Shown here: positions 1-64,000 of the stretch, one piece after another
Layout: the number at the start of each line of letters is the position of its first letter
Numbering within the stretch: the first letter of the stretch is position 1
Source of the DNA: Acidobacteriota bacterium
GTDB lineage: Bacteria > Acidobacteriota > Vicinamibacteria > Vicinamibacterales > CAVVIG01
Reading direction: 5' to 3'
Assembly (NCBI GenBank): GCA_003222395.1
Contig: QHWB01000044.1
Location: 1 to 64,000 of the forward strand
DNA: 64,000 nucleotides
Notes under the pieces: model-generated
The model's input: the letters and a program-made list of their open reading frames with translations, nothing else
The model's database searches: none
Told to the model about the DNA's origin: nothing
Translations under genes and position numbers: made by a program

Positions 1-240
1 CGTGTCGATCAGGTTCAGGACGTACTGCTGGCCGTCGTGCGCCGTGTAGTTGAGACGGACCGGATGAGCCTTGATCGTGATGCCGCGCTCGCGCTCCAGG
101 TCCATCGCGTCGAGCACCTGCGCTTCCATCTCGCGCGCCTGCAGCGCGCCGGTGAGCTCGAGAAAGCGGTCGGCGAGCGTCGACTTGCCGTGGTCGATGT
201 GCGCGATGACCGAGAAGTTCCGAATCCGTTGCGGGTCCAC
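1..240 (-). CDS. lepA: Elongation factor 4 (LepA), N-terminal part, cut by the window edge
   Basis: The first 80 codons encode the start of the G domain of the ribosome back-translocase EF4/LepA, a cytoplasmic translational GTPase. The visible protein begins [20 protein letters not shown], with the P-loop AHIDHGKST at about residues 13-21. It continues with the switch I motif [12 protein letters not shown] and runs off the window at LIDT, the beginning of the DTPGH motif. The frame upstream of the GTG at 240 reaches a TAG within about 12 codons, so GTG 240 is the only sensible start. The rest of the gene lies outside the window. The product call is firm because [12 protein letters not shown] is typical of LepA rather than of EF-G or EF-Tu. 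Confidence 0.95.
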
Positions 241-258
241 AGGCAGATGACTTCTACA

Positions 259-264
259 ATTCTA
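259..264 (-). promoter_or_regulatory. Possible -10 box for lepA
   Basis: Read on the minus strand this is TAGAAT, about 18 bases ahead of the lepA GTG start. A weak -35 (CTGGAC) lies 16 bases further upstream, inside the 21-bp tandem repeat. Only the -10 is convincing, so the call is tentative. Confidence 0.3.
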
Positions 265-305
265 GCGAAACCCATAGCGCGTCCAGCGAAACCCGTAGCG
301 CGAGG
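264..305. repeat. Tandem 21-bp direct repeat between lepA and citrate synthase
   Basis: Two adjacent 21-bp units (264-284 and 285-305) both start AGCGAAACCC and share 18 of 21 positions. The unit length is three times seven, matching the 7-nt periodicity of other intergenic repeats in this window. The repeat sits directly upstream of lepA and overlaps its putative promoter. The remaining intergenic bases up to 359 show nothing else recognisable. Confidence 0.6.
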
Positions 306-359
306 CTTTCAGCCGAGCGAGGCCATCGCGTGGTGGCGGGCCGCGACGGCTGGCGCGGC

Positions 360-1526
360 TCAACGCTGTTCGAGCGGAACGTAACGCTGCGGGTACTCCG
401 GGCCGACGTAGTCGGCGCGCGGACGGATCAGGCGGTTGTTCGCGTACTGCTCGAGCACGTGAGCCGTCCAGCCCGAAATCCGGCTGACCGCGAAGATTGG
501 CGTGAACAAATCGATCGGGATGCCGAGCGCGTGGTAGGTCGACGCAGAGTAGAAATCGACGTTGGGATTCAACTGCTTCTCGCGCTTGACGAGCGCCTCG
601 ATCCGCTGCGACATCTCGAACCAGATCGGCATTCCGGCGCGCTGGCCGAGATCGCGCGACATCTGGCGCAGATGCGTCGCGCGCGGATCCTCGGTGTGAT
701 ACACGCGATGGCCGAAACCGGGAATTTTTTCCTTGCGTGCGAGCTTCGCGCGAACGACATCTTCCGCCTTTTCGAGCGGCGCGTCGGCGCCGATCTCGAG
801 CAGCAGGCGCATGACATCGGCGTTCGCTCCGCCGTGCAGCGGCCCCTTGAGCGTTCCGATCGCGGCGACGATGGCGGAGTGGATGTCGGTGAGCGTGGCG
901 GCGGCGACGCGCGCCGCGAACGTGGAGGCGTTGAGCTCGTGATCGGCGTGGAGGATCAGCGCGACGTCGAACGCGCGCGTCGCGAGCCCGCTCGGCCGCT
1001 CGCCTGTGAGCATGTACAGGAAGTTCGCCGCGTGGCCGAGCACGGGGTCCGGATCGATCGGTCCGCCGCCGGCGCTCATTCGACCGATCGTCGCGACGAT
1101 CGAGCCGATCTGCGCGGTGAGGCGGACCGCTTTCCTGTCGTTCGCCTGCGCGGAATTGTCCCCCGCGTCGGCGTCGTAGTGACCCGACGCCGACGTCACC
1201 GTCCGCAGCAGGTCCATCGCGCCGGACATCACTTGCCCGCGTCCTGCCGACGCGACCGGCAACGTGCGCATGAGGCGCTGCACCGGCTCCGGCAGCGGCC
1301 GCGCGGCCGCAAGCTGCGACTGGAGATCGCCGAGCTCCGCGCGCGTCGGCAGCCGCCGGTGCCACAGCAGATAGCAGACTTCCTCGAACGTCGCGTGACG
1401 CGCGAGATCGTGGATGTCGTATCCGCAGTACGCGAGCACGCCGCGATCGCCGTCGAGATAACAGATCGCCGACGATGTCGCGACGGTGTCTTCAAGCCCC
1501 GCTTTGGGCTTCGCGGCCGTAGTCAT
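360..1526 (-). CDS. gltA: Citrate synthase (possibly 2-methylcitrate synthase)
   Basis: This 388-residue enzyme condenses acetyl-CoA (or propionyl-CoA) with oxaloacetate, the entry step of the TCA or methylcitrate cycle. The family signatures are present in order: HADHELNAS at 193-201, GPLHGGANA with the catalytic His at about 231, GFGHRVY with His273, and NVDFYSAS with the catalytic Asp324. The length fits the short, dimeric Gram-positive-type citrate synthases, and 2-methylcitrate synthases have the same build, so substrate preference cannot be fixed from sequence. The ATG at 1526 gives the expected N-terminus (a GLEDTVA-like segment precedes the first domain). No prpB, prpD or acn gene is adjacent. 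A small membrane protein gene follows on the same strand upstream, 9 bases away. Confidence 0.93.
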   Translation of the reverse strand: MTTAAKPKAGLEDTVATSSAICYLDGDRGVLAYCGYDIHDLARHATFEEVCYLLWHRRLPTRAELGDLQSQLAAARPLPEPVQRLMRTLPVASAGRGQVMSGAMDLLRTVTSASGHYDADAGDNSAQANDRKAVRLTAQIGSIVATIGRMSAGGGPIDPDPVLGHAANFLYMLTGERPSGLATRAFDVALILHADHELNASTFAARVAAATLTDIHSAIVAAIGTLKGPLHGGANADVMRLLLEIGADAPLEKAEDVVRAKLARKEKIPGFGHRVYHTEDPRATHLRQMSRDLGQRAGMPIWFEMSQRIEALVKREKQLNPNVDFYSASTYHALGIPIDLFTPIFAVSRISGWTAHVLEQYANNRLIRPRADYVGPEYPQRYVPLEQR

Positions 1527-1535
1527 GACGTTTCA

Positions 1536-1976
1536 TCATACCGCGGCGGTGCGCCGCGTCGGCGCTGCCGCCGGCTTGTAGACCAACCCGATGGTGGCGC
1601 CGATGAGCGTCCACTCGATGAATCCCGCAACGGCGACGTACAACGCCAGCCGACGTCCGATGTTCAGAACCGCGTAGTTGACCCCGGCGAACGCCGCAAC
1701 GACGAACACGCCGAGCAGCACTCCGAAACGAATCCCTTCACCGAGCCCGTTGCCGCCTTCGTAACCTTTCGCATAGATCACCGCGGCGACCGCGATCGCG
1801 ATCAACAGCCCGCCGAACATCAGCGGGAGATACGCCTGCCCCGCTTCGTTCGAGCGATAGACGCCGGGATACCGGCCAAACTCTCCGGCCAGCAGCGTGC
1901 CGTACACGGCGAACCCGTACACGGCGTCGAGGATGGTCGCGGCAACGACAGCGGCAGCAAGACGACCGTAATTCAT
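1536..1976 (-). CDS. Small integral membrane protein of unknown function
   Basis: This 146-residue protein has about four hydrophobic segments, near residues 5-30, 50-70, 82-105 and 110-133. They are joined by short loops and followed by a charged C-terminus (PTRRTAAV). It probably resides in the inner membrane. I recognise no catalytic motif or named family. It lies immediately upstream of the citrate synthase gene on the same strand (9-base gap) and may be co-transcribed with it, but nothing else links their functions. Confidence 0.65.
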   Translation of the reverse strand: MNYGRLAAAVVAATILDAVYGFAVYGTLLAGEFGRYPGVYRSNEAGQAYLPLMFGGLLIAIAVAAVIYAKGYEGGNGLGEGIRFGVLLGVFVVAAFAGVNYAVLNIGRRLALYVAVAGFIEWTLIGATIGLVYKPAAAPTRRTAAV

Positions 1977-2048
1977 GACGCCTTCCTTTCAGGAAGCGCC
2001 GAGTGTAGCGGATCTACCGGATGCGGGTAGAGGGGAAAGTTGTGCGTG

Positions 2049-3218
2049 CTAATGAATCCGCGACGACATCGGCGCTGTCGGCCGACGCGGAGATGCCATG
2101 GCGTCCGGCGGCCGACCCTGCGGCCCCATCTGGGCGTACCGCAGGAACATCTGACCCCACTCGGTGGTTTCGCACCACCGCTCGAACACGCGGCGGTCGA
2201 TCAGCGGCCATCTGTAGAAGTCGTGATAGACGTCGCTCGCAAGGATGAAGCCGTTGACGAGCGGCGTGTGGAAGAACAGCTTCTGCAATCGCTTCAGCGG
2301 ACCGAACCAGATCAGGTCGCCCCCGCCGATGCGCACCAGGTTCTTCCCGACGTGAAAGTGCCAGTTCTCGGCGGCCGCGTCGGTGTCGCCGACGATCTCG
2401 ATCTGCCGCGGGTCGCCGACGCCGAGGCCGTCCTCGTGCGCGAGGCGAATGTAGTCGATCGACAGCGGATCGAACCCCATCATCTTCGCCGACACGGCGT
2501 CGATCGCCACCTGATCGGCCGACGCGAGCATCACGTTCTTGACGACGGGATACATCGTCCGTGGACCGGGACCGTTGCCCGCCGTCGTGCCGTCCATGAT
2601 CGCGAACAGGCCGGAATGAATCTCCTTCTGGATCGCGAGCAGATCGACGAGCGTCTCGTGGATCCACGAGTGGGTGTAGTGGCGGCGCGTGTTGAGCAGG
2701 CCGCCGAACGCATTCTTCATCGCGCCGGTCGTCGTCGTGTAGATGTGGCACTTGGTCGTCGGCAGATGGACGATGTTCTTGCCGAAGAAGAAATCGGGAA
2801 TGTGGATGCCTTCGGGGTAGATGCGCTTCAGCACGCGCATCGGCGCCTTCGGCTCGTAGGGCACCCACGTCATGTCTTTTTCGACGAAGTTGTAGAGGAC
2901 CGGGATGCCGTAGCGTTTGACGATCGGCACGTAGTGATTCAGATCCTCGCCCTTGAAGGCGTTGGTGACGACTGTCTTGTTCTGAACGCAGACCTGATCG
3001 GCGAACCCGCGCCGCGCCAGCGCCTGAATCGTCCCTTCGAGCTGCCACGGCGTCGTGTTCGCCGCCGGGAACGGAAAGTGCCACGAGATGTTGTCCTTGA
3101 GAATCGTCGTCTTGCTGGAATCGAGGGCGACGGAGACGCCCGCGAGATCGACGAGGCGATCGACGTCGGAAAGGATGGTCTCGGGCGTGACGCGGAGAAT
3201 CGCAACCCGCGACGTCAT
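2049..3218 (-). CDS. DUF362 domain-containing protein
   Basis: This 389-residue protein resembles the DUF362 family, whose function is mostly unknown. Family-like features are the N-terminal VAILRVTPETILSDVDRL region, the strand-loop segment around NISWHFPFPAANTTPW, the HLPTTKCHIYTTTTGAMKN stretch and the MDGTTAGNGPGPRT motif, typical of DUF362. No signal peptide or ferredoxin cysteines are visible. The ATG lies inside the end of the upstream glycosyltransferase gene (4-base ATGA overlap, 3215-3218), so the two are translationally coupled. This suggests they act in the same surface-glycan or lipid-linked pathway, which is inference. The C-terminal tail after about residue 365 is low complexity. 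Confidence 0.8.
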   Translation of the reverse strand: MTSRVAILRVTPETILSDVDRLVDLAGVSVALDSSKTTILKDNISWHFPFPAANTTPWQLEGTIQALARRGFADQVCVQNKTVVTNAFKGEDLNHYVPIVKRYGIPVLYNFVEKDMTWVPYEPKAPMRVLKRIYPEGIHIPDFFFGKNIVHLPTTKCHIYTTTTGAMKNAFGGLLNTRRHYTHSWIHETLVDLLAIQKEIHSGLFAIMDGTTAGNGPGPRTMYPVVKNVMLASADQVAIDAVSAKMMGFDPLSIDYIRLAHEDGLGVGDPRQIEIVGDTDAAAENWHFHVGKNLVRIGGGDLIWFGPLKRLQKLFFHTPLVNGFILASDVYHDFYRWPLIDRRVFERWCETTEWGQMFLRYAQMGPQGRPPDAMASPRRPTAPMSSRIH

Positions 3219-4711
3219 TTACCGCTGGCGACCTGTGTGTTCAGCACGACCGGATCGGCGGCGTATTGCTGAACGATCGACAGCAGCCCCGTGTACAGGA
3301 ACCCGACCTGGAAGAGGACGAGGAACGGCAGGGTGCCGTAGATCTGATTGGCGAGGGCGTAGAAAACGGTCCACGTGAAGTAGAGCCCGAGCAGCAGCTC
3401 GACGAGCGGCTGAATCGCGACCGACTGCCGGTACTTCTTCCCGACCCATTCGTCGACGTCGGCTTCGATCCGGTACTTCGGCGTGCGCGCGAACTCCGAA
3501 TCCCTGCGGAACAGCGCCTCGAAGACGGCGCGCGTGTTGTTGATCGACAGCCCGATGCCGACCGACATGAGGAACGGGACGTACTTGATGCGGGCGCGCC
3601 AGTCCTTGTGGATCTCGCGCTGGCACACCGTATAGAAGTTGCAGAACGAGAACGTCGCCGCGAAGAACAGCGGGATGTCGATGAGCAGCATCTCGTACCA
3701 CCCCATGTTGTAGCGGATGACCATCGCGGGGAACATGAGGATCGAGAGGACGCACATCAGGATGTAGTTGAAGTTCGCGGTGAGGTGGAAGAACGCTTCG
3801 GCCTTCACGCCGAAGGGGAGGTCGGATCGAAGAATCGACGGGAGCAGCTTGCGGCACGTCTGAATCGAGCCCTTCGCCCACCGATGCTGCTGCGACTTGA
3901 ATCCGTTCATCTCGACCGGCACTTCGGCCGGCGCGATCACTTCCGACACGAACACGAAGCGCCAGCCGCGCAGCTGCGCGCGATAGCTGAGATCGAGATC
4001 TTCGGTGAGGGTGTCGTGCTGCCAACCGCCCGCGTCGTCGATGGCGACGCGCCGCCAGATGCCGGCGGTGCCGTTGAAGTTGAAGAAGCGGCCGCTGCGG
4101 TTGCGTCCGCCGTGCTCGAGGACGAAATGGCCGTCGAGGAGAATCGACTGGATCTTCGTCAGCAGCGAATAGTCCTGGTTGATGTGGCCCCAGCGCGCCT
4201 GCACCATGCCGACCGCCGGGTCGGCGAAGTGCGGCATCAGCCGCGCCAGGAAATCGCGGCTCGGCAGGAAGTCGGCGTCGAAGATCGCGATGAACTCGCC
4301 GCGCGCGACCCTCATCCCTTCTTCGAGCGCGCCGGCTTTGTAGCCGCGCCGGTTCGTCCGGTGGAAATACTTGATGTCGACGCCTTCGGCGGCGAAGCGC
4401 CGAACGGCGAGGTCGGCGACGCTGCGCGTCTCGTCGATCGAGTCGTCGAGCACCTGGATCTCGAGCAGCTCGCGTGGGTAATCGATGGCACACACCGACG
4501 CGATGAGGCGATCGGCGACGTACATTTCGTTGTAGAGCGGGAGCTGGATCGTGACGACCGGCATCGGATGGAGCGGCGGTCCCGCCTTCGGCTGATTGCT
4601 GCGATGCCGGATGTACAGCCAGACCAGATAGTAGCGATGCCAGCCGTAAACCGCGAGGATGATGAGGACGAAGAAGTACAGGGCGAGGGTGACCGTCTCA
4701 ACAGGCGTCAT
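3215..4711 (-). CDS. Membrane GT2 glycosyltransferase, cellulose/hyaluronan synthase-like
   Basis: This 498-residue processive-type family 2 glycosyltransferase sits in the inner membrane. It has one N-terminal membrane helix (about 7-27), a cytoplasmic GT-A domain and four or five C-terminal helices. The GT2 signature residues are visible: LPLYNE at about 56, LDDSIDET (first Asp), FDADFLP (DxD-like), TEDLDLS (catalytic Asp) and QQHRWAKG (the QxxRW motif). The first and last GT2 motifs suggest a polymerising or beta-glycosyl transferase such as those making glucomannan or glucosylated lipids. No PilZ domain or bcsB partner is present, so it is not a canonical cellulose synthase. It is coupled to the downstream DUF362 gene and divergent from larB. 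Confidence 0.88.
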
Positions 4712-4751
4712 GTTCTAGCAACGCAATCATTTATATTACTGTTGGGTTCGG

Positions 4752-5513
4752 ATGACGTCAAACAAACAGCTCCAGGATCTGCTCGAGCAAGTCGCGCGCG
4801 GCGACGTCGACGTCGTGACGGCGCGTGAGCGTCTCGTCGAAGCGCTGAGAGCGCGGCCGTTCGAAGATCTCGGATTCGCTCGCGTCGATCATCATCGCGC
4901 CGTTCGCCAGGGCTTTCCCGAAGTCGTTCTCGGCTTAGGCAAAACGCCTGCCCAGATCGCCGCCATCGCAAGAGAAATCGTTCGCCGCGGTTCGACGCTG
5001 CTCGTGACGCGCGCCACCGAAGCGGCGTACGAGGCCGTGCGCGTGGTGGTTCCCGAGGCGACATATTACGCCGATGCGGCGATGATCGCGTTTCGTCAGG
5101 AAGACGTAACCCCGGGTCGCGGAACGATCGTTGTCGCCGCCGCTGGCACCTCGGATTTGTTCGTCGCGGAAGAAGCGGCGCGGACCGCGGAGCTGATGGG
5201 CAATCACGTGTGCCGCCTGTATGACGTCGGCGTCGCCGGAATCCACCGTCTGCTCGGCGAGCGCGAGCGCCTCGCGTCGGCTCGCGCGATCATCGTCGTC
5301 GCCGGCATGGAAGGCGCGCTGCCGAGCGTCGTCGCCGGCCTCGTCAGCGTACCGGTGATCGCCGTCCCGACCAGCGTCGGCTACGGCGCGAGCTTCGGCG
5401 GCATCGCCGCGCTGCTCGGGATGCTGAACAGCTGCGCGGCGGGCGTGTCGGTCGTCAACATCGACAACGGTTTTGGCGCAGCGATGGTGGCGTCGATGAT
5501 TAATCATCTCTAG
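4752..5513 (+). CDS. larB: LarB, pyridinium-3,5-biscarboxylate mononucleotide synthase
   Basis: LarB carboxylates and cleaves the dinucleotide nicotinic acid adenine dinucleotide to start synthesis of the nickel-pincer nucleotide cofactor of lactate racemase and other LarA-family enzymes. The 253-residue protein carries the conserved segments LGLGKTP, AGTSD with VAEEA, YDVGVAGIHRLL, VAGMEGALPSVVAGL, VPTSVGYG and NIDNGFGAA, giving a confident match over the full length. It also resembles the PurE-like fold of AIR carboxylase. The other cofactor genes (larC, larE) and a larA-like target are not in this window. The gene is divergent from the GT2 gene and is followed 73 bases later by mutS2 on the same strand. 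Confidence 0.93.
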   Translation: MTSNKQLQDLLEQVARGDVDVVTARERLVEALRARPFEDLGFARVDHHRAVRQGFPEVVLGLGKTPAQIAAIAREIVRRGSTLLVTRATEAAYEAVRVVVPEATYYADAAMIAFRQEDVTPGRGTIVVAAAGTSDLFVAEEAARTAELMGNHVCRLYDVGVAGIHRLLGERERLASARAIIVVAGMEGALPSVVAGLVSVPVIAVPTSVGYGASFGGIAALLGMLNSCAAGVSVVNIDNGFGAAMVASMINHL

Positions 5514-5586
5514 AGGTACGGTCGAGGTCCCTCTAACCTCTGGCCTCGCATCCCGACGCACGATAGTATTAGGGGTTTTCCCATCT

Positions 5587-8013
5587 ATGCAGTCCGGTGC
5601 CCTGCGGGCTCTCGAGTTCGATCGTGTCGTCGAGACGGTGACGAGCTTCGCGATGACGCCGATGGGCGCCGAGCGTCTGTCGCGGCTCGCGCCCTCGACC
5701 GATCCGAACAAAGTCGCGCAACTGCTGGCCGCCACGACCGAGACGGCGAAGTTCCTGTCGGCGAACGGATTGTTTCCGCTGCGCGGCTCGTCCGATCTGC
5801 CGCAGATTCTCGGCGCGCTCGCCGTCGAAGGACGGGCGCTCGAAGGGCCGCGGCTGCTGACGCTCGTCGCCTTCCTCGGATCGATTGACGAATCGCGCGC
5901 CGCGATCCGCCGCGCCGCGTCGTCATTTCCGCTGCTCGATCAGGCGAGCGGCGCCGCCGCCTCGTTCAAGGGCGAGGCGGCGACGGTGCGCGACAAACTC
6001 GACGCCGCCGGCGACGTCGTCGACGGCGCGAGCCCGGAGCTGAAGCTGATTCGCGATCGCCTCCGCAAGCAGCGGTCGCGCCTGCGCACGACGCTCGAGT
6101 CGTATCTGCGCGGCAAGGACACGGCGAAGTACCTGCAGGATCAGGTCGTCACCGAGCGAAACGGCCGTTACGTGCTCGTCGTGAAGACCGAGCATCGCAG
6201 CGGCATCCCCGGCATCGTGCACGGATCATCGACGAGCGGCGCGAGTGTGTTCCTCGAGCCGCTCAGCACCGTTGAAATCAACAACGACATCGTCGCGCTC
6301 GAGGAGCAGGAAGCGGAGGAAGTCCGAAAGATCCTGCTGGCGTTGACCGACACGTTTCGCGCCCGCGCCGCCGATCTCGCTCGGACGATCGACGTCGCCA
6401 CCGAACTCGACGTGCTCCAGTCGCGGGCGAGGTATTCCGAATCGATCGACGGCATCGAGCCGGCGCTGTCGACCGACGGCGCCTTCGAGCTCCAGGCCGC
6501 GCGGCACCCGCTGATGATTCCGGGGGGCGGGGCGCCGGGAGCGAGCAAGCCGCCGGTGCCGGTGACCATCAAGGTCATTCCGCCGGCAACGGTGCTGCTG
6601 ATCACCGGTCCGAACACCGGCGGGAAGACCGTAGCGCTCAAAACGGCGGGGCTGCTCGCGCTGATGGCGCAGTCCGGTCTGCGGATTCCAGCCGCGGACG
6701 GATCGCGGCTGCCGGTCTTCCGATCGCTCTTCGCCGATATCGGCGACGAGCAGTCGATCGAAGCGAGCCTCAGCACGTTCTCGGCGCACATCACCAACAT
6801 TGCCGCGATGGACCGCGGCCTCGCGACGCCGGCGCTCGTCCTCCTCGACGAGATCGGCTCGGGCACAGATCCGATCGAAGGAGGCGCGCTGGGCGTCGCC
6901 GTCGTCGATCACTTCAAGACGCGCGGCGCGACGGTCATCGCGACGAGCCATTACGACGCGTTGAAGACCTACGCGTCGACGACCGATGGTGTAGCGAGCG
7001 CCGCGTTCGGATTCGACGCCGAGACGTTCGCGCCGACCTACCAATTGATGTACGGCACGCCGGGCCGCAGCCTCGCCCTCGAGATCGCGGCGCGGCTCGG
7101 CCTCAACCCGTCGGTCGTCGCGGCCGCGCGCGAGAACCTGACCGCTCGCGAAGCGCAACTCGCCGAGCACCTCGCGAAGATCGACCGCGACATGCGCGCG
7201 CTCGAGCACGAGCAGCGGCTTCTGTCGCGCGAGCGGGAAACGCTCGAGGCAGCCGAGGCGCGGATGCGGCAGCGTGAGGACGCGCTGCGCCAGCGTGAAG
7301 AGACGTACCGCGCGCGCCTCAACGAGCAGCTCGAATCGCAGGTCCGCCAGGCGCGCAAGGAGATCGACGACGTGATCGTCGAGCTGAAGGCGAAAGCGGC
7401 GGCGATCGCGAACGCCCCGCGTCTGGTGTCGACGGGAGAGACAGGCACGGCGCGTGCCGACGCGCGCGCTGCGGTGGAAAACGTCGCGAAGCGGATTCTC
7501 ACCGGCGAGCCGACCGATCAAGCGGCGACCTTCCAGCAAGCAGCCGCTCATCACCCGTCTGGCGGCACGGTCTCCGTCGGCGACCGCGTCGTCGTCGGCG
7601 GACTGGGACTCGAAGCCGTGGTCACCGCCGTTCACGACGATACGGCGGAACTCGACGTGCGCGGCAAACGCATGCGCGCGAGCGTCCGCGATCTGAAGAT
7701 CGTCGGCACCACAACCGGCACACCCGCGAAAGTGAACGTCAACGTCGAGCTGCAGCCGCGCGAAGGGACGGCGTCGGACCTGAATGTGATCGGCTGCACG
7801 GTCGACGAAGCGATCGCGCGCGCGGAACGCTTCCTCGACGACCTGCTGCTCACCGATCAGCGAGTCGTGCGGCTGATTCACGGCTACGGCACCGGTCAGC
7901 TGAAGCGCGCGCTGACGGGATTTCTGCAGCAGCATCCCCTCGTCGCCCGGTTCGCGACCGCTCCGCCGGAGCAGGGCGGCGGCGGCGTCACGGTCGTGGA
8001 ACTGAAAGACTGA
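5587..8013 (+). CDS. mutS2: MutS2 family ATPase/endonuclease with Smr domain
   Basis: This 808-residue MutS2 homologue acts in suppression of homologous recombination and in splitting of collided ribosomes in other bacteria. The N-terminal half is the MutS-type core and clamp. The ATPase carries a Walker A ITGPNTGGKT at about 339-348 and a Walker B LLDEIGSGTDP at about 418-428. A long coiled-coil, rich in Arg, Glu and Ala, covers about 510-600. The C-terminal Smr nuclease domain spans about 735-808 with LIHGYGTGQL. Its stop overlaps the dnaG start (TGATG, 8011-8015), so it is coupled to dnaG and rpoD. ATG 5587 is preceded by no strong Shine-Dalgarno, but the start matches the family N-terminus (LEFDRVVE). 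Confidence 0.96.
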   Translation: MQSGALRALEFDRVVETVTSFAMTPMGAERLSRLAPSTDPNKVAQLLAATTETAKFLSANGLFPLRGSSDLPQILGALAVEGRALEGPRLLTLVAFLGSIDESRAAIRRAASSFPLLDQASGAAASFKGEAATVRDKLDAAGDVVDGASPELKLIRDRLRKQRSRLRTTLESYLRGKDTAKYLQDQVVTERNGRYVLVVKTEHRSGIPGIVHGSSTSGASVFLEPLSTVEINNDIVALEEQEAEEVRKILLALTDTFRARAADLARTIDVATELDVLQSRARYSESIDGIEPALSTDGAFELQAARHPLMIPGGGAPGASKPPVPVTIKVIPPATVLLITGPNTGGKTVALKTAGLLALMAQSGLRIPAADGSRLPVFRSLFADIGDEQSIEASLSTFSAHITNIAAMDRGLATPALVLLDEIGSGTDPIEGGALGVAVVDHFKTRGATVIATSHYDALKTYASTTDGVASAAFGFDAETFAPTYQLMYGTPGRSLALEIAARLGLNPSVVAAARENLTAREAQLAEHLAKIDRDMRALEHEQRLLSRERETLEAAEARMRQREDALRQREETYRARLNEQLESQVRQARKEIDDVIVELKAKAAAIANAPRLVSTGETGTARADARAAVENVAKRILTGEPTDQAATFQQAAAHHPSGGTVSVGDRVVVGGLGLEAVVTAVHDDTAELDVRGKRMRASVRDLKIVGTTTGTPAKVNVNVELQPREGTASDLNVIGCTVDEAIARAERFLDDLLLTDQRVVRLIHGYGTGQLKRALTGFLQQHPLVARFATAPPEQGGGGVTVVELKD

Positions 8014-9782
8014 TGGGTCTGTTCCCGCAGCAGTTCATCGACGATCTGCGCTTGCAGGCGAATATCGTCCAGGTCGTGCAGGAGTACGTGCCGCTGAAGC
8101 GTGTCGGCAACACCTACAAAGGCCTCTGTCCGTTTCACTCGGAGAAAACGCCCTCGTTCCACGTCAATCCCGAGAAAGGGTTTTTCCACTGCTTCGGCTG
8201 CGGCGTCGGCGGCGACGTGTTCAAGTTCCTCGAGATGCACGAGAAGCTGGCATTTCCAGACGCCGTCCGCACGCTGGCGCAGAAGTTCGGCCTTTCGTTG
8301 CCCGAGCGAAGCGAAGGCAACGATGACGATGCCCGGCGAGACAGCGCCCTGCGCGAGGCATTGCTGAAGGCGCACGAGGTCGCGGCTTCGTACTTCCGTG
8401 AGCAGCTCGCCAGTCCGGCGGGCGCCCGCGCGCGACAGCAGCTTGCCGAGCGGGATGTCGCGCCCGCCACCGTCGAAGCGCTCGGACTCGGGTTCGCGCC
8501 CCCGGCGCGGGAGGGGTTGAAGGCCAGGCTCCTCGACCACGGCTTCGCGCAGGGACTGCTGTTAGAAAGCGGCCTGATCGTTCAGCGCGACAACGGCGAC
8601 GTCGTCGATCGGTTTCGAAACCGGCTGATGGTTCCGATTTGCCGCGATATGGGATCGGTCATCGCGTTCGGCGGCCGGGCGATGGACGCCGATCAGGCAC
8701 CCAAATATCTGAATTCCCCGGAAACGCCGATTTATTCGAAGAGCCGAACCCTCTATGGCCTGAACCTCACGAAAGGTCAGATTCGCAAGGTCGGTTTCGC
8801 GGTGCTCGTCGAAGGATATTTCGATTTCGCGCAGCTCTTCCAGTCGCAGGCGGTCCCGGTCGTCGCGTCGTGCGGCACCGCGCTCACACCTCAACAGGCG
8901 CAGCTCCTTCGGCGGTATAGCTCGAAGGTGGTGCTCAGTTTCGACCCCGATGCCGCTGGCCAGGGCGCCGCGGCCAGATCGTGTGAAATGCTCGTGTCCG
9001 AAGGGTTCGACGTGAACGTGGTCGTACTGGACAAAGGCGAAGATCCCGATACATTCATTCGGAGGCACGGAGCCGAGCGTTATCGTGAAAGATTGCGCGG
9101 CTCGCGGCCGTATTTAGAGTATCTGCTCGATCAGGCGGCGACGGGGCTCGATCTCAGCCATGACGACAGCCGACGCCAGTTTCTCGGCCGAATGCTGGCG
9201 GTTGCCGCGCGGCTCCCGGACGCCGCGGCGCGTGACCAGTTCGCCGATCGGATCGCCCACAAGGCGCGCATTACAGAAGACGTCGTCCGAGCGGAAATCC
9301 GTAAGGCTGCCGTCAATCGCCGGACCACGCTGACGACCCGCGAGCTGCCGTCGTTCGGACAGCTGAAACAGGCGGAAAAGGCACTGATTTGGGCATTGAT
9401 TCACGATACGGCCGACGCGTTGGGGGCGCTCGGCGAGCTGGACGACGCCGACCTGGAGACGCTCGCGGGGCGCGAAATCTTCGAAATGGCCCGGAGCCTG
9501 CAAAACAATGCGGCAGACGTCTTACCTTCGGCGCTGCTGCAGCGTCTAAGTACAGTGAACGCCCAGCTCGTCACCAGCATAGCCGCTTCTCCGACCCCTC
9601 CAGCTCCGGCTGTCGAATGCGCGCGCGCGCTCAAGCGGCTCAGGTGGGAACGCGAACGGGCGGACATTCAGCGCGAAATCGACCGGCTTCAGCAGCTTGG
9701 TGCACAACAACACGGCAGTGAGATAAATGATTTATGGCAGCGGAAAAAAGATCTGATGCACCGCATCGAGGACCTGACGTAG
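8013..9782 (+). CDS. dnaG: DNA primase
   Basis: DnaG makes the RNA primers for chromosomal replication. The 589-residue protein has the N-terminal zinc-binding domain with [11 protein letters not shown] at about 38-48 and CFGCGVGGD at about 60-68 (CHC2 type). It is followed by the RNA polymerase core and the TOPRIM fold, with LVEGYFDF and the metal-binding SFDPDAAG. The last 130 residues form a diverged helicase-interaction region. The ATG overlaps the mutS2 stop codon. The gene is immediately followed by rpoD, the dnaG-rpoD part of the classical macromolecular-synthesis operon, here without rpsU. Confidence 0.97.
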
Positions 9783-9786
9783 GAGG
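9781..9786 (+). promoter_or_regulatory. Ribosome binding site deciding the rpoD start
   Basis: A perfect AGGAGG directly overlaps the dnaG stop and lies 4 bases before TTG 9791. It argues for TTG 9791 rather than the in-frame ATG at 9734, which lies 49 bases inside dnaG and has no such site. Confidence 0.6.
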
Positions 9787-9790
9787 CGAC

Positions 9791-11505
<1,715 letters not shown>

Positions 11506-11506
<1 letters not shown>

Positions 11507-11582
11507 TCAGTCGACAGTCATCAGTCGACAGTCATCAGTCGACGGTCTTCAGTCGACTCGGCACGAAGAACGACTGATGACT
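11506..11582. repeat. Heptanucleotide repeat array after rpoD
   Basis: Four tandem 14-bp units (11506-11519, 11520-11533, 11534-11547, 11548-11561) share the core TCAGTCGAC. Each unit is two related heptamers (GTCATCA and GTCGACA). The array begins at the last base of the rpoD stop codon. An inverted partial copy (CGACTGATGACT, 11571-11582) follows and could pair with the direct copies. The words match the GTCATCA arm at 24775-24804. No promoter or gene is evident in 11583-11614. Confidence 0.8.
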
Positions 11583-11614
11583 CCGACTGAGCACTGACGC
11601 TGCCAACTGTTTGC

Positions 11615-11687
11615 GGGCCCATAGCTCAACGGTTAGAGCAGCCGGCTCATAATCGGCGGGTTCCAGGTTCAAATCCTGGTGGGCCCA
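11615..11687 (+). tRNA. tRNA with CAU anticodon (Met, possibly Ile2)
   Basis: A 73-base cloverleaf is complete. The acceptor stem is GGGCCCA/TGGGCCC, the D-arm is GCTC...GAGC, and the anticodon stem is GCCGG/TCGGC with loop CTCATAA. The T-arm CCAGG-TTCAAAT-CCTGG precedes discriminator A. The anticodon is CAU. The acceptor begins with a paired G1-C72, so this is not the initiator. Elongator Met or lysidine-modified Ile2 cannot be separated with certainty by eye. The 3' CCA is not encoded (TCC follows). The antisense strand gives an open frame reading DLNLEPADYEP, a familiar spurious translation of tRNA genes. A hairpin without a T-run follows at 11692-11714. Confidence 0.95.
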
Positions 11688-11870
11688 TCCTTCGCTCGCC
11701 CTTCGGGGGAGCGACGGATGGCAAGCCAGTGTCGCTGTAATGCGACTTGTCCGGCGAAGCGCGTAGGCGGAAGGTGGACCGCAACGCGAGCGAGCTTCGG
11801 GTGGCAAGCCGAGATCCGAACGATCATGAGATTGCACATGCCCAATTGCAGAATGCAGGTTGACCGATCA

Positions 11871-11904
11871 GCCCCGGTGCGCCAAGCGCCGGGGCTTTTT
11901 TTTT
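11871..11904 (+). terminator. Rho-independent terminator after the tRNA
   Basis: A GC-rich stem (GCCCCGG at 11871-11877 with CCGGGGC at 11889-11895) can extend to 10 bp with a GCCAA loop, and is followed by nine T residues (11896-11904). It should end tRNA transcription. It finishes one base before the next gene's start codon, an unusual placement. Confidence 0.88.
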
Positions 11905-11905
11905 A

Positions 11906-12631
11906 ATGAACAAAGACCTCGAGGGACTGATCGCGCTCCAGAAGCTCGACACCGCAGTGCACGACGCGCGTCATCGTCTGGCGGAAGAACCCGAGCGCGC
12001 GAAGGCGCTCGACGCGCGGTTCGAAGCGGCGAAGCAGCGGGTTGCCGACGCGAAAGCGCGCCTGAGCGAGAACCAGAACGCGCGCCGTGGAATCGAGAAG
12101 GACGTCGCCGTCCACCAGGGCCGCCTGTCGAAGTTCCGCGAACAGGCGATGGCGGTGAAGACGAACCAGGAGTACCACGCCGTCCAGAAGGAAATCGGCT
12201 TCGCGCAGGGCGAGATCAAGACGCTCGAGGACAAGATCCTCGAGCTGATGGTCGAGGCCGACGAGCTGAACGCGGCGGCGAAGCGCGCCGAAAAGGCGCT
12301 GGCAGACGAGCAGAAAGCCGTGGAAGCCGACCGCAAAGCGCTGCAGAACGAAACGACCGAGCTGAACGTGTCGCTCGAGCGCATGGGCCGCGAACGGGAG
12401 ACGCTCGCGAAGGGGCTCGACCCGGCCGCGCTCGCCACCTTCGATCTCGTGGCGAAGAAGCGCAACGGCATCGCCGTCGCCGAGGCGCGCGACGCCATCT
12501 GCACGATCTGCCACGTCCGCATGCGGCCGCAGGTGTTCAACAACGTGCGCCGCAACGACAGCATCATCCAGTGCGACAGCTGTCAGCGCATTCTCTATTT
12601 CGCCGCAGCCGTTGCGCAGCCGGCCCGTTGA
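11906..12631 (+). CDS. Coiled-coil protein with C-terminal C4 zinc ribbon
   Basis: This 241-residue protein of the C4-type zinc-ribbon (DUF164/CT398-like) family is a cytoplasmic protein of unsettled role, sometimes linked to flagella, secretion or nucleic acid metabolism. Residues 5-180 form a long antiparallel coiled coil rich in Ala, Glu, Lys and Arg. Residues about 197-235 contain CTICHVRMRP and CDSCQRILYF, the four zinc cysteines. Family members begin with the same DLEGLIALQKLD pattern, so ATG 11906 is right even though it lies directly after a terminator T-run and has no Shine-Dalgarno. The family is often next to RNase HI in Actinobacteria, as in mycobacteria. Here too the next gene carries an RNase HI domain. 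Confidence 0.85.
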   Translation: MNKDLEGLIALQKLDTAVHDARHRLAEEPERAKALDARFEAAKQRVADAKARLSENQNARRGIEKDVAVHQGRLSKFREQAMAVKTNQEYHAVQKEIGFAQGEIKTLEDKILELMVEADELNAAAKRAEKALADEQKAVEADRKALQNETTELNVSLERMGRERETLAKGLDPAALATFDLVAKKRNGIAVAEARDAICTICHVRMRPQVFNNVRRNDSIIQCDSCQRILYFAAAVAQPAR

Positions 12632-12633
12632 TT

Positions 12634-12658
12634 CTTCGACTCCGCTCGGGGCAGGCCT
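12634..12658. repeat. Short dispersed repeat at the start of the RNase H-MerB gene
   Basis: The 25-bp stretch starting CTTCGACTCCGCTCGGGGCA resembles a short interspersed repeat seen in many environmental genomes, where its translations read RSGQAF or ACPERSRR. Only one copy is present in this window, so the assignment rests on recall and not on a comparison. It separates the zinc-ribbon gene from the likely TTG start at 12660. Confidence 0.45.
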
Positions 12659-12659
12659 T

Positions 12660-13775
12660 TTGAGTGCAGGCCGCTTGGTCGCGTACATCGACGGCGGTGC
12701 GCGGGGCAATCCAGGTCCCGCGGGCTTCGGCGTCCGCATCGAGCGGCCCGACGGCACGCTCGTCGAAGAATTCTCCGAACCGATCGGCACCGCCACCAAC
12801 AACGTCGCCGAGTACCGTGGCCTCGTCGCGGCGCTCGAATGGACGCGCGCGCACGGCTACGGAGAGCTTCACGTCCGTTCCGATTCGCTTCTGCTCGTGC
12901 AGCAGATGCTCGGCGCCTACAAGGTGAAGAATCCAGGACTGCAGCCGCTGCATGCGAAGGCGCGCGCGCTCGCGGCGGCGATCGGCCGCGTCACCTTCGA
13001 GCACATCGGCCGATCGCTGAACGCGCCCGCCGATCGCCTTGCCAACGTCGCCATGGACCGCGCGGAGGGCAAAGCCGCGAACGCGTCGCCTGCAGACGTG
13101 AAGCGAAACGATCTGTTCACTGCGCTCGAGCGCGACGTGCGGCTTCACGTCTACCGGCACTTCGTCGAGACGGCGCGTGCGCCGGATCTGAAGGGGATTG
13201 CCGCCGCGGTTGGCGCGGGCGAAAAAGAGGTCGCACCGGCGCTGCAGCGCCTCGCCGACATGCACGCGATCGTGCTCGCGCCCGCAACCCTGAACATCTG
13301 GATGGCGCATCCGTTTTCCGCCGTTCCAACGCCTTACCCTGTCGTCTCCGGATCGCGAACGTACTGGGCAAACTGCGCGTGGGATGCAGCCGGCGTGCTG
13401 TCGATCGTCGGCGCGGGCTCGTCGCGAACGCGCTGTGCCGACTGCGGTTTGGAGCTGACGATGACCGTCCGCGACGGCCGGATCGATGGTGACGCGGTCG
13501 TCCACTACGCGGTGCCGCCGCGGCGGTTCTGGGACAACGTCGCCTTCACATGAGCGACCCTGTTGCTCTTCAGGTCGGAGGAGCACGTCGATCGATGGTG
13601 CGCAGAGCGTCAGATGAGCAAGGGTGCGGTCGTGCCGCTCGAGCAGGTGTGGCGACTCGCGGGTCCCTGGTACGCGGATCGGCTGGACGAGCACTGGTCG
13701 CCTCGAACACCGGAGACGATGGAAAGAATTCTGCGCGAAGCCGGCCTCACCGGCGAGTTCTGGCGCCTGCGCTGA
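12660..13775 (+). CDS. RNase HI-like domain fused to MerB-type lyase, with in-frame TGA (probable selenocysteine)
   Basis: Read through TGA 13551-13553, the frame gives 371 residues from TTG 12660 (TTG 12612 is possible but would translate a dispersed repeat and overlap the previous gene). Residues 6-135 are RNase HI-like with the DEDD acids D11 (YIDGGARGN), E51 (NNVAEYRG), D75 (RSDSLLLV) and D125 (APADRLAN). Residues 150-371 are an organomercurial-lyase (MerB) homologue: an N-terminal winged-helix part, MAHPFSAVPT, then YWANCAWDAAG with C239 and D242, equivalent to E. coli MerB C96 and D99. The TGA is codon 298 in the context WDNVAFT-TGA-ATLLLFRSEEH, aligning with MerB C159. After it, 73 codons remain open with normal composition and match the family C-terminus. 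A SECIS-like hairpin follows. The alternative is a nonsense mutation or sequencing error splitting one gene into two pieces (12612-13553 and 13563-13775). No sel genes are in the window. Confidence 0.75.
13551..13590 (+). promoter_or_regulatory. Candidate bacterial SECIS element after the in-frame TGA
   Basis: After TGA (13551-13553), the bases CGAC (13555-13558) can pair with GTCG (13587-13590) as a lower stem. An internal loop follows, then an 8-bp upper stem TGCTCTTC (13564-13571) with GAGGAGCA (13578-13585), including one G-U pair, capped by the loop AGGTCG. The E. coli fdhF SECIS has apical loop AGGUCU. The loop GG begins 19 bases after the TGA here and 18 bases after it in fdhF. The position, stem and loop fit what SelB needs. 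The RNA is also coding sequence, so the match could still be coincidence. Confidence 0.6.
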
Positions 13776-13778
13776 AGC

Positions 13779-14633
13779 TCACCTCCGCCGCGACGCGTCA
13801 TCCGCGAAGCCACGTGAGGCACGGCTCGAAGCTTCATGCCCCTCCTCGCGGGCGCGAATCACGGCGGCCATTCTGCCGGCGTCTTTCCAGTCACGGCGGT
13901 ACGAGCACAGAACGTCTGGGTGGCTTGCCGTGCAAAGCTCCGCGTTGAAAATCCGATCCGCCGGCACGCCGGCCGATTCCAGCTGATCGCGCGCCGCCTG
14001 CCACCCATCGAACTGCCAGTGATCGGGCCGCGTGCCCTCGACGAACCAGCGCGCGAGCTGCTCGTTCGAGAAGTCCGCCTGTTCGAACCGTTCGCGCACA
14101 TCGCGATCGACTTCGTACCGCGCCGCGCTGATTGACGGGCCGATGGCGGCGACGAGCTCCGACGGGCGGCTGTCGAACGCGTGCCCCAGCATCTCGATCG
14201 TCTCCTGCGGCGCCCGCGCGGCCAGGCCCCGCCATCCGGCATGCGCGGCGGCCACGACGCCGGTGCGGCGATCGGCGACGAGCAGCGGCACGCAATCGGC
14301 GATCTGGATGGCGAGCGCGAGCGAGGGATCGTTGGACAGCACGATGTCGGCGTCCGGAAGATGGTTGACGTCGCGCAGCTCTCCGGTGCGCCGAATCACA
14401 GCGGACGCGCCGTGGACCTGATGAAGACGGACGAGTTTGGCGCGGCCGACGCCGATGGTTCGCGACACCTCGTCCCACGCGGCCGTGTCACCCGGCAGCG
14501 CCGATCCAAGGGTCCATGGCCGCGTCGTGAAGAGATGGCGCGCGAACGGTTCGAGCGCCGTGCAGACGAGGGCGGGTCCCGCGTCCGTGTCCGTCCAGCG
14601 AAAGCTCTCGTGAGGCTGCGGCAGAACCATCAT
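13779..14633 (-). CDS. pgeF: Laccase-domain purine nucleoside phosphorylase / muropeptide-associated oxidase (YfiH family)
   Basis: This 284-residue cytoplasmic protein belongs to the YfiH/PgeF family. Members have been described as copper-containing polyphenol oxidases, as purine nucleoside phosphorylases/adenosine deaminases, and as a peptidoglycan editing factor. The metal site is complete: HQVHG with His74, IADCVPLL with Cys114, and AAHAGWRGL with His131. The family also shows IGPSISAARYEV and the C-terminal CTASHPDVLCSYRRD. It ends 3 bases from the convergent RNase H-MerB gene. A C-terminal Ser/Arg-rich tail of about 20 residues is not part of the fold. Confidence 0.9.
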   Translation of the reverse strand: MMVLPQPHESFRWTDTDAGPALVCTALEPFARHLFTTRPWTLGSALPGDTAAWDEVSRTIGVGRAKLVRLHQVHGASAVIRRTGELRDVNHLPDADIVLSNDPSLALAIQIADCVPLLVADRRTGVVAAAHAGWRGLAARAPQETIEMLGHAFDSRPSELVAAIGPSISAARYEVDRDVRERFEQADFSNEQLARWFVEGTRPDHWQFDGWQAARDQLESAGVPADRIFNAELCTASHPDVLCSYRRDWKDAGRMAAVIRAREEGHEASSRASRGFADDASRRR

Positions 14634-14643
14634 TATTCAATAT

Positions 14644-14695
14644 GCGGCGGGGCCCCACCCCCGCCGCCTGTCGCACCTCGCCTTCGGCTCGGTGC
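14644..14695. other. Paired hairpins between pgeF and acpS
   Basis: GCGGCGGGG (14644-14652) pairs with CCCCGCCGC (14659-14667) over a CCCCAC loop. Next to it GCACC (14673-14677) pairs with GGTGC (14691-14695). The core GGGGCCCCACCCCC is shared, in reverse orientation, with the hairpin at 56686-56709. It lies between divergent genes and has no T-run, so it looks more like a dispersed palindromic element than a terminator. Confidence 0.5.
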
Positions 14696-14736
14696 GGATA
14701 ATCGATGCGGCTAGGCCGACAGTCAATCGAGGCATC

Positions 14737-15120
14737 ATGTCAAACATCATTGGACTCGGCCTCGACGCGACCGACATCGGTCGCATTTCGGACACGATCG
14801 AGCGGTACGGCGAGCGGTTTCTGAAGCGAATCTTCACCGAAGGCGAAATCGCATACTGCCTGCGCCGGCGCGTGCCCGCTATTCACTTTGCGGGGCGCTT
14901 CGCGGCGAAGGAAGCGACGATGAAGGCGCTTGGCACCGGCCACTCGCAGGGCGTCCTGTGGCGCGACGTCGAGGTCGTCCGCCGCGGCGGACCGCCGCAA
15001 CTGGTGTTGCACGGCGGCGCCGGCCGCCGCTTCGAGGCCATCGGCGGCCGTTCCTCGCTGCTCACCATCACGCATTCCGACGAGCTCGCGATGGCGCAGG
15101 TCATGATCCTCGGCGCCTGA
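14737..15120 (+). CDS. acpS: Holo-[acyl-carrier-protein] synthase
   Basis: AcpS transfers the 4'-phosphopantetheine arm from CoA to apo-ACP for fatty acid synthesis. The 127-residue protein shows the two family motifs, GLGLDATDIGRI with metal-binding Asp10 and GRFAAKEATMKALG with Glu59. The C-terminus has LTITHSDELAMAQV. ATG 14737 is chosen because it has CGAGG just upstream and gives the family N-terminus (SNIIGLG); an in-frame codon at 14692 would add 15 unlikely residues. It is divergent from pgeF. The usual neighbours (pdxJ, nnrD) are absent. Confidence 0.93.
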   Translation: MSNIIGLGLDATDIGRISDTIERYGERFLKRIFTEGEIAYCLRRRVPAIHFAGRFAAKEATMKALGTGHSQGVLWRDVEVVRRGGPPQLVLHGGAGRRFEAIGGRSSLLTITHSDELAMAQVMILGA

Positions 15121-15285
15121 CGCAACCCGCGTTGTCATTTCCCGCCGCTCGTATCGACGCCGGCGCGAACGCAGGCGATCGGCGTCGCTAACACCCGGCG
15201 CGCCTGCGAGTTGCTGCGACGCCACTGCCGCAGCGTTCGCGGCATCGCCCTTGATCACCCAGCCATCCATACAAGGAGCGCTGAC

Positions 15286-15597
15286 GTGACCATCAAGATT
15301 ACGCCGAACGACAAAGGGAACCCGCCGGGCAAGCTCGCCGAGGCCGAACTGCACTTCGCTGACGGCGATGGACCGCTGGCCGGCTTGAAGCTGATTGGTT
15401 TCGCAGTGTGGGAACGGCGCGGCGCCGGCGGCGGTCGCAACGTCACGTTCCCGTCGCGACAGTACGCCGTCAACGGCGAGCGGCGCAGCTTTTCGCTGCT
15501 GCGGCCGATCGTCGACCTCACCTCGCAGGACAAGCTGCGCGAGCTGATTCTCGAGGCGTTTCAGGATTACGAGGAGCGCGCCGCCATAGCCAGCTGA
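15286..15597 (+). CDS. Small SpoVG-like protein
   Basis: This 103-residue protein is read from GTG 15286, which has a perfect AAGGAG 7 bases upstream (15273-15278). A longer frame from 15211 lacks a site. The middle (GLKLIGFAVWERR, then VTFPSRQYAVNGERR) and the end (LRPIVDLTSQDKLRELILEA) resemble the layout of SpoVG: a beta-strand around IRVIDG, a PSRK-like turn, and a C-terminal helix. SpoVG proteins bind RNA or DNA and regulate sporulation or septation genes in Firmicutes. The match is by pattern only, so the function here is uncertain. The gene is convergent with the radical SAM gene (6-base gap). Bases 15121-15285 show nothing else. Confidence 0.6.
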   Translation: MTIKITPNDKGNPPGKLAEAELHFADGDGPLAGLKLIGFAVWERRGAGGGRNVTFPSRQYAVNGERRSFSLLRPIVDLTSQDKLRELILEAFQDYEERAAIAS

Positions 15598-15603
15598 GGT
15601 GGA

Positions 15604-17349
15604 CTACTGAATCACCGGCAGAAGCCGCGCGTTCTCCTGCGCGCGCTTGGGCGGCAGCGTCCACTCCTCACGGAGCGCCTTGTCGTACTCCGCGTGGAAG
15701 AACGCCGCCTTCATGCCGCCGTCGATGATGTCCCACGGCAGCATCGCGTCGGCGGTGCGGTCCCGGAAGATGTAGAAGTCGCCGTCGATGCCGGCCTCGG
15801 TGACGGCGGCGCGCCAGTTCTGCCCGTTGCGCTCGGCCGCCTCGATGGCCGGCGCGATCCGGCGATCGCCAAGCGAGAGCAGCGCCTGGTAATAGGAGTG
15901 GCGCTCCGACTTGATGTTGAAGTAGACGTTGTCGATGCCGGAGGTCAGGCTGCGCAGCCGTTTGATCTTCTTGTCGACGAGCACATCCTGCTCCATGGGC
16001 AGCCATTGATATGCGGTGCCGGGTTTCGGAACGAGCGGGTTCACGCTGCCCACGATGCGGCCGATTTGGCCTCTGGCGCGCGCGTGCTTCACCATCCGCT
16101 CGCGCAGCTGCAGCGTCAGATCGCGAATCGCCACGAGATCGTCGTCTGTTTCCGTCGGGAGGCCGATCATGTAATAGAGCTTCAGGTTCTCGATGCCGCT
16201 GGCAAAGATCAGATCAGCGCGATCGAGGATCTCGTCGTTCGTAACCGTCTTGTTGATGACGCGGCGGAGACGGTCCGACCCGGTCTCGGGCGCAATCGTG
16301 ATCGTCCGTTCGCCGCTCTCGCGGAGCACGCGGACGATCGGCTCGGTGAGATCGTCCAGGCGCAGAGAAGCTGGACTGATCGCGTAGCCCATTTCGTGGA
16401 GCCGTGCGAGGATGCGCTCGATGTCGGGATGGTCGCAGAGTGCAATCGAGACGAGCCCGACGCGATTGGCTGACGCGCGCGCGGCGCCCGCGAGCTCGAG
16501 GATGCGATCGGCCGGGAACGCGCGCACCGGAAGATAGTTGTACCCGGCCCAGCAGAAGCGGCACAGGTTCGCGCAGCCGCGGACGACTTCGACGAGGAAC
16601 CGCGAACCGAATTCGGTGTCAGGGGTGAAGATGCTCGTCGCCGGTGGATCGACCGCTTCAGTGGTTTTGAGCGCGGCCTTGCGGACCGGCAGCGGCGCGT
16701 CGACGCCCGGCCGAACGGTGTAGCCGGCGAGCGTGCCGTCGCCGGCGTAATGCGGCTCGTAGAAGGAGGGCACGTACACGCCGCGCTCCTTCGCGAGAAG
16801 GCGCAGCAGGTCGGTTCGATCCGAGGCGGCACCGAACGCCTTCCCGATGGCCGGAACGAGCATCTCGCCTTCGCCCGCGGCAATGACGTCCGCAAACGGC
16901 GCCAGCGGCTCCGGGTTCACGAACGTCACGGCGCCGCCGACGACGACGAGCGGATGGCGCTCCGTCCGTTCCGCCGCGTATCGCGGCACGCCGGCGAGCC
17001 GCAGCAGCGTGAGGACGTTGACGTAGTCCCATTCGAACGACACCGAAAACGCGATGACGTCGAATTCGCCGACCGACGTCTGCGACTCGAGCGTGACGAG
17101 CGGGGTGCGGTTGGCGATCGCGTGAGCGAGCTCCTGCTTCGGCGGGAGGAAGAACCGTTCGCACACGATGTCGGGCTCGGCGTTGAAAAGGCGATACACG
17201 GTCTGGAAGCCGAGGTTCGACATCCCGACCCAGTACGTGTTCGGAAACGCGAGGGCGACGCGCAGACGATCGCCGTGCGGTTTGACGACGTAACCGACTT
17301 CTTTGGCGAGGGTTTGTCGTGCGCGTTCGCGCTCAGCCCAGGAATTCAT
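15604..17349 (-). CDS. B12-binding-domain radical SAM protein (TIGR03960-like)
   Basis: This 581-residue protein has an N-terminal cobalamin-binding-like Rossmann domain (VALAFPNTYWVGMSNLGFQT, then VVVGGAVTFVNPEP and AAGEGEM). A radical SAM core follows, with the cluster motif CANLCRFC at about residue 258. It matches the B12-binding radical SAM family often fused or adjacent to a DUF2344 protein, whose biochemical role is not established (tRNA or ribosome modification has been suggested). ATG 17349 gives the usual start MNSWAERERARQTL; an upstream extension would overlap the ftsZ gene and reads as repetitive Arg/Ser. It lies 190 bases downstream of ftsZ on the same strand. Bases 17350-17539 show nothing else clear. 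Confidence 0.85.
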   Translation of the reverse strand: MNSWAERERARQTLAKEVGYVVKPHGDRLRVALAFPNTYWVGMSNLGFQTVYRLFNAEPDIVCERFFLPPKQELAHAIANRTPLVTLESQTSVGEFDVIAFSVSFEWDYVNVLTLLRLAGVPRYAAERTERHPLVVVGGAVTFVNPEPLAPFADVIAAGEGEMLVPAIGKAFGAASDRTDLLRLLAKERGVYVPSFYEPHYAGDGTLAGYTVRPGVDAPLPVRKAALKTTEAVDPPATSIFTPDTEFGSRFLVEVVRGCANLCRFCWAGYNYLPVRAFPADRILELAGAARASANRVGLVSIALCDHPDIERILARLHEMGYAISPASLRLDDLTEPIVRVLRESGERTITIAPETGSDRLRRVINKTVTNDEILDRADLIFASGIENLKLYYMIGLPTETDDDLVAIRDLTLQLRERMVKHARARGQIGRIVGSVNPLVPKPGTAYQWLPMEQDVLVDKKIKRLRSLTSGIDNVYFNIKSERHSYYQALLSLGDRRIAPAIEAAERNGQNWRAAVTEAGIDGDFYIFRDRTADAMLPWDIIDGGMKAAFFHAEYDKALREEWTLPPKRAQENARLLPVIQ

Positions 17350-17539
17350 GGACGGGGTCGATCGAGCGGCAACTGCTGCTCGGACGTCGGCGTTCTCGTG
17401 TGCCGTGGATCTACCTACTCTACCATCGAGCACGCGTCCCGCCCACCGACCCGCTCTAGCGCGGCCGCGGCGCTTCCCGTCTACGCCCAACGCCCCGCAT
17501 CGACACCGTACGGTCTTGCGGAGGTGGCCATCCGAGGCG

Positions 17540-18835
17540 TTACCCCTCCTGCCGGCGCAGGAACGCGGGCACATCGAACGACGGTCCGAGGTCGACGTCG
17601 GAATCGCTCGGTTCGATGTTGAGCTTGAGGTCGAGGTCTGCAGGCGCTGCAGCACTGGGCGGCGCGACCGGAAGGTTGGAGGCGGCGGCAGACGCCTCGA
17701 GCGGAGATCGTCTCGCGATACTCAATCGGCCGGAGGCAGCGACTGCCGCCGGCGCCGCGACTTCGCCACGCAGCCGCACGTGGTCGGCATACGGCGCCAG
17801 ATCCACGGGCGTTTGCGCGCCCGTTCCCGCAGGCCGGGCTGCCGTCGGCGGTCCGAACCCGGTCGCAATCACGGTGATCTTCACTCTTCCCTTCAGCGCG
17901 GGATCCACGACCGCGCCGAAGATGATGTTCGCCTCTTCATCAGCCGCCTGCTGCACGATCGACGCGGCCTCGCTGACCTCGACGAGCGAGAGATCCTGTC
18001 CGCCCGTCACGTTGATGATGACGGCTCGTGCGCCGGTCACCGCCGCGCCTTCGAGCAGCGGGCTCGAGATGGCGCGCCGCGCCGCCTCGATCGCTCGATC
18101 CTGTCCTTCGGCGACGCCCGTGCCCATCATCGCGAGCCCCATGCCCGCCATGATCGTCTTCACGTCCGCGAAGTCGAGGTTGATCAAGCCCGGCACGAGA
18201 ATCAGATCGGAAATCCCCTGTATCGCCTGGCGCAGCACTTCGTCCGCCGTGGCGAACGCGTCGGTCAGCGGCGTCGCGCGATCGATGATCGTCAGCAGTC
18301 GTTCGTTCGGGATCGTGATGATCGTGTCGACGCACTCCCGCAGCGCGTCGAGGCCGCGGTCCGCCTGCGCCTGCCGCTTCCGGCCTTCGAACTTGAACGG
18401 CTTGGTGACGACGGCAACAGTCAGCGCGCCGAGCTCGCTCGCAAGGCTGGCGATGACCGGCGCCGCGCCGGTGCCGGTGCCGCCGCCAAGTCCGGTCGTG
18501 ACGAAGATCATGTCGGCGCCGTCGAGCGACTGGATGATCTTGTCCGTGTCCTCCAGCGCCGCCTGCCGTCCGACGTTCGGGTCGGCGCCGGCGCCGAGTC
18601 CCTTCGTCAGCTTGCTGCCGATCTGCAGCTTGATCGTCGCGGGACTGGTCCGGAGCGCCTGCAGATCGGTGTTGGCGACGATGAACTCGACGCCGTCGAG
18701 GCCGACCTGCACCATGCGGTTGACGGCGTTGCTGCCGCCGCCGCCGACGCCGATGACTTTGATGCGGGCTCCGGCGGTTCCCTCTTCGTCGAGACGCAGT
18801 CTCAAGCGCTTGGACTCTTTCGTCTCTTCGTTCAT
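17540..18835 (-). CDS. ftsZ: Cell division GTPase FtsZ
   Basis: FtsZ polymerises into the Z-ring that directs septal cell-wall synthesis. The 431-residue protein begins [19 protein letters not shown], and has the nucleotide-binding [13 protein letters not shown], the tubulin signature [12 protein letters not shown] and the T7-loop region [12 protein letters not shown] proline- and alanine-rich linker is followed by a conserved C-terminal peptide ([11 protein letters not shown]) that binds FtsA. ATG 18835 is chosen over the GTG three codons upstream because AAGGAG lies 8 bases before it. It is the last gene of the division cluster, 37 bases downstream of ftsA. Confidence 0.97.
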
Positions 18836-18872
18836 CGACAGCACTCCTTGAAGCGGGCCATGAGACCCGCGC

Positions 18873-20111
18873 CTAAAAGAACTCCTTGAACAGTCCGCGC
18901 AGCCGTCCGGCCACGCGCACGAACGCGCCCGCGCCGACCGGCGCGCGCGACGATTCGCCCGACGCGTTGCGATAGCCGTACAACGTCAGCCCGACGCCGG
19001 TCGCGAAGGTCGGGCTGTTCACGTGATCGGCAAGCCCGCCGACGCCCGTCGGGCAGCCGCGCCTGATCGGTAGATCGAAAATCTGCTCGGCGATCTCGGG
19101 CATGCCGTCGAGAATCGCGCCGCCGCCGGTGAGCACGATTCCGGAGTTCAGCGCCTTCTCGTAGCCGGCCCGGCGGATCTCGTCCCACACGAGATGGAAG
19201 ATCTCCTCGGCGCGCGGCTGGAGGACTTCGGACAGGATGCGCCGCGCCATGATGCGCGGCTTCCTCCCGCCAACGCTCGCCACCTCCATCGTCTCGTCCT
19301 CGTCGACCATGCCCGACAGCGCGCAGCCGCACTTCCGCTTGATCTTTTCCGCATCGGGCACCGGCGTCCGCAGTCCGACGGCGATGTCGTTCGTGAAGTG
19401 ATCGCCGCCGACGCCGATGACCGCCGTGTGCCAGAGGCTGCCGCGCTCGTAGATGGCGATGTCGGTCGTCCCGCCGCCGATGTCGACGAGCGCCACACCG
19501 AGCTCCTTTTCGTCCTCGGTCAGCACCGATTCACTGGCGGCGAGCTGTTCGACGACCGTCTCGGCGACGTTGACTCCGGCGCGGTTCACGCACGCGACGA
19601 TGTTCTGGGTCGAGCTCTGGCTGCCGGTGACGATGTGGACGTTCACCTCGAGGCGGGCGCCGGTCATGCCGACCGGAGCGCCGATGCCGTCCTGTTCGTC
19701 GACGACGAAATCCTGCGGCAGCACGTGCAGGATCTCGCGGCCGGTCGGCAGCGACACGGCCTTGGCTGCGTCGATGGCGCGGCGAACGTCCTCGCGCGTG
19801 ATCTCGCGGTTCTTGCCGGCGACCGCGATGACGCCGCGGCTGTTGAACCCTTTGATGTGCGGTCCCGACAGCGCGAGGTGCACCGAATCGATTTCAACGC
19901 CCGCCATCAGCTCGGCTTCGTCAATCGCCTTCTTGATCGAATCGACCGCGGCCTCGAGGTTCACGACGACGCCGCGGCGGATGCCGCGCGATTCGGCGAC
20001 GCCGAGCCCCACGATATCGAGGCCGTCGCCGTCGAGGATCTCGGCGACGACGGCCGTAACCTTCGACGTGCCGACGTCGAGCCCGACCAGGTAGCGTTCT
20101 TTTCGCCCCAC
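18873..20111 (-). CDS. ftsA: Cell division protein FtsA
   Basis: FtsA is the actin-like membrane anchor of the Z-ring. The 412-residue protein has the actin-fold phosphate motifs GLDVGTSKV near the N-terminus, [13 protein letters not shown] in the middle and [13 protein letters not shown] near the end. It ends in an amphipathic helix ([14 protein letters not shown]) that acts as the membrane-targeting sequence. It sits between ftsQ and ftsZ, as expected. Length is normal for the family. Confidence 0.96.
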
Positions 20112-20141
20112 TTGGATCCCCCAGGGCAGGCTTCGCCTGCG

Positions 20142-21065
20142 CTACTTCCGTTCCGGCTTCGCGCCGGGCCTGCCGCGCCGAAGCGCCGACTTGTCGCGCC
20201 GCAGCGCGGACGGCGCGACGGCGGAATGCGCGGAAGCGGGCTTCACGTAGATTCGATCCTCGAACCGCAGGTCGACGTAATCGATCTCCGCGACGCGCTC
20301 GCGCAGCGCCGCCGCCAGACCGAGATACGACTCCAGGCGCGGCAGGAACTGCTCTTCGCCGAGCTCGATCACCGCCGGGTCGCCGTTGAGAATCACCGTG
20401 GCGTTGTGCGGATCGCTGACGTCGACCTGCGACAACCGGCGGGCGACGGCGGCGTTCGATTTGAGCGCCGCGATGACGCGCGCGGCCAGATCGGCGCGCG
20501 TCTCGTCGGTCATCGTCGCGGGCGCCGCATGCGGCTCCGCCGACGGTGTCGCGGCCGCGAGCCCGTCGATCATCGGCAGATCGAGATCGGCGTACTGCGG
20601 CCCGAACTGATCGATGACGACGCCGCGTTCGTCCACGAGGTAGAGCTCGCCGTTGATGCGTCCCACGCCCATCGGCTGGCGCTCCAGCACCACGACTTCC
20701 ACTGTCGACGGCAGCGAGCGGCGAAGCGCCGCTTCGCGCACCCATGACGACGCCATCAGCCGTCGTCGCCACGCGTCGAGATCGGTGAACAGGAGGCTCT
20801 GGCCGCGCAACCCGCTCAGCACCGCGATCACGTCGACGCGCGACAACCGTTCGTTGCCGCTCACGAGAATGCGATCGACCTTCAGAACGCGCGCGTGCGA
20901 CGCGACCGCGGCGCCGCGATACATGCCGTACGCCACGACGATCGCGACGAACACGGCGCGAACGGCCGGCTTCGCGAGCCCGCGCCACCCCTGACGCTTG
21001 CGCGACGGCTTGACGTGCGCGCGCCGGAACCGCCGGTCCGCCGCGACCGCGGCAACCGGGCTCAC
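20142..21065 (-). CDS. ftsQ: Cell division protein FtsQ
   Basis: FtsQ is the divisome membrane protein linking early and late division proteins. The 307-residue protein has a basic cytoplasmic N-terminus (about 1-33), one membrane helix (about 34-52, [15 protein letters not shown]) and a periplasmic POTRA domain beginning [17 protein letters not shown]. The FtsQ beta domain follows, and a basic C-terminal tail ends RPGAKPERK. Start ATG overlaps the murC stop by 4 bases. FtsQ sequences diverge strongly, so the call rests on topology, POTRA and position. Confidence 0.9.
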
Positions 21066-22495
21066 GGCTGTCCCCCGGCCACCGGCGTCGACCCGGCGCG
21101 TCCCAGCGCGTCGATCAGACGATCGGGCACGGTGCCGATCGATCCCGCGCCGAGCGTGATCACCACGTCGCCGGGTCGGGCGGCCCGGACGACCGCGGCG
21201 ACGACGTCGTCGAGCCGCGGCGCCACATCGAGCGGCGCGCGCGCGCCCGCGCGAATCGCGGCGGCAAGCGCCTCGAGCGTCACGCCCGGAATCGGGTCCT
21301 CGCTCGCCGCGTAGATGTCGGTCAGCACGATGTGATCGGCGTCGGCGAGCGAAGGGCCGAAGTCGTTCATCAGCGCCGCGGTGCGCGTGTAGCGATGCGG
21401 CTGAAAGGCGACGACGATGCGGCGGTTGAGCGTTTTCGCCGCGGCGAGCACCGCGGCGATCTCCGTCGGGTGGTGCCCGTAGTCGTCGACGATCAGGATG
21501 CCGTTCGGCTCGCCGCGCACGTCGAACCGGCGCTCGGCGCCGCGAAAATCGCGCAGGCCGCCAGCGGCGCGGTCGAACGGCACACCGAGCTCCATCGCTA
21601 CGGCGATCGCGGCAAGCGCGTTCTGCAGGTTGTGCCGGCCCGGCACCGACAGCTCGAGGCGCCCGAGGACGACGGACGTCTTCGCCGCATGTCCCGTGCG
21701 CTGGGTGCGGCGCTCGACCGTCGCGGTGACGGTGAGCGGCCCGAGCGCGACGTCCCTCGCCGTGAGATCCGCGTCGGGCGCATCGAGCCCGTACGTCGTC
21801 ACCCGCCGCGTCATTCGCGGCAGCACTGCCGTAAGGTTCGCGTCGTCGGCGCAGGCGACGACCGCGCCGTAGAACGGCACTTTGTTCGCGAAGTCGACGA
21901 ACGCCTGCTGCAGATCGTCGAACCCGCCGTAGTTTTCGAGATGCTCGTGGTCGATGTTCGTAATCACCGCAATCGTCGGAAACAGCTTCAGGAACGACCG
22001 GTCGCTTTCGTCCGCCTCGGCCACCATCAGCTCGCCGCGGCCCAGCCGCGCGTTGCTGCCGAACGCGCTCAGCCGCCCGCCGATCACCGCCGTCGGATCG
22101 AGTCCGGCGCGCTCGAGCACCAGCGCGATCATCGACGTCGTCGTCGTTTTGCCGTGCGCGCCTGCGACGGCGATCGCGTAGCGCAGACGCATCAGCTCCG
22201 CGAGCATCTCGGCGCGCGGGATCACCGGAATCTGCCGTCGCGCGGCTTCCCGCACTTCCGGATTCGCGGAGCGCACGGCCGACGAGACCACGACCACGTC
22301 CGCTTCGCCGACGTTGGCTGCGGCGTGGCCGTACGCGATCCGAATGCCGAGCGTCGCCAGTCGATCGGTGACGGAAGACTTCTTCTCATCTGACCCGCTG
22401 ACGGCGTATCCGAGATTGGCGAGCAGCTCGGCGATCCCGCTCATCCCGATGCCGCCGATCCCGACGAAGTGCACGTGGCGCGTTTTGCCTAGCAC
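21062..22495 (-). CDS. murC: UDP-N-acetylmuramate--L-alanine ligase
   Basis: MurC adds L-alanine to UDP-MurNAc, the first peptide-stem step. With GTG 22495 the protein has 477 residues and begins [20 protein letters not shown], the typical N-terminus. An alternative start 12 codons upstream would lie inside murG. It shows the ATP-binding [12 protein letters not shown], the DESDRSF motif and the late SIGTVPDRL. The GTG sits one base after the murG stop codon, and the gene end overlaps ftsQ by 4 bases. Confidence 0.96.
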
Positions 22496-22496
22496 C

Positions 22497-23594
22497 TCAC
22501 CGTCCCACCAATTCCAACGCTCGATCGACAATCACCCTCGCCGCGTCGGGCCGCGCGAGCGATCGGGCGGCCGCCGACATCCGCATTCGCCGCTCGCGAT
22601 CGGCGGCGAGCGCGAGCAATCGTTCCGCGAGCACGGCGCCGGTCATTTCCTGCTGCAGCAGCACTTCGGCTGCGCCCTTCGCCGCCAGCGCTTCGGCGTT
22701 CTTCCGCTGGTGATCGTCGGTCGCCGTCGGCAGCGGCACGAGAATCGCCGCCTTGCCGCCGGCGGTGATCTCGGCCAGCGTCGTCGCGCCGGCGCGGCAG
22801 ACGATTACGTCCGCCTGTCCGAGTTGCCGTCCCATGTCGAAGAGGAACGGTTCGACGACGGCCTGAAGCCCCGCCGCTCCGTAGGCGGCGCGCACCATCT
22901 CCACATCTCGCTCTCCCGTCTGATGTGTGAGACGAAGATGCGGACGACCGGCCGCCAGCTGCGCCGCTGCCTCCACCATGGCCACGTTGATCGCGTGCGC
23001 GCCCTGAGAGCCGCCAAAAACTAGGACCCGTATGCCGGAAGCCTGGTCATCGATCGCCGACTCCTGTGAAGATCCGGCCGTCGCGAGAAACTCCGGCCGG
23101 ACCGGGTTGCCGCTGACGAACGCTTTCGATCCGAAGAACGCCGCCGTCGAATCGAACGTCACGGCCGCCGATCGCACGACGCGCGCGAGCAATCGATTGG
23201 TCAATCCCGGCACCGCGTTCTGTTCCAGGAGCATCGTCGGCACGCCGCGCAGCGAAGCCACGAGGACGACCGGTCCCGAGCTGTAGCCGCCGACGCCGAT
23301 CACGACGTCGGGCCGCCGGGCCGACACGATCCGCCATGCGTCGATCAGCCCCAGCGGCAGCAGCGACGCGCCGCGCGCGCGATCGGCGAGCGATTTCCCT
23401 TTGAGGCCGCCGCTGCGAATCAGATCGAGCGGGAGACCTTCGCGCGGCACGACGCGCGACTCGATGCCGCGGGCGGTCCCGGCGAACGAGACCTGCGCGT
23501 CGGACCGGCGCGCCAGCAGCTCGCGCGCGACCGCAATCCCTGGGTACAGGTGACCGCCCGTGCCGCCGCCCGCGATGACCACACGTATGCCCAC
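22497..23594 (-). CDS. murG: UDP-GlcNAc--lipid I N-acetylglucosaminyltransferase
   Basis: MurG converts lipid I to lipid II on the inner face of the membrane. The 365-residue GT28 enzyme has the glycine loop [15 protein letters not shown], the GVGGYSSGP loop, the [11 protein letters not shown] motif and the UDP-GlcNAc pocket ([13 protein letters not shown], then [12 protein letters not shown]). It lies between ftsW (6-base gap) and murC (GTG one base after its stop), consistent with a continuous transcript. Confidence 0.96.
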
Positions 23595-23600
23595 GCACCC

Positions 23601-24704
23601 TCATGCTTTCGACGGCAACGCGTGCTGCGACACGTTCAGGAGAATCCCCATGCCGACGAGGTTGATGACCAGCGAGGATCCGCCGTTGCTCACGAACGGC
23701 AACGGAATCCCTTTCGTCGGCATCAACCCGAGCACGACGCTGATGTTGATGAACGCCTGCACCGCCACCATCGTCGTGAGCCCGAGCGCGAGAAAGGCGC
23801 CAAACGAGTCGGGCGCGCGCAGCGCGATGCGCAACCCGCGCCACGTCACGACACAGAAACACAGCAGGACCGCCGTGGCGCCGATCAGGCCGAGCTCCTC
23901 GGCGATGACCGAGTAGATGAAGTCGGTGTGGGGCTCGGGGAGATAGAACAGCTTCTGCACGCCGTTCATGATTCCGCGGCCCCAGATGCCGCCGGTTCCG
24001 ACGGCAATCAGCGATTGAATGATCTGGAACCCGGCGCCGAGCGGATCGCGCCACGGATCGAGAAACGACAGCACCCGCTGCCGCCGGTACGACGTGCGCA
24101 TGACGAGCAGGTAAATCGCCGGAAGCGCCGCGAGCAACGCGCCCGCGACGTACCGGTAGTCGAGCCCCGCCGCGAAGACCATCACGGCGGCGATGAGGAC
24201 CAGCGACATCGACGTGCCGAAATCGGGCTCGAGGAGAATCAACGCGACGAAACCCGCGACGACGATGCCGATCGGGACCACCGCGTAGCCGACGTCGTTG
24301 ATCCGCTGCATGCGCCGCTCGAGCAGCGCCGCGATGAAAAAGATCGCGGCCAGCTTGGCCAGCTCCGACGGCTGCACGCCGATACCGGCGATGCCGAACC
24401 AGCGCCGCGCGTTGTTCACCGGCGGCATGAAGAGCACGGCGACGAGCGATGCGCCGACAACCGCCAGGCAGGTCCAGATGAACACCGGCTCGCGATAGGT
24501 GCGGTAGTCGATCCGCATGACGATCGCGAGCATGCCCAGCCCGAGCATTGACCACAGCGTCTGGCGGACGAGAAAGATCGAGGCCTTCCCGTAGCGTTCG
24601 AGCGCCATCGGCGCCGAAGCGCTGTACACCATCACGACGCTCAGGCCGACGAGCAGGATCGTCGTGATGAACAGCACTTTGTCGGATTTCAGCTTTCTAG
24701 CCAA
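23601..24704 (-). CDS. ftsW: Lipid II polymerase FtsW
   Basis: FtsW is the SEDS-family septal glycosyltransferase. The 367-residue protein has about ten membrane helices. Conserved SEDS segments include NNARRWFGIAGIGVQPSEL, LLEPDFGTSM, YRRQRVLSFLDPW, LPEPHTDFIYSVIAEELG and the terminal KGIPLPFVSNGGSS. Its partner transpeptidase FtsI is in the same cluster. Upstream (24705-24894) lies a long inverted heptamer repeat separating it from murD. Confidence 0.95.
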   Translation of the reverse strand: MARKLKSDKVLFITTILLVGLSVVMVYSASAPMALERYGKASIFLVRQTLWSMLGLGMLAIVMRIDYRTYREPVFIWTCLAVVGASLVAVLFMPPVNNARRWFGIAGIGVQPSELAKLAAIFFIAALLERRMQRINDVGYAVVPIGIVVAGFVALILLEPDFGTSMSLVLIAAVMVFAAGLDYRYVAGALLAALPAIYLLVMRTSYRRQRVLSFLDPWRDPLGAGFQIIQSLIAVGTGGIWGRGIMNGVQKLFYLPEPHTDFIYSVIAEELGLIGATAVLLCFCVVTWRGLRIALRAPDSFGAFLALGLTTMVAVQAFINISVVLGLMPTKGIPLPFVSNGGSSLVINLVGMGILLNVSQHALPSKA

Positions 24705-24774
24705 AGGTTCTCCCCGCTCTGCAGCCTCATGACGTTTGTTCCGAAACGATCCACGGACTCGAACTAGGATTGCC

Positions 24775-24898
24775 GTGAGCGGTCAGCAGTCATCAGTCGG
24801 TCGGGATTGAGGCACCAGCTTCCCAAACCGGGGCAGCTTGGGTTCCCAGCAGCCAGTCCTCCACCGCGCAAACCGACCGATGACTGCTCACGGCTCAC
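24775..24898. repeat. Long inverted repeat built of heptamers between murD and ftsW
   Basis: The left arm (24775-24804) reads in heptamers GTGAGCG-GTCAGCA-GTCATCA-GTCGGTC. The right arm (24873-24898) is its imperfect reverse complement (CCGACCGATGACTGCTCACG onward). The 68-bp centre contains a further CCCAA/TTGGG pair. The right arm includes the murD stop codon (24895-24897). The GTCATCA-GTC words are the same as in the array after rpoD (11506). A cruciform or RNA hairpin here could affect ftsW translation or message stability. Confidence 0.8.
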
Positions 24899-26256
24899 AG
24901 CGTCAGCTTCTTCACCTCCTCCTTGAACTGACGTCCGCGCTCCGCGTAATCCCGAAACATGTCGAAGCTCGCGCACGCCGGCGCGAGGAGCACGACGCCT
25001 GACGGCTTCGCCAGGGCGTACGCGCGGGCGATGGCGTCGGCAAGCGTCTGCGCCTCGTGGACGTCAATCGCGCCGGCCAGCGCCTCGCGCACGAGCGGCC
25101 GCGCTTCGCCGATGGCGACCACGGCCTTCGCGCGCTGCTTCAACGGCTCGCGCAGGACGCGCAAATCGCCGCCTTTGAACCGGCCGCCGACGATGGGAAC
25201 CAGATCGCGATCGAAGCTCTCGATCGATCGCAGCGCCGACTCGACGTTGGTCGCCTTCGAATCGTTGACGAATCGCACGCCGCCGACGTCCGCGACGAGC
25301 TCCATCGCGTGCTCGAGCCCGCTGAAGGTCTCGACGGCGCGCGTCATATCGTCCGGGTTCGCGCGAACGATGCTGCCGACGCTCGTCGCCGCCATGACGT
25401 CGTAGACGAAGTGCGGTCCCAGCAGATGGATGGCGTCGACCGGCACGAGCCCGTACTCGCCGAAATCGCTCGTGCGCACGATCCACGATCTGCCCTCGAC
25501 GCTTTTCACCGTCGTTCCGCTGTCAATCGCCTTCTCGCGCCCGAACGGCAGTTTCGTCGCTCGGACCTGCCGCGCCAGGTCGAGCACCGACGGATCGTCG
25601 GCGTTGATCACCGCGAAGTCGCCTTCGTCCTGGTTTTCGAAAATCCGGGCCTTTGCCGCCGCGTACGCGTCGACGGTCGGATGGCGATCGAGATGGTCGG
25701 GCGAGAAGTTCAGCATCACGGCGATCCACGGATGGAACGTGTCGATCTGCTCCAGCTGAAAGCTGCTCGTCTCGACGACGTGGAACGTGTCGGGCGTCGA
25801 GTCCGAGACCTGCGCGCTGAGCGGCACGCCGATGTTGCCGCCGACCGTCACCTTGAACCCCGCCGTCTCCAGAATCCGTCCCGTCAACACCGTCGTCGTC
25901 GATTTGCCTTTCGTTCCGGTGATGGCGATGACGCGGCCACGCAGCCACCGGTACGCGAGCTCGATTTCGGCGATGACCGGAACGCCGCGCGCCCGCGCGG
26001 CCTGGATGACCGGCTGCTCGGGCGGAACGCCCGGACTCATCACGATCAGGTCGGCCCTGGTGAACGTCTCCAGACGATGACCTCCGAGCTCCAGCGCGAC
26101 GCCAAGCGGCCCGAGCGGCGCCGCTTCGGGGACGTCGGCGCGCGTGTCGGACAGCGTCACCCGCGCGCCGCGCCGCGCGAGCAGCTCCGCGGCGGCGATG
26201 CCGCTCCGTGCTGCACCTGCGACCGTCACGCGCCTGTTCTTCACGTCAAACGCCAA
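24895..26256 (-). CDS. murD: UDP-N-acetylmuramoylalanine--D-glutamate ligase
   Basis: MurD adds D-glutamate to UDP-MurNAc-L-Ala. With TTG 26256 the protein has 453 residues and begins AFDVKNRRVTVAGAARSGIA, as the family does. A longer frame to 26313 would translate the upstream heptamer array (LGARCWLLVARC) and is unlikely. The protein has the ATP loop AITGTKGKSTTTVL, the VETSSFQLEQ motif, the HLDRHPTVDAYAAAKARIF region, FVNDSKATN and the C-terminal LAPACASFDMFRDYAERG. The start codon lies 4 bases from a repeat array and lacks a clear Shine-Dalgarno; its stop lies within another repeat. Confidence 0.92.
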   Translation of the reverse strand: MAFDVKNRRVTVAGAARSGIAAAELLARRGARVTLSDTRADVPEAAPLGPLGVALELGGHRLETFTRADLIVMSPGVPPEQPVIQAARARGVPVIAEIELAYRWLRGRVIAITGTKGKSTTTVLTGRILETAGFKVTVGGNIGVPLSAQVSDSTPDTFHVVETSSFQLEQIDTFHPWIAVMLNFSPDHLDRHPTVDAYAAAKARIFENQDEGDFAVINADDPSVLDLARQVRATKLPFGREKAIDSGTTVKSVEGRSWIVRTSDFGEYGLVPVDAIHLLGPHFVYDVMAATSVGSIVRANPDDMTRAVETFSGLEHAMELVADVGGVRFVNDSKATNVESALRSIESFDRDLVPIVGGRFKGGDLRVLREPLKQRAKAVVAIGEARPLVREALAGAIDVHEAQTLADAIARAYALAKPSGVVLLAPACASFDMFRDYAERGRQFKEEVKKLTL

Positions 26257-26260
26257 TCCC

Positions 26261-26319
26261 AGCCCCCAGCCCCGGCAACGAGCAACCAGCAACCAACAAC
26301 GAGCCCCCAGCAACCAGCC
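26261..26319. repeat. Heptanucleotide array filling the mraY-murD gap
   Basis: The sequence splits into heptamers AGCCCCC, AGCCCCG, GCAACG (6), AGCAACC, AGCAACC, AACAACG, AGCCCCC, AGCAACC. The array occupies almost the entire spacer between the mraY stop (26320) and the murD start (26256). On the transcribed strand the words read GGTTGCT. There is no inverted copy here. Confidence 0.8.
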
Positions 26320-27408
26320 TCAGCGAAGCTTCAACGTCGCGAGGCTGAGAAGCGCGAAGATGATTCCGAGGATCACGAATCGCGCGATGACCTTCGGCTC
26401 GCTCCAGCCGATCAGCTCGAAGTGGTGATGCAGCGGCGACATGCGAAAGAGCCGCTTGCCGCCGGTCGACTTGAAGTACGCCACCTGCAGAATCACCGAC
26501 ACCGCTTCGAGGACGAAGATGCCGCCGACGATCGGCAGCAGCAGTTCCTGTTTGATCAGAATCGCGATCGTCGCGAGCGCCGCGCCGAGCGCCAGCGATC
26601 CGACATCGCCCATGAAAATTTCGGCGGGGTACGAGTTGTACCAGAGGAATCCGAGCGATGCGCCGACCAGAGAGCCGCCGAACACCGTCAATTCCGCAGC
26701 GGGCGGAAACCGGACCAGGAGGAGGTAATCGGCGAACACTCGGTGGCCGGTCACATAGGCGAGCGCGGTGTACGCCGCGGCGGCAATCGCAAAGGTGCTG
26801 ATCGCGAGACCGTCGAGGCCGTCGGTCAGGTTCACCGCGTTCGACGCCGCGACGAGCACGAACGCTGCAAACGGCAGGTACCACCAGCCGAGATCCGGAA
26901 TCAGCCGCTTGAAGAACGGGAAGATCAGCCTCGTGCTGTACAGATTGTTGTGCGCGAGCACGAGCAGCGACGCGCCGACGGCAAGGCCGAACAGCACCTG
27001 AAAGCCCATCTTGTAGCGCGGCCGCAGGCCGTGGTGCGATCGGCGGACGATCTTCAGGTAGTCGTCCGCGAATCCGATCGCGCCGTATCCGCTCGTCGTC
27101 AGCACCGCAATCCACACGTAGATGTTCGCGAGATCGGCCCACAGCAACGTCGGAACGAGCGCCGCCGCGAGAATGAGCAGGCCGCCCATCGTCGGCGTGC
27201 CGGCTTTCGGTTTGTGCGTCTGCGGGCCTTCGGTCCGAATCACCTGGCCGATCTGGAATTCGCGCAGCTTGCGAATCAGCCACGGACCGAGAATCAGGCT
27301 GATCGCGAGCGCCGACAGGCTCGCGGCAGCGGTGCGGAACGTGATGTACCGCGTCACGTTCAGCACCGACAGCTGCGTGTGGAACCGATACAGGACGTTG
27401 AAGAGCAT
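26320..27408 (-). CDS. mraY: Phospho-MurNAc-pentapeptide transferase
   Basis: MraY makes lipid I from UDP-MurNAc-pentapeptide and undecaprenyl phosphate. The 362-residue protein has ten membrane helices and the family motifs KPKAGTPTMGGLL near residue 70, GFADDYLKI, the catalytic SNAVNLTDGLDGLA, the FMGDVGSLALG loop and the Mg/substrate-binding HHHFE near the end. Its ATG overlaps the last base of the murF stop codon. Confidence 0.97.
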   Translation of the reverse strand: MLFNVLYRFHTQLSVLNVTRYITFRTAAASLSALAISLILGPWLIRKLREFQIGQVIRTEGPQTHKPKAGTPTMGGLLILAAALVPTLLWADLANIYVWIAVLTTSGYGAIGFADDYLKIVRRSHHGLRPRYKMGFQVLFGLAVGASLLVLAHNNLYSTRLIFPFFKRLIPDLGWWYLPFAAFVLVAASNAVNLTDGLDGLAISTFAIAAAAYTALAYVTGHRVFADYLLLVRFPPAAELTVFGGSLVGASLGFLWYNSYPAEIFMGDVGSLALGAALATIAILIKQELLLPIVGGIFVLEAVSVILQVAYFKSTGGKRLFRMSPLHHHFELIGWSEPKVIARFVILGIIFALLSLATLKLR

Positions 27409-28829
27409 CAGCCACGCTCCTTCAACCGCTCCACGACGCGATCCGTCCTGATGCCGCGCGAACCTTTGACGAGCACGAGGTCGCCGCGGCGCACGAACGA
27501 CATGAGCTCGGCGGCCGCTTCGTCGCTGGTGGCGAAATGCCGGACATCACTCCGCGCCAGGCCGGCGACAATCGCGGCATCGGCGAGCGCCGCGGCCGGC
27601 GCGCCGCCGACCGTCAGCAGCAGATCGATCCGGGCGACCGCCGCCGCCCGGCCGACCCCTTCATGCAGCGCCGCGGCCTGGTGGCCGAGCTCCAGCATCT
27701 CGCCCAGCACCGCGACGCGTCGATTCGCTTCCGACTGCGCCAGCACGTCGAGCGCGCGTCTGGTCGCCGTCGGATTCGCGTTGTAGCTGTCGTCGATCAC
27801 GGTGATGCCGCTCGGCAGCCGCACGATCTCGCCGCGGTGCGCCGACGGCCGCAGCGACGCCGCGCGTGCGGCGACGTCGGCAAGCGGCACGTTGAACTCC
27901 AGCGCGACCGCGGCCGCCGCCAGGATGTTCGCCAGGTTGGCGCGGCCGAGCAGAGGCGTCGTCATGTCGGCGCGCCCTTCAGGCGTCGTGATGCGCGCCT
28001 GCATCCCGTCCACGCCGCGGTCGACGACGTCGGTCGCACGCACGTCCGCGTCGCGATCGATCCCGAACGTGACCACGCGTCCCGCGAACCGCGGCAGGCG
28101 CGCGACGATGCGCGCATCGTCGGCGTTGGCGATGAGCAGCGTCGCGCGCGACGCGCGCTCGAAAATCTCCGCCTTTGCGTCGGCGATCGCGTCGACCGAG
28201 GCGAAGAAGCCGACGTGCGCCTCGCCGACGTTCGTCCACACGCGTACGTCGGGCTCGGCGACGCCGACGAGCGTGCTGACTTCCCCGGCGTGATTCATCC
28301 CCAGCTCGACGACGGCAATCTCCGGCCGCCGGCGCAGCGCGATGAGCGACAGCGGCAGCCCGATGTGGTTGTTCAAGTTCCCCTGGTTCCGGATCACGCG
28401 GTACCACGCCGACAGGAACGTGCTCGCGACTTCCTTCGTGGTCGTCTTCCCCGCGCTGCCGGTAATCGCCACGACTTTGGCGCCCGACTCGCGTCGGATC
28501 GCCCGCGCGAGCGCCTGGAGGGCGATCGTCGTGTCATCGACTTCGATGACCGTGAGGCGCTCGCCTGAAAGGCTCGCGCTACCAGCTTCTCGCCCCTGCG
28601 TCACACGCGTCCCACGCGGGACGACGACGCCGGCCGCCCCCGCCGCCATCGCGGCGTCGACGAACGCCGCGCCGTCGAACCGTTCGCCGCGGATCGCGAT
28701 GAACAGCTCGCCCGCCTCGAGCGTCCGCGTGTCGATCGAGACGCCGCTGAACTCGCGCGCGCCATCGCCGGTCAGCGTTCCGCCCATCGCTTCCGCGACC
28801 CACGATGCGACCAACCTGAAGTCGTCCAT
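27408..28829 (-). CDS. murF: UDP-MurNAc-tripeptide--D-Ala-D-Ala ligase
   Basis: MurF attaches D-Ala-D-Ala to complete the UDP-MurNAc-pentapeptide. The 473-residue protein has the N-terminal substrate domain (SGVSIDTRTLEAGELFIAI), the ATP loop VAITGSAGKTTTKE, the VVELGMNHAGEV and AHVGFF motifs, and DDSYNANPTATR in the C-terminal domain. Ten bases separate it from murE. No ddl gene is present in the cluster, so D-Ala-D-Ala must be made elsewhere. Confidence 0.95.
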   Translation of the reverse strand: MDDFRLVASWVAEAMGGTLTGDGAREFSGVSIDTRTLEAGELFIAIRGERFDGAAFVDAAMAAGAAGVVVPRGTRVTQGREAGSASLSGERLTVIEVDDTTIALQALARAIRRESGAKVVAITGSAGKTTTKEVASTFLSAWYRVIRNQGNLNNHIGLPLSLIALRRRPEIAVVELGMNHAGEVSTLVGVAEPDVRVWTNVGEAHVGFFASVDAIADAKAEIFERASRATLLIANADDARIVARLPRFAGRVVTFGIDRDADVRATDVVDRGVDGMQARITTPEGRADMTTPLLGRANLANILAAAAVALEFNVPLADVAARAASLRPSAHRGEIVRLPSGITVIDDSYNANPTATRRALDVLAQSEANRRVAVLGEMLELGHQAAALHEGVGRAAAVARIDLLLTVGGAPAAALADAAIVAGLARSDVRHFATSDEAAAELMSFVRRGDLVLVKGSRGIRTDRVVERLKERG

Positions 28830-28838
28830 TTCCAGCCG

Positions 28839-30356
28839 TCACACCACTCCCGTCCGCCGGCGCTCCAACGCTTCGCGCGCGACCGCCACGTCGTCGAACG
28901 GCAGCGTCCGATCGCCGATGACCTGGTACTTCTCGTGACCTTTGCCGGCGATGAGCACAAGATCGCCGGCACGCGCCAGCTCGATCGCGTTGGCGATCGC
29001 GCCACGCCGATCGACGTTGGTGAGCACTCGCTGATCGCTGTCCTTGCGGGTGTCGGCGGTGATGCCGCGCTGAATTTCCTCGATGATGCGGTTCGGATCT
29101 TCGCTGCGCGGATTGTCCGACGTGATCACGATCAGATCGCTCAGCCGTCCGGCGACTGCGCCCATCAGCGGGCGCTTGGTCCGATCGCGATCGCCTCCGC
29201 AGCCGAACACGGTGATCAGGCGTCCGCCGGTCAGCGGCCGCGCCGTCTCGAGCAGGTTCCGCAACGCATCGTCGGTGTGCGCGTAGTCGACGACCACCGT
29301 GACCTCGTCCTTCTTCGTCGAGACGATCTCGAATCGGCCAGGCACGCCGTCGAGGTCTCGGATGCCGCGCTCGATGGCATCGAACGGCACGTCGAGCGCC
29401 GACGCGGCGGCGACCGCAGCGAGGATGTTGTAGACGTTCGGCCGGCCGACGAGCGCCGAACGCACGCTCAGCGGCCCTCGCGGCGTCCGCACGTCGAACG
29501 ACAGGCCCTCGAGCGAGAACGACAGCGGTCCGGTCGTGATGTCGGCGGACTGGTTGATCGCATAGGTCACCGGCTTTCCACCCGCGTCGGCCAGCAGAGC
29601 GCCGCGCGGATCGTCGACGTTCAGCAGGCTCGGCGCCGTCCGGGGCAGCATCTCGAACAACCGCCGCTTTGCCTGGAAGTACGACTCCATGTCCGCATGG
29701 AAATCGAGGTGGTCGCGCGTCAGGTTCGTAAACACGGCCGCAGCGAACGTCATCCCGTCGACGCGCCGCAGCGACAGCGCGTGCGACGACACCTCCATCG
29801 CGCAGGCGCCGCAGCCGTGATCCACCATTTCACGGAGCAGCGCCTGCACGTCCGGCGCTTCCGGCGTCGTGCGCGCCGCCTCGCGTTTGTCGTCCTCTCC
29901 CGGTCCGACGCGGTAGGCGACCGTTCCGAGGATGCCGCTTCGGACGCCGGCTGCTTCGAAAATCGACGCGATCAGGTACGCGGTCGTCGTCTTGCCGTTG
30001 GTGCCGGTGATGCCGACGACCTGCATGTCGCGGCTCGGATGGCGATAGAACTCCGCGGCGAGCAGCGCGAGGGCGAGCCGCGCATCCTCGACCATTGCCC
30101 ACGGGACGCGGACTCCGCCGGGCGCAGGCTGCTCCGACACGATCACCGCCGCGCCTCGATCGATGGCGTCGCGCGCGAACGCGGTGCCGTCGGTGTGCAG
30201 ACCCTTCAACGCGACGAACACCTGGCCCTTGGTCACGGCGCGCGAGTCGTACGCCACGCCGGCGATCGCTCCGACCGCAGCTTCTGCACCGAGCGCGTCG
30301 TCGGCCCGTATGAGGCCGCGCCCGCGGAGCACGCCGTGCAGCTCGGCCCATGTCAT
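28839..30356 (-). CDS. murE: UDP-MurNAc-L-Ala-D-Glu--diamino acid ligase
   Basis: MurE adds the third stem residue. The 505-residue protein has YDSRAVTKGQVFVAL in domain 1 and the ATP loop GITGTNGKTTTAYL. The motifs MEVSSHALSLRRVDG and NLTRDHLDFH follow, and then the diaminopimelate-type signature SDNPRSEDP. That DNPR motif points to meso-diaminopimelate rather than lysine as substrate. Start ATG overlaps the ftsI end by 4 bases (30353-30356). Confidence 0.96.
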   Translation of the reverse strand: MTWAELHGVLRGRGLIRADDALGAEAAVGAIAGVAYDSRAVTKGQVFVALKGLHTDGTAFARDAIDRGAAVIVSEQPAPGGVRVPWAMVEDARLALALLAAEFYRHPSRDMQVVGITGTNGKTTTAYLIASIFEAAGVRSGILGTVAYRVGPGEDDKREAARTTPEAPDVQALLREMVDHGCGACAMEVSSHALSLRRVDGMTFAAAVFTNLTRDHLDFHADMESYFQAKRRLFEMLPRTAPSLLNVDDPRGALLADAGGKPVTYAINQSADITTGPLSFSLEGLSFDVRTPRGPLSVRSALVGRPNVYNILAAVAAASALDVPFDAIERGIRDLDGVPGRFEIVSTKKDEVTVVVDYAHTDDALRNLLETARPLTGGRLITVFGCGGDRDRTKRPLMGAVAGRLSDLIVITSDNPRSEDPNRIIEEIQRGITADTRKDSDQRVLTNVDRRGAIANAIELARAGDLVLIAGKGHEKYQVIGDRTLPFDDVAVAREALERRRTGVV

Positions 30357-32404
30357 GGATGCTCCGCGCTCTGCGCCCGCCGCGCCGGCGCGCGGTCGAG
30401 GAGGAGCCGACAGGTGCCGCCGGCTCCGAGCGGCGACCCGGGCGCGGGATCCTGCGACACGACGAAGCCGTCGCCCGACGCGCGCGCGTTCATGCCGATC
30501 TTCACCAGCTTGCGGATCGCTTCGCGCGCGCTCAGACCGCGCAGGTCGGGGACCGTTCCGGCCGGGCCGTCGGCGACAAGACTCACGAGCGGCGGCGGAT
30601 CCTCGGCGACGCTCGCAGGCGCCGTTGGCGAATCGTCACGGCTGGCGACCAGCACCGGCGGCGCCGGGCTGACCGACGGCGGCACGCCGAGGTACTGAAG
30701 CGTCGGCTCCGCAATCCGTTTGAAAATCGGAGCGGACACCGTGCCGCCGAAGTACCGGTTGGGGCCATGCGGTGCGTCGATGACGACGACGATCGCGACT
30801 GCCGGATCGCGCGACGGGACGAATCCGACGAACGAGGCGTTGTACTCGGAGTGCGAGTAATGGCCGTTGACCAGCTTCGCGGCCGTTCCGGTTTTTCCTG
30901 CGATGGTGTATCCGTCGATGCGTGCGGCTCGCGCCGTACCGTGCTTGTCGGAGACGACGCCTTCCATGATCGACGTGAGCGCCGCTGCGGTGTCGGGGCT
31001 GATGGTACGGCGCAGCGCCTTCGGGCGCACGGCGTAGCGGCGGCCGTCGCGATACACCGCCCGGATGACGCGCGGCTCGACGAGGACGCCGCCATTGGCG
31101 ACCGAGCTGACCGCCGCGATCATCTGGAGCGGCGTGACGCCGACCTGATACCCCATCGACACCGATGCGAGTGCGCTCTCGGTCCACTTCTCGGGACTCC
31201 ATACGATGCCGGCGCTTTCGCCGGGAAAGTCGGGCGACACCGGACGGCCGAATCCGAACAGGTTGACGTACCGGCTGAGACGCTCGGTGCCGACCTTGAA
31301 TCCAATCTTGATCGCGCCGACGTTGCTCGACATCACGATCACCTGGCCGAGCGACAACACGCCGTAGTTGTGCCCCGCGTTCTCGCGCACGACGCGCGAT
31401 CCGATTTGAACGCGTCCCGGGCTCGTGTTGATCAGCGAAGTGGGCGACATCACTTTTTCTTCGAGCGCGGCCGACACGGTCACGACCTTGAACGTCGACC
31501 CCGGCTCGTACAGGTCCTGCACGGCACGGTTGCGGCGGTCGTCCTCGTCCGATTCGCGGTACGCGTTGGGATTGAACGTCGGCTCGTTCGCCATCGCGAG
31601 AATCTCGCCGGTATGCGGATTCATGATGACGGCGGTGCCGCCGGCCGCGCGGTTCTCGACGACACCGACGTGCAGCTCCCGCTCCGCGATGTGCTGCAGG
31701 TACTCGTCGACGGTGAGCTCGACGGTCGCGCCGCTCGTCGGCGGACGTTCGAACCGGCTGAAGGCATGACGCCGCGCGTCGGTCTGAATGAGGATCGTCC
31801 CCTTCCTGCCGCGGATTTGCGGATCGTAGGTGTACTCGAGCCCGCTCAACCCGCTGTTGTCGATCCCGACGTACCCGAGCAGGTGCGCCGCAAGCTCCTT
31901 GTTCGGATAGAAGCGCCGGCTCTCCTTGATGAAGCCGACCCCGTCGAGGTTGAGCGCGGCGACGCGACGCGCCTGATCCGGCGCAACCTGGCGGCGCACG
32001 TACGCGAACGCCTTCTGCTGGCCGAGGCGATCGACGAGGAGTTGCCGGTCTTTGTCGGTGCAATCGCCCAGCGCGGCGCACAGCTGCGCGACGGCGCCGC
32101 GCGCGTCGACGATTTCGGAAGGGACCGCGTAGATCGTGTCGGCGTCTACGCTCGTCGCGAGCACGCGGCCGCGCCGATCGACGATGTCGCCGCGCACGCC
32201 CGGCGCATCGATGGTCCGCATGTGCTGCTTTTCAGCGCGCGCCGCGAGGTCGGCGTGCCGCACGACCTGGAGATACACGAGGCGCGCCTCGATTGCGGTG
32301 ACCCACAGCGCGAGAAACGCCGCGACGGCGGCGATACGTCCTCTCAGCGTCGCGCGCCAGACCTTCGAACCTGGCGCGCCGGTTCCGATCAGTGGTGCCG
32401 CCAT
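30353..32404 (-). CDS. ftsI: Septal peptidoglycan transpeptidase FtsI (PBP3) with PASTA domain
   Basis: This is the class B penicillin-binding protein that cross-links septal wall with FtsW. The 683-residue protein has a membrane anchor at about 21-41 (IAAVAAFLALWVTAIEARLV) and an N-terminal pedestal (RGDIVDRRGRVLA). The transpeptidase domain has the catalytic EPGSTFK at about 303, MSSN at about 357 and AGKTGTA at about 500. The C-terminal 65 residues (TVPDLRGLSAREAIRKL onward) form a PASTA domain, a lipid II/muropeptide sensor more usual in Gram-positive PBPs and in Spo-type proteins. ATG 32404 overlaps the ftsL stop; a frame open to 32704 is antisense-like noise within ftsL. Confidence 0.95.
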   Translation of the reverse strand: MAAPLIGTGAPGSKVWRATLRGRIAAVAAFLALWVTAIEARLVYLQVVRHADLAARAEKQHMRTIDAPGVRGDIVDRRGRVLATSVDADTIYAVPSEIVDARGAVAQLCAALGDCTDKDRQLLVDRLGQQKAFAYVRRQVAPDQARRVAALNLDGVGFIKESRRFYPNKELAAHLLGYVGIDNSGLSGLEYTYDPQIRGRKGTILIQTDARRHAFSRFERPPTSGATVELTVDEYLQHIAERELHVGVVENRAAGGTAVIMNPHTGEILAMANEPTFNPNAYRESDEDDRRNRAVQDLYEPGSTFKVVTVSAALEEKVMSPTSLINTSPGRVQIGSRVVRENAGHNYGVLSLGQVIVMSSNVGAIKIGFKVGTERLSRYVNLFGFGRPVSPDFPGESAGIVWSPEKWTESALASVSMGYQVGVTPLQMIAAVSSVANGGVLVEPRVIRAVYRDGRRYAVRPKALRRTISPDTAAALTSIMEGVVSDKHGTARAARIDGYTIAGKTGTAAKLVNGHYSHSEYNASFVGFVPSRDPAVAIVVVIDAPHGPNRYFGGTVSAPIFKRIAEPTLQYLGVPPSVSPAPPVLVASRDDSPTAPASVAEDPPPLVSLVADGPAGTVPDLRGLSAREAIRKLVKIGMNARASGDGFVVSQDPAPGSPLGAGGTCRLLLDRAPARRAQSAEHP

Positions 32405-32790
32405 CAGCGCCGCGCGATGATCGATTTGGCCGGCGGATCGGCCGGCTGCACGCGTTCGATCACGATAGCCTCGTCGCGCGAGGGCGCGACGAGGTGGAGC
32501 CGTTCGGTCGCCAGCCGCTCGATGCGCTTCGGCGACCGGAGCGTCTCGATCTCCAGCTTCAGCCGCCGCGTCGTTTCCTCCTCCGCCGCGCGCTCGCGCT
32601 GCATCTGTTCCGCCTGGTAGCCGTGCCGCAGCAGCTCGAAGTGCTGCCACGCCGAGAACAGCAGCGCGAGCACGAGAAACGCCGCGACGCCGACCGACTT
32701 CCACAGCTCGCGCTGGCGAGCTTCGTCCACCTCACGGACGATCGGATTGTTCCGTACGTCCTTCTTGATGGCGTATTCGAAGGAGTCCAT
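32404..32790 (-). CDS. ftsL: Cell division protein FtsL-like
   Basis: This 128-residue bitopic protein has a cytoplasmic N-terminus, one membrane helix at about 33-50 (VGVAAFLVLALLFSAWQH) and a periplasmic coiled coil (AEQMQRERAAEEETTRRLKL). That is the build of FtsL, which couples FtsQB to FtsWI. Sequence similarity within the family is always low, so the call rests on topology, size and position between rsmH and ftsI. Its stop overlaps the ftsI start. Confidence 0.85.
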   Translation of the reverse strand: MDSFEYAIKKDVRNNPIVREVDEARQRELWKSVGVAAFLVLALLFSAWQHFELLRHGYQAEQMQRERAAEEETTRRLKLEIETLRSPKRIERLATERLHLVAPSRDEAIVIERVQPADPPAKSIIARR

Positions 32791-32842
32791 CTTTAAACAG
32801 TTCTTTCTTGCTCGAGCCCGGGCATCGTCGCAGGCTCGGGTG

Positions 32843-33724
32843 TCACACTCTTTCGGCCGCGCGCAGCTTCGCGCTGCGCGCGCGGGAATTGCGCTCGACT
32901 TCCTCGTCGCCGGGGGTCATCGGCTTCTTCGTCAGCACCCGCAGGCGTGGCGGCGCCGCGTGCTCCAGCGCCCGAAACGTATGCTTGACGATGCGATCCT
33001 CGATCGAGTGGAACGTGATGACGACGAGCCGCGCGCCCGCGCGCAGGCGCAGCGCCGCCGTCTCCAGGAACCGGTCGAGCCCCTCGAGCTCCCGGTTGAC
33101 CCAGATCCGCAGCGCCTGGAACGTCCGCGTCGCCGGATCGATCCGCATGTGGCCGCGGCGCGGAATCACGCGGCGAACGATCGCGGCGAGCCGGCCGGTC
33201 GTGTCGATCGGCGCCTCGCGGCGCGCGTCGACGATCGCGCGCGCGATGCGGCGCGAGAAACGCTCTTCGCCGTACTTGAAGATCGCGTCCGCAAGATCGC
33301 GTTCGGTCGACTGCGCGACGAGGTCCGCTGCCGTCTCGCCGCCCGTGCGATCCATGCGCATGTCGAGCGGCTCGTCGCGCTGGAAGCTGAAGCCGCGGCC
33401 CGGCGCGTCGAACTGCATCGACGACACGCCGAGGTCGGCCAGCGCGCCGTCGACACGCTCGATGCGCCTCGCGTCGAGCACTTCGGCTATCGTGCGATAG
33501 TCGGCGTGCACGAGCTCTACGCGATCGCTCCACGGCGCGAGCGTGTCGCGCGCGCGCGCGAGCGCGTCGGGATCGCGGTCGAGGCCGATCAGCCGCGTAG
33601 CCCCCGCTTCGAGCAGCGCGCGCGCGTGTCCGCCGAGACCGACCGTGCAGTCGACGAACAGTCCGCCCTGCTCCGGGCGGAGGTGATCCAGCGCTTCAGC
33701 GGTCATGACCGGAACGTGCAGCAT
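32843..33724 (-). CDS. rsmH: 16S rRNA (cytosine1402-N4)-methyltransferase
   Basis: RsmH (MraW) methylates C1402 of 16S rRNA. The 293-residue protein starts LHVPVMTAEALDHLRPEQGG, has the SAM loop FVDCTVGLGGHA, then IGLDRDP, ADLGVSSMQFD, the GFSF and LDMRMD motifs, FQALRIWVNRELE and the ITFHSIEDRIVK signature. ATG 33724 overlaps the mraZ stop; the frame open to 34012 is an overlap artefact inside mraZ. 52 bases separate it from ftsL. Confidence 0.96.
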   Translation of the reverse strand: MLHVPVMTAEALDHLRPEQGGLFVDCTVGLGGHARALLEAGATRLIGLDRDPDALARARDTLAPWSDRVELVHADYRTIAEVLDARRIERVDGALADLGVSSMQFDAPGRGFSFQRDEPLDMRMDRTGGETAADLVAQSTERDLADAIFKYGEERFSRRIARAIVDARREAPIDTTGRLAAIVRRVIPRRGHMRIDPATRTFQALRIWVNRELEGLDRFLETAALRLRAGARLVVITFHSIEDRIVKHTFRALEHAAPPRLRVLTKKPMTPGDEEVERNSRARSAKLRAAERV

Positions 33725-34164
33725 CAGATCCCGAACTCCGACAGTGCTCGCGCATCGTCGTCCGTGTATGGCTCGCGTTGCAGCTTCGTCAGGAACCGAT
33801 CGTGGTTCCAGACGTTGAGGTAGTCGTACTGGCCGAGCACGTCGACGTCGCCGTTCATCGTCGCCGTTTCGCGGAGCCGCGCCGGAATGAGCACACGCCC
33901 CTGTGCGTCGAGCTCCGCCGCCTGACCGTAGTAATTCACGCGGTCGAGAAATCGCAGGCGGGATGGATGCGTCGAGGGCATCTTTCCGAGCTTCTCTTCG
34001 ATGTTGGTCCACACCGGCATCGGATAGATCCGGACGTCCTCGCCCGAAAGGCTCGTCAGAAACACATCGCGGCCGTATTTGCCCTCCAGGAACGAACGGA
34101 ATACGTTCGGCACCTTGAGCCGCCCTTTGTCATCGATGCGGGTGATCTCATGCCCTCGAAACAG
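33724..34164 (-). CDS. mraZ: Transcriptional regulator MraZ, apparently starting at CTG
   Basis: MraZ is an AbrB-fold DNA-binding protein that regulates the dcw cluster. From GTG 34113 only 129 residues would be made, and the first half of the fold (normally LFRG...DDKGRLKVP) would be lost. The same frame continues upstream with exactly that conserved segment (LFRGHEITRIDDKGRLKVP). It then meets a stop a few codons further on, with no ATG, GTG or TTG between. The only codon at the right place is CTG 34162-34164, giving 146 residues. A GAAGGGGA lies about 10 bases ahead of it. A CTG start, or a sequencing error at this base, is therefore inferred. The second half has RVLIPARLRETA and VWNHDRF, as in MraZ. 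Confidence 0.88.
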   Translation of the reverse strand: MFRGHEITRIDDKGRLKVPNVFRSFLEGKYGRDVFLTSLSGEDVRIYPMPVWTNIEEKLGKMPSTHPSRLRFLDRVNYYGQAAELDAQGRVLIPARLRETATMNGDVDVLGQYDYLNVWNHDRFLTKLQREPYTDDDARALSEFGI

Positions 34165-34183
34165 GAGACACCATCCCCTTCAG

Positions 34184-34208
34184 CCCACTTTTGTCCACAA
34201 AATTCCAC
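34184..34208 (-). promoter_or_regulatory. MraZ operator (three direct repeats, 10-bp period)
   Basis: On the minus strand the sequence is GTGGA-5 bases-GTGGA-5 bases-GTGGG (boxes at 34204-34208, 34194-34198 and 34184-34188). Known MraZ sites are TGGGN repeats with 5-base spacers, so this is a good autoregulatory operator. It covers the expected start of transcription just below the dcw promoter. Confidence 0.75.
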
Positions 34209-34213
34209 CGAAA

Positions 34214-34242
34214 ATACTAGGGGACCCTCAAGGGGATGTCAA
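34214..34242 (-). promoter_or_regulatory. Sigma70 promoter of the division/cell-wall cluster
   Basis: On the minus strand a perfect -35 TTGACA (34237-34242) is separated by 17 bases from a -10 TAGTAT (34214-34219). Transcription should begin near 34207, leaving a leader of about 43 bases before the mraZ start. Confidence 0.75.
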
Positions 34243-34320
34243 CCGCAAAATCCAGCCGGTCAGTAAGTTATGTCGAATTTTCTCGCTTCTGCACACGCTC
34301 GCGAGTGGATACGAAGTACT

Positions 34321-34355
34321 GGGGTCCGACACCGGTCCGACACGTGTCGGACCCC
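34321..34355. repeat. GTCCGACAC palindromic element
   Basis: GGGGTCCGACAC (34321-34332) and GGTCCGACAC (34334-34343) are direct copies. Both are complementary to GTGTCGGACCCC (34344-34355). The inner 18 bp is a perfect palindrome. It lies between the divergent mraZ and ychF genes, 26 bases before the ychF start, and could also form a terminator-like stem, but no T-run follows. Confidence 0.65.
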
Positions 34356-34380
34356 CGTGGTACCATCCGCGGCTCGACGC

Positions 34381-35487
34381 ATGCTGCGCGCGGCTCTCAT
34401 CGGATTTGGATCCAGCGGCAAGACCACGCTTTTTCAGCTCATGACCAGCGCACGCGAGACAGCGCGCGCTGCACACGGCAAGGGCGAGACGACGGTCGGC
34501 ATCTCGAAAGTGCCAGACGCGCGGCTCGATCGACTGACCGCGATGTACAACCCGCGCAAGCGGGTGCCGGCGACAGTGGAGTTCACCGACATCGCCGCCG
34601 CCGGCGCGGCCGGCGGCGCGAAAGCGCTCGTCGATGTGGCGGCCTACAAGAACGCGGACGCGCTGGTCCACGTCGTGCGCGCGTTTCAGGATCCGGCGGT
34701 GCCGCACCCGTCAGGATCGGTCAACCCGGCGCGAGATGCGCAGGCGATGGAAGACGAGCTGATCCTTGCGGACCTCGGCGTCGCCGAACGACGCCTCGAA
34801 CGTCTCGACAAGGATCTGAAGAAAATGCGGTCGCCGGATCTGGAGCGCGAGCGCGACGTCATCCAGATCTGCAAGGCCGCGCTCGAACAAGCGAAGCCTC
34901 TGCGCACGCTCGATCTGAGAGGCGAGGATCTGAAGCGGCTGCGTGGATTCCAGTTCCTTTCCGCCAAGCCGCTGCTGATCGTGATCAACCTCGACGAGTC
35001 GCAGCTATCGGGCGGGGACGCGGCGGTCCAAATCGATCGCGCCGCGCAGGCGGCGGGCCTCGAAGGCTTCCTGTCGCATGCTGCGACGGCCGCGGTCGCC
35101 GTCTGCGCGAAGATCGAGCTCGAGATCGCGCAGCTCGAGCCGGCTGACGCCGCCGCCTTCCTCGCGGATCTCGGGCTGACCGAATCGGGCCTCGATCGCG
35201 TCATCCGCGCCAGCTACGATCTCCTCGGCTACATCTCCTTCTTCACGGTCGGCGAGGACGAGTGCCGCGCGTGGTCGATTCCCCGCGGCACCGCGGCGCA
35301 GCTGGCGGCCGGCGAAATCCACAGCGACATCGCGCGCGGCTTCATCCGGGCCGAGGTCGTCGGCTACGACCATCTGATCGCGCGAGGATCGATGGCCGCA
35401 TGCCGCGACCACGGCGAGGTGCGCCTCGAAGGGAAAGAGTACGTGGTGCTCGACGGCGACATCATCAACTTCCGCTTCGCGACCTGA
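34381..35487 (+). CDS. ychF: YchF/Obg-like ATPase, divergent form
   Basis: This 368-residue protein resembles the YchF (OLA1) family, ribosome-associated ATPases that are redox-regulated. The N-terminal P-loop is GFGSSGKTTLFQ rather than the usual GLPNVGKSTLFN. The G3 region reads FTDIAAAGAAGGAKALVDVA, lacking the DIAGL and GEGLGNKFL of typical YchF. The coiled-coil region, the IVINLDES motif and the C-terminal TGS-like domain are normal (SFFTVGEDECRAWSIPRGTAA, then DIARGFIRAEVV and DIINFRF). The G3 change suggests altered nucleotide hydrolysis, which is inference. ATG 34381 is chosen because upstream codons lie in the palindrome. The next gene follows after 3 bases. Confidence 0.85.
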   Translation: MLRAALIGFGSSGKTTLFQLMTSARETARAAHGKGETTVGISKVPDARLDRLTAMYNPRKRVPATVEFTDIAAAGAAGGAKALVDVAAYKNADALVHVVRAFQDPAVPHPSGSVNPARDAQAMEDELILADLGVAERRLERLDKDLKKMRSPDLERERDVIQICKAALEQAKPLRTLDLRGEDLKRLRGFQFLSAKPLLIVINLDESQLSGGDAAVQIDRAAQAAGLEGFLSHAATAAVAVCAKIELEIAQLEPADAAAFLADLGLTESGLDRVIRASYDLLGYISFFTVGEDECRAWSIPRGTAAQLAAGEIHSDIARGFIRAEVVGYDHLIARGSMAACRDHGEVRLEGKEYVVLDGDIINFRFAT

Positions 35488-35490
35488 CGA

Positions 35491-36345
35491 ATGGTTGAAT
35501 CGACGTCGGTCGTCATCCCCGCCTTCAACGAAGCGGCGTCGATCGGATCGCTCGTCACGAACCTCCGCGCCGCCGGCCACTGGCACGAAGTCCTGGTCAT
35601 CGACGACGGGTCCACCGACGAGACGGCCACGCGCGCCGCAGCGGCCGGCGCGCGCGTGGTTCACCATCCGTACAACAAGGGCAACGGCGCGGCGGTCAAG
35701 TCCGGCATTCGGAGGGCGACGGGCACGTTCGTCTTGATCGTCGACGCCGACGGACAGCATCCGGCGGCCGACGCCACGCGGCTCGTCGCGCATCTCGACG
35801 CGTACGATCTCGTGGTCGGCGCGCGTATGAGCCACACGCAGGCGGGCGCCGCGCGCCGAGCGGGCAACGCATTCCTCAACTGGATCGCCAGCTACCTGAC
35901 CGAACAGCCGATTCCCGATCTGACGTCGGGTTTTCGCGCCGCGCGGCGCGAATGTCTCCTAGAATTCCTGCACCTGCTGCCCAACGGCTTCTCGACGCCG
36001 ACGACGACGACGCTCGCGTTCATGAAGGCGGGGTACAGCGTGCGGTTCGTGCCGATCGAGGCGGGGCGGCGGCAGGGCGAATCGAAGATCAGGCTCGGCG
36101 CCGACGGCGTCGGCTTCCTGCTGATTCTGCTGAAGCTGATCACCATTTTCAGTCCGCTGCGCATCTTCCTGCCGATCAGCGCGGCGTCGTTCCTGGTCGG
36201 CGCCGGCTACGCGCTGTGGACGATCGTGACGCAGTCCCACGTCACCAACTCCTCGGTGCTGCTCATTCTGTTCAGCGTGGTCGTTCTCCTCGTCGGGCTC
36301 ATCTCGGAGCAGATCTCGTCGCTGCGCTTCGAGGGGCGCTCGTGA
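35491..36345 (+). CDS. Family 2 glycosyltransferase with C-terminal membrane helices
   Basis: This 284-residue GT-A enzyme has VVIPAFNEAASIG, VIDDGSTDET, the NKGNGAAVKSGI loop and VDADGQHP (DxD). Two C-terminal helices follow (about 217-237 and 250-272). It is like polyprenyl-phosphate glucosyl/mannosyltransferases that use undecaprenyl phosphate at the inner membrane. It starts 3 bases after ychF and overlaps the next glycosyltransferase by 4 bases (GTGA), starting a tight sugar cluster. Confidence 0.85.
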   Translation: MVESTSVVIPAFNEAASIGSLVTNLRAAGHWHEVLVIDDGSTDETATRAAAAGARVVHHPYNKGNGAAVKSGIRRATGTFVLIVDADGQHPAADATRLVAHLDAYDLVVGARMSHTQAGAARRAGNAFLNWIASYLTEQPIPDLTSGFRAARRECLLEFLHLLPNGFSTPTTTTLAFMKAGYSVRFVPIEAGRRQGESKIRLGADGVGFLLILLKLITIFSPLRIFLPISAASFLVGAGYALWTIVTQSHVTNSSVLLILFSVVVLLVGLISEQISSLRFEGRS

Positions 36346-37055
36346 CGAACGCGCTCGTGATCATTCCCACTTACAACGAACGCGAGAACATTCCGCCGCT
36401 CGTCGAGGCCTTGCTGAAGCACGACGGCGTCCGCGTGCTCGTGGTGGACGATCAGTCACCAGACGGCACCGGGGAGGTGGCGGACGCGGCGGCGGCGCAG
36501 CACCGAGGACGGGTCGACGTGCTTCATCGCGCGAGCCTCCGCGGGTTCGGACGTTCGTACATCGACGGGATCAAGCGCGCCATTCGCGAGCCGATCGATC
36601 TCGTTTGTCAGATGGACGCCGACTTCTCCCACGACCCCGCGCGGCTGCCGGATCTCATCGCCGCGGCTCGGCGCGCCGACGTCGTGATCGGCTCGCGATA
36701 CGTGCGCGGCGGCGCCATCGTCAACTGGCCGAGGCGGCGCCGTCTTCTCAGCCGCTTCGCGAACGTCTACGTCCGCGCGTTGACGGGCCTCAGCGCGCGC
36801 GACTGCACCAGCGGCTATCGCTGCTGGCGGCGCGACGCGCTCGCGACGCTGCCGCTGGATCGGTTCGTCTCGGACGGCTACTCGTTCCTCGTGGAGATGT
36901 TGTTCCTCGCCGCGCGCCAGGGGCGCCGCATCGCGGAGGTGCCGATCACCTACGTCGAACGGCGCGAGGGACAATCGAAGATGTCGCGGGCCGTGATTCT
37001 CGAATCGGCGGTCACGCCGTGGCGGCTCGTCGCGACCGAGGGCCGCGTCCGCTGA
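36342..37055 (+). CDS. Polyprenol-phosphate mannosyltransferase-like GT2
   Basis: This 237-residue enzyme resembles polyprenol monophosphomannose synthase: IIPTYNERENIPPLV, VVDDQSPDGTG, GRSYIDGIKRA, the DxD loop QMDADFSHDP, the RYVRGG motif and DCTSGYRCWRRDAL. It ends with VPITYVERREGQSKMSRA. No membrane helices are present, as in DPM1-type soluble catalytic subunits. GTG 36342 overlaps the preceding stop by 4 bases. Together with the neighbours it points to lipid-linked mannose for a surface glycan. Confidence 0.85.
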   Translation: MTNALVIIPTYNERENIPPLVEALLKHDGVRVLVVDDQSPDGTGEVADAAAAQHRGRVDVLHRASLRGFGRSYIDGIKRAIREPIDLVCQMDADFSHDPARLPDLIAAARRADVVIGSRYVRGGAIVNWPRRRRLLSRFANVYVRALTGLSARDCTSGYRCWRRDALATLPLDRFVSDGYSFLVEMLFLAARQGRRIAEVPITYVERREGQSKMSRAVILESAVTPWRLVATEGRVR

Positions 37056-37089
37056 GCGTGTTTCGTGCTATGGTTAAGGGCTTTTTCAC

Positions 37090-37896
37090 ATGTCAGCTGA
37101 TCCCGCCAGCATGCCCGCGGGTCTGAGTGTCTTCTTCCCGGCGTACAACGACAGCGGCACCATCGCGAGCATGGTGATTCGCACGGTCAAGGCCGCCGCG
37201 GAGCTGACGCCCGACTTCGAAATCATCATCGTCGACGACGGCAGCGGCGACGGCACGGCCGACATCGCCGACGAGCTCGCGCACACCTATCCGCAGGTGC
37301 GCGCCGTGCATCATCCGCGCAACCGCGACTACGGCGCCGCGCTGCGCACGGGCTTTCGCGCGGCGACGAAAGATCTGATCTTCTACACCGACGGCGACGC
37401 GCAGTACGACCCGGCGGAATTGAAGACGCTGTGGGAGAGCTTCCGGCCCGACACGGATCTCGTGAACGGCTACAAGATCAGCCGCGCCGATCCGCTGCAT
37501 CGAATCGTCATCGGCCGCCTGTACCACTACATCGTGAGCCTGCTGTTCGGGCTGAAGCTGCGCGACGTCGACTGCGATTTCCGCTTGATGCGCCGCTCGA
37601 TTTTCCAGCGCATCAACCTCGAGAAAACGAGCGGCATCATCTGCGTCGAGATGATGAAGAAGATTCAGGACGCGGGCTTCCGCATCGTCGAAGTGCCGGT
37701 CCACCACTACCACCGCGCCTACGGCAAGTCGCAGTTCTTCAACTATCGCCGCCTGTTCCGCACGGCGCGCGACCTGATGCTGTTGTGGGTCGCGCTCGTC
37801 GTGCGCCGCGACCACCGGCGTCCGGGCGGCACGCCGCTCGCCGACACTGCTGCCGATCCCACCAATCGCGTTTACCCGAGCCCGCCACGTCCGTGA
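37090..37896 (+). CDS. Family 2 glycosyltransferase
   Basis: This 268-residue GT2 protein has VFFPAYNDSGTIASM, IIVDDGSGDGTAD, a HPRNRDYGAALRTGF loop, YTDGDAQYDP (DxD) and a DVDCDFRLMRRS acceptor region. Only a weak hydrophobic stretch is visible near the C-terminus. It belongs to the same broad polyprenyl-phosphate group as the two preceding genes, but the substrate is unknown. A 34-base gap precedes it, and a 4-base overlap (GTGA) links it to the next gene. A Pro-rich tail (about 250-268) is probably not part of the fold. Confidence 0.83.
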   Translation: MSADPASMPAGLSVFFPAYNDSGTIASMVIRTVKAAAELTPDFEIIIVDDGSGDGTADIADELAHTYPQVRAVHHPRNRDYGAALRTGFRAATKDLIFYTDGDAQYDPAELKTLWESFRPDTDLVNGYKISRADPLHRIVIGRLYHYIVSLLFGLKLRDVDCDFRLMRRSIFQRINLEKTSGIICVEMMKKIQDAGFRIVEVPVHHYHRAYGKSQFFNYRRLFRTARDLMLLWVALVVRRDHRRPGGTPLADTAADPTNRVYPSPPRP

Positions 37897-38918
37897 CCGC
37901 CGAGTACCGGCAGTTCTACCGCGGCCGGCGCGTCATGATCACCGGCGGCCTCGGCTTCATCGGGAGCAACCTCGCGCGCCAGCTGGTCGAGGCCGGCGCC
38001 GACGTGCTGCTCGTCGATTCGTTGATTCCCGATTACGGCGGCAATCTGTTCAACATCGACGGCATCGCCGATCGCCTGCGCGTCAACGTCGCGGACGTCC
38101 GGCAGCAGACGACCATGAATTATCTGGTCCGCGACCGCGACGTGATCTTCAACCTCGCGGGACAGGTGAGCCACATCGACAGCATGCGCGACCCGTACAC
38201 GGATCTCGAGATCAACTGTCGCAGTCAACTGACGATTCTCGAGGCGTGTCGCTACAACAACCCGAAAACGAAGCTCGTGTTCGCCGGCACGCGCCAGGTG
38301 TACGGCCGGCCCGAATCGCTGCCCGTCACCGAGGTGCACCTCGTCAGGCCAACGGACGTCAACGGCATCAACAAAGCCGCAGGCGAGTACTACCACCTGC
38401 TGTACAACAACGTCTTCGGCGTGCGCGCGTGCTCGCTTCGCCTGACGAACGTCTACGGCCCGAGGCAGCTGATCAAACACAGTCGCCAGGGGTTCATCGC
38501 ATGGTTCATCCGGCTCGCGATCGAGAACAAACCGATCCAGATCTACGGCGACGGCTCCCAGTTGCGCGACTTCGTGTACGTAGACGACGTCGCCGACGCG
38601 TTTCTTCGCGCCGGGGCGAGCGATGCGTGCAACGGCGAAGTGTTCAACGTCGGCGGCGATCGCGCGATCAGCCACCGGGAGCTCGTCGGGATCCTGCTCG
38701 GCATCACCGGCGCGGGGTCCGTCGAGTACGTCGACTGGCCACCCGACAAGAAGGCGATCGACATCGGCAGCTTCTACGCCGACTCGAGCAAGTTCAAGGG
38801 CGCGACGGGATGGCGCGCGGCAGTGCCGCTCGCAGACGGACTGCGCTGCACCGTCGACTTCTATCGGCGCCACCTGAATCGGTACATCGGAGAAGAGGAA
38901 CGCACGGAGCCGATGTGA
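37893..38918 (+). CDS. NAD-dependent sugar-nucleotide epimerase/dehydratase (SDR)
   Basis: This 341-residue extended SDR enzyme has the Rossmann loop TGGLGFIGSN, the LAGQVSHIDS strand, the GTRQVYG strand ahead of the active site and the SLRLTNVYGPRQ motif. NGINKAAGEYYHLLYNN carries the Lys, while the usual YxxxK tyrosine appears replaced by Asn (NGINK). It is likely to make an NDP-sugar for the glycosyltransferases around it. GTG 37893 overlaps the preceding stop. The substrate cannot be assigned from sequence. Confidence 0.82.
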   Translation: MTAEYRQFYRGRRVMITGGLGFIGSNLARQLVEAGADVLLVDSLIPDYGGNLFNIDGIADRLRVNVADVRQQTTMNYLVRDRDVIFNLAGQVSHIDSMRDPYTDLEINCRSQLTILEACRYNNPKTKLVFAGTRQVYGRPESLPVTEVHLVRPTDVNGINKAAGEYYHLLYNNVFGVRACSLRLTNVYGPRQLIKHSRQGFIAWFIRLAIENKPIQIYGDGSQLRDFVYVDDVADAFLRAGASDACNGEVFNVGGDRAISHRELVGILLGITGAGSVEYVDWPPDKKAIDIGSFYADSSKFKGATGWRAAVPLADGLRCTVDFYRRHLNRYIGEEERTEPM

Positions 38919-40030
38919 CCGCGAGGCGCATTCCGTTCCTCCGCCTCGCGCCGGGAGAAGACGCCGACGCGGTCCGCGCGGCGATCGATCGCGTCATCGC
39001 GCGCGGCTGGTTCGTGCTTGGACCGGAGGTCGAGGCGTTCGAAGCGGAGTTCGCGCGCGCCTGCGGCGCGGCACACGCGGTCGGCGTCGGCACCGGCACG
39101 GACGCGCTCGCGCTCATCCTGCGAGCGCTCGGCATCGGCAGCGGCGACGAGGTCATCACGACGCCGCTCTCCGCCGCGTACTCGGCGCTCGCGGTCATGA
39201 TGGCAGGCGCGCGCCCGGTCTTCGCCGATGTCGACCCGGCGCGGCTGACCATCGATCCGGCCCGCATCGAACGCGCGATCGGTCCCCGCACCCGCGCCGT
39301 CATGCCGGTTCATCTCTACGGGCAGGCAGCCGACATGGCCGCGATCGAGGACGTCGCCGCGCGACATCATCTCGCCATTGTCGAGGACTGCTGTCACGCG
39401 CATCTCGCCACCGCCGGCGGACGGCCGGTCGGCACCATCGGCGCGGCCGGCGCCTTCAGTTTTTATCCGACGAAGAACCTTGGCGCACTCGGCGACGCCG
39501 GCGCGGTCGTCACCAACGATCGCGCGCTCGCCGAACGGATCGCGCGCCTGCGCAACGGCGGGCAAACCGACCGCTACCACCATGCGGAATTCGGCGTGAA
39601 CACGCGCCTCGATGAGATGCAGGCGGCGATTCTGCGTGCGCGACTGCCGTGGCTGAATCGCTGGACCGAGCGGCGGCGGGCGTTGGCGCGGCAGTACCGC
39701 GAACGCCTGGCGCGCGGACCGGTCGACGTGCCGCAACAGCTCGATCCCGGCCATGTGTATCACTTGTTCGTCGTACGGAGCAGCGCACGAGACGCGCTGC
39801 AGGCGCACCTGGCAGCGCAAGGGATCGAAACGCTGATCCACTATCCGCTGTCGATCGCCGATCAACCGGCGATGGCAGCGGCCGCGCCCGCGCCGTGCCC
39901 CGAGGCGGCACGCGCGTGCGGCGAGGTGATATCGTTGCCGCTTTACCCGGCGCTCGATGACGCGGACGTCGAGCTCGTCGCCGCGGCAGTATCAGCGTTT
40001 ACGAAAGGACAATACGAGTGCGCGCGTTGA
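38915..40030 (+). CDS. DegT/DnrJ/EryC1/StrS-type sugar aminotransferase
   Basis: This 371-residue PLP-dependent enzyme is of the family that aminates keto-sugars. It has the VGVGTGTDALALIL phosphate-binding loop, PVHLYGQAAD, VEDCCHAH (PLP-binding Asp) and the catalytic-lysine motif SFYPTKNLGALGDAG. NTRLDEMQAAILR follows, and a C-terminal HVYHLFVVRS. Start GTG overlaps the previous stop by 4 bases. Its end overlaps the next gene by 13 bases. An amino-sugar precursor for the local glycan is the likely product. Confidence 0.9.
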   Translation: MTARRIPFLRLAPGEDADAVRAAIDRVIARGWFVLGPEVEAFEAEFARACGAAHAVGVGTGTDALALILRALGIGSGDEVITTPLSAAYSALAVMMAGARPVFADVDPARLTIDPARIERAIGPRTRAVMPVHLYGQAADMAAIEDVAARHHLAIVEDCCHAHLATAGGRPVGTIGAAGAFSFYPTKNLGALGDAGAVVTNDRALAERIARLRNGGQTDRYHHAEFGVNTRLDEMQAAILRARLPWLNRWTERRRALARQYRERLARGPVDVPQQLDPGHVYHLFVVRSSARDALQAHLAAQGIETLIHYPLSIADQPAMAAAAPAPCPEAARACGEVISLPLYPALDDADVELVAAAVSAFTKGQYECAR

Positions 40031-40980
40031 TTACGGGAGGGGCCGGCTTCATCGGCTCGCATCTTTCTGAAACGATGCTGGCGCAGGGTCACGACGTGCT
40101 CATCCTCGACAACCTGTCGACCGGGTCGATCGACAACATCGCTCACCTGAAAGGACGGCCCGGCTTCGAGTACTTCGTCGATTCGGTGAACAACGAGCCG
40201 CTCCTGGCGGAGCTGATCGATCGGAGCGACGTCGTGTTTCACTTCGCCGCGGCGGTCGGGGTCAAACTCATCGTCGAGCAGCCAGTCCATACGATTGAGA
40301 CGAACGTCCATGGCACGGAAGTGGTGTTGAAGCATGCGAACAAGAAGAAGAAGCTCGTCGTGATCGCCTCGACCTCAGAGGTGTACGGCAAGAGCGACGA
40401 TGTGCCGTTCCGCGAGGACTCCGACCTCGTCCTGGGCCCGACGCCGAAACACCGGTGGGCTTACGCGTGCAGCAAAGCAATCGACGAGTTCCTTGCGCTC
40501 GCATACTGGAAGGAGCGCAAGCTGCCGGTGATCATCGTGCGGTTCTTCAATACGGTCGGGCCGCGGCAGACCGGACAGTACGGGATGGTGATTCCAAATT
40601 TCGTGCGTCAGGCGCTGGCGGGTGAGCCGATTACAGTTTTTGGAGATGGGAAACAGTCGCGGTCGTTCACGCACGTCAGCGATGTGGTCGGCGCCCTGTT
40701 GAGGCTCGTTTGCGAGCCGCGAGCGATCGGTCAGGTCATCAATATCGGCAATACGCAGGAGGTCACGATTATGGCGCTGGCCGAGCGGGTTCGGGACCTG
40801 AGCGGCTCGAAATCGACCATCAAAATCATCCCGTACGACGTGGCCTACGAGTCGGGATTCGAGGATATGCCTCGCCGTGTGCCGGATTTGACCCGGGTCA
40901 AGTCGCTGATTGGATACGAGCCGAAACACACGCTCGACGACATCCTGACGCAGGTCATCGATTACTTTCGGCGCAAGTAA
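40018..40980 (+). CDS. NAD-dependent epimerase/decarboxylase (UDP-sugar, SDR)
   Basis: This 320-residue extended SDR protein resembles UDP-glucuronate decarboxylases and UDP-glucose 4-epimerases: ITGGAGFIGSHL, AAAVGVKLIVEQP, ASTSEVYGKSDD, RWAYACSKAIDEFL (YxxxK active site), VRFFNTVGPRQTGQYGMVIP and the GDGKQSRSFTHVSDVV motif. GTG 40018 precedes a RALITGG start and overlaps the aminotransferase gene by 13 bases. It closes the sugar cluster. Confidence 0.88.
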   Translation: MRALITGGAGFIGSHLSETMLAQGHDVLILDNLSTGSIDNIAHLKGRPGFEYFVDSVNNEPLLAELIDRSDVVFHFAAAVGVKLIVEQPVHTIETNVHGTEVVLKHANKKKKLVVIASTSEVYGKSDDVPFREDSDLVLGPTPKHRWAYACSKAIDEFLALAYWKERKLPVIIVRFFNTVGPRQTGQYGMVIPNFVRQALAGEPITVFGDGKQSRSFTHVSDVVGALLRLVCEPRAIGQVINIGNTQEVTIMALAERVRDLSGSKSTIKIIPYDVAYESGFEDMPRRVPDLTRVKSLIGYEPKHTLDDILTQVIDYFRRK

Positions 40981-40988
40981 CGCTCGGC

Positions 40989-41017
40989 TTGGTACGTTCG
41001 CGGGGGGCGCGTATACT
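40989..41017 (+). promoter_or_regulatory. Sigma70-like promoter before the STN-like exported protein
   Basis: TTGGTA (40989-40994) and TATACT (41012-41017) are separated by 17 bases. The start codon follows 17 bases after the -10, leaving a very short leader. Confidence 0.55.
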
Positions 41018-41033
41018 GACTGGTGAAACCATC

Positions 41034-41873
41034 ATGAAAGCCCTAAAAATCGCCGCAATCGTCGCGTTCGTGTCGGCAACCGCTGGATCGGCGGCATTCG
41101 CCGAGGTGCAGTTGACGCTTCAGAACGGACGCGTGTCGATCGTCGCGAAGGATGCGACGGTCCGCCAGATTCTCACCGAGTGGGCGCGCGTCGGGAAGAC
41201 GCAAATCCTCAACGTGGACAAAATTCCGGGTGCGCCGTTGACGCTCGAGCTGACCAACGTGCCGGAAGCCGAAGCGTTAGATGTGTTGCTGCGGTCGATC
41301 AGCGGATACATGGCTGCTCCTCGCGCAGTAACGGCTGCGAACGTTTCTCAGTTCGATCGAATCGTCGTCATGCCGACGACTGCCGCGCCGCGGGCGCCGG
41401 TCAGCGCATCGGCGGCGCCACCGCAGGCGATGCCGCAGCAACCGCAGTTTCAGCAGCAGTTCCCGCAGCAGGCGGTCGATGACGATGCCGAGGATGAGCG
41501 CCCCGCGCCGAATGTAGTCGTGCCGCAGCGCGGTCCGGTGTTCAACCAGTTCCCGCAGCCTCAGATCGTGAGCCCGCAGGGCGCGCCGACGGTCGTTGGC
41601 GGGACGATTCCGTCCGGCGTCTTCAATCCGCAGCAGCCGCAGATGGCTCAACCGCAGTTCGGTCAGCATCCACCGGGCTTGGAAATCGCGCCGCAGCCGT
41701 CGACCGGCGCCATGCCGATCTATCAGGTTCCTCCGAACGGCCAACCGCCCGCCGGTGCGGCGCCGATCGGTGTCGCGATTCCGGGCATGATCGTTCCGGC
41801 GCCGCAGCAGCCGGGAACGATCGCAGCGCCTCAACCGCCAAGACGTCCGGGTGGCCAAGACGAAGATCGCTGA
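41034..41873 (+). CDS. Exported STN-like protein with Pro/Gln-rich tail
   Basis: This 279-residue protein is read from ATG 41034. A signal peptide covers about residues 1-22 (KALKIAAIVAFVSATAGSAAFA). Residues about 25-90 (SIVAKDATVRQILTEWARVG, then LTLELTNVPEAEALDVLL) resemble the secretin/TonB short N-terminal (STN) domain used by secretins, FecA-type receptors and anti-sigma systems. The remainder is very rich in Pro, Gln and Ala (PQQPQFQQQFPQQ and later), apparently disordered. It has no neighbouring secretin. It probably acts in the periplasm, perhaps as a scaffold; no function is assigned. Confidence 0.7.
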   Translation: MKALKIAAIVAFVSATAGSAAFAEVQLTLQNGRVSIVAKDATVRQILTEWARVGKTQILNVDKIPGAPLTLELTNVPEAEALDVLLRSISGYMAAPRAVTAANVSQFDRIVVMPTTAAPRAPVSASAAPPQAMPQQPQFQQQFPQQAVDDDAEDERPAPNVVVPQRGPVFNQFPQPQIVSPQGAPTVVGGTIPSGVFNPQQPQMAQPQFGQHPPGLEIAPQPSTGAMPIYQVPPNGQPPAGAAPIGVAIPGMIVPAPQQPGTIAAPQPPRRPGGQDEDR

Positions 41874-41903
41874 TCGCTCGTGGAAGATCGCTGATCGCTC
41901 GTG
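41862..41903. repeat. Perfect 21-bp tandem duplication across the STN gene stop and yqeY start
   Basis: Two identical 21-bp units beginning GAAGATCGCTGATCGCTCG lie at 41862-41882 and 41883-41903. Within each unit the heptamer GATCGCT is repeated. The first unit contains the upstream gene's stop codon (TGA 41871-41873) and the second ends with the yqeY GTG start codon, so a duplication generated both gene borders. Confidence 0.8.
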
Positions 41904-42350
41904 ATAGTTGACGACGTGAACGCTGCCATCGCCGACGCGATGCGCAAGCAGGAACCGTTGCGGCTCGGCGCGCTGCGCATGTTGAAGGCGGCGTTCATGA
42001 ACCGCGAAGTCGAGCGCGGCCACGCGCTCGACGACAGCGACGCGCGACAGGTCGTCGCCTCGCTCGTCAAGCAGCGCAAAGATTCCATCGAACAGTTCAC
42101 CAAAGGCGGACGACAGGATCTCGCGGACAAGGAAGCCGCGGAGATTCGCGTGCTCGAGTCCTATCTGCCGCCGGCCGCCGACCCCGCGGTGATCGACCGC
42201 GCCGTCGCCGAAGCGATCGCCGAAACGGGCGCGACGTCGTCGAAGGACATGGGCCGCGTGATGAAGGCGGCGATGGCGAAGCTTGCCGGCCAGACCGTCG
42301 ACGGCAAAGCTGTGAACGAACTCGTTCGCAGGAAATTGTCGGCCGTCTAA
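41901..42350 (+). CDS. yqeY: GatB/YqeY domain protein
   Basis: This 149-residue protein is of the YqeY family, a free-standing tRNA-amidotransferase GatB tail domain. It shows LRMLKAAFMNREVER, VASLVKQRKDSIEQF, ESYLPP and the C-terminal MKAAMAKLAGQTVDGKAVNELVR. The role is unclear; it may bind tRNA or act on aminoacyl-tRNA. The start GTG is in the 21-bp repeat. A terminator follows at 42423. Confidence 0.88.
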   Translation: MIVDDVNAAIADAMRKQEPLRLGALRMLKAAFMNREVERGHALDDSDARQVVASLVKQRKDSIEQFTKGGRQDLADKEAAEIRVLESYLPPAADPAVIDRAVAEAIAETGATSSKDMGRVMKAAMAKLAGQTVDGKAVNELVRRKLSAV

Positions 42351-42422
42351 ACTTTTTTTCCGGACCGGCCGTCTAACCTGGGCGAGACGGCACTAACCAC
42401 GCCCTCTCATCCATCCTCCTTA

Positions 42423-42457
42423 GACCCTCGCCGTGCAAACAGCGAGGGTCCTTTTTT
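42423..42457 (+). terminator. Rho-independent terminator after yqeY
   Basis: A 9-bp stem GACCCTCGC (42423-42431) with GCGAGGGTC (42442-42450) is followed by a T-run (42452-42457). It separates yqeY from the rhomboid gene. Confidence 0.85.
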
Positions 42458-42498
42458 GTCCGGGTACAGAAGTTGCGTGGTACGATTCGGACTTTCGC

Positions 42499-43242
42499 AT
42501 GCGCCGCTATTCTTCGCCATACGCTTCGTCGTTTTCGTTCGGACCCGGACCGATCTCGACGGCACTGAAGGTACTGATTGGCGTGACCGTCGCGATATTT
42601 ATCGCGCAGCTCGTCTTCCCGATCCTGACCGACGTGCTCGGGCTTCATCCGGTGCTCGTGCTTCGGTACCTCTGGATCTGGCAGCTCGGGTCTTACATGT
42701 TTCTCCACGGCGGGCTGTTCCACATTCTGTTCAACATGCTGGCGCTGTGGATGTTCGGCACGGAGCTGGAACGCATCTGGGGCACTCGCTACTTCCTGAA
42801 GTTCTATCTCGTCACCGGCATCGGCGCCGGCGCGTTGACCGTGCTCTTCTCGCTGCTGCCGTTCGGTTTCGCACAGCAGGTCCATTATTCGAACGTGATC
42901 GGCGCGTCGGGAGCGATCTACGGGCTCCTTCTGGCATACGCCATCTATTTTCCCGATCGCCCCATCTACATGTATTTCGTGTTTCCGATCCCGGCGAAGA
43001 TCTTCGTCGCGATCATGGGCGCGATTGCCTTTCTTTCCTCGCTGGGCGATTCGGGCGGGGTCGCGAACGCGACTCACCTCGGCGGGCTCATCGTCGCGTA
43101 TCTGTTTCTCAAGAGCGGGCGCATGCACCCGCTCTCCGAGCTGAAGTACCGCTACTGGAAGTGGCAGATCAACCGCACGCGCCGGAAGTTCGACGTGTAC
43201 TCCGGCGGACGCGCGGACGACGTGGACCGCCGCGTCCACTGA
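42499..43242 (+). CDS. Rhomboid family intramembrane serine protease
   Basis: This 247-residue protein has six or so membrane helices. It carries the rhomboid core: HGGLFHILFNMLALWMFG (His/Asn on the second helix), the catalytic GASGAIYG with Ser, and NATHLGGL with the catalytic His. It cleaves membrane proteins in the bilayer. ATG 42499 is used because an upstream extension overlaps the terminator. The C-terminal helix is followed by a basic tail. It is convergent with the DoxX gene (30-base gap). Confidence 0.9.
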   Translation: MRRYSSPYASSFSFGPGPISTALKVLIGVTVAIFIAQLVFPILTDVLGLHPVLVLRYLWIWQLGSYMFLHGGLFHILFNMLALWMFGTELERIWGTRYFLKFYLVTGIGAGALTVLFSLLPFGFAQQVHYSNVIGASGAIYGLLLAYAIYFPDRPIYMYFVFPIPAKIFVAIMGAIAFLSSLGDSGGVANATHLGGLIVAYLFLKSGRMHPLSELKYRYWKWQINRTRRKFDVYSGGRADDVDRRVH

Positions 43243-43272
43243 ACGTCGACCCCGCCTCGCTGAACAGCGACG

Positions 43273-43728
43273 TCAGCCCGTCCGTCGTGGAGTAGCGGCG
43301 CTTTTCGTCTTCCGCGAGCCGCCGGCGAAGGTCAGCGCCAGCGCGCCACCGAGCACCGGCAGGCCGTACCCGCTCGTGAGAAAGCTGTACTCGAACAAAG
43401 CGCCGCTCGCGATCTGAAAGTTCAGCGCCATGAAGAAGGCGAGGAACGCGAACAGCGGCGTCCAGAATCCGGCGATCAGCGCGGCGCCCGACACCAGCTC
43501 GCCGAGCGGCACGAGGCGCGCGAAATAGAAGACGCCGGGCTGGGCGATCCGATTCAGGTACCAGTGGCTCATCGACCCGGTCGGCGCCTGCGCCCAGCTC
43601 GCCAATTGAGCGGAAAGGACGGAGCTGTCGGCGAGCCACCGGAGCTTGCCAATCCCTTCGAAGACGAAGAACACACCGAGACACACGCGCAGAATCGTGA
43701 TCCCCGCGCGCGTGCGATCTATGGCCAT
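43273..43728 (-). CDS. DoxX family membrane protein
   Basis: This 151-residue protein has four membrane helices. The first resembles the DoxX start (ILRVCLGVFFVFEGIGKL), followed by PLGELVSGAALIAGFWTP. The DoxX family comprises small quinone-linked membrane subunits of oxidoreductases and proteins of unknown role. The C-terminal lysine-rich segment is short. It is convergent with the rhomboid gene. Confidence 0.82.
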   Translation of the reverse strand: MAIDRTRAGITILRVCLGVFFVFEGIGKLRWLADSSVLSAQLASWAQAPTGSMSHWYLNRIAQPGVFYFARLVPLGELVSGAALIAGFWTPLFAFLAFFMALNFQIASGALFEYSFLTSGYGLPVLGGALALTFAGGSRKTKSAATPRRTG

Positions 43729-43828
43729 GGATCCCGCTCTTCACCGTCCCAGATCACGAACAGGATGCTGCGCGTGGAACCGCGGGGACGTGCGCCGTTT
43801 CGTATGGAGAACCAGGCGGCGTCAATTC

Positions 43829-44203
43829 TCATCGGTGAAAATAATCGTCCGTATGATCGAGCCAGTCGTTGCGAATCGGACTGAACACGTCGAGCTCGAA
43901 CGTGTCTTCGAGCGCTTCGGCCTGATGCTCCATCCAAGACGGAATGTGCAGCAGCTCGCCCTCGCGAACGGTGATCTCTTCGCCGGCGATCAGGAACTTC
44001 AACGCACCTTGCAGGATGTAGGTCATCTGCTCGCTCTCGTGCGAGTGCATCGGCACGAGGCATCCGCGCTTGAGATAGATCTGCGCGATCATCTCGCGCT
44101 CGCCGGTGACGATCTTTCGCGACAGCATCTCGGTCACTTTTTCCAGCGCGATTTCATCCCACCGGTGCAATCGCACCGCCTGCGTGCTCATGCGAGGCAG
44201 CAT
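43829..44203 (-). CDS. Small cupin domain protein
   Basis: This 124-residue protein is a single cupin barrel. It has motif 1 [17 protein letters not shown] (His pair and Glu) and motif 2 [16 protein letters not shown] (His). Such small cupins bind a metal and act as isomerases, dioxygenases or sensors; this one is not assignable. ATG 44203 and ATG 44191 are both possible starts, and no Shine-Dalgarno decides. It is divergent from the E1 dehydrogenase gene. Confidence 0.8.
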
Positions 44204-44220
44204 ATACCAACGAGGGCGGA

Positions 44221-44229
44221 TGCTATAAT
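44221..44229 (+). promoter_or_regulatory. Extended -10 promoter of the E1 dehydrogenase gene
   Basis: TGCTATAAT (44221-44229) is a TGn plus perfect TATAAT. The ATG is only 9 bases after the -10, so transcripts should start within a few bases of the ATG and be leaderless or nearly so. No clear -35 is visible. Confidence 0.6.
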
Positions 44230-44238
44230 TCGCGACGG

Positions 44239-46386
44239 ATGAAAGCGACCGTTCTGAACGGGCGCGACGCGGCGGGGACGACGACCGGCGCCGCGAGTCC
44301 GTCGATCGCGTTGGACAACGCGCAGCTGCTGACCGCCTACCGCGTGATGCTCCTCTCGCGGAAACTCGACGACAAGGAAATTCAGCTCAAGAACCAGAGC
44401 CAAATCTTCTTTCAAATCAGCGGCGCCGGCCACGAGGCGATCGGCGTTGCCGCCGGCTTCGCGTTGAAGGCGGGCTACGACTGGTTCTGTCCGTATTATC
44501 GCGATCGCGCGCTATGCCTGATGCTCGGCATGACGCCGCTCGACATGCTGCTCGCCGCGGTCGGATCGAAAGACGATCCGAGCTCGGGCGGCCGCCAGAT
44601 GCCGTCGCACTGGAGCAGCACGGCGCTCAACATCGTTTCAGGGTCGAGTCCGACCGGCACGCAGGTGCTGCACGCGGTGGGGGTCGCCGAAGCCGCCGTC
44701 ATCTACAACCGCGTGCGCGAGATTCCCGATCGCGACGCGCGTGCGCACGCCGACGAGGTCACGTACGTGTCGCTCGGCGACGGGGCGACGAGCGAGGGCG
44801 AGTTCTGGGAATCGCTCAACACGGCCTGCACCAGGCAACTGCCGCTCCTGTTCCTCGTCGAGGACAATGGCTACGCGATTTCGGTCCCGGTCGAGGCGCA
44901 GACGCCCGGCGGCGACATCTCACGCCTCGTCCGATCGTTTCCCGGGTTGCACGTCGATTCGATCGACGGAACCGATTTCTTCGCGAGCTTCCATTCGATG
45001 CGCGACGCCGTCGCGTATGTGCGCGCGCGCAAGGGGCCCGCGTTCGTGCACGCGCGCGTGACGCGTCCCTACTCGCACTCGCTCTCGGACGACGAAAAGC
45101 TGTACAAGCCGCCCGCGGAGCGCGAAGCCGAAGCGCGGCGCGACCCGATCAAACGGCTCGGCGCGTTCCTCGAACAGAATCACGTCGCGACGGCCGAGGA
45201 TCTCGCCGCTCTCGCGGCCGACGTCGAGCGCGATGTCAACGAAGCCGCAACGCAGGCGCTGGCTGCGCCGAAGCCGGCGAAAGACACGTGCGAGCTGTGG
45301 TTGTATTCACCTGATGTCGACCCGACGGCCGCGTCGTTCGACACGCCGCCCCGTCCGGAAGGCAAACCCGACACGATGGTCGCCGCGATCAACCGCACGC
45401 TCAAGGACGAGATGGCGCGCGATCCGCGTATCGTCGTCTTTGGCGAGGACGTCGCCGACGCCAGCAAGAAGGAAGCACTGCCGCTCGTTCCGGGCAAAGG
45501 CGGCGTTTTCAAGTTGACCCATGGACTGCAGCGCCTCTACGGCGACGATCGCGTCTTCAACTCGCCGCTCGCCGAAGCGAACATCGTCGGGCGCGCGGTC
45601 GGCATGGCGGCGCGCGGCCTGAAGCCGGTCGTCGAGATCCAGTTCTTCGACTACATCTGGCCGGCGATGATGCAGATCCGCGACGAGCTGACGATGATGC
45701 GGTATCGATCGGCGAACACGTGGAAGTGCCCGGTCGTCATCCGCACGCCGATCGGCGGATACCTTCGCGGCGGCGGCCCGTATCACAGCCAGTCGGGCGA
45801 GAGCATCTTCGCGCACTGCCCCGGCATCCGCATCGTGTTTCCGTCGACGGCCGTCGACGCCGCCGGCCTGCTGCGGACGTCGATCCGCTGCGACGATCCG
45901 GTGCTCTTTCTCGAGCACAAGCATCTGTATCGCCAGACGTACAACAAAGGCGAATACCCCGGCAAAGACTTCATGATCCCCTTCGGCCGCGCCAACCTGC
46001 GCCGCGAAGGGGACCACGTAATCGTCGTGACGTGGGGCGCGCTCGTGCAGCGGACGCTCGTCGCCGCGCACCAGGCGGAAAAGGACCACATCAGCGTCGC
46101 GGTGCTCGATCTGCGCACGATCGTGCCGTACGACTGGGAGGCGATTCGGGCGCACGTCATGCGCACGAGCCGGGTTGTCGTCGCCCACGAAGATCAGCTG
46201 ATGTGCGGCTTCGGCGCCGAAATCGCCGCGCGCGTGTCGAGCGAGCTGTTCGAGCACCTCGATGCCCCGGTGCGCCGCGTCGGCGCCAGAAACGTTCCGG
46301 TCGCGTACTGCCCCGACCTCGAGGAAGCGATCCTGCCGCAGTCGCACGACATCCTGAAGGCGATCCGCGAAACCGCCCGCTACTGA
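44239..46386 (+). CDS. Fused 2-oxoacid dehydrogenase E1 alpha-beta (TPP)
   Basis: This 715-residue thiamine-diphosphate enzyme carries alpha and beta E1 subunits in one chain. The alpha part (about 30-330) has [20 protein letters not shown], the TPP/Mg loop [16 protein letters not shown] and [10 protein letters not shown] linker follows (about 330-385). The beta part (about 385-715) has [38 protein letters not shown], and [16 protein letters not shown]. Pyruvate, branched-chain 2-oxoacid and acetoin dehydrogenases share this build, so the substrate is open. No E2 or E3 gene is adjacent. Confidence 0.87.
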
Positions 46387-46400
46387 ACGGGGATTTCGGC

Positions 46401-47453
46401 GTGCTCCGCGCCCTCCGCGGTTTGGTTCTTCTGTTCGCCGCGCTGCAGGTCGACGTACTCCGTCCGATCGATGCGATCCCGGCGCACATCGCCGGACGTT
46501 TCCGCGATCCAACTGGTTTTCAGCAGGCGTCTTCCGGACAGTACTTCGTGTTCGATCGGCGGTCGCACGTCGTCTTCGGCGTGGACGCGGCGCGGACGAG
46601 CGCGTGGGAAATCGTGCACATCGGCGGCGAGGAAGGAAGAATCATCGATCCCACGGCGTTTGCGGTCGCGCCCGATGGATCGTTCGCCGTCGCCGACGCC
46701 CCCGGCGGCCGCGAGCGGATTCAGGTTTTCACGCCGGCCGGCTTCCGCACGTCCGGCTTCACGCTGCCGGCGCGGCACACGCCGCGGCTCGTATTCGACG
46801 GCTTCGTGCTGAACGGCATCGGCTCGCTGCAGTTCACCGGCACGCGAATTCTGATCTCACAGCCTGAAACAGGTTCGCTCGTGACGGAATACGCGCTCGA
46901 CGGCCGCGTCGTCGGAACCGTCGGTCATCTGCGAAAGACCGGTCACGAGAATGATCCCAACCTGCACGTCGCGCTCAACGGCGGGATGCCGCTCGTGACG
47001 CCCGACGGCGGACTCTTCTTCGTGTTCCAGACGGGTGAGCCGATCGTTCAGAAGTACGATCGCGAGGGAAGGCTCCTGTTCGAACGTCATGTGGAAGGAC
47101 GCGAGATCGACGAGGTCGTCGCGAAGCTGCCGACGACATGGCCGACGCGGCGCGACGCGGATGGCGAAGTCGCGATAGTGACGCCGACGGTCCGCACGGC
47201 TGCGGTCGATCGCGACGGCAGCCTGTGGATCGCGTTCGTCGTGCCCTACACGTTCGTGTACGACCGCGAAGGCGACAAATTTCGGACCGTGCAGTTTCGC
47301 GCGACCGGCGTCATGGCGCCCAACAGCTTGTTCTTCGGCCGCAGCGGGCGCGTGCTCGTCACGCCGGGACTGTACGAGTTCTCCGTGGCGGGACCGGCAG
47401 GGCGGGCGCCGCTCCCGCCCATCCAGCCCGTCCTGTTCGTCCCGTACCAGTGA
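46401..47453 (+). CDS. Secreted or membrane beta-propeller-like protein
   Basis: This 350-residue protein is read from GTG 46401 (GGGG lies upstream). A hydrophobic N-terminus (about 1-18) looks like a signal or anchor. Repeating segments (DPTAFAVAPDGSFAVADAP, then GGMPLVTPDGGLFFVFQTG and TAAVDRDGSLWIAF) have the NHL/6-bladed beta-propeller rhythm. No catalytic residues are recognised. It starts 14 bases after the E1 gene and overlaps the ABC ATPase start by 4 bases, so it may serve the exporter. Confidence 0.65.
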   Translation: MLRALRGLVLLFAALQVDVLRPIDAIPAHIAGRFRDPTGFQQASSGQYFVFDRRSHVVFGVDAARTSAWEIVHIGGEEGRIIDPTAFAVAPDGSFAVADAPGGRERIQVFTPAGFRTSGFTLPARHTPRLVFDGFVLNGIGSLQFTGTRILISQPETGSLVTEYALDGRVVGTVGHLRKTGHENDPNLHVALNGGMPLVTPDGGLFFVFQTGEPIVQKYDREGRLLFERHVEGREIDEVVAKLPTTWPTRRDADGEVAIVTPTVRTAAVDRDGSLWIAFVVPYTFVYDREGDKFRTVQFRATGVMAPNSLFFGRSGRVLVTPGLYEFSVAGPAGRAPLPPIQPVLFVPYQ

Positions 47454-48355
47454 TCGTCGCCTCCGGCCTCACGCGGCAGTTCGGCACGCGGACGGCTGTC
47501 GATGACGTGACGTTCGACGTCCGCCGCGGCGAGATCGTCGCGCTGCTCGGTCCGAACGGCGCCGGCAAGACCACTACCCTCCGCATGCTGGCGGGCCTCA
47601 TCGCGCCGACTCGCGGAACGGTGACGATCGATGGCGTGCAGCTGACGCGCGCGACCGGCGGCAAGCTTCGCGGCCGGATCGGCTTTCTCACCGAGTCTCC
47701 TGGCCTGTGGGATCGGCTCAGCGTTCGCCAGAACCTGAGAGTCTATGCGCGGATCTATGGGCTCGCCGATCCCGAACGGCCGATCGACACGGCGCTCGAC
47801 ACGTTCGACCTCACGCCGCACGCCGACGCGCGCGCCGCGGAGCTCTCGCGAGGGATGCGGCAGAAGGTTGCGCTCGCGCGCGCGCTCCTTCATCAGCCCG
47901 CCATCCTCCTGCTCGACGAGCCGACGTCCGGACTCGATCCCGAAATCACGCGCGGCGTGCGGCGGCTGCTCGAGGAGCGGCGCGCCGCCGGCGCTTCCAT
48001 CCTGCTGTCGACGCACAACCTCGACGAAGCGGAACGGCTGGCGGATCGCGTGGCCGTGCTGCAGGGTGGTTTGCTCGCGCTCGATCGTCCGGCGGCGCTG
48101 CGGCAGCGCCTCACGACCGGCCGGCTGCTCGTGCGCGTGGCCGGCGATCCGGCGGCGCATCTGGATGCGGTGCGAAGAATCGCCGCCGCCGCCGCGGTCG
48201 ACGGACCACATCTGGTGATTCCTCTCGAACGGCTCGAGCAGCAGACGCCGGCGATCGTGACCGCGCTCGTCGCGTCCGGGGCCGAGGTGCTCGAGGTGCG
48301 TCCCGAGATCCCCGCGCTCGAGGAAGTCTATCTGCGGCTCGTGAACGAGCCATGA
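47450..48355 (+). CDS. ABC exporter ATP-binding protein
   Basis: This 301-residue ATPase is of the CcmA/NatA drug or ion exporter type. It has Walker A LGPNGAGKTTT at about 34-44, a Q-loop region TESPGLWDRLSV, signature ELSRGMRQKVALARAL, Walker B LLLDEPTSGLDP and the STHNLDEAERL H-loop. A C-terminal accessory domain of about 90 residues follows. GTG 47450 overlaps the previous stop by 4 bases, and its own end overlaps the permease start. Confidence 0.92.
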   Translation: MIVASGLTRQFGTRTAVDDVTFDVRRGEIVALLGPNGAGKTTTLRMLAGLIAPTRGTVTIDGVQLTRATGGKLRGRIGFLTESPGLWDRLSVRQNLRVYARIYGLADPERPIDTALDTFDLTPHADARAAELSRGMRQKVALARALLHQPAILLLDEPTSGLDPEITRGVRRLLEERRAAGASILLSTHNLDEAERLADRVAVLQGGLLALDRPAALRQRLTTGRLLVRVAGDPAAHLDAVRRIAAAAAVDGPHLVIPLERLEQQTPAIVTALVASGAEVLEVRPEIPALEEVYLRLVNEP

Positions 48356-49143
48356 GGCTGCGCGCGCTGCTCGCGAAAGAGCTTCTCGATCTGGCACGCA
48401 ACCGCGTGGCGCTCGTGCCGGTGGCGCTCGTCACGGCAGTGTCGATCGTCGTGCCGCTGATTGTGATCGTGACGGTTCCGGCAATGACCGGCCGGTCGCT
48501 CGCGGAGGGCAGCGGCCTCGCCGATGCGGCCAGGCTCCTGGGCATCGCGACCACGCTGTCGGACGAGGCGCTGACGCAGCTGTTTCTGTTTCAGCAATTC
48601 CTGCTGCTGTTCCTGGTGACGCCGATTACGGGCGCGATGTCGCTCGCGGCGCACGCGGTGGTTGGAGAGAAACAGGCGCGGACGCTCGAACCGCTCCTTG
48701 CGACGCCGATCACCACCTTGGAGCTGCTCGTCGCGAAGGTCCTCGGCGCGCTCATCCCGACGCTCGCGATTTCGGTCGGCGGGCTGGCGCTCTATCTCGC
48801 CGGGATAGCCGCGTTCGGCGAACCAGGTGTGTTCGCCCAGATGTTCAGCGCGCGCACCATCCTGCTGATCGTCGTGCTCGGTCCGGCCGCCGCTCTCGTC
48901 TCGCTGCAGGCGGCCATCGTCATCTCGTCGCGCGTCAATGATCCGCGGACGGCGCAGCAGTTCGGCGTCCTGATCATCCTGCCGCTGACCGCCGTCTTCG
49001 TCGCCCAGTTCACGGGCTCGTGGTGGCTGTCGACGTCATGGCTCCTCGTCACCGGCCTCGGCCTCGTTCTCGCATGGGTGTTCCTCGTCCTGTTCAGCGT
49101 CGCGCTGTTCGAGCGAGAAACGATTCTCACGCGGTGGCGATGA
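48352..49143 (+). CDS. ABC-2 type exporter permease
   Basis: This 263-residue membrane protein has six helices. It begins MRLRALLAKELLDLARNRVA and has the VGEKQARTLEPLLATPIT signature typical of ABC-2 permeases (NatB, CcmB-like). The ATG overlaps the ATPase gene by 4 bases. It is the likely partner of the preceding ATPase. Substrate is unknown. The fatty-acid operon regulator starts 28 bases after it. Confidence 0.88.
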   Translation: MRLRALLAKELLDLARNRVALVPVALVTAVSIVVPLIVIVTVPAMTGRSLAEGSGLADAARLLGIATTLSDEALTQLFLFQQFLLLFLVTPITGAMSLAAHAVVGEKQARTLEPLLATPITTLELLVAKVLGALIPTLAISVGGLALYLAGIAAFGEPGVFAQMFSARTILLIVVLGPAAALVSLQAAIVISSRVNDPRTAQQFGVLIILPLTAVFVAQFTGSWWLSTSWLLVTGLGLVLAWVFLVLFSVALFERETILTRWR

Positions 49144-49167
49144 TGCCGCTTGACATCCGCCGTGAGA

Positions 49168-49185
49168 TGAATGACCATTCATTCA
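49168..49185. promoter_or_regulatory. FadR-type operator at the start of the TetR gene
   Basis: TGAATGA-CCAT-TCATTCA is a perfect 7-bp inverted repeat with a 4-base spacer. It matches the box bound by the TetR-type FadR of Bacillus (TGAATGAnTAnTCATTCA-like) and covers the regulator's own ATG (49171). A TTGACA (49150-49155) lies just upstream. Autoregulation released by long-chain acyl-CoA is inferred. Confidence 0.75.
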
Positions 49186-49821
49186 GTCGTGTCGCTCCAG
49201 GCAGTCTCGCGTAAATCCAAAGCCGAGCCGGGCGCGCCTGGCCCCAAGCGCGACGCGATTCTCCGCGCGGCGATCGACGTGTTCGCCGACCGCGGGTACT
49301 TCAACGCGCAGGTCGCCGACGTGGCGCGCGCCGCGGGCGTGGCGGCCGGCACCGTGTACCTCTATTTCCGCAGCAAGGACGACCTGCTCATCTCGATCTT
49401 CGAGCGCGGCATGCGCGCGGCGCTCGAGGAAGGGCGCGCCGCGGGCGCCAAGCTCCGCGACCCGCGCGAGCGGCTCCGCAGCTTTGCGCGCCTGCACCTG
49501 CGACGTCTGGGCCGCGATCGCAATCTCGCGATCGTCTTTCAGGTGGAGCTCCGGCAGTCGACGAAGTTCATGGAGCGCTTCTCCTCGACGCTGCTGCGCG
49601 ACTACCTCGGCCTGATTCGAGAGGCGATCGAAGACGGCCAGCGCGACGGCGTCTTCCGCAGCGACATCAAGCCGACCGTCGCCGCGAAGATCCTCTTCGG
49701 CGCGCTCGACGAGATGGCGACGAACTGGATTCTCAGCCGCCGCCGCTATTCGCTCGAAGCCGAAGCCGACGTCGTCGTCGACCTGTTCCTCAACGGCGCG
49801 AAAGGCGCTCGCGGTCGATGA
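49171..49821 (+). CDS. fadR: TetR family regulator of fatty acid degradation (FadR-like)
   Basis: This 216-residue repressor has the TetR N-terminal helix-turn-helix (KRDAILRAAIDVFADRGYFN, then AAGVAAGTVYLYFRSKDDLL). Its C-terminal domain (VFQVELRQSTKFM, then KPTVAAKILFGALDEMATNW) is that of the acyl-CoA-responsive FadR of Bacillus and Thermus. It is co-transcribed with and overlaps (4 bases) the fadN gene. The operator overlaps the start. If GTG 49189 were used the protein would be 6 residues shorter. Confidence 0.87.
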   Translation: MTIHSVVSLQAVSRKSKAEPGAPGPKRDAILRAAIDVFADRGYFNAQVADVARAAGVAAGTVYLYFRSKDDLLISIFERGMRAALEEGRAAGAKLRDPRERLRSFARLHLRRLGRDRNLAIVFQVELRQSTKFMERFSSTLLRDYLGLIREAIEDGQRDGVFRSDIKPTVAAKILFGALDEMATNWILSRRRYSLEAEADVVVDLFLNGAKGARGR

Positions 49822-52022
49822 CGCCGATTCGGTCGGTCGCCGTCCTCGGCGCGGGGACGATGGGCGCGCAGATCGCCGCGCATTTCGCCAACGCGGGCGT
49901 GCCGGCGCTGCTGCTCGATCTCACCGCGGAGATCGCGCGCGACGGCCTCAAGCGCGCACGCGCCCTGAAGCCGGACCCGTTTTTCACATCCGATGCTGCG
50001 GCGCTGATCGCCGTCGGCGGCTTCGACGGCGATCTGAAGCGAATCGCCGAGGTCGACTGGATCATGGAAGCGGTCGTCGAGCAGCTCGACGTCAAGCGCG
50101 CGCTGCTCGAGCGCGTGGATGGCGCGCGGCGCGCAGGCACGATCGTCAGCTCGAACACGTCCGGCATTCCGATCGGCGTCTTGGCCGCCGGACGCACCGA
50201 CGATTTCCGGCGTCACTGGCTCGGCACGCACTTCTTCAATCCGCCGCGGTATCTCCACCTGCTCGAAGTCATCCCGGCGGCGGACACCGATCCGGCGGTC
50301 GTCGAGCGCGTGTCGCACTTCGCCGATCGCCGTCTCGGCAAAGGCGTCGTAATCGCGAAGGACTCGCCGAACTTCATCGCGAACCATCTCGGCGTGTACG
50401 GCGTCGCGCAGGTGCTGCGCGCGCTCGAATCCGGCGAATACACGATCGAGGAGATCGACGCCATCACCGGTCCCGCGCTCGGCCGCCCGAAGAGCGCCAC
50501 CTTCCGCACGATGGACATCGCCGGCATCGACATCCTCGTCCACGTCGCGAAGAACCTGAACCTCGAGCTGCCGCCGTTCGTGACGGCGATGGTCGAGCGC
50601 GGCTGGATCGGAGACAAGTCGGGCCAGGGGTTCTACAAGAAGGTCAAGAGCAACTCGGCGGGAGGCGGTCGGTCGGAAATCCTCACGCTCGATCCGAAGA
50701 CGATGACGTACCGCGAGCGGCAGCCGCCGCGCCTCGCGTCTCTGGAAGCGGCGCGCTCGATCGACGACGTCGGCGAGCGGATTCGAACGCTCTCCAACGC
50801 GAACGACAAGGTTGGCGCGTTTCTGCACGCGACCCTCGGGCCGACAATCGAGTACGCGCAGCGTGTTGCGCCCGACATCGCGTACTCGACCGACGATGTG
50901 GACCGCGCGATGAAGTGGGGCTTCGGGTGGGAGCTCGGTCCGTTCGAAATCGCGAAGGCGATTGGGGCTTCGGATGTGGCGCGGCCCTTTCAGGGCCGCG
51001 TTCAAACCAGCGATCCAGATCTGCAGCTGCTCAAGTCGGCAAAGGACCGCCAGAAGGTCGTCCGCAAGAATGCCGGCGCGAGCCTCGTCGACCTCGGCGA
51101 CGGCGTGCTGTCGGTCGAGTTCCACTCGAAGATGAACTCGATCGGCGCCGATACGGGCCAGATGCTGCTCGCGGGCGTCAAGGAAGCCGCGGCGAACTTC
51201 GCGGCGCTCGTGGTCGGCAACGACGCGCCGAACTTTTCGGTCGGCGCGAACCTGATGCTTCTGCTGCTCGAGGCGCAGGAAGGCAACTGGGACGAGATCG
51301 ATCTGATGATTCGCGGCTTCCAGGGCACGACGCAGGCGCTTCGCTTCGCCGACGTGCCTGTGGTCGTCGCGCCGGCGGGCATGACGCTCGGCGGCGGCTG
51401 CGAGATCGCGATTCACGGCGACCGCATTCAGGCGGCAGCCGAGACGTACATGGGCCAGGTGGAAGTCGGCGTCGGTCTCATTCCCGCCGGCGGCGGCACC
51501 AAGGAGATGCTTGCGCGCGCGGTCGAGAACTTGCCGCCCAATCATCCCGATCTGCTGCCGTACGTGCAGCGGGTCTTCGAGCTGCTCGGCTTCGGCACCG
51601 TGTCGGCGAGCGCGGCACACGCGCGTCAGCTCGGATTCCTCGACGAGGCGGACGGCATCACGATGAATCGCGATCGGTTGATCGCCGACGCGAAAGCCTT
51701 CGCGCTCGAGCGCGTGCGCGAAGGGTATCGGCGGCCGGTGCCGAGGACCGCCATTCCGGTGGGCGGCGAGAACATCCTCGCCGCGCTGAAGCTAGGCGTC
51801 CACCTCGCGCGCCGCGCCGGTCGTATCAGCGATCACGACGCCGTCGTCGGACGCGCGCTCGCGAACATCCTCGCCGGCGGCGCACTGCCGCATCAGACGA
51901 CGGTGAGCGAGCAGTATCTGCTCGATCTCGAACGTGAAGCCTTCCTGAAGTTGTGCGGAGAACGAAAAACATTGGAGCGCATTCAGCACACGCTCAAAAC
52001 GGGTAAGCCGCTGAGGAACTGA
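49818..52022 (+). CDS. fadN: FadN-type 3-hydroxyacyl-CoA dehydrogenase / enoyl-CoA hydratase
   Basis: This 734-residue bifunctional beta-oxidation enzyme is of the Bacillus FadN architecture, dehydrogenase first. The NAD domain (VAVLGAGTMGAQIAAHF) and the 3HCDH C-terminal domains with the THFFNPPRYLHLLEVI motif occupy about 1-410. The crotonase (enoyl-CoA hydratase) domain occupies about 420-640, with APAGMTLGGGCEIAIHGDRI and the active-site-like VEVGVGLIPAGGGTKEM. The organisation differs from E. coli FadB, where the hydratase domain is N-terminal. The order regulator-fadN is that of an acyl-CoA-regulated operon. Confidence 0.9.
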   Translation: MTPIRSVAVLGAGTMGAQIAAHFANAGVPALLLDLTAEIARDGLKRARALKPDPFFTSDAAALIAVGGFDGDLKRIAEVDWIMEAVVEQLDVKRALLERVDGARRAGTIVSSNTSGIPIGVLAAGRTDDFRRHWLGTHFFNPPRYLHLLEVIPAADTDPAVVERVSHFADRRLGKGVVIAKDSPNFIANHLGVYGVAQVLRALESGEYTIEEIDAITGPALGRPKSATFRTMDIAGIDILVHVAKNLNLELPPFVTAMVERGWIGDKSGQGFYKKVKSNSAGGGRSEILTLDPKTMTYRERQPPRLASLEAARSIDDVGERIRTLSNANDKVGAFLHATLGPTIEYAQRVAPDIAYSTDDVDRAMKWGFGWELGPFEIAKAIGASDVARPFQGRVQTSDPDLQLLKSAKDRQKVVRKNAGASLVDLGDGVLSVEFHSKMNSIGADTGQMLLAGVKEAAANFAALVVGNDAPNFSVGANLMLLLLEAQEGNWDEIDLMIRGFQGTTQALRFADVPVVVAPAGMTLGGGCEIAIHGDRIQAAAETYMGQVEVGVGLIPAGGGTKEMLARAVENLPPNHPDLLPYVQRVFELLGFGTVSASAAHARQLGFLDEADGITMNRDRLIADAKAFALERVREGYRRPVPRTAIPVGGENILAALKLGVHLARRAGRISDHDAVVGRALANILAGGALPHQTTVSEQYLLDLEREAFLKLCGERKTLERIQHTLKTGKPLRN

Positions 52023-52042
52023 GATGCCGCACCGAATAGGAA

Positions 52043-52080
52043 AAAGTTGATGGCGACACCCAAAGTTGATGGCCACACTC
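52043..52080. repeat. Tandem 19-bp repeat before the first hydrolase gene
   Basis: Units at 52043-52061 and 52062-52080 share 17 of 19 bases and begin AAAGTTGATGGC. The second unit supplies the ATG (52069) of the hydrolase, and the first unit carries the equivalent TTGATG. Confidence 0.7.
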
Positions 52081-52836
52081 TCTGATCGCCCGCCGCTCGT
52101 CCTGATCCCCGGGATCCAGGGTCGCTGGGAATACATGCGCCGTGCTGTCGACGCGCTGTCAAAGCATTTCCACGTCCTGACGTTCTCGCTGTGCAACGCG
52201 AGGACAATGGACGCGTACATCGATCAGGTCGTGCGGACGCTCGATGAGAACCACGTCCGCCGCGCGGTCGTCCTGGGCGTCTCGTTCGGCGGCGTCGTCG
52301 CACTGCGGTTCGCGGCCGCGCATCCCGAGCGGACCGGCGCGCTCGTCCTCGCCTCGACGCCCGGTCCCGGCTGGCATCTGCGCCCGCGTCACCGCGCGTA
52401 CTCCCGTGTCCCCTGGATCTTCGGTCCGCTGTTCCTCCTCGAAACGCCGTGGCGCCTGCGCACCGAATTCAAGGCGACGTTTCCCGATGCGCGGACCCGA
52501 CGCGCGTTCAAGCGTGAGGCGCTCCGAACCATCCTGACCGCGCCGATTTCGCTTTCGCGCATGGCGGCGCGCGCGCGGTTGCTGAGCGCGCTCGATCTCG
52601 GCGCCGACTGCGCCCGCATCAGCGCACCGACGCTCGTCGTTACCGGTGAGCGCGCGCTCGATCACGTCGTACCCGCCGACGGATCGTCGCAGTACGCGCG
52701 GCTCATTACAGATGCGCGCGCGGTGACGCTCGAACGCACGGGACATCTCGGCACGATCACGCGGCCCGACGCCTTTGCCGAAATCGTGCACGAGTTCGTA
52801 CGCGCCGACACGTCGGTCGGCGGCGGGGCGGCCTGA
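52069..52836 (+). CDS. Alpha/beta hydrolase
   Basis: This 255-residue alpha/beta hydrolase has LIPGIQGRWEYM (oxyanion region) and the nucleophile elbow LGVSFGGVVALR (Ser at about 92). TLVVTGERALDHVVPAD carries the acid, and ERTGHLGTI the His. Substrate is unknown, perhaps an acyl-CoA or ester in the surrounding fatty-acid operon. ATG 52069 is preferred over TTG 52066. It overlaps the next gene at the stop (TGATG). Confidence 0.82.
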   Translation: MATLSDRPPLVLIPGIQGRWEYMRRAVDALSKHFHVLTFSLCNARTMDAYIDQVVRTLDENHVRRAVVLGVSFGGVVALRFAAAHPERTGALVLASTPGPGWHLRPRHRAYSRVPWIFGPLFLLETPWRLRTEFKATFPDARTRRAFKREALRTILTAPISLSRMAARARLLSALDLGADCARISAPTLVVTGERALDHVVPADGSSQYARLITDARAVTLERTGHLGTITRPDAFAEIVHEFVRADTSVGGGAA

Positions 52837-53497
52837 TGCCGCTGTGTGAAATAGCCGGACCGGCCGGCCGACTCGAAGCGCTGATCGACGAGCCGGCGCC
52901 GCGAGGCGTCAGTGCCGAGGGATTGATGACGCCGGGACACGGCAAGGGGCTGCGCGCCGCGGTCGTGTTCGCGCATCCCCACACCGAGCACGGCGGCACG
53001 ATGCACACGAAGGTCGTGTATCAGGCGTCGAAGGCGCTGAGCCGCATCGGCTGCGCCGTGCTGCGGTTCAACTTCCGCGGCGCCGGCGCGAGCCCGGGGA
53101 GCTTCACGAACGGACCCGGCGAGATGGACGACTTCCGCGCCGCGCTCGACTTCCTGCACGACCGCTACGCGGAAGCGCCGATGTGGGCCGGCGGCATGTC
53201 GTTCGGGTCGTACGTCGCGCTGACCGTCGGCGCCGAAGATCCGCGCGTGTCGACGCTCATCGGCATCGCGCTCCCGGTCGCGCGATACGACTTCGAGCCG
53301 GTCGCACGCAGCTCGAAGCCGAAGTTCTTCATCCACGGAGAACGCGACGAGCTGTGTCCGCTGAAGGAGATGCGCGAGTTCTACGCGCGCTGCGCCGAAC
53401 CGAAGGAGCTCGTCGTCATCGACGCCGCGGATCACCTGTTCGACGGCAGAGTCGGCGAGGTCGCCGACGCCGTAGAGGATCTCTTGGGGGATTGGTC

Positions 53498-53501
<4 letters not shown>
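52836..53501 (+). CDS. Alpha/beta hydrolase (dienelactone hydrolase-like, COG2945 type)
   Basis: This 221-residue cytoplasmic alpha/beta hydrolase has [19 protein letters not shown], the [15 protein letters not shown] motif and a serine elbow [11 protein letters not shown]. The motif HGERDELCP carries the acid, and [10 protein letters not shown] the His. The pattern fits the CocE-like/COG2945 'alpha/beta superfamily hydrolase'. Its start overlaps the previous stop and its end overlaps the thiolase ATG (ATGA), giving a continuous coupled operon. Confidence 0.85.
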
Positions 53502-54718
<1,217 letters not shown>

Positions 54719-54740
54719 AGACAAATGCAATGACGAAGAG

Positions 54741-54786
54741 GCAAAGACACGAAGAACCCAGTAGATTTCTCCGGTGTCTTCGTGGC
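54741..54786. repeat. Imperfect inverted repeat (GACACGAAG words) between fadA and fadE
   Basis: GCAAAGACACGAAG (54741-54754) and GGTGTCTTCGTGGC (54773-54786) contain the complementary words AAGACAC/GTGTCTT and CACGAAG/CTTCGTG. It resembles the other intergenic word repeats, but the 7-nt phase is less clear. Confidence 0.5.
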
Positions 54787-54806
54787 CGGATTCCCAGAGG
54801 ATGAAC

Positions 54807-56621
<1,815 letters not shown>

Positions 56622-56654
56622 GGAGACAAGTGTCGGTGACGTTCTGTTCTAAAT

Positions 56655-56709
56655 ACGCGCGCGGGCTGCGGCCCGCGCGCGTCAGCGCGTGGGGGTGGGG
56701 CCCCACGCG
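56655..56709. other. Two strong hairpins between fadE and the DUF1684 gene
   Basis: The first is a 12-bp stem (56655-56666 with 56671-56682) closing a TGCG loop. The second is CGCGTGGGG (56686-56694) with CCCCACGCG (56701-56709). There is no T-run. The GGGGCCCCAC core of the second is shared with 14644-14667. The pair could stop or stabilise the fad transcript. Confidence 0.6.
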
Positions 56710-56718
56710 AAGTAAATA

Positions 56719-57363
56719 ATGTCGACTGGACGCTCGGCTAAAGCCTTCGCGCTCCATGTGGCGGCGGTTACGCTGACCGCGGCTGCATGCACCAGCAAGC
56801 CGCCCGGGAACACGCAGGACTACGTCGCAAAGGTGACGGCGGAGCGCGCCGTCAAGGACAACTATCTCCGAACCGACAAGGAGTCGCCGGTTCCACCCGA
56901 GCGCCGCGACGAGCTGCTGCCGCTCGCCTACTTCCCGATCGATCCGGAGTACGACGTGCCGGCGGCCCTGAAGCCGTCGAACGATCCGACGGTCATCGAC
57001 ATGCCGACCTCCACCGGCACGCAGCGCAAGATGCGGCGCGTCGGCTCGCTCGAGTTCTCGCTGAAAGGACAGCCGCTGAAGCTGACGGCGTTCGTGGAGG
57101 CCGGCGCGCCGAACCTGGACAAGCTGTTCGTGCCGTTCAACGATCTGTCGAGCACGACGGAGACGTATCCGGGCGGCCGCTACATCGATCTCGATCGCAC
57201 GAAAACCGGCGTCTACGAGATCGATTTCAACCGAGCGTACCATCCGTACTGCTACTACAACCCGACCTGGGAATGTCCGTACCCGCCGCCGGAGAACCGC
57301 CTCAAGGTTCCGATTCGCGCCGGCGAAAAGATGAAAAAGTCAGAAGTCGGAAGTACGAAGTAA
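56719..57363 (+). CDS. DUF1684 lipoprotein
   Basis: This 214-residue protein has a hydrophobic N-terminus (about 10-23) and a lipobox-like LTAAAC at about 19-24, indicating an outer-envelope lipoprotein. The C-terminal half has the DUF1684 signature: FVPFNDLSSTTETYPGGRYIDL, then the DFNRAYHPYCYYN and ECPYPPPENRL motifs and VPIRAGEK. Function is unknown. Its last residues (KKSEVGSTK) are encoded by the repeat at 57339-57406. Confidence 0.8.
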   Translation: MSTGRSAKAFALHVAAVTLTAAACTSKPPGNTQDYVAKVTAERAVKDNYLRTDKESPVPPERRDELLPLAYFPIDPEYDVPAALKPSNDPTVIDMPTSTGTQRKMRRVGSLEFSLKGQPLKLTAFVEAGAPNLDKLFVPFNDLSSTTETYPGGRYIDLDRTKTGVYEIDFNRAYHPYCYYNPTWECPYPPPENRLKVPIRAGEKMKKSEVGSTK

Positions 57364-57406
57364 GAAGTAAGAAGTAACGTACTTCCTACTTCCTACTTCG
57401 AACTTT
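57339..57406. repeat. Heptanucleotide array with inverted copy after the DUF1684 gene
   Basis: Forward heptamers AGTCAGA, AGTCGGA, AGTACGA, AGTAAGA, AGTAAGA, AGTAACG are followed by reverse ones TACTTCC, TACTTCC, TACTTCG, AACTTTC. The central part forms a 13-bp hairpin with one mismatch (GAAGTAAGAAGTA against TACTTCCTACTTC). The array contains the end of the DUF1684 gene and stops 3 bases before the next ATG. Confidence 0.85.
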
Positions 57407-57409
57407 CAG

Positions 57410-58090
57410 ATGCCACTTCGAGCCATCGTCTTCGACTTCGACGGCGTCCTGGCGAACAGCGAGCCGCTGCATCTGCGCGCCTTTCAGGACGTGCTCGCCG
57501 AAGAACACGTCGAACTGCGCGAGGCGGATTACTACGCGCGGTACCTGGGGTACGACGACGTCGGCGTGTTTCAGATGATCGGGGACGAGCGCGGCGCGGG
57601 ATGGCAGACGCGCGAGATTGCGGATCTCGTCGCGCGCAAGGCGCTGCGTATGGAAGCGCTCGAGCGCGACCGATCGGTCCTCTTTCCGGGCGCGGCGGAT
57701 GCCGTGCGGCGCGCGGCGTCGGTGCTGCCGGTTGCCATCGCATCGGGCGCGCTCGGCGCTGAAATCCGCCGCGTGCTCGACCGCGAGCGCCTCAGCGGCT
57801 GCTTCACCGCGATCGTCGCCGCCGAAGATACACCGCGGAGCAAGCCGGCGCCCGACCCGTACGTGCTCGCGGTGGCGCTGCTGCGCGCGTCAGTCGGCGG
57901 CGACCTGGACGCCCGCGACTGCGTCGCGATCGAAGACTCGCGATGGGGACTCGAATCGGCGCGCGCCGCGGGACTGCGTACGGTCGCCGTCGCGCAAACC
58001 TACGAGCCGGATGCCCTTCCGGCTGACCTCGTGATCGCGTCGATAGCCGCGTTCGATCTGCACCTTTTGGCCCGTCTCTGCCCCGCGTAA
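57410..58090 (+). CDS. HAD-superfamily phosphatase (beta-phosphoglucomutase-like)
   Basis: This 226-residue HAD hydrolase has the nucleophile motif VFDFDGVLANSE (Asp at about 9 and 11), AIASGALGAEIR (motif II Ser) and SKPAPDPYVLA (Lys). The VAIEDSRWGLESARAAGLR segment (motif IV) completes the set. The cap domain is the C1 type of beta-phosphoglucomutase and phosphoglycolate phosphatase. Substrate unknown. ATG 57410 lies 3 bases after the repeat array. Confidence 0.88.
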   Translation: MPLRAIVFDFDGVLANSEPLHLRAFQDVLAEEHVELREADYYARYLGYDDVGVFQMIGDERGAGWQTREIADLVARKALRMEALERDRSVLFPGAADAVRRAASVLPVAIASGALGAEIRRVLDRERLSGCFTAIVAAEDTPRSKPAPDPYVLAVALLRASVGGDLDARDCVAIEDSRWGLESARAAGLRTVAVAQTYEPDALPADLVIASIAAFDLHLLARLCPA

Positions 58091-58144
58091 TCCAACCACT
58101 TGGATAGAACGGACCGGCCAGTTTCTTTTCACAGACAAAGCGGC

Positions 58145-58174
58145 TTTACAACCTGATCCGGCGCCCGCGATACT
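58145..58174 (+). promoter_or_regulatory. Possible promoter of the TonB-dependent receptor
   Basis: TTTACA (58145-58150) and GATACT (58169-58174) are separated by 18 bases, about 43 bases before the start codon. The pattern is fair, not strong. Confidence 0.4.
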
Positions 58175-58216
58175 CGATTGGTTGTGATCTGTTTTTTGTT
58201 GGAGGTAGGAGGAAGG

Positions 58217-61200
58217 ATGAGAGTTCGACCAATCGTCGTGGCGATCGCCGCGTTCCTTGCGGCCACCGCGATCGCGAGTGCGCAACAGCCGACGGGCGAG
58301 ATCTTTGGAAAAGCGACCGACCAGTCAGGCGCGGTCCTGCCGGGCGTCACGGTCACGTTGACGAGCCCGATTCTGCTGGAGCCGCTGACCGCCGTGACGA
58401 GCGAAACCGGAACGTATCAGTTCCCGCGCCTCGAGGTCGCCGACTACACCGTCAAGTTCGAGCTGACCGGGTTCAAGACCGTGATCAACGAAGGCATTCA
58501 CATCACGGCTGGATCCGCCGCGCAGATCAACGCGCAGCTGGGCGTCTCGACCGTCCAGGAGACGATTACGGTCACCGGCGCCAGCCCGGTCGTCGACACG
58601 AAACAGACGGGCACGAAGCAGACGTTCACCAACGAGCTGCTGCAGAGCATCCCGTCGGCGCGCGATCCGTGGGTCATCCTTCAGCAGACCGCCGGCGTCG
58701 CGATGGACCGCGAGAACATCGGCGGCAACATGTCGGGGCAGCAGTCCAACTACGTGTCGCGCGGCGGCGTCCCGACGAACAACAAGTGGACGCTCGACGG
58801 CGTCGACATCACCGACCTCTCGGCCACGGGGTCGTCGCCCACCTATTACGACTTCGACATGTTCGAGGAGATGACGATCAACACCGGCGGCGTCGACGTG
58901 ACGCAGCAGACCGGTGGCGTCGGCATCAACCTGATCACGAAGAGCGGCAGCGACCGGTTCCGCGGATCCGGGCGCTTCTACGACACGAACAAGAAGGCCG
59001 AATCGAACAACATCACAGACGCGCTCCGCAGCCAGGGCGCTTCGTCGGGCAACCCGATTCAGGACATCAAGGACTATGGCACCGAGATCGGCGGGCCGAT
59101 CAAGAAGGGGCGCGCGTGGGTCTGGGGCGCCTTCGGGAAGCAGCTGATCGACGTCGGCGTGATCAACTTCTATCAGCCGACCTCGGCGTGTCAGGCGCTG
59201 AAGACGACGTCGGTTGCGCTGGCGACGCCAATCAATCAGGTCAACGACTGCCTGAACACCGACGAGACGCTGCTGCAGACCGAGAATTTCAAGGGCGAGG
59301 TCCAGCTGTTCAAAGGGAACAAGCTCACCGCCTACACCCTGTACTCGAAGAAGGTGCGCAACGCGCGCAACGCCAGCGACCTGACGCCGATTGAATCGAC
59401 GGTGCGCCAGGCGGCCGTTTCGAGCATCTACGGAAAGACCGGCTGGATCACCGGGCCGACGCCGACCTACAAGTTCGGCGATCAGTACGTCGTCAGCGAT
59501 CGGTTGCTCGTCGACGTGCAGTACGCGCACGTCGGCAACAACTTCATCCTCGACTTCCACGAGGACGGTCTGAGAGACGTGCAACCGACCTTCATCATCT
59601 CGACGAGCCTCAACGGCCGGTCGACGCCGGATGGCAACCAGTCGGTCAACATCCGACCGGTCAACAGCGTCACGGCGAACGCCAACTACTTCCTGCCGGG
59701 CATCGCGGGCGGCGACCACTCGTTCAAGATCGGCGGCTACTGGCGCGACAACGACGGCAAGAACTTGACGCACACCGGCGGCAACGCGGTGGCGCGCTTC
59801 CCGACATCGGCCGAGCTCGTGAACCCGAACGACTGCGCGACGCAGGCGGTCGGCTGCCAGATGCAGCTGACGCGCGACGGCGGAACCGAGTACAGGCTGA
59901 CGAACGTGTCGTTGTACGGTCAGGACACGGTGACGCACGGGCGCGCGACACTGCAGCTCGGCGTGCGGTACGACTACAACCACGATCAGGCGCTCGCCTC
60001 GTCGGTCTCGGCCAACCCGCTTCGCCCGGACATCCTCCCGGCGGTCGCTTTCGCGGGCGCCGATCCTGGCGTGAAGTTCCAGAACTTCTCGCCGCGACTC
60101 GGGTTCACCTACGACCTTCAAGGCGACGGCAAGACGCTCGTGCGCGGCAACTACGCGTCGTACTGGGGGCAGGTCGGCACCGGCTCGATCGCGCAGTACG
60201 TCAATCCGGTCACGCGCGTCAGCATCCGGTATCCATGGGTGGACACCAACCACGATACGGTCGTGCAGTCGGGCGAGATCATCATCCCGAACAACAACAT
60301 CGCCAACTTCCTCGCGCTCACCGGCAACTGGAATCCGGCGGCACCCGGTTCGCCCACGGTGTCGAACACGGTCGATCCGAACCTGAAGAACGATCGGACC
60401 GACGAGATCATCGCGGGCGTCGATCGTGAAGTCGGCCTCGGCTTCGCAGTCGGTGCGAGCTACATCTGGCGCCGCTACGCGAATTTCCTCTACACGCAGA
60501 CCATCGGGCTGACGCCGGCCGACTACGCCGCGGTGTCGTTCGCGCCGCCCGCGTCGGCCTGTCCGAGCGCCGACGGTCAGCGGATCAGCGCCGGAAACTG
60601 TCCGACGGTCACCTACTATCAGCCGTTGTTCCAGGTAAGCTCGCTGACGAACCTGACGAACTTCACCAACGATCAGTACAACCGCTCGTACAACGGTTTC
60701 GAGGTCACTGCGCGCAAGCGGATGTCGAACCACTGGCTGATGAATACGAGCGTCGCGTACAACAGCACCATCGTGCACATGGACGGCTGGGCGGGCGATT
60801 CCGCGACCGGGCTGCCGACGTCGAACCTGACCGGTTTCCCGGAAGACCCGACCAACCGCGACACGCGCAACGGATTCCAGTACGACTACCTCACCAGCGG
60901 CAGCGGCCTCGGCAACGTCTACATCAACGCCAAGTGGCTGTTCAAGCTGAGTGGTCTGTACAACCTGCCCGCCGACGTGAACGTCTCGGCGTTCTTCAAC
61001 GCGCGCCAGGGCTATCCGGAAGAGTTCGGGATTCAGGGGCCGTCGCGTATCAACGGCGGCGGCATCCCGACGATTCTCCTCAACGGCGTCGGCGACACGC
61101 GGCTGCCGAACTACTACAACCTCGACTTCCACATCGATCGTCCGATCAAGGTGGGAACGGTGCGGTTCGTGCCGCAGATGGATGTTTTCAATCTCGGGAA

Positions 61201-61312
61201 CAACAACACGATTCAGGCGGTGCGCGTCACGCAGAACGCCGCCAACGCGAATCAGATTCAGGCGATCACGGCGCCGCGCGTCGCGCGGTTCGGCGTCCGC
61301 GTGAACTGGTAG
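58217..61312 (+). CDS. TonB-dependent receptor with carboxypeptidase-regulatory-like domain
   Basis: This 1031-residue outer-membrane receptor is of the type abundant in acidobacteria. A signal peptide covers about 1-22 (RVRPIVVAIAAFLAATAIASA). A CarboxypepD-regulatory-like beta-sandwich follows at about 24-105 (GEIFGKATDQSGAVLPGVTV). The plug covers about 110-240 (ETITVTGASPVVDT, then VSRGGVPTNNKWTLDGVDIT). The rest is a 22-stranded-type barrel ending GVRVNW with a terminal aromatic. ATG 58217 is chosen because AGGAGG lies 4 bases upstream; the longer start at 58178 adds an unlikely N-terminus. The usual peptide-binding SusD partner is absent. It is likely to import an oligosaccharide, peptide or siderophore. 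Confidence 0.92.
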   Translation: MRVRPIVVAIAAFLAATAIASAQQPTGEIFGKATDQSGAVLPGVTVTLTSPILLEPLTAVTSETGTYQFPRLEVADYTVKFELTGFKTVINEGIHITAGSAAQINAQLGVSTVQETITVTGASPVVDTKQTGTKQTFTNELLQSIPSARDPWVILQQTAGVAMDRENIGGNMSGQQSNYVSRGGVPTNNKWTLDGVDITDLSATGSSPTYYDFDMFEEMTINTGGVDVTQQTGGVGINLITKSGSDRFRGSGRFYDTNKKAESNNITDALRSQGASSGNPIQDIKDYGTEIGGPIKKGRAWVWGAFGKQLIDVGVINFYQPTSACQALKTTSVALATPINQVNDCLNTDETLLQTENFKGEVQLFKGNKLTAYTLYSKKVRNARNASDLTPIESTVRQAAVSSIYGKTGWITGPTPTYKFGDQYVVSDRLLVDVQYAHVGNNFILDFHEDGLRDVQPTFIISTSLNGRSTPDGNQSVNIRPVNSVTANANYFLPGIAGGDHSFKIGGYWRDNDGKNLTHTGGNAVARFPTSAELVNPNDCATQAVGCQMQLTRDGGTEYRLTNVSLYGQDTVTHGRATLQLGVRYDYNHDQALASSVSANPLRPDILPAVAFAGADPGVKFQNFSPRLGFTYDLQGDGKTLVRGNYASYWGQVGTGSIAQYVNPVTRVSIRYPWVDTNHDTVVQSGEIIIPNNNIANFLALTGNWNPAAPGSPTVSNTVDPNLKNDRTDEIIAGVDREVGLGFAVGASYIWRRYANFLYTQTIGLTPADYAAVSFAPPASACPSADGQRISAGNCPTVTYYQPLFQVSSLTNLTNFTNDQYNRSYNGFEVTARKRMSNHWLMNTSVAYNSTIVHMDGWAGDSATGLPTSNLTGFPEDPTNRDTRNGFQYDYLTSGSGLGNVYINAKWLFKLSGLYNLPADVNVSAFFNARQGYPEEFGIQGPSRINGGGIPTILLNGVGDTRLPNYYNLDFHIDRPIKVGTVRFVPQMDVFNLGNNNTIQAVRVTQNAANANQIQAITAPRVARFGVRVNW

Positions 61313-61316
61313 TCGG

Positions 61317-61371
61317 CAATTTACAATTCACAATTTCACAAATTGACAATTGCTCGTTGTCAATTTGTGAA
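61317..61371. repeat. AT-rich heptamer repeat with perfect hairpin after the receptor gene
   Basis: CAATTTA and CAATTCA words (7-nt phase) are followed by a perfect 15-bp stem (61335-61349 with 61357-61371, core TCACAAATTGACAA) around a TTGCTCG loop. The block is strongly AT-rich in this GC-rich window. A GC-rich terminator follows immediately. Confidence 0.8.
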
Positions 61372-61377
61372 TTGACC

Positions 61378-61407
61378 GGGCGGGGCATGGGCCCCGCCCT
61401 TTTTTTT
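61378..61407 (+). terminator. Rho-independent terminator of the TonB receptor gene
   Basis: A perfect 9-bp stem GGGCGGGGC (61378-61386) with GCCCCGCCC (61391-61399) and ATGG loop is followed by eight T residues (61400-61407). Confidence 0.92.
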
Positions 61408-61422
61408 GGTACCATAACGACA

Positions 61423-62325
61423 GTGATCAAAGATCACCTGATCAAAGCCTTTGGTCACGCCGCCCTCAGTCCGGATCCCGATCTCGCGATTGCGGCGCTG
61501 ATGATTGCGCGCGTCGAGTACCCGAAGCTCGACGCCGGCCCGTACCTCGATCAACTCGATGCGCTCGGCAACGAAGCGAAGCTGCGCGTTGCGGCCGCGA
61601 CGGTCGTTCGCGGCAGCGCGCCGCCGCGCGTCGATCCCGATCACTACGCGCAGGTGATGGCGATCAACGAATATCTGTTCGACGAGCTGCGGTTCGTCGG
61701 CAACGAGCAGCAGTACGAGGATCCGCGCAACAGCTTCCTGAACGAGGTGCTCGATCGGCGAACCGGCATCCCGATCTCGCTGGCGCTCCTCTACATGGAG
61801 GTCGCGCGGCGCGCCGGCCTCCACGTGGTCGGCATCAACTTTCCGGGACACTTCCTGCTGCGCTGCCCGGCGCGACGCGGGCTCCAGTATTCGGAAGATC
61901 TCATCATCGACGCGTATCATCGCGGCGCGCTGCTGTCGGAAGACGCGTGCAAGGCGCTGCTCCGGCAGCACGCCGGCGAGGACGCGGTGTTCGACGCGCA
62001 GCTGCTGGTGCGCGCGACGAAGCCTCAGATCCTGGCGCGGATGCTCGTCAACCTGAAGCGCGTCTACGTCCACATGCATTCGTTCCCGCAGGCCCGCGAC
62101 GTCACGGAGCTGCTGCTCGCGGTCGACCCGTCGGCCACCAACGAGCTGCGCGATCGAGGGCTGCTCGCGTATCACCTCAACGACTACGCGGCGGCGCTCC
62201 GCGATCTCCAGCGGTACCTGCAACTGTCGGCGAAAGCCGAGCTCGACGAGGACGATCGCAAGGACTACGAGCAGATCTGGGAGCACGTGAAGACGCTCCG
62301 GCGTCGTGTGGCGTCGCTGAACTAG
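61423..62325 (+). CDS. SirB1-like transglutaminase-family protein
   Basis: This 300-residue protein resembles the SirB1/transglutaminase-like family (COG2912): FVGNEQQYEDPRNSFLNEVLDRRTGIPISLALLYMEVARR, then GLHVVGINFPGHFLLRC. A C-terminal TPR-like stretch follows (ELLLAVDPSATNELRDRGLL, then YAAALRDLQRYLQLS). The conserved Cys of true transglutaminases is not in the usual place, so activity is uncertain. GTG 61423 gives VIKDHLIKAFGHAA. It is convergent with the endonuclease III-like gene, overlapping by 4 bases. Confidence 0.82.
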   Translation: MIKDHLIKAFGHAALSPDPDLAIAALMIARVEYPKLDAGPYLDQLDALGNEAKLRVAAATVVRGSAPPRVDPDHYAQVMAINEYLFDELRFVGNEQQYEDPRNSFLNEVLDRRTGIPISLALLYMEVARRAGLHVVGINFPGHFLLRCPARRGLQYSEDLIIDAYHRGALLSEDACKALLRQHAGEDAVFDAQLLVRATKPQILARMLVNLKRVYVHMHSFPQARDVTELLLAVDPSATNELRDRGLLAYHLNDYAAALRDLQRYLQLSAKAELDEDDRKDYEQIWEHVKTLRRRVASLN

Positions 62326-62996
62326 ACCCGCTTCTTTCCTTCAGGACAATCCGGCAGCAGCGGGCAGACAGGGCAGTGAGGATCCGCCTCGGTGCACGTC
62401 GCCGCGCCGTGATGTGACAGATAGAGGAACGCGCGGCGGTACGCGTCGATCGACTCGGGCAGCTCGCTCGCGACGGCCGCGCGGACCGAGCGGGCGGTTT
62501 TCGTGAAGTCCTTGTGCGATTCGCCGTATCCAAAGCGCCGCGCGACGCGGCTGACGCGCGCGTCGACGGGCAGCACGAGATGATCGGCCGCGAACAACAG
62601 CATCCGGTAGGCGCCGCCCTCGCCCATCTGAGGCAGACCGTCGAGCGCCTTCCGCGCCGGTGGGAGCGGTCCGCGGATGATGGACGGCAGCTTCGGCTGG
62701 CGGCGGAAGACCTCGACGCCGGTGCGAAGCGCGCGCAGCCGGTTCTCGACGTACGGCCCCGCGAGCTTCACGCTCTCCTCGAGCCGCTTCTGCGGCGCCT
62801 TCCACATCGCGTCGGGTGTCAGCGCGCGATGCCGCTTCAGCGCGGCGAGCGCCGCGTCGCGCTTCTGCGGCGTCGAGTGCACCGACAGGACTTCCCACAC
62901 GAACAGCGTGAACGGATCGCGCGGCGGCGCCGGCAGCGTGCCGTAGAACTGATGCAGCGCGTCGACGGCGCGTTCGAGTCGCGACACGGCGGCCAC
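62322..62996 (-). CDS. Endonuclease III-like HhH-GPD protein
   Basis: This 224-residue protein has the endonuclease III fold with a C-terminal 4Fe-4S loop (CTEADPHCPVCPLLPDC, spacing 6-2-5). The helix-hairpin-helix reads LPQMGEGGAYRMLL, where endonuclease III has LPGVGRKTA, so the catalytic Lys is not at the usual place. The catalytic-Asp region is present as [15 protein letters not shown]. Without the Lys, a lyase-lacking glycosylase or a related DNA-binding function is more likely than a classical Nth. A true nth is not in the window. It is convergent with the SirB1-like gene and shares its end. Confidence 0.75.
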   Translation of the reverse strand: MAAVSRLERAVDALHQFYGTLPAPPRDPFTLFVWEVLSVHSTPQKRDAALAALKRHRALTPDAMWKAPQKRLEESVKLAGPYVENRLRALRTGVEVFRRQPKLPSIIRGPLPPARKALDGLPQMGEGGAYRMLLFAADHLVLPVDARVSRVARRFGYGESHKDFTKTARSVRAAVASELPESIDAYRRAFLYLSHHGAATCTEADPHCPVCPLLPDCPEGKKRV

Positions 62997-63018
62997 TCTA
63001 CGTGTCCTTTGTGTCGAT

Positions 63019-64000
63019 TCAGCGCGTCCGCGAGAGCTCGTCGTACAGCATCGCTGACGCGATGATGCCGTTGTGAAAGTTGCCGACGTCGAGCTTTTCG
63101 TTCGGCGCGTGCGCGTTCTCGTCTGGGAGACCGACGCCGAACAGCACCGAGGGCAGTCCGAGCTCCTCCTGGAACGTCGACACCACCGGAATCGAACCGC
63201 CTTCGCGCGTGAACACCGGCTTCTGACCGAATCCCTTCTCGATGGCGCGTCCGGCGGCCTGGATGAACGGGTTGTCGTACGATGCCATCCACGGTTTGCC
63301 GCCGTGCATGCGCGTCACCTTCACTTCGACCGTCTTCGGCGCGACCTCGCGCACGTATTCTTCGAACAGCTTCGCGATCTTGTCGGGATCCTGATTCGGC
63401 ACGAGGCGCATGCTGACCTTCGCCATCGCAACCGCCGGCAGCACCGTCTTCGCCCCTTCGCCGGTGAACCCGGAGAGCAGGCCGTTGATCTCGAACGTCG
63501 GGCGGGCCCACGTGCGCTCCAGCGTCGTGTAGCCCGATTCGCCGAACACCTTCGGGATGCCGAAGTCCTTCTTGTACTTCCGCTCGTTGAACGGCAGCGA
63601 CGCCCAGGCCTTCCGCTCTTCGTCCTGCAGCGGCACCACATCGTCGTAGAAGCCCGGAATCCTGATGCGGCCTCCGCGGTCCTTCATCTGCGCGAGCATC
63701 TGCGAGAGCACCATCGCGGGGTTCGCCACGGCGCCGCCGAACGATCCCGAGTGGAGGTCGGTGCTGCTGCCGCGAAGATCGATCTGGAAGTACACGAGAC
63801 CGCGCAGGCCGTAGCACATCGACGGAACGCCGCGCGCGAACATCGGCGAGTCGGAAATGACCACCACGTCCGCGCCGAGCTCGCCCCTGTGGGCGCGGAC
63901 GAAGTCGTCGAGGTGCGCGCTGCCGACTTCCTCCTCGCCCTCGAGGATGAACTTGATGTTGACCGGCAGCCGGCCGGTCTGCTTCATGTACGCTTCGACG
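63019..64000 (-). CDS. M20 family dipeptidase, N-terminus beyond the window
   Basis: The frame stays open to the right edge (VEAYMKQTGRLPVNIKFILE), so this is the C-terminal 326 or so residues of a metallopeptidase of the M20/M28 dipeptidase group (PepV or carnosinase-like). Visible are FILEGEEEVGSAHLDDFV (catalytic Glu and metal Glu), VVISDSPMF (metal Asp) and GLRGLVYFQIDLRGSSTDLHSGSFGG. The motifs REGGSIPVVSTFQEELG and LPDENAHAPNEKLDVGNF follow, the latter with the last metal His. The start codon and the first metal His lie outside. Confidence 0.92.
   Translation of the reverse strand, partial: VEAYMKQTGRLPVNIKFILEGEEEVGSAHLDDFVRAHRGELGADVVVISDSPMFARGVPSMCYGLRGLVYFQIDLRGSSTDLHSGSFGGAVANPAMVLSQMLAQMKDRGGRIRIPGFYDDVVPLQDEERKAWASLPFNERKYKKDFGIPKVFGESGYTTLERTWARPTFEINGLLSGFTGEGAKTVLPAVAMAKVSMRLVPNQDPDKIAKLFEEYVREVAPKTVEVKVTRMHGGKPWMASYDNPFIQAAGRAIEKGFGQKPVFTREGGSIPVVSTFQEELGLPSVLFGVGLPDENAHAPNEKLDVGNFHNGIIASAMLYDELSRTR

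Follow-up and report, generated by a model that had tools for sequence, protein, structure and literature searches.

A predicted MerB-fold selenoprotein encoded behind an RNase HI domain in an Acidobacteriota genome

The frame at 12660-13775 of the window (the whole 64,000-nucleotide stretch of Acidobacteriota DNA analysed here) is best explained as the gene of a selenocysteine-bearing MerB-fold protein, a reading to which we assign a probability of roughly 0.88. The in-frame TGA at 13551 very probably encodes selenocysteine (Sec), and we infer that Sec is actually inserted at codon 298. An earlier note on this DNA had proposed selenocysteine at this codon. That proposal is supported by a TGA in 53 of 59 homologues, by the position of the codon on the Cys159 column of the organomercurial lyase MerB, by a conserved hairpin and by the sel genes of the genome. 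The features of the gene are collected in Table 1.

Table 1. Features of the Sec-MerB gene in the window
Feature	Position	Strand	Details
Complete frame: RNase HI domain followed by MerB-like domain	12660..13775	+	371 residues, TGA counted as one residue
RNase H domain upstream of the TGA, residues 11-130 (Pfam RVT_3)	12690..13049	+	69.5 bits, cut-off 21.6; activity predicted
MerB domain across the TGA, residues 219-338 (PF03243)	13314..13673	+	82.5 bits, cut-off 27; predicted MerB fold
C239 codon, counterpart of MerB Cys96	13374..13376	+	Alignments
D242 codon, counterpart of MerB Asp99	13383..13385	+	Alignments
In-frame TGA, read as selenocysteine 298, counterpart of MerB Cys159	13551..13553	+	Homologue column and alignment
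Proposed SECIS hairpin	13564..13585	+	Stem 13564-13571 with 13578-13585, loop AGGTCG 13572-13577
Final stop of the frame, TGA	13773..13775	+	

The open frame that begins at 12660 closes at 13550 with WDNVAFT, and the TGA follows directly. Downstream of it the frame continues unchanged for 73 residues (ATLLLFRSEEHVDRWC). Both points agree with the earlier description of the frame, which had also given it a TAA-type end near 13775; the final stop is in fact a TGA. A longer version of the frame, starting from a TTG at 12612, is possible. The codons past the in-frame TGA evolve as coding sequence. When the window is compared with L027, its closest relative (65% identical), Ka/Ks in these 73 codons is 0.18, indicating purifying selection, with values of 0.27 for the MerB part before the TGA and 0.17 for the RNase H part (90 aligned codons). 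In the shifted frame past the TGA Ka/Ks is 1.38, and identity to L027 drops to 18% beyond the final stop.

These values bear on the alternative that the TGA is a plain stop following an RNase HI domain and a MerB remnant, with the remaining sequence being either a decaying tail or part of a second, overlapping ORF at 13550-13948. TGA is the normal stop of the neighbouring genes at 11906-12631, 13779-14633 and 14692-15120, and the ATG of the second ORF overlaps the in-frame TGA (ATGA). We nevertheless consider this alternative very improbable, as Ka/Ks past the TGA is low in frame and above 1 in the shifted frame, MerB similarity continues in frame past the TGA at 29.7 bits, and 52 other distinct homologues carry the same TGA.

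Read through as Sec, the frame contains a MerB domain. The Pfam MerB model scores 33.8 bits on the part before the TGA alone and, as given above, also exceeds its cut-off on the part after it. A match on both sides of the TGA makes the read-through frame more than a chance occurrence. AlphaFold predicts the structure of the read-through domain with a mean pLDDT of 96.6. In a structure comparison (VIA-align), this model gives a Z of 19.0 to MerB2 (5c17), 14.6 to 15.2 to MerB crystal chains and 9.6 to a MerB NMR model. Rows with Z under 6 were DNA-binding-type matches and were left unused, and the MerB chains stand out from them. The read-through domain is thus predicted to have the MerB fold.

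The active-site residues of MerB can be placed on this domain. C239 and D242 (C89 and D92 in the numbering of the 221-residue domain) fall on the columns of MerB's catalytic Cys and Asp, so the earlier assignment of these residues to Cys96 and Asp99 was right. When a 39-member profile was aligned with solved MerB chains, the TGA column fell on Cys159, seen as the Cys of F-C-S-H-V-H-F-F in the C160S structure 3f2g, and on the equivalent Cys of MerB2 (5c17), bearing out the further claim that Cys159 corresponds to the TGA. The protein therefore has the catalytic Cys96 and Asp99 of MerB, and lacks Cys159 as a Cys, with a TGA at its column. The Cys, Asp and Sec columns are all kept in 38 aligned sequences. 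Because this alignment was deliberately limited to the window and TGA-bearing sequences, the invariance of its Sec column is no test of that column.

A wider set of homologues does speak to what the column holds. Relatives were collected from 100 related genomes (13 with a match), from a GTDB collection (40 loci), from 297 genomes of the phylum searched with the MerB model (19 with a match) and from plasmids (8 records, 5 examined). Among the 59 distinct homologues that reach the column, five have Cys and one has Trp in addition to the 53 with TGA; TAA and TAG are both absent. This tally leaves out duplicates (L041, L085, L086, L091, L094, L092), loci that end short of the column (L036, L037, L039, L040, L079, L080) and 12 loci lacking a match to the query, including other MerB-like and double-Sec ones. 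Judged by record titles and tree labels, TGA at this column occurs in Acidobacteriota, Gemmatimonadota, Chloroflexota, Thermomicrobiota and Actinomycetota. L055 and L076 are gammaproteobacterial MAGs that cluster tightly with Gemmatimonadota, which may reflect mis-binning. Of the TGA rows, L038, with an internal TAG, and L106, with a broken frame, look decayed. The family is patchy, being absent from most of the 100 related genomes and the 297 genomes of the phylum, and no relative was found in the viral contigs scanned. This recurrence of the TGA also decides against a true TGC or TGT that was misread in sequencing or assembly. The source assembly is in 118 contigs, which leaves some room for such an error, but the same codon stands at this column in the 52 other distinct homologues, taken from other records, and we regard an error as next to impossible.

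The six rows with a sense codon are informative in their own right. L107 and L108 are Cys rows annotated as MerB proteins on plasmids. The nearer Cys rows, L032, L104 and L105, have CxxC in place of the CxxD of the Sec forms, so that Asp and Sec seem to have been exchanged together. A tree puts these three Cys forms inside the Sec rows with a support of 86; it is a quick tree with SH-aLRT only, and the placement is a hint only. L033 (genome G050) has Trp at the Sec column. It also has Ser at the first catalytic Cys, and is therefore probably not an active lyase.

A conserved hairpin just after the TGA is likely to be the SECIS element. The strongest synonymous constraint among 50 TGA-bearing sequences (a set without L031, L038, which also holds the TAG, and the broken L106) falls on codons +5 to +9 after the TGA. 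There, CTC is used for 25 of 26 Leu, TTC for 50 of 50 Phe, CGG for 47 of 49 Arg, TCG for 46 of 47 Ser and GAA for 39 of 49 Glu, compared with backgrounds from the same genes of 0.40, 0.77, 0.30, 0.41 and 0.34, respectively. Nominal P values at these codons range from 2e-6 to 1e-22 and treat the rows as independent, which they are not. Weaker deviations occur upstream of the TGA at codon -1 (ACC in 32 of 47, P 1.7e-4) and at codon -6 (P 7.1e-4). The constrained codons form a stem of CUCUUC with GAAGAG, closed by C-GGUC-G.

From the outside in, the six inner pairs of this stem form in 41, 51, 51, 51, 50 and 45 of 51 distinct sequences, the outermost with 8 two-sided changes. At least five of the six form in 52 of 53 TGA rows, the exception being the broken L106, and GGTC is found in the loop of 48 of the 53. 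The window itself forms seven of the eight pairs counted, and its loop, AGG TCG, retains GGUC. RNAalifold keeps five pairs, two of them with two-sided changes. The controls for this hairpin were mixed. Taken alone, the window hairpin has a folding energy no better than that of shuffled sequences (z -0.27, 69 of 200 as good); the signal comes from comparing homologues. In a shuffle control on pair counts, the observed value was matched by 34 of 500 shuffles for the percentage paired, 33 of 500 for pairs with two-sided changes, 268 of 500 for further pair types and 0 of 500 for the covariation score. The SECIS of E. coli fdhF has a short stem with GGUC in its apical loop. The window hairpin resembles it in both respects and in lying about 20 nt past the TGA, and differs from it in the sequence of the stem.

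The hairpin also helps to distinguish Sec insertion from near-cognate read-through, in which the TGA would be read as tryptophan or cysteine without SelB. The one Trp and five Cys homologues could be taken as a sign of the residue that is inserted. However, conservation of the hairpin is confined to rows with TGA: the six Cys and Trp rows form 2 to 5 of the 8 pairs (the Cys row L104 still has the letters GGTC), the genome has Sec genes, and the Trp homologue is the one that also lacks the first catalytic Cys. Near-cognate read-through is accordingly given very little weight. On the conserved TGA, Ka/Ks and the hairpin, we rejected the assembly error, the plain stop, near-cognate read-through and the overlapping second ORF.

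By gene content, the organism can make selenocysteine. The earlier note had named the sel genes as a check on its proposal, and all were found: SelA (456.7 bits), SelB (313.8 bits, over cut-off), SelD (344.1 bits, with an in-frame TGA of its own) and a tRNA-Sec that scores 62.5 bits against a gathering score of 47 and has the anticodon UCA (ARAGORN). Such genes are common among the relatives. SelB is over cut-off in 75 of 100 of them, including all eight genomes with TGA at the column, so the presence of sel genes is needed for the selenocysteine reading and discriminates little. Of 24 genomes that carry the gene in some form, 22 have SelA over cut-off; G197 has none and G062 a partial match. 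In the genome's own selD (L023 around 1532, G000:C26), a hairpin whose loop differs can be made out by eye after the TGA. The host SelB may thus accept more than one loop.

The RNase H domain, on which the earlier note is silent, lies wholly upstream of the TGA, and its region is also matched by Pfam RNase_H (31.1 bits, cut-off 25.8). A stop at the TGA would therefore still yield a whole RNase HI. If Sec is inserted as proposed, the selenium supply would affect completion of the MerB part alone, with RNase HI being made regardless. Among 47 loci, tallied by one short motif, the fusion occurs only in the window and in L027/L041. The linker between the RNase H and MerB domains differs between the window and L027/L041.

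In a sister clade, the codons of both catalytic Cys positions are TGA. Four of the MerB matches from the 297 genomes of the phylum have two TGAs, one giving U-x-x-D at Cys96/Asp99 and one at the Cys159 column. A profile built from these four found seven copies spanning both sites in 6 of 396 genomes (loci L117-L122 and L130; genomes G334, G212, G284, G197, G395 and G444), and all seven have both TGAs; the G197 copy lacks the first 24 positions. Two further fragments in the 396 genomes carry the second TGA. A 19-base core containing GGTC, TCTTCTGGTCAGAAGAACA, follows the second TGA and is identical in nine of nine sequences. The hairpin after the first TGA is a different one and is weakly supported: a single compensatory change occurs, in one sequence of the four, and 126 of 500 shuffles match this. 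The double-TGA gene of G284 has selA, a selD fused to a CMD/AhpD-like domain and selB behind it on the same strand (L131 1246-7640, G284:C19), and another selA lies on contig C23. G212 carries both single- and double-TGA forms; only the single-TGA form was seen in the window's genome.

The mechanism of MerB suggests what the Sec form may do. In MerB, the catalytic cysteines bind the organomercurial and, together with Asp99, pass a proton to the leaving carbon. Selenium binds mercury strongly. We propose that SelB and tRNA-Sec would decode the TGA as Sec, steered by the hairpin just downstream (a bacterial SECIS), to give a MerB-fold protein in which Sec at the Cys159 position works with Cys239 and Asp242. 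By analogy with MerB, an organometal, most probably an organomercurial, would be bound by the selenolate and the thiolate, a proton would go to the carbon, and the carbon-metal bond would break. Sec in place of Cys159 would provide a softer and more acidic ligand. Organomercurial lyase mimics that contain selenium have been reported to react more quickly than the corresponding sulfur compounds (PMC11639659). We lean moderately towards carbon-metal bond cleavage as the reaction; mercury as the substrate is our inference from the analogy with MerB.

The genomic context counts against this reaction. Upstream of the frame lie a coiled-coil/zinc-ribbon protein gene and genes that, by eye, we take to be dnaG and rpoD; a gene for a laccase-domain protein (PF02578) lies downstream on the opposite strand. 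No mer genes were found among the neighbours within the window or among the neighbours inspected at other Sec-MerB loci. A search for conserved neighbours found shared families covering at most 6 of 38 loci, among which close relatives are well represented. A DoxX/MauE-like gene (L064 2534-2968, L077 2519-2965) directly precedes Sec-MerB at two loci, and the cluster it belongs to covers 4 loci. MerA is not over its cut-off in the genome, the best match scoring 339.2 bits against 454.45 (G000:C25:104659-106056).

A MerB-fold selenoprotein might instead act on something other than an organomercurial: it could cleave or bind an organometal of tin, lead or arsenic, carry metal, or serve in redox. 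The lack of a MerA over cut-off, flanking genes that vary by locus without mer genes among those inspected, and the assignment of the Sec-bearing MerB relative SaoL to an organometallic system (PMC13188914) make another organometal a serious rival. Against it, the Cys, Asp and Sec columns are kept in the 38 sequences, the predicted fold is that of MerB, and the MerA test rests on a strict cut-off only. We judge a substrate other than an organomercurial to be the less likely case, though one with a substantial minority share of the probability.

The closest known relatives of the Sec-MerB protein are MerB and SaoL. With MerB (PF03243; 3f0o, 3f2f, 3f2g, 1s6l; MerB2 5c17) it shares the predicted fold and the Cys96, Asp99 and Cys159 columns. 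Unlike MerB, it has a predicted Sec for Cys159 and sits behind RNase HI, without mer neighbours or a MerA over cut-off, and it scores 25.8 bits with the MerB equivalog NF009710, below the cut-off of 193. SaoL (NF040728), a MerB-like organometallic lyase of the SAO system, is likewise related to MerB and predicted to contain a single Sec (PMC13188914). With the SaoL model, whose cut-off is 140, the window reaches 32.6 bits, and it has T-U (Thr before the TGA) where the motif listed for SaoL is CU (PMC13188914). No SAO genes were recognised beside the window's gene. At E 0.001 or better, 36 of the 39 members of set A4 match the SaoL model.

The earlier note had known of no described selenoprotein of this family. 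This needs correcting, as the MerB-like selenoprotein SaoL is already in print. Table 1 of a 2026 inventory of 119 prokaryotic selenoprotein families and subfamilies has one MerB entry, which is SaoL (PMC13188914). Among the literature matches listed, neither the window's Sec-MerB family nor a double-Sec MerB is mentioned; the papers of Haft and co-workers on SaoL and later families may mention the family. Rather tentatively, at somewhat less than even odds, we suggest that these genes encode an unrecorded, multi-phylum set of MerB-fold selenoenzymes that break carbon-metal bonds, with a thiol-selenol grade and an all-selenium, double-Sec grade for organomercury, and with a fusion to RNase HI that makes completion of the protein selenium-dependent.

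If this is true, the family would be a natural test of the role of selenium in carbon-metal cleavage, at one site versus both, and an organometal-processing gene would have gone unrecognised in soil and sediment phyla. Ordinary annotation can cut such genes at the TGA. One annotated TGA-bearing record, a merB on a plasmid of Rubrobacter radiotolerans (L106, 2935-3204), is an example: the annotated gene stops exactly at the TGA, and its frame looks broken further on.
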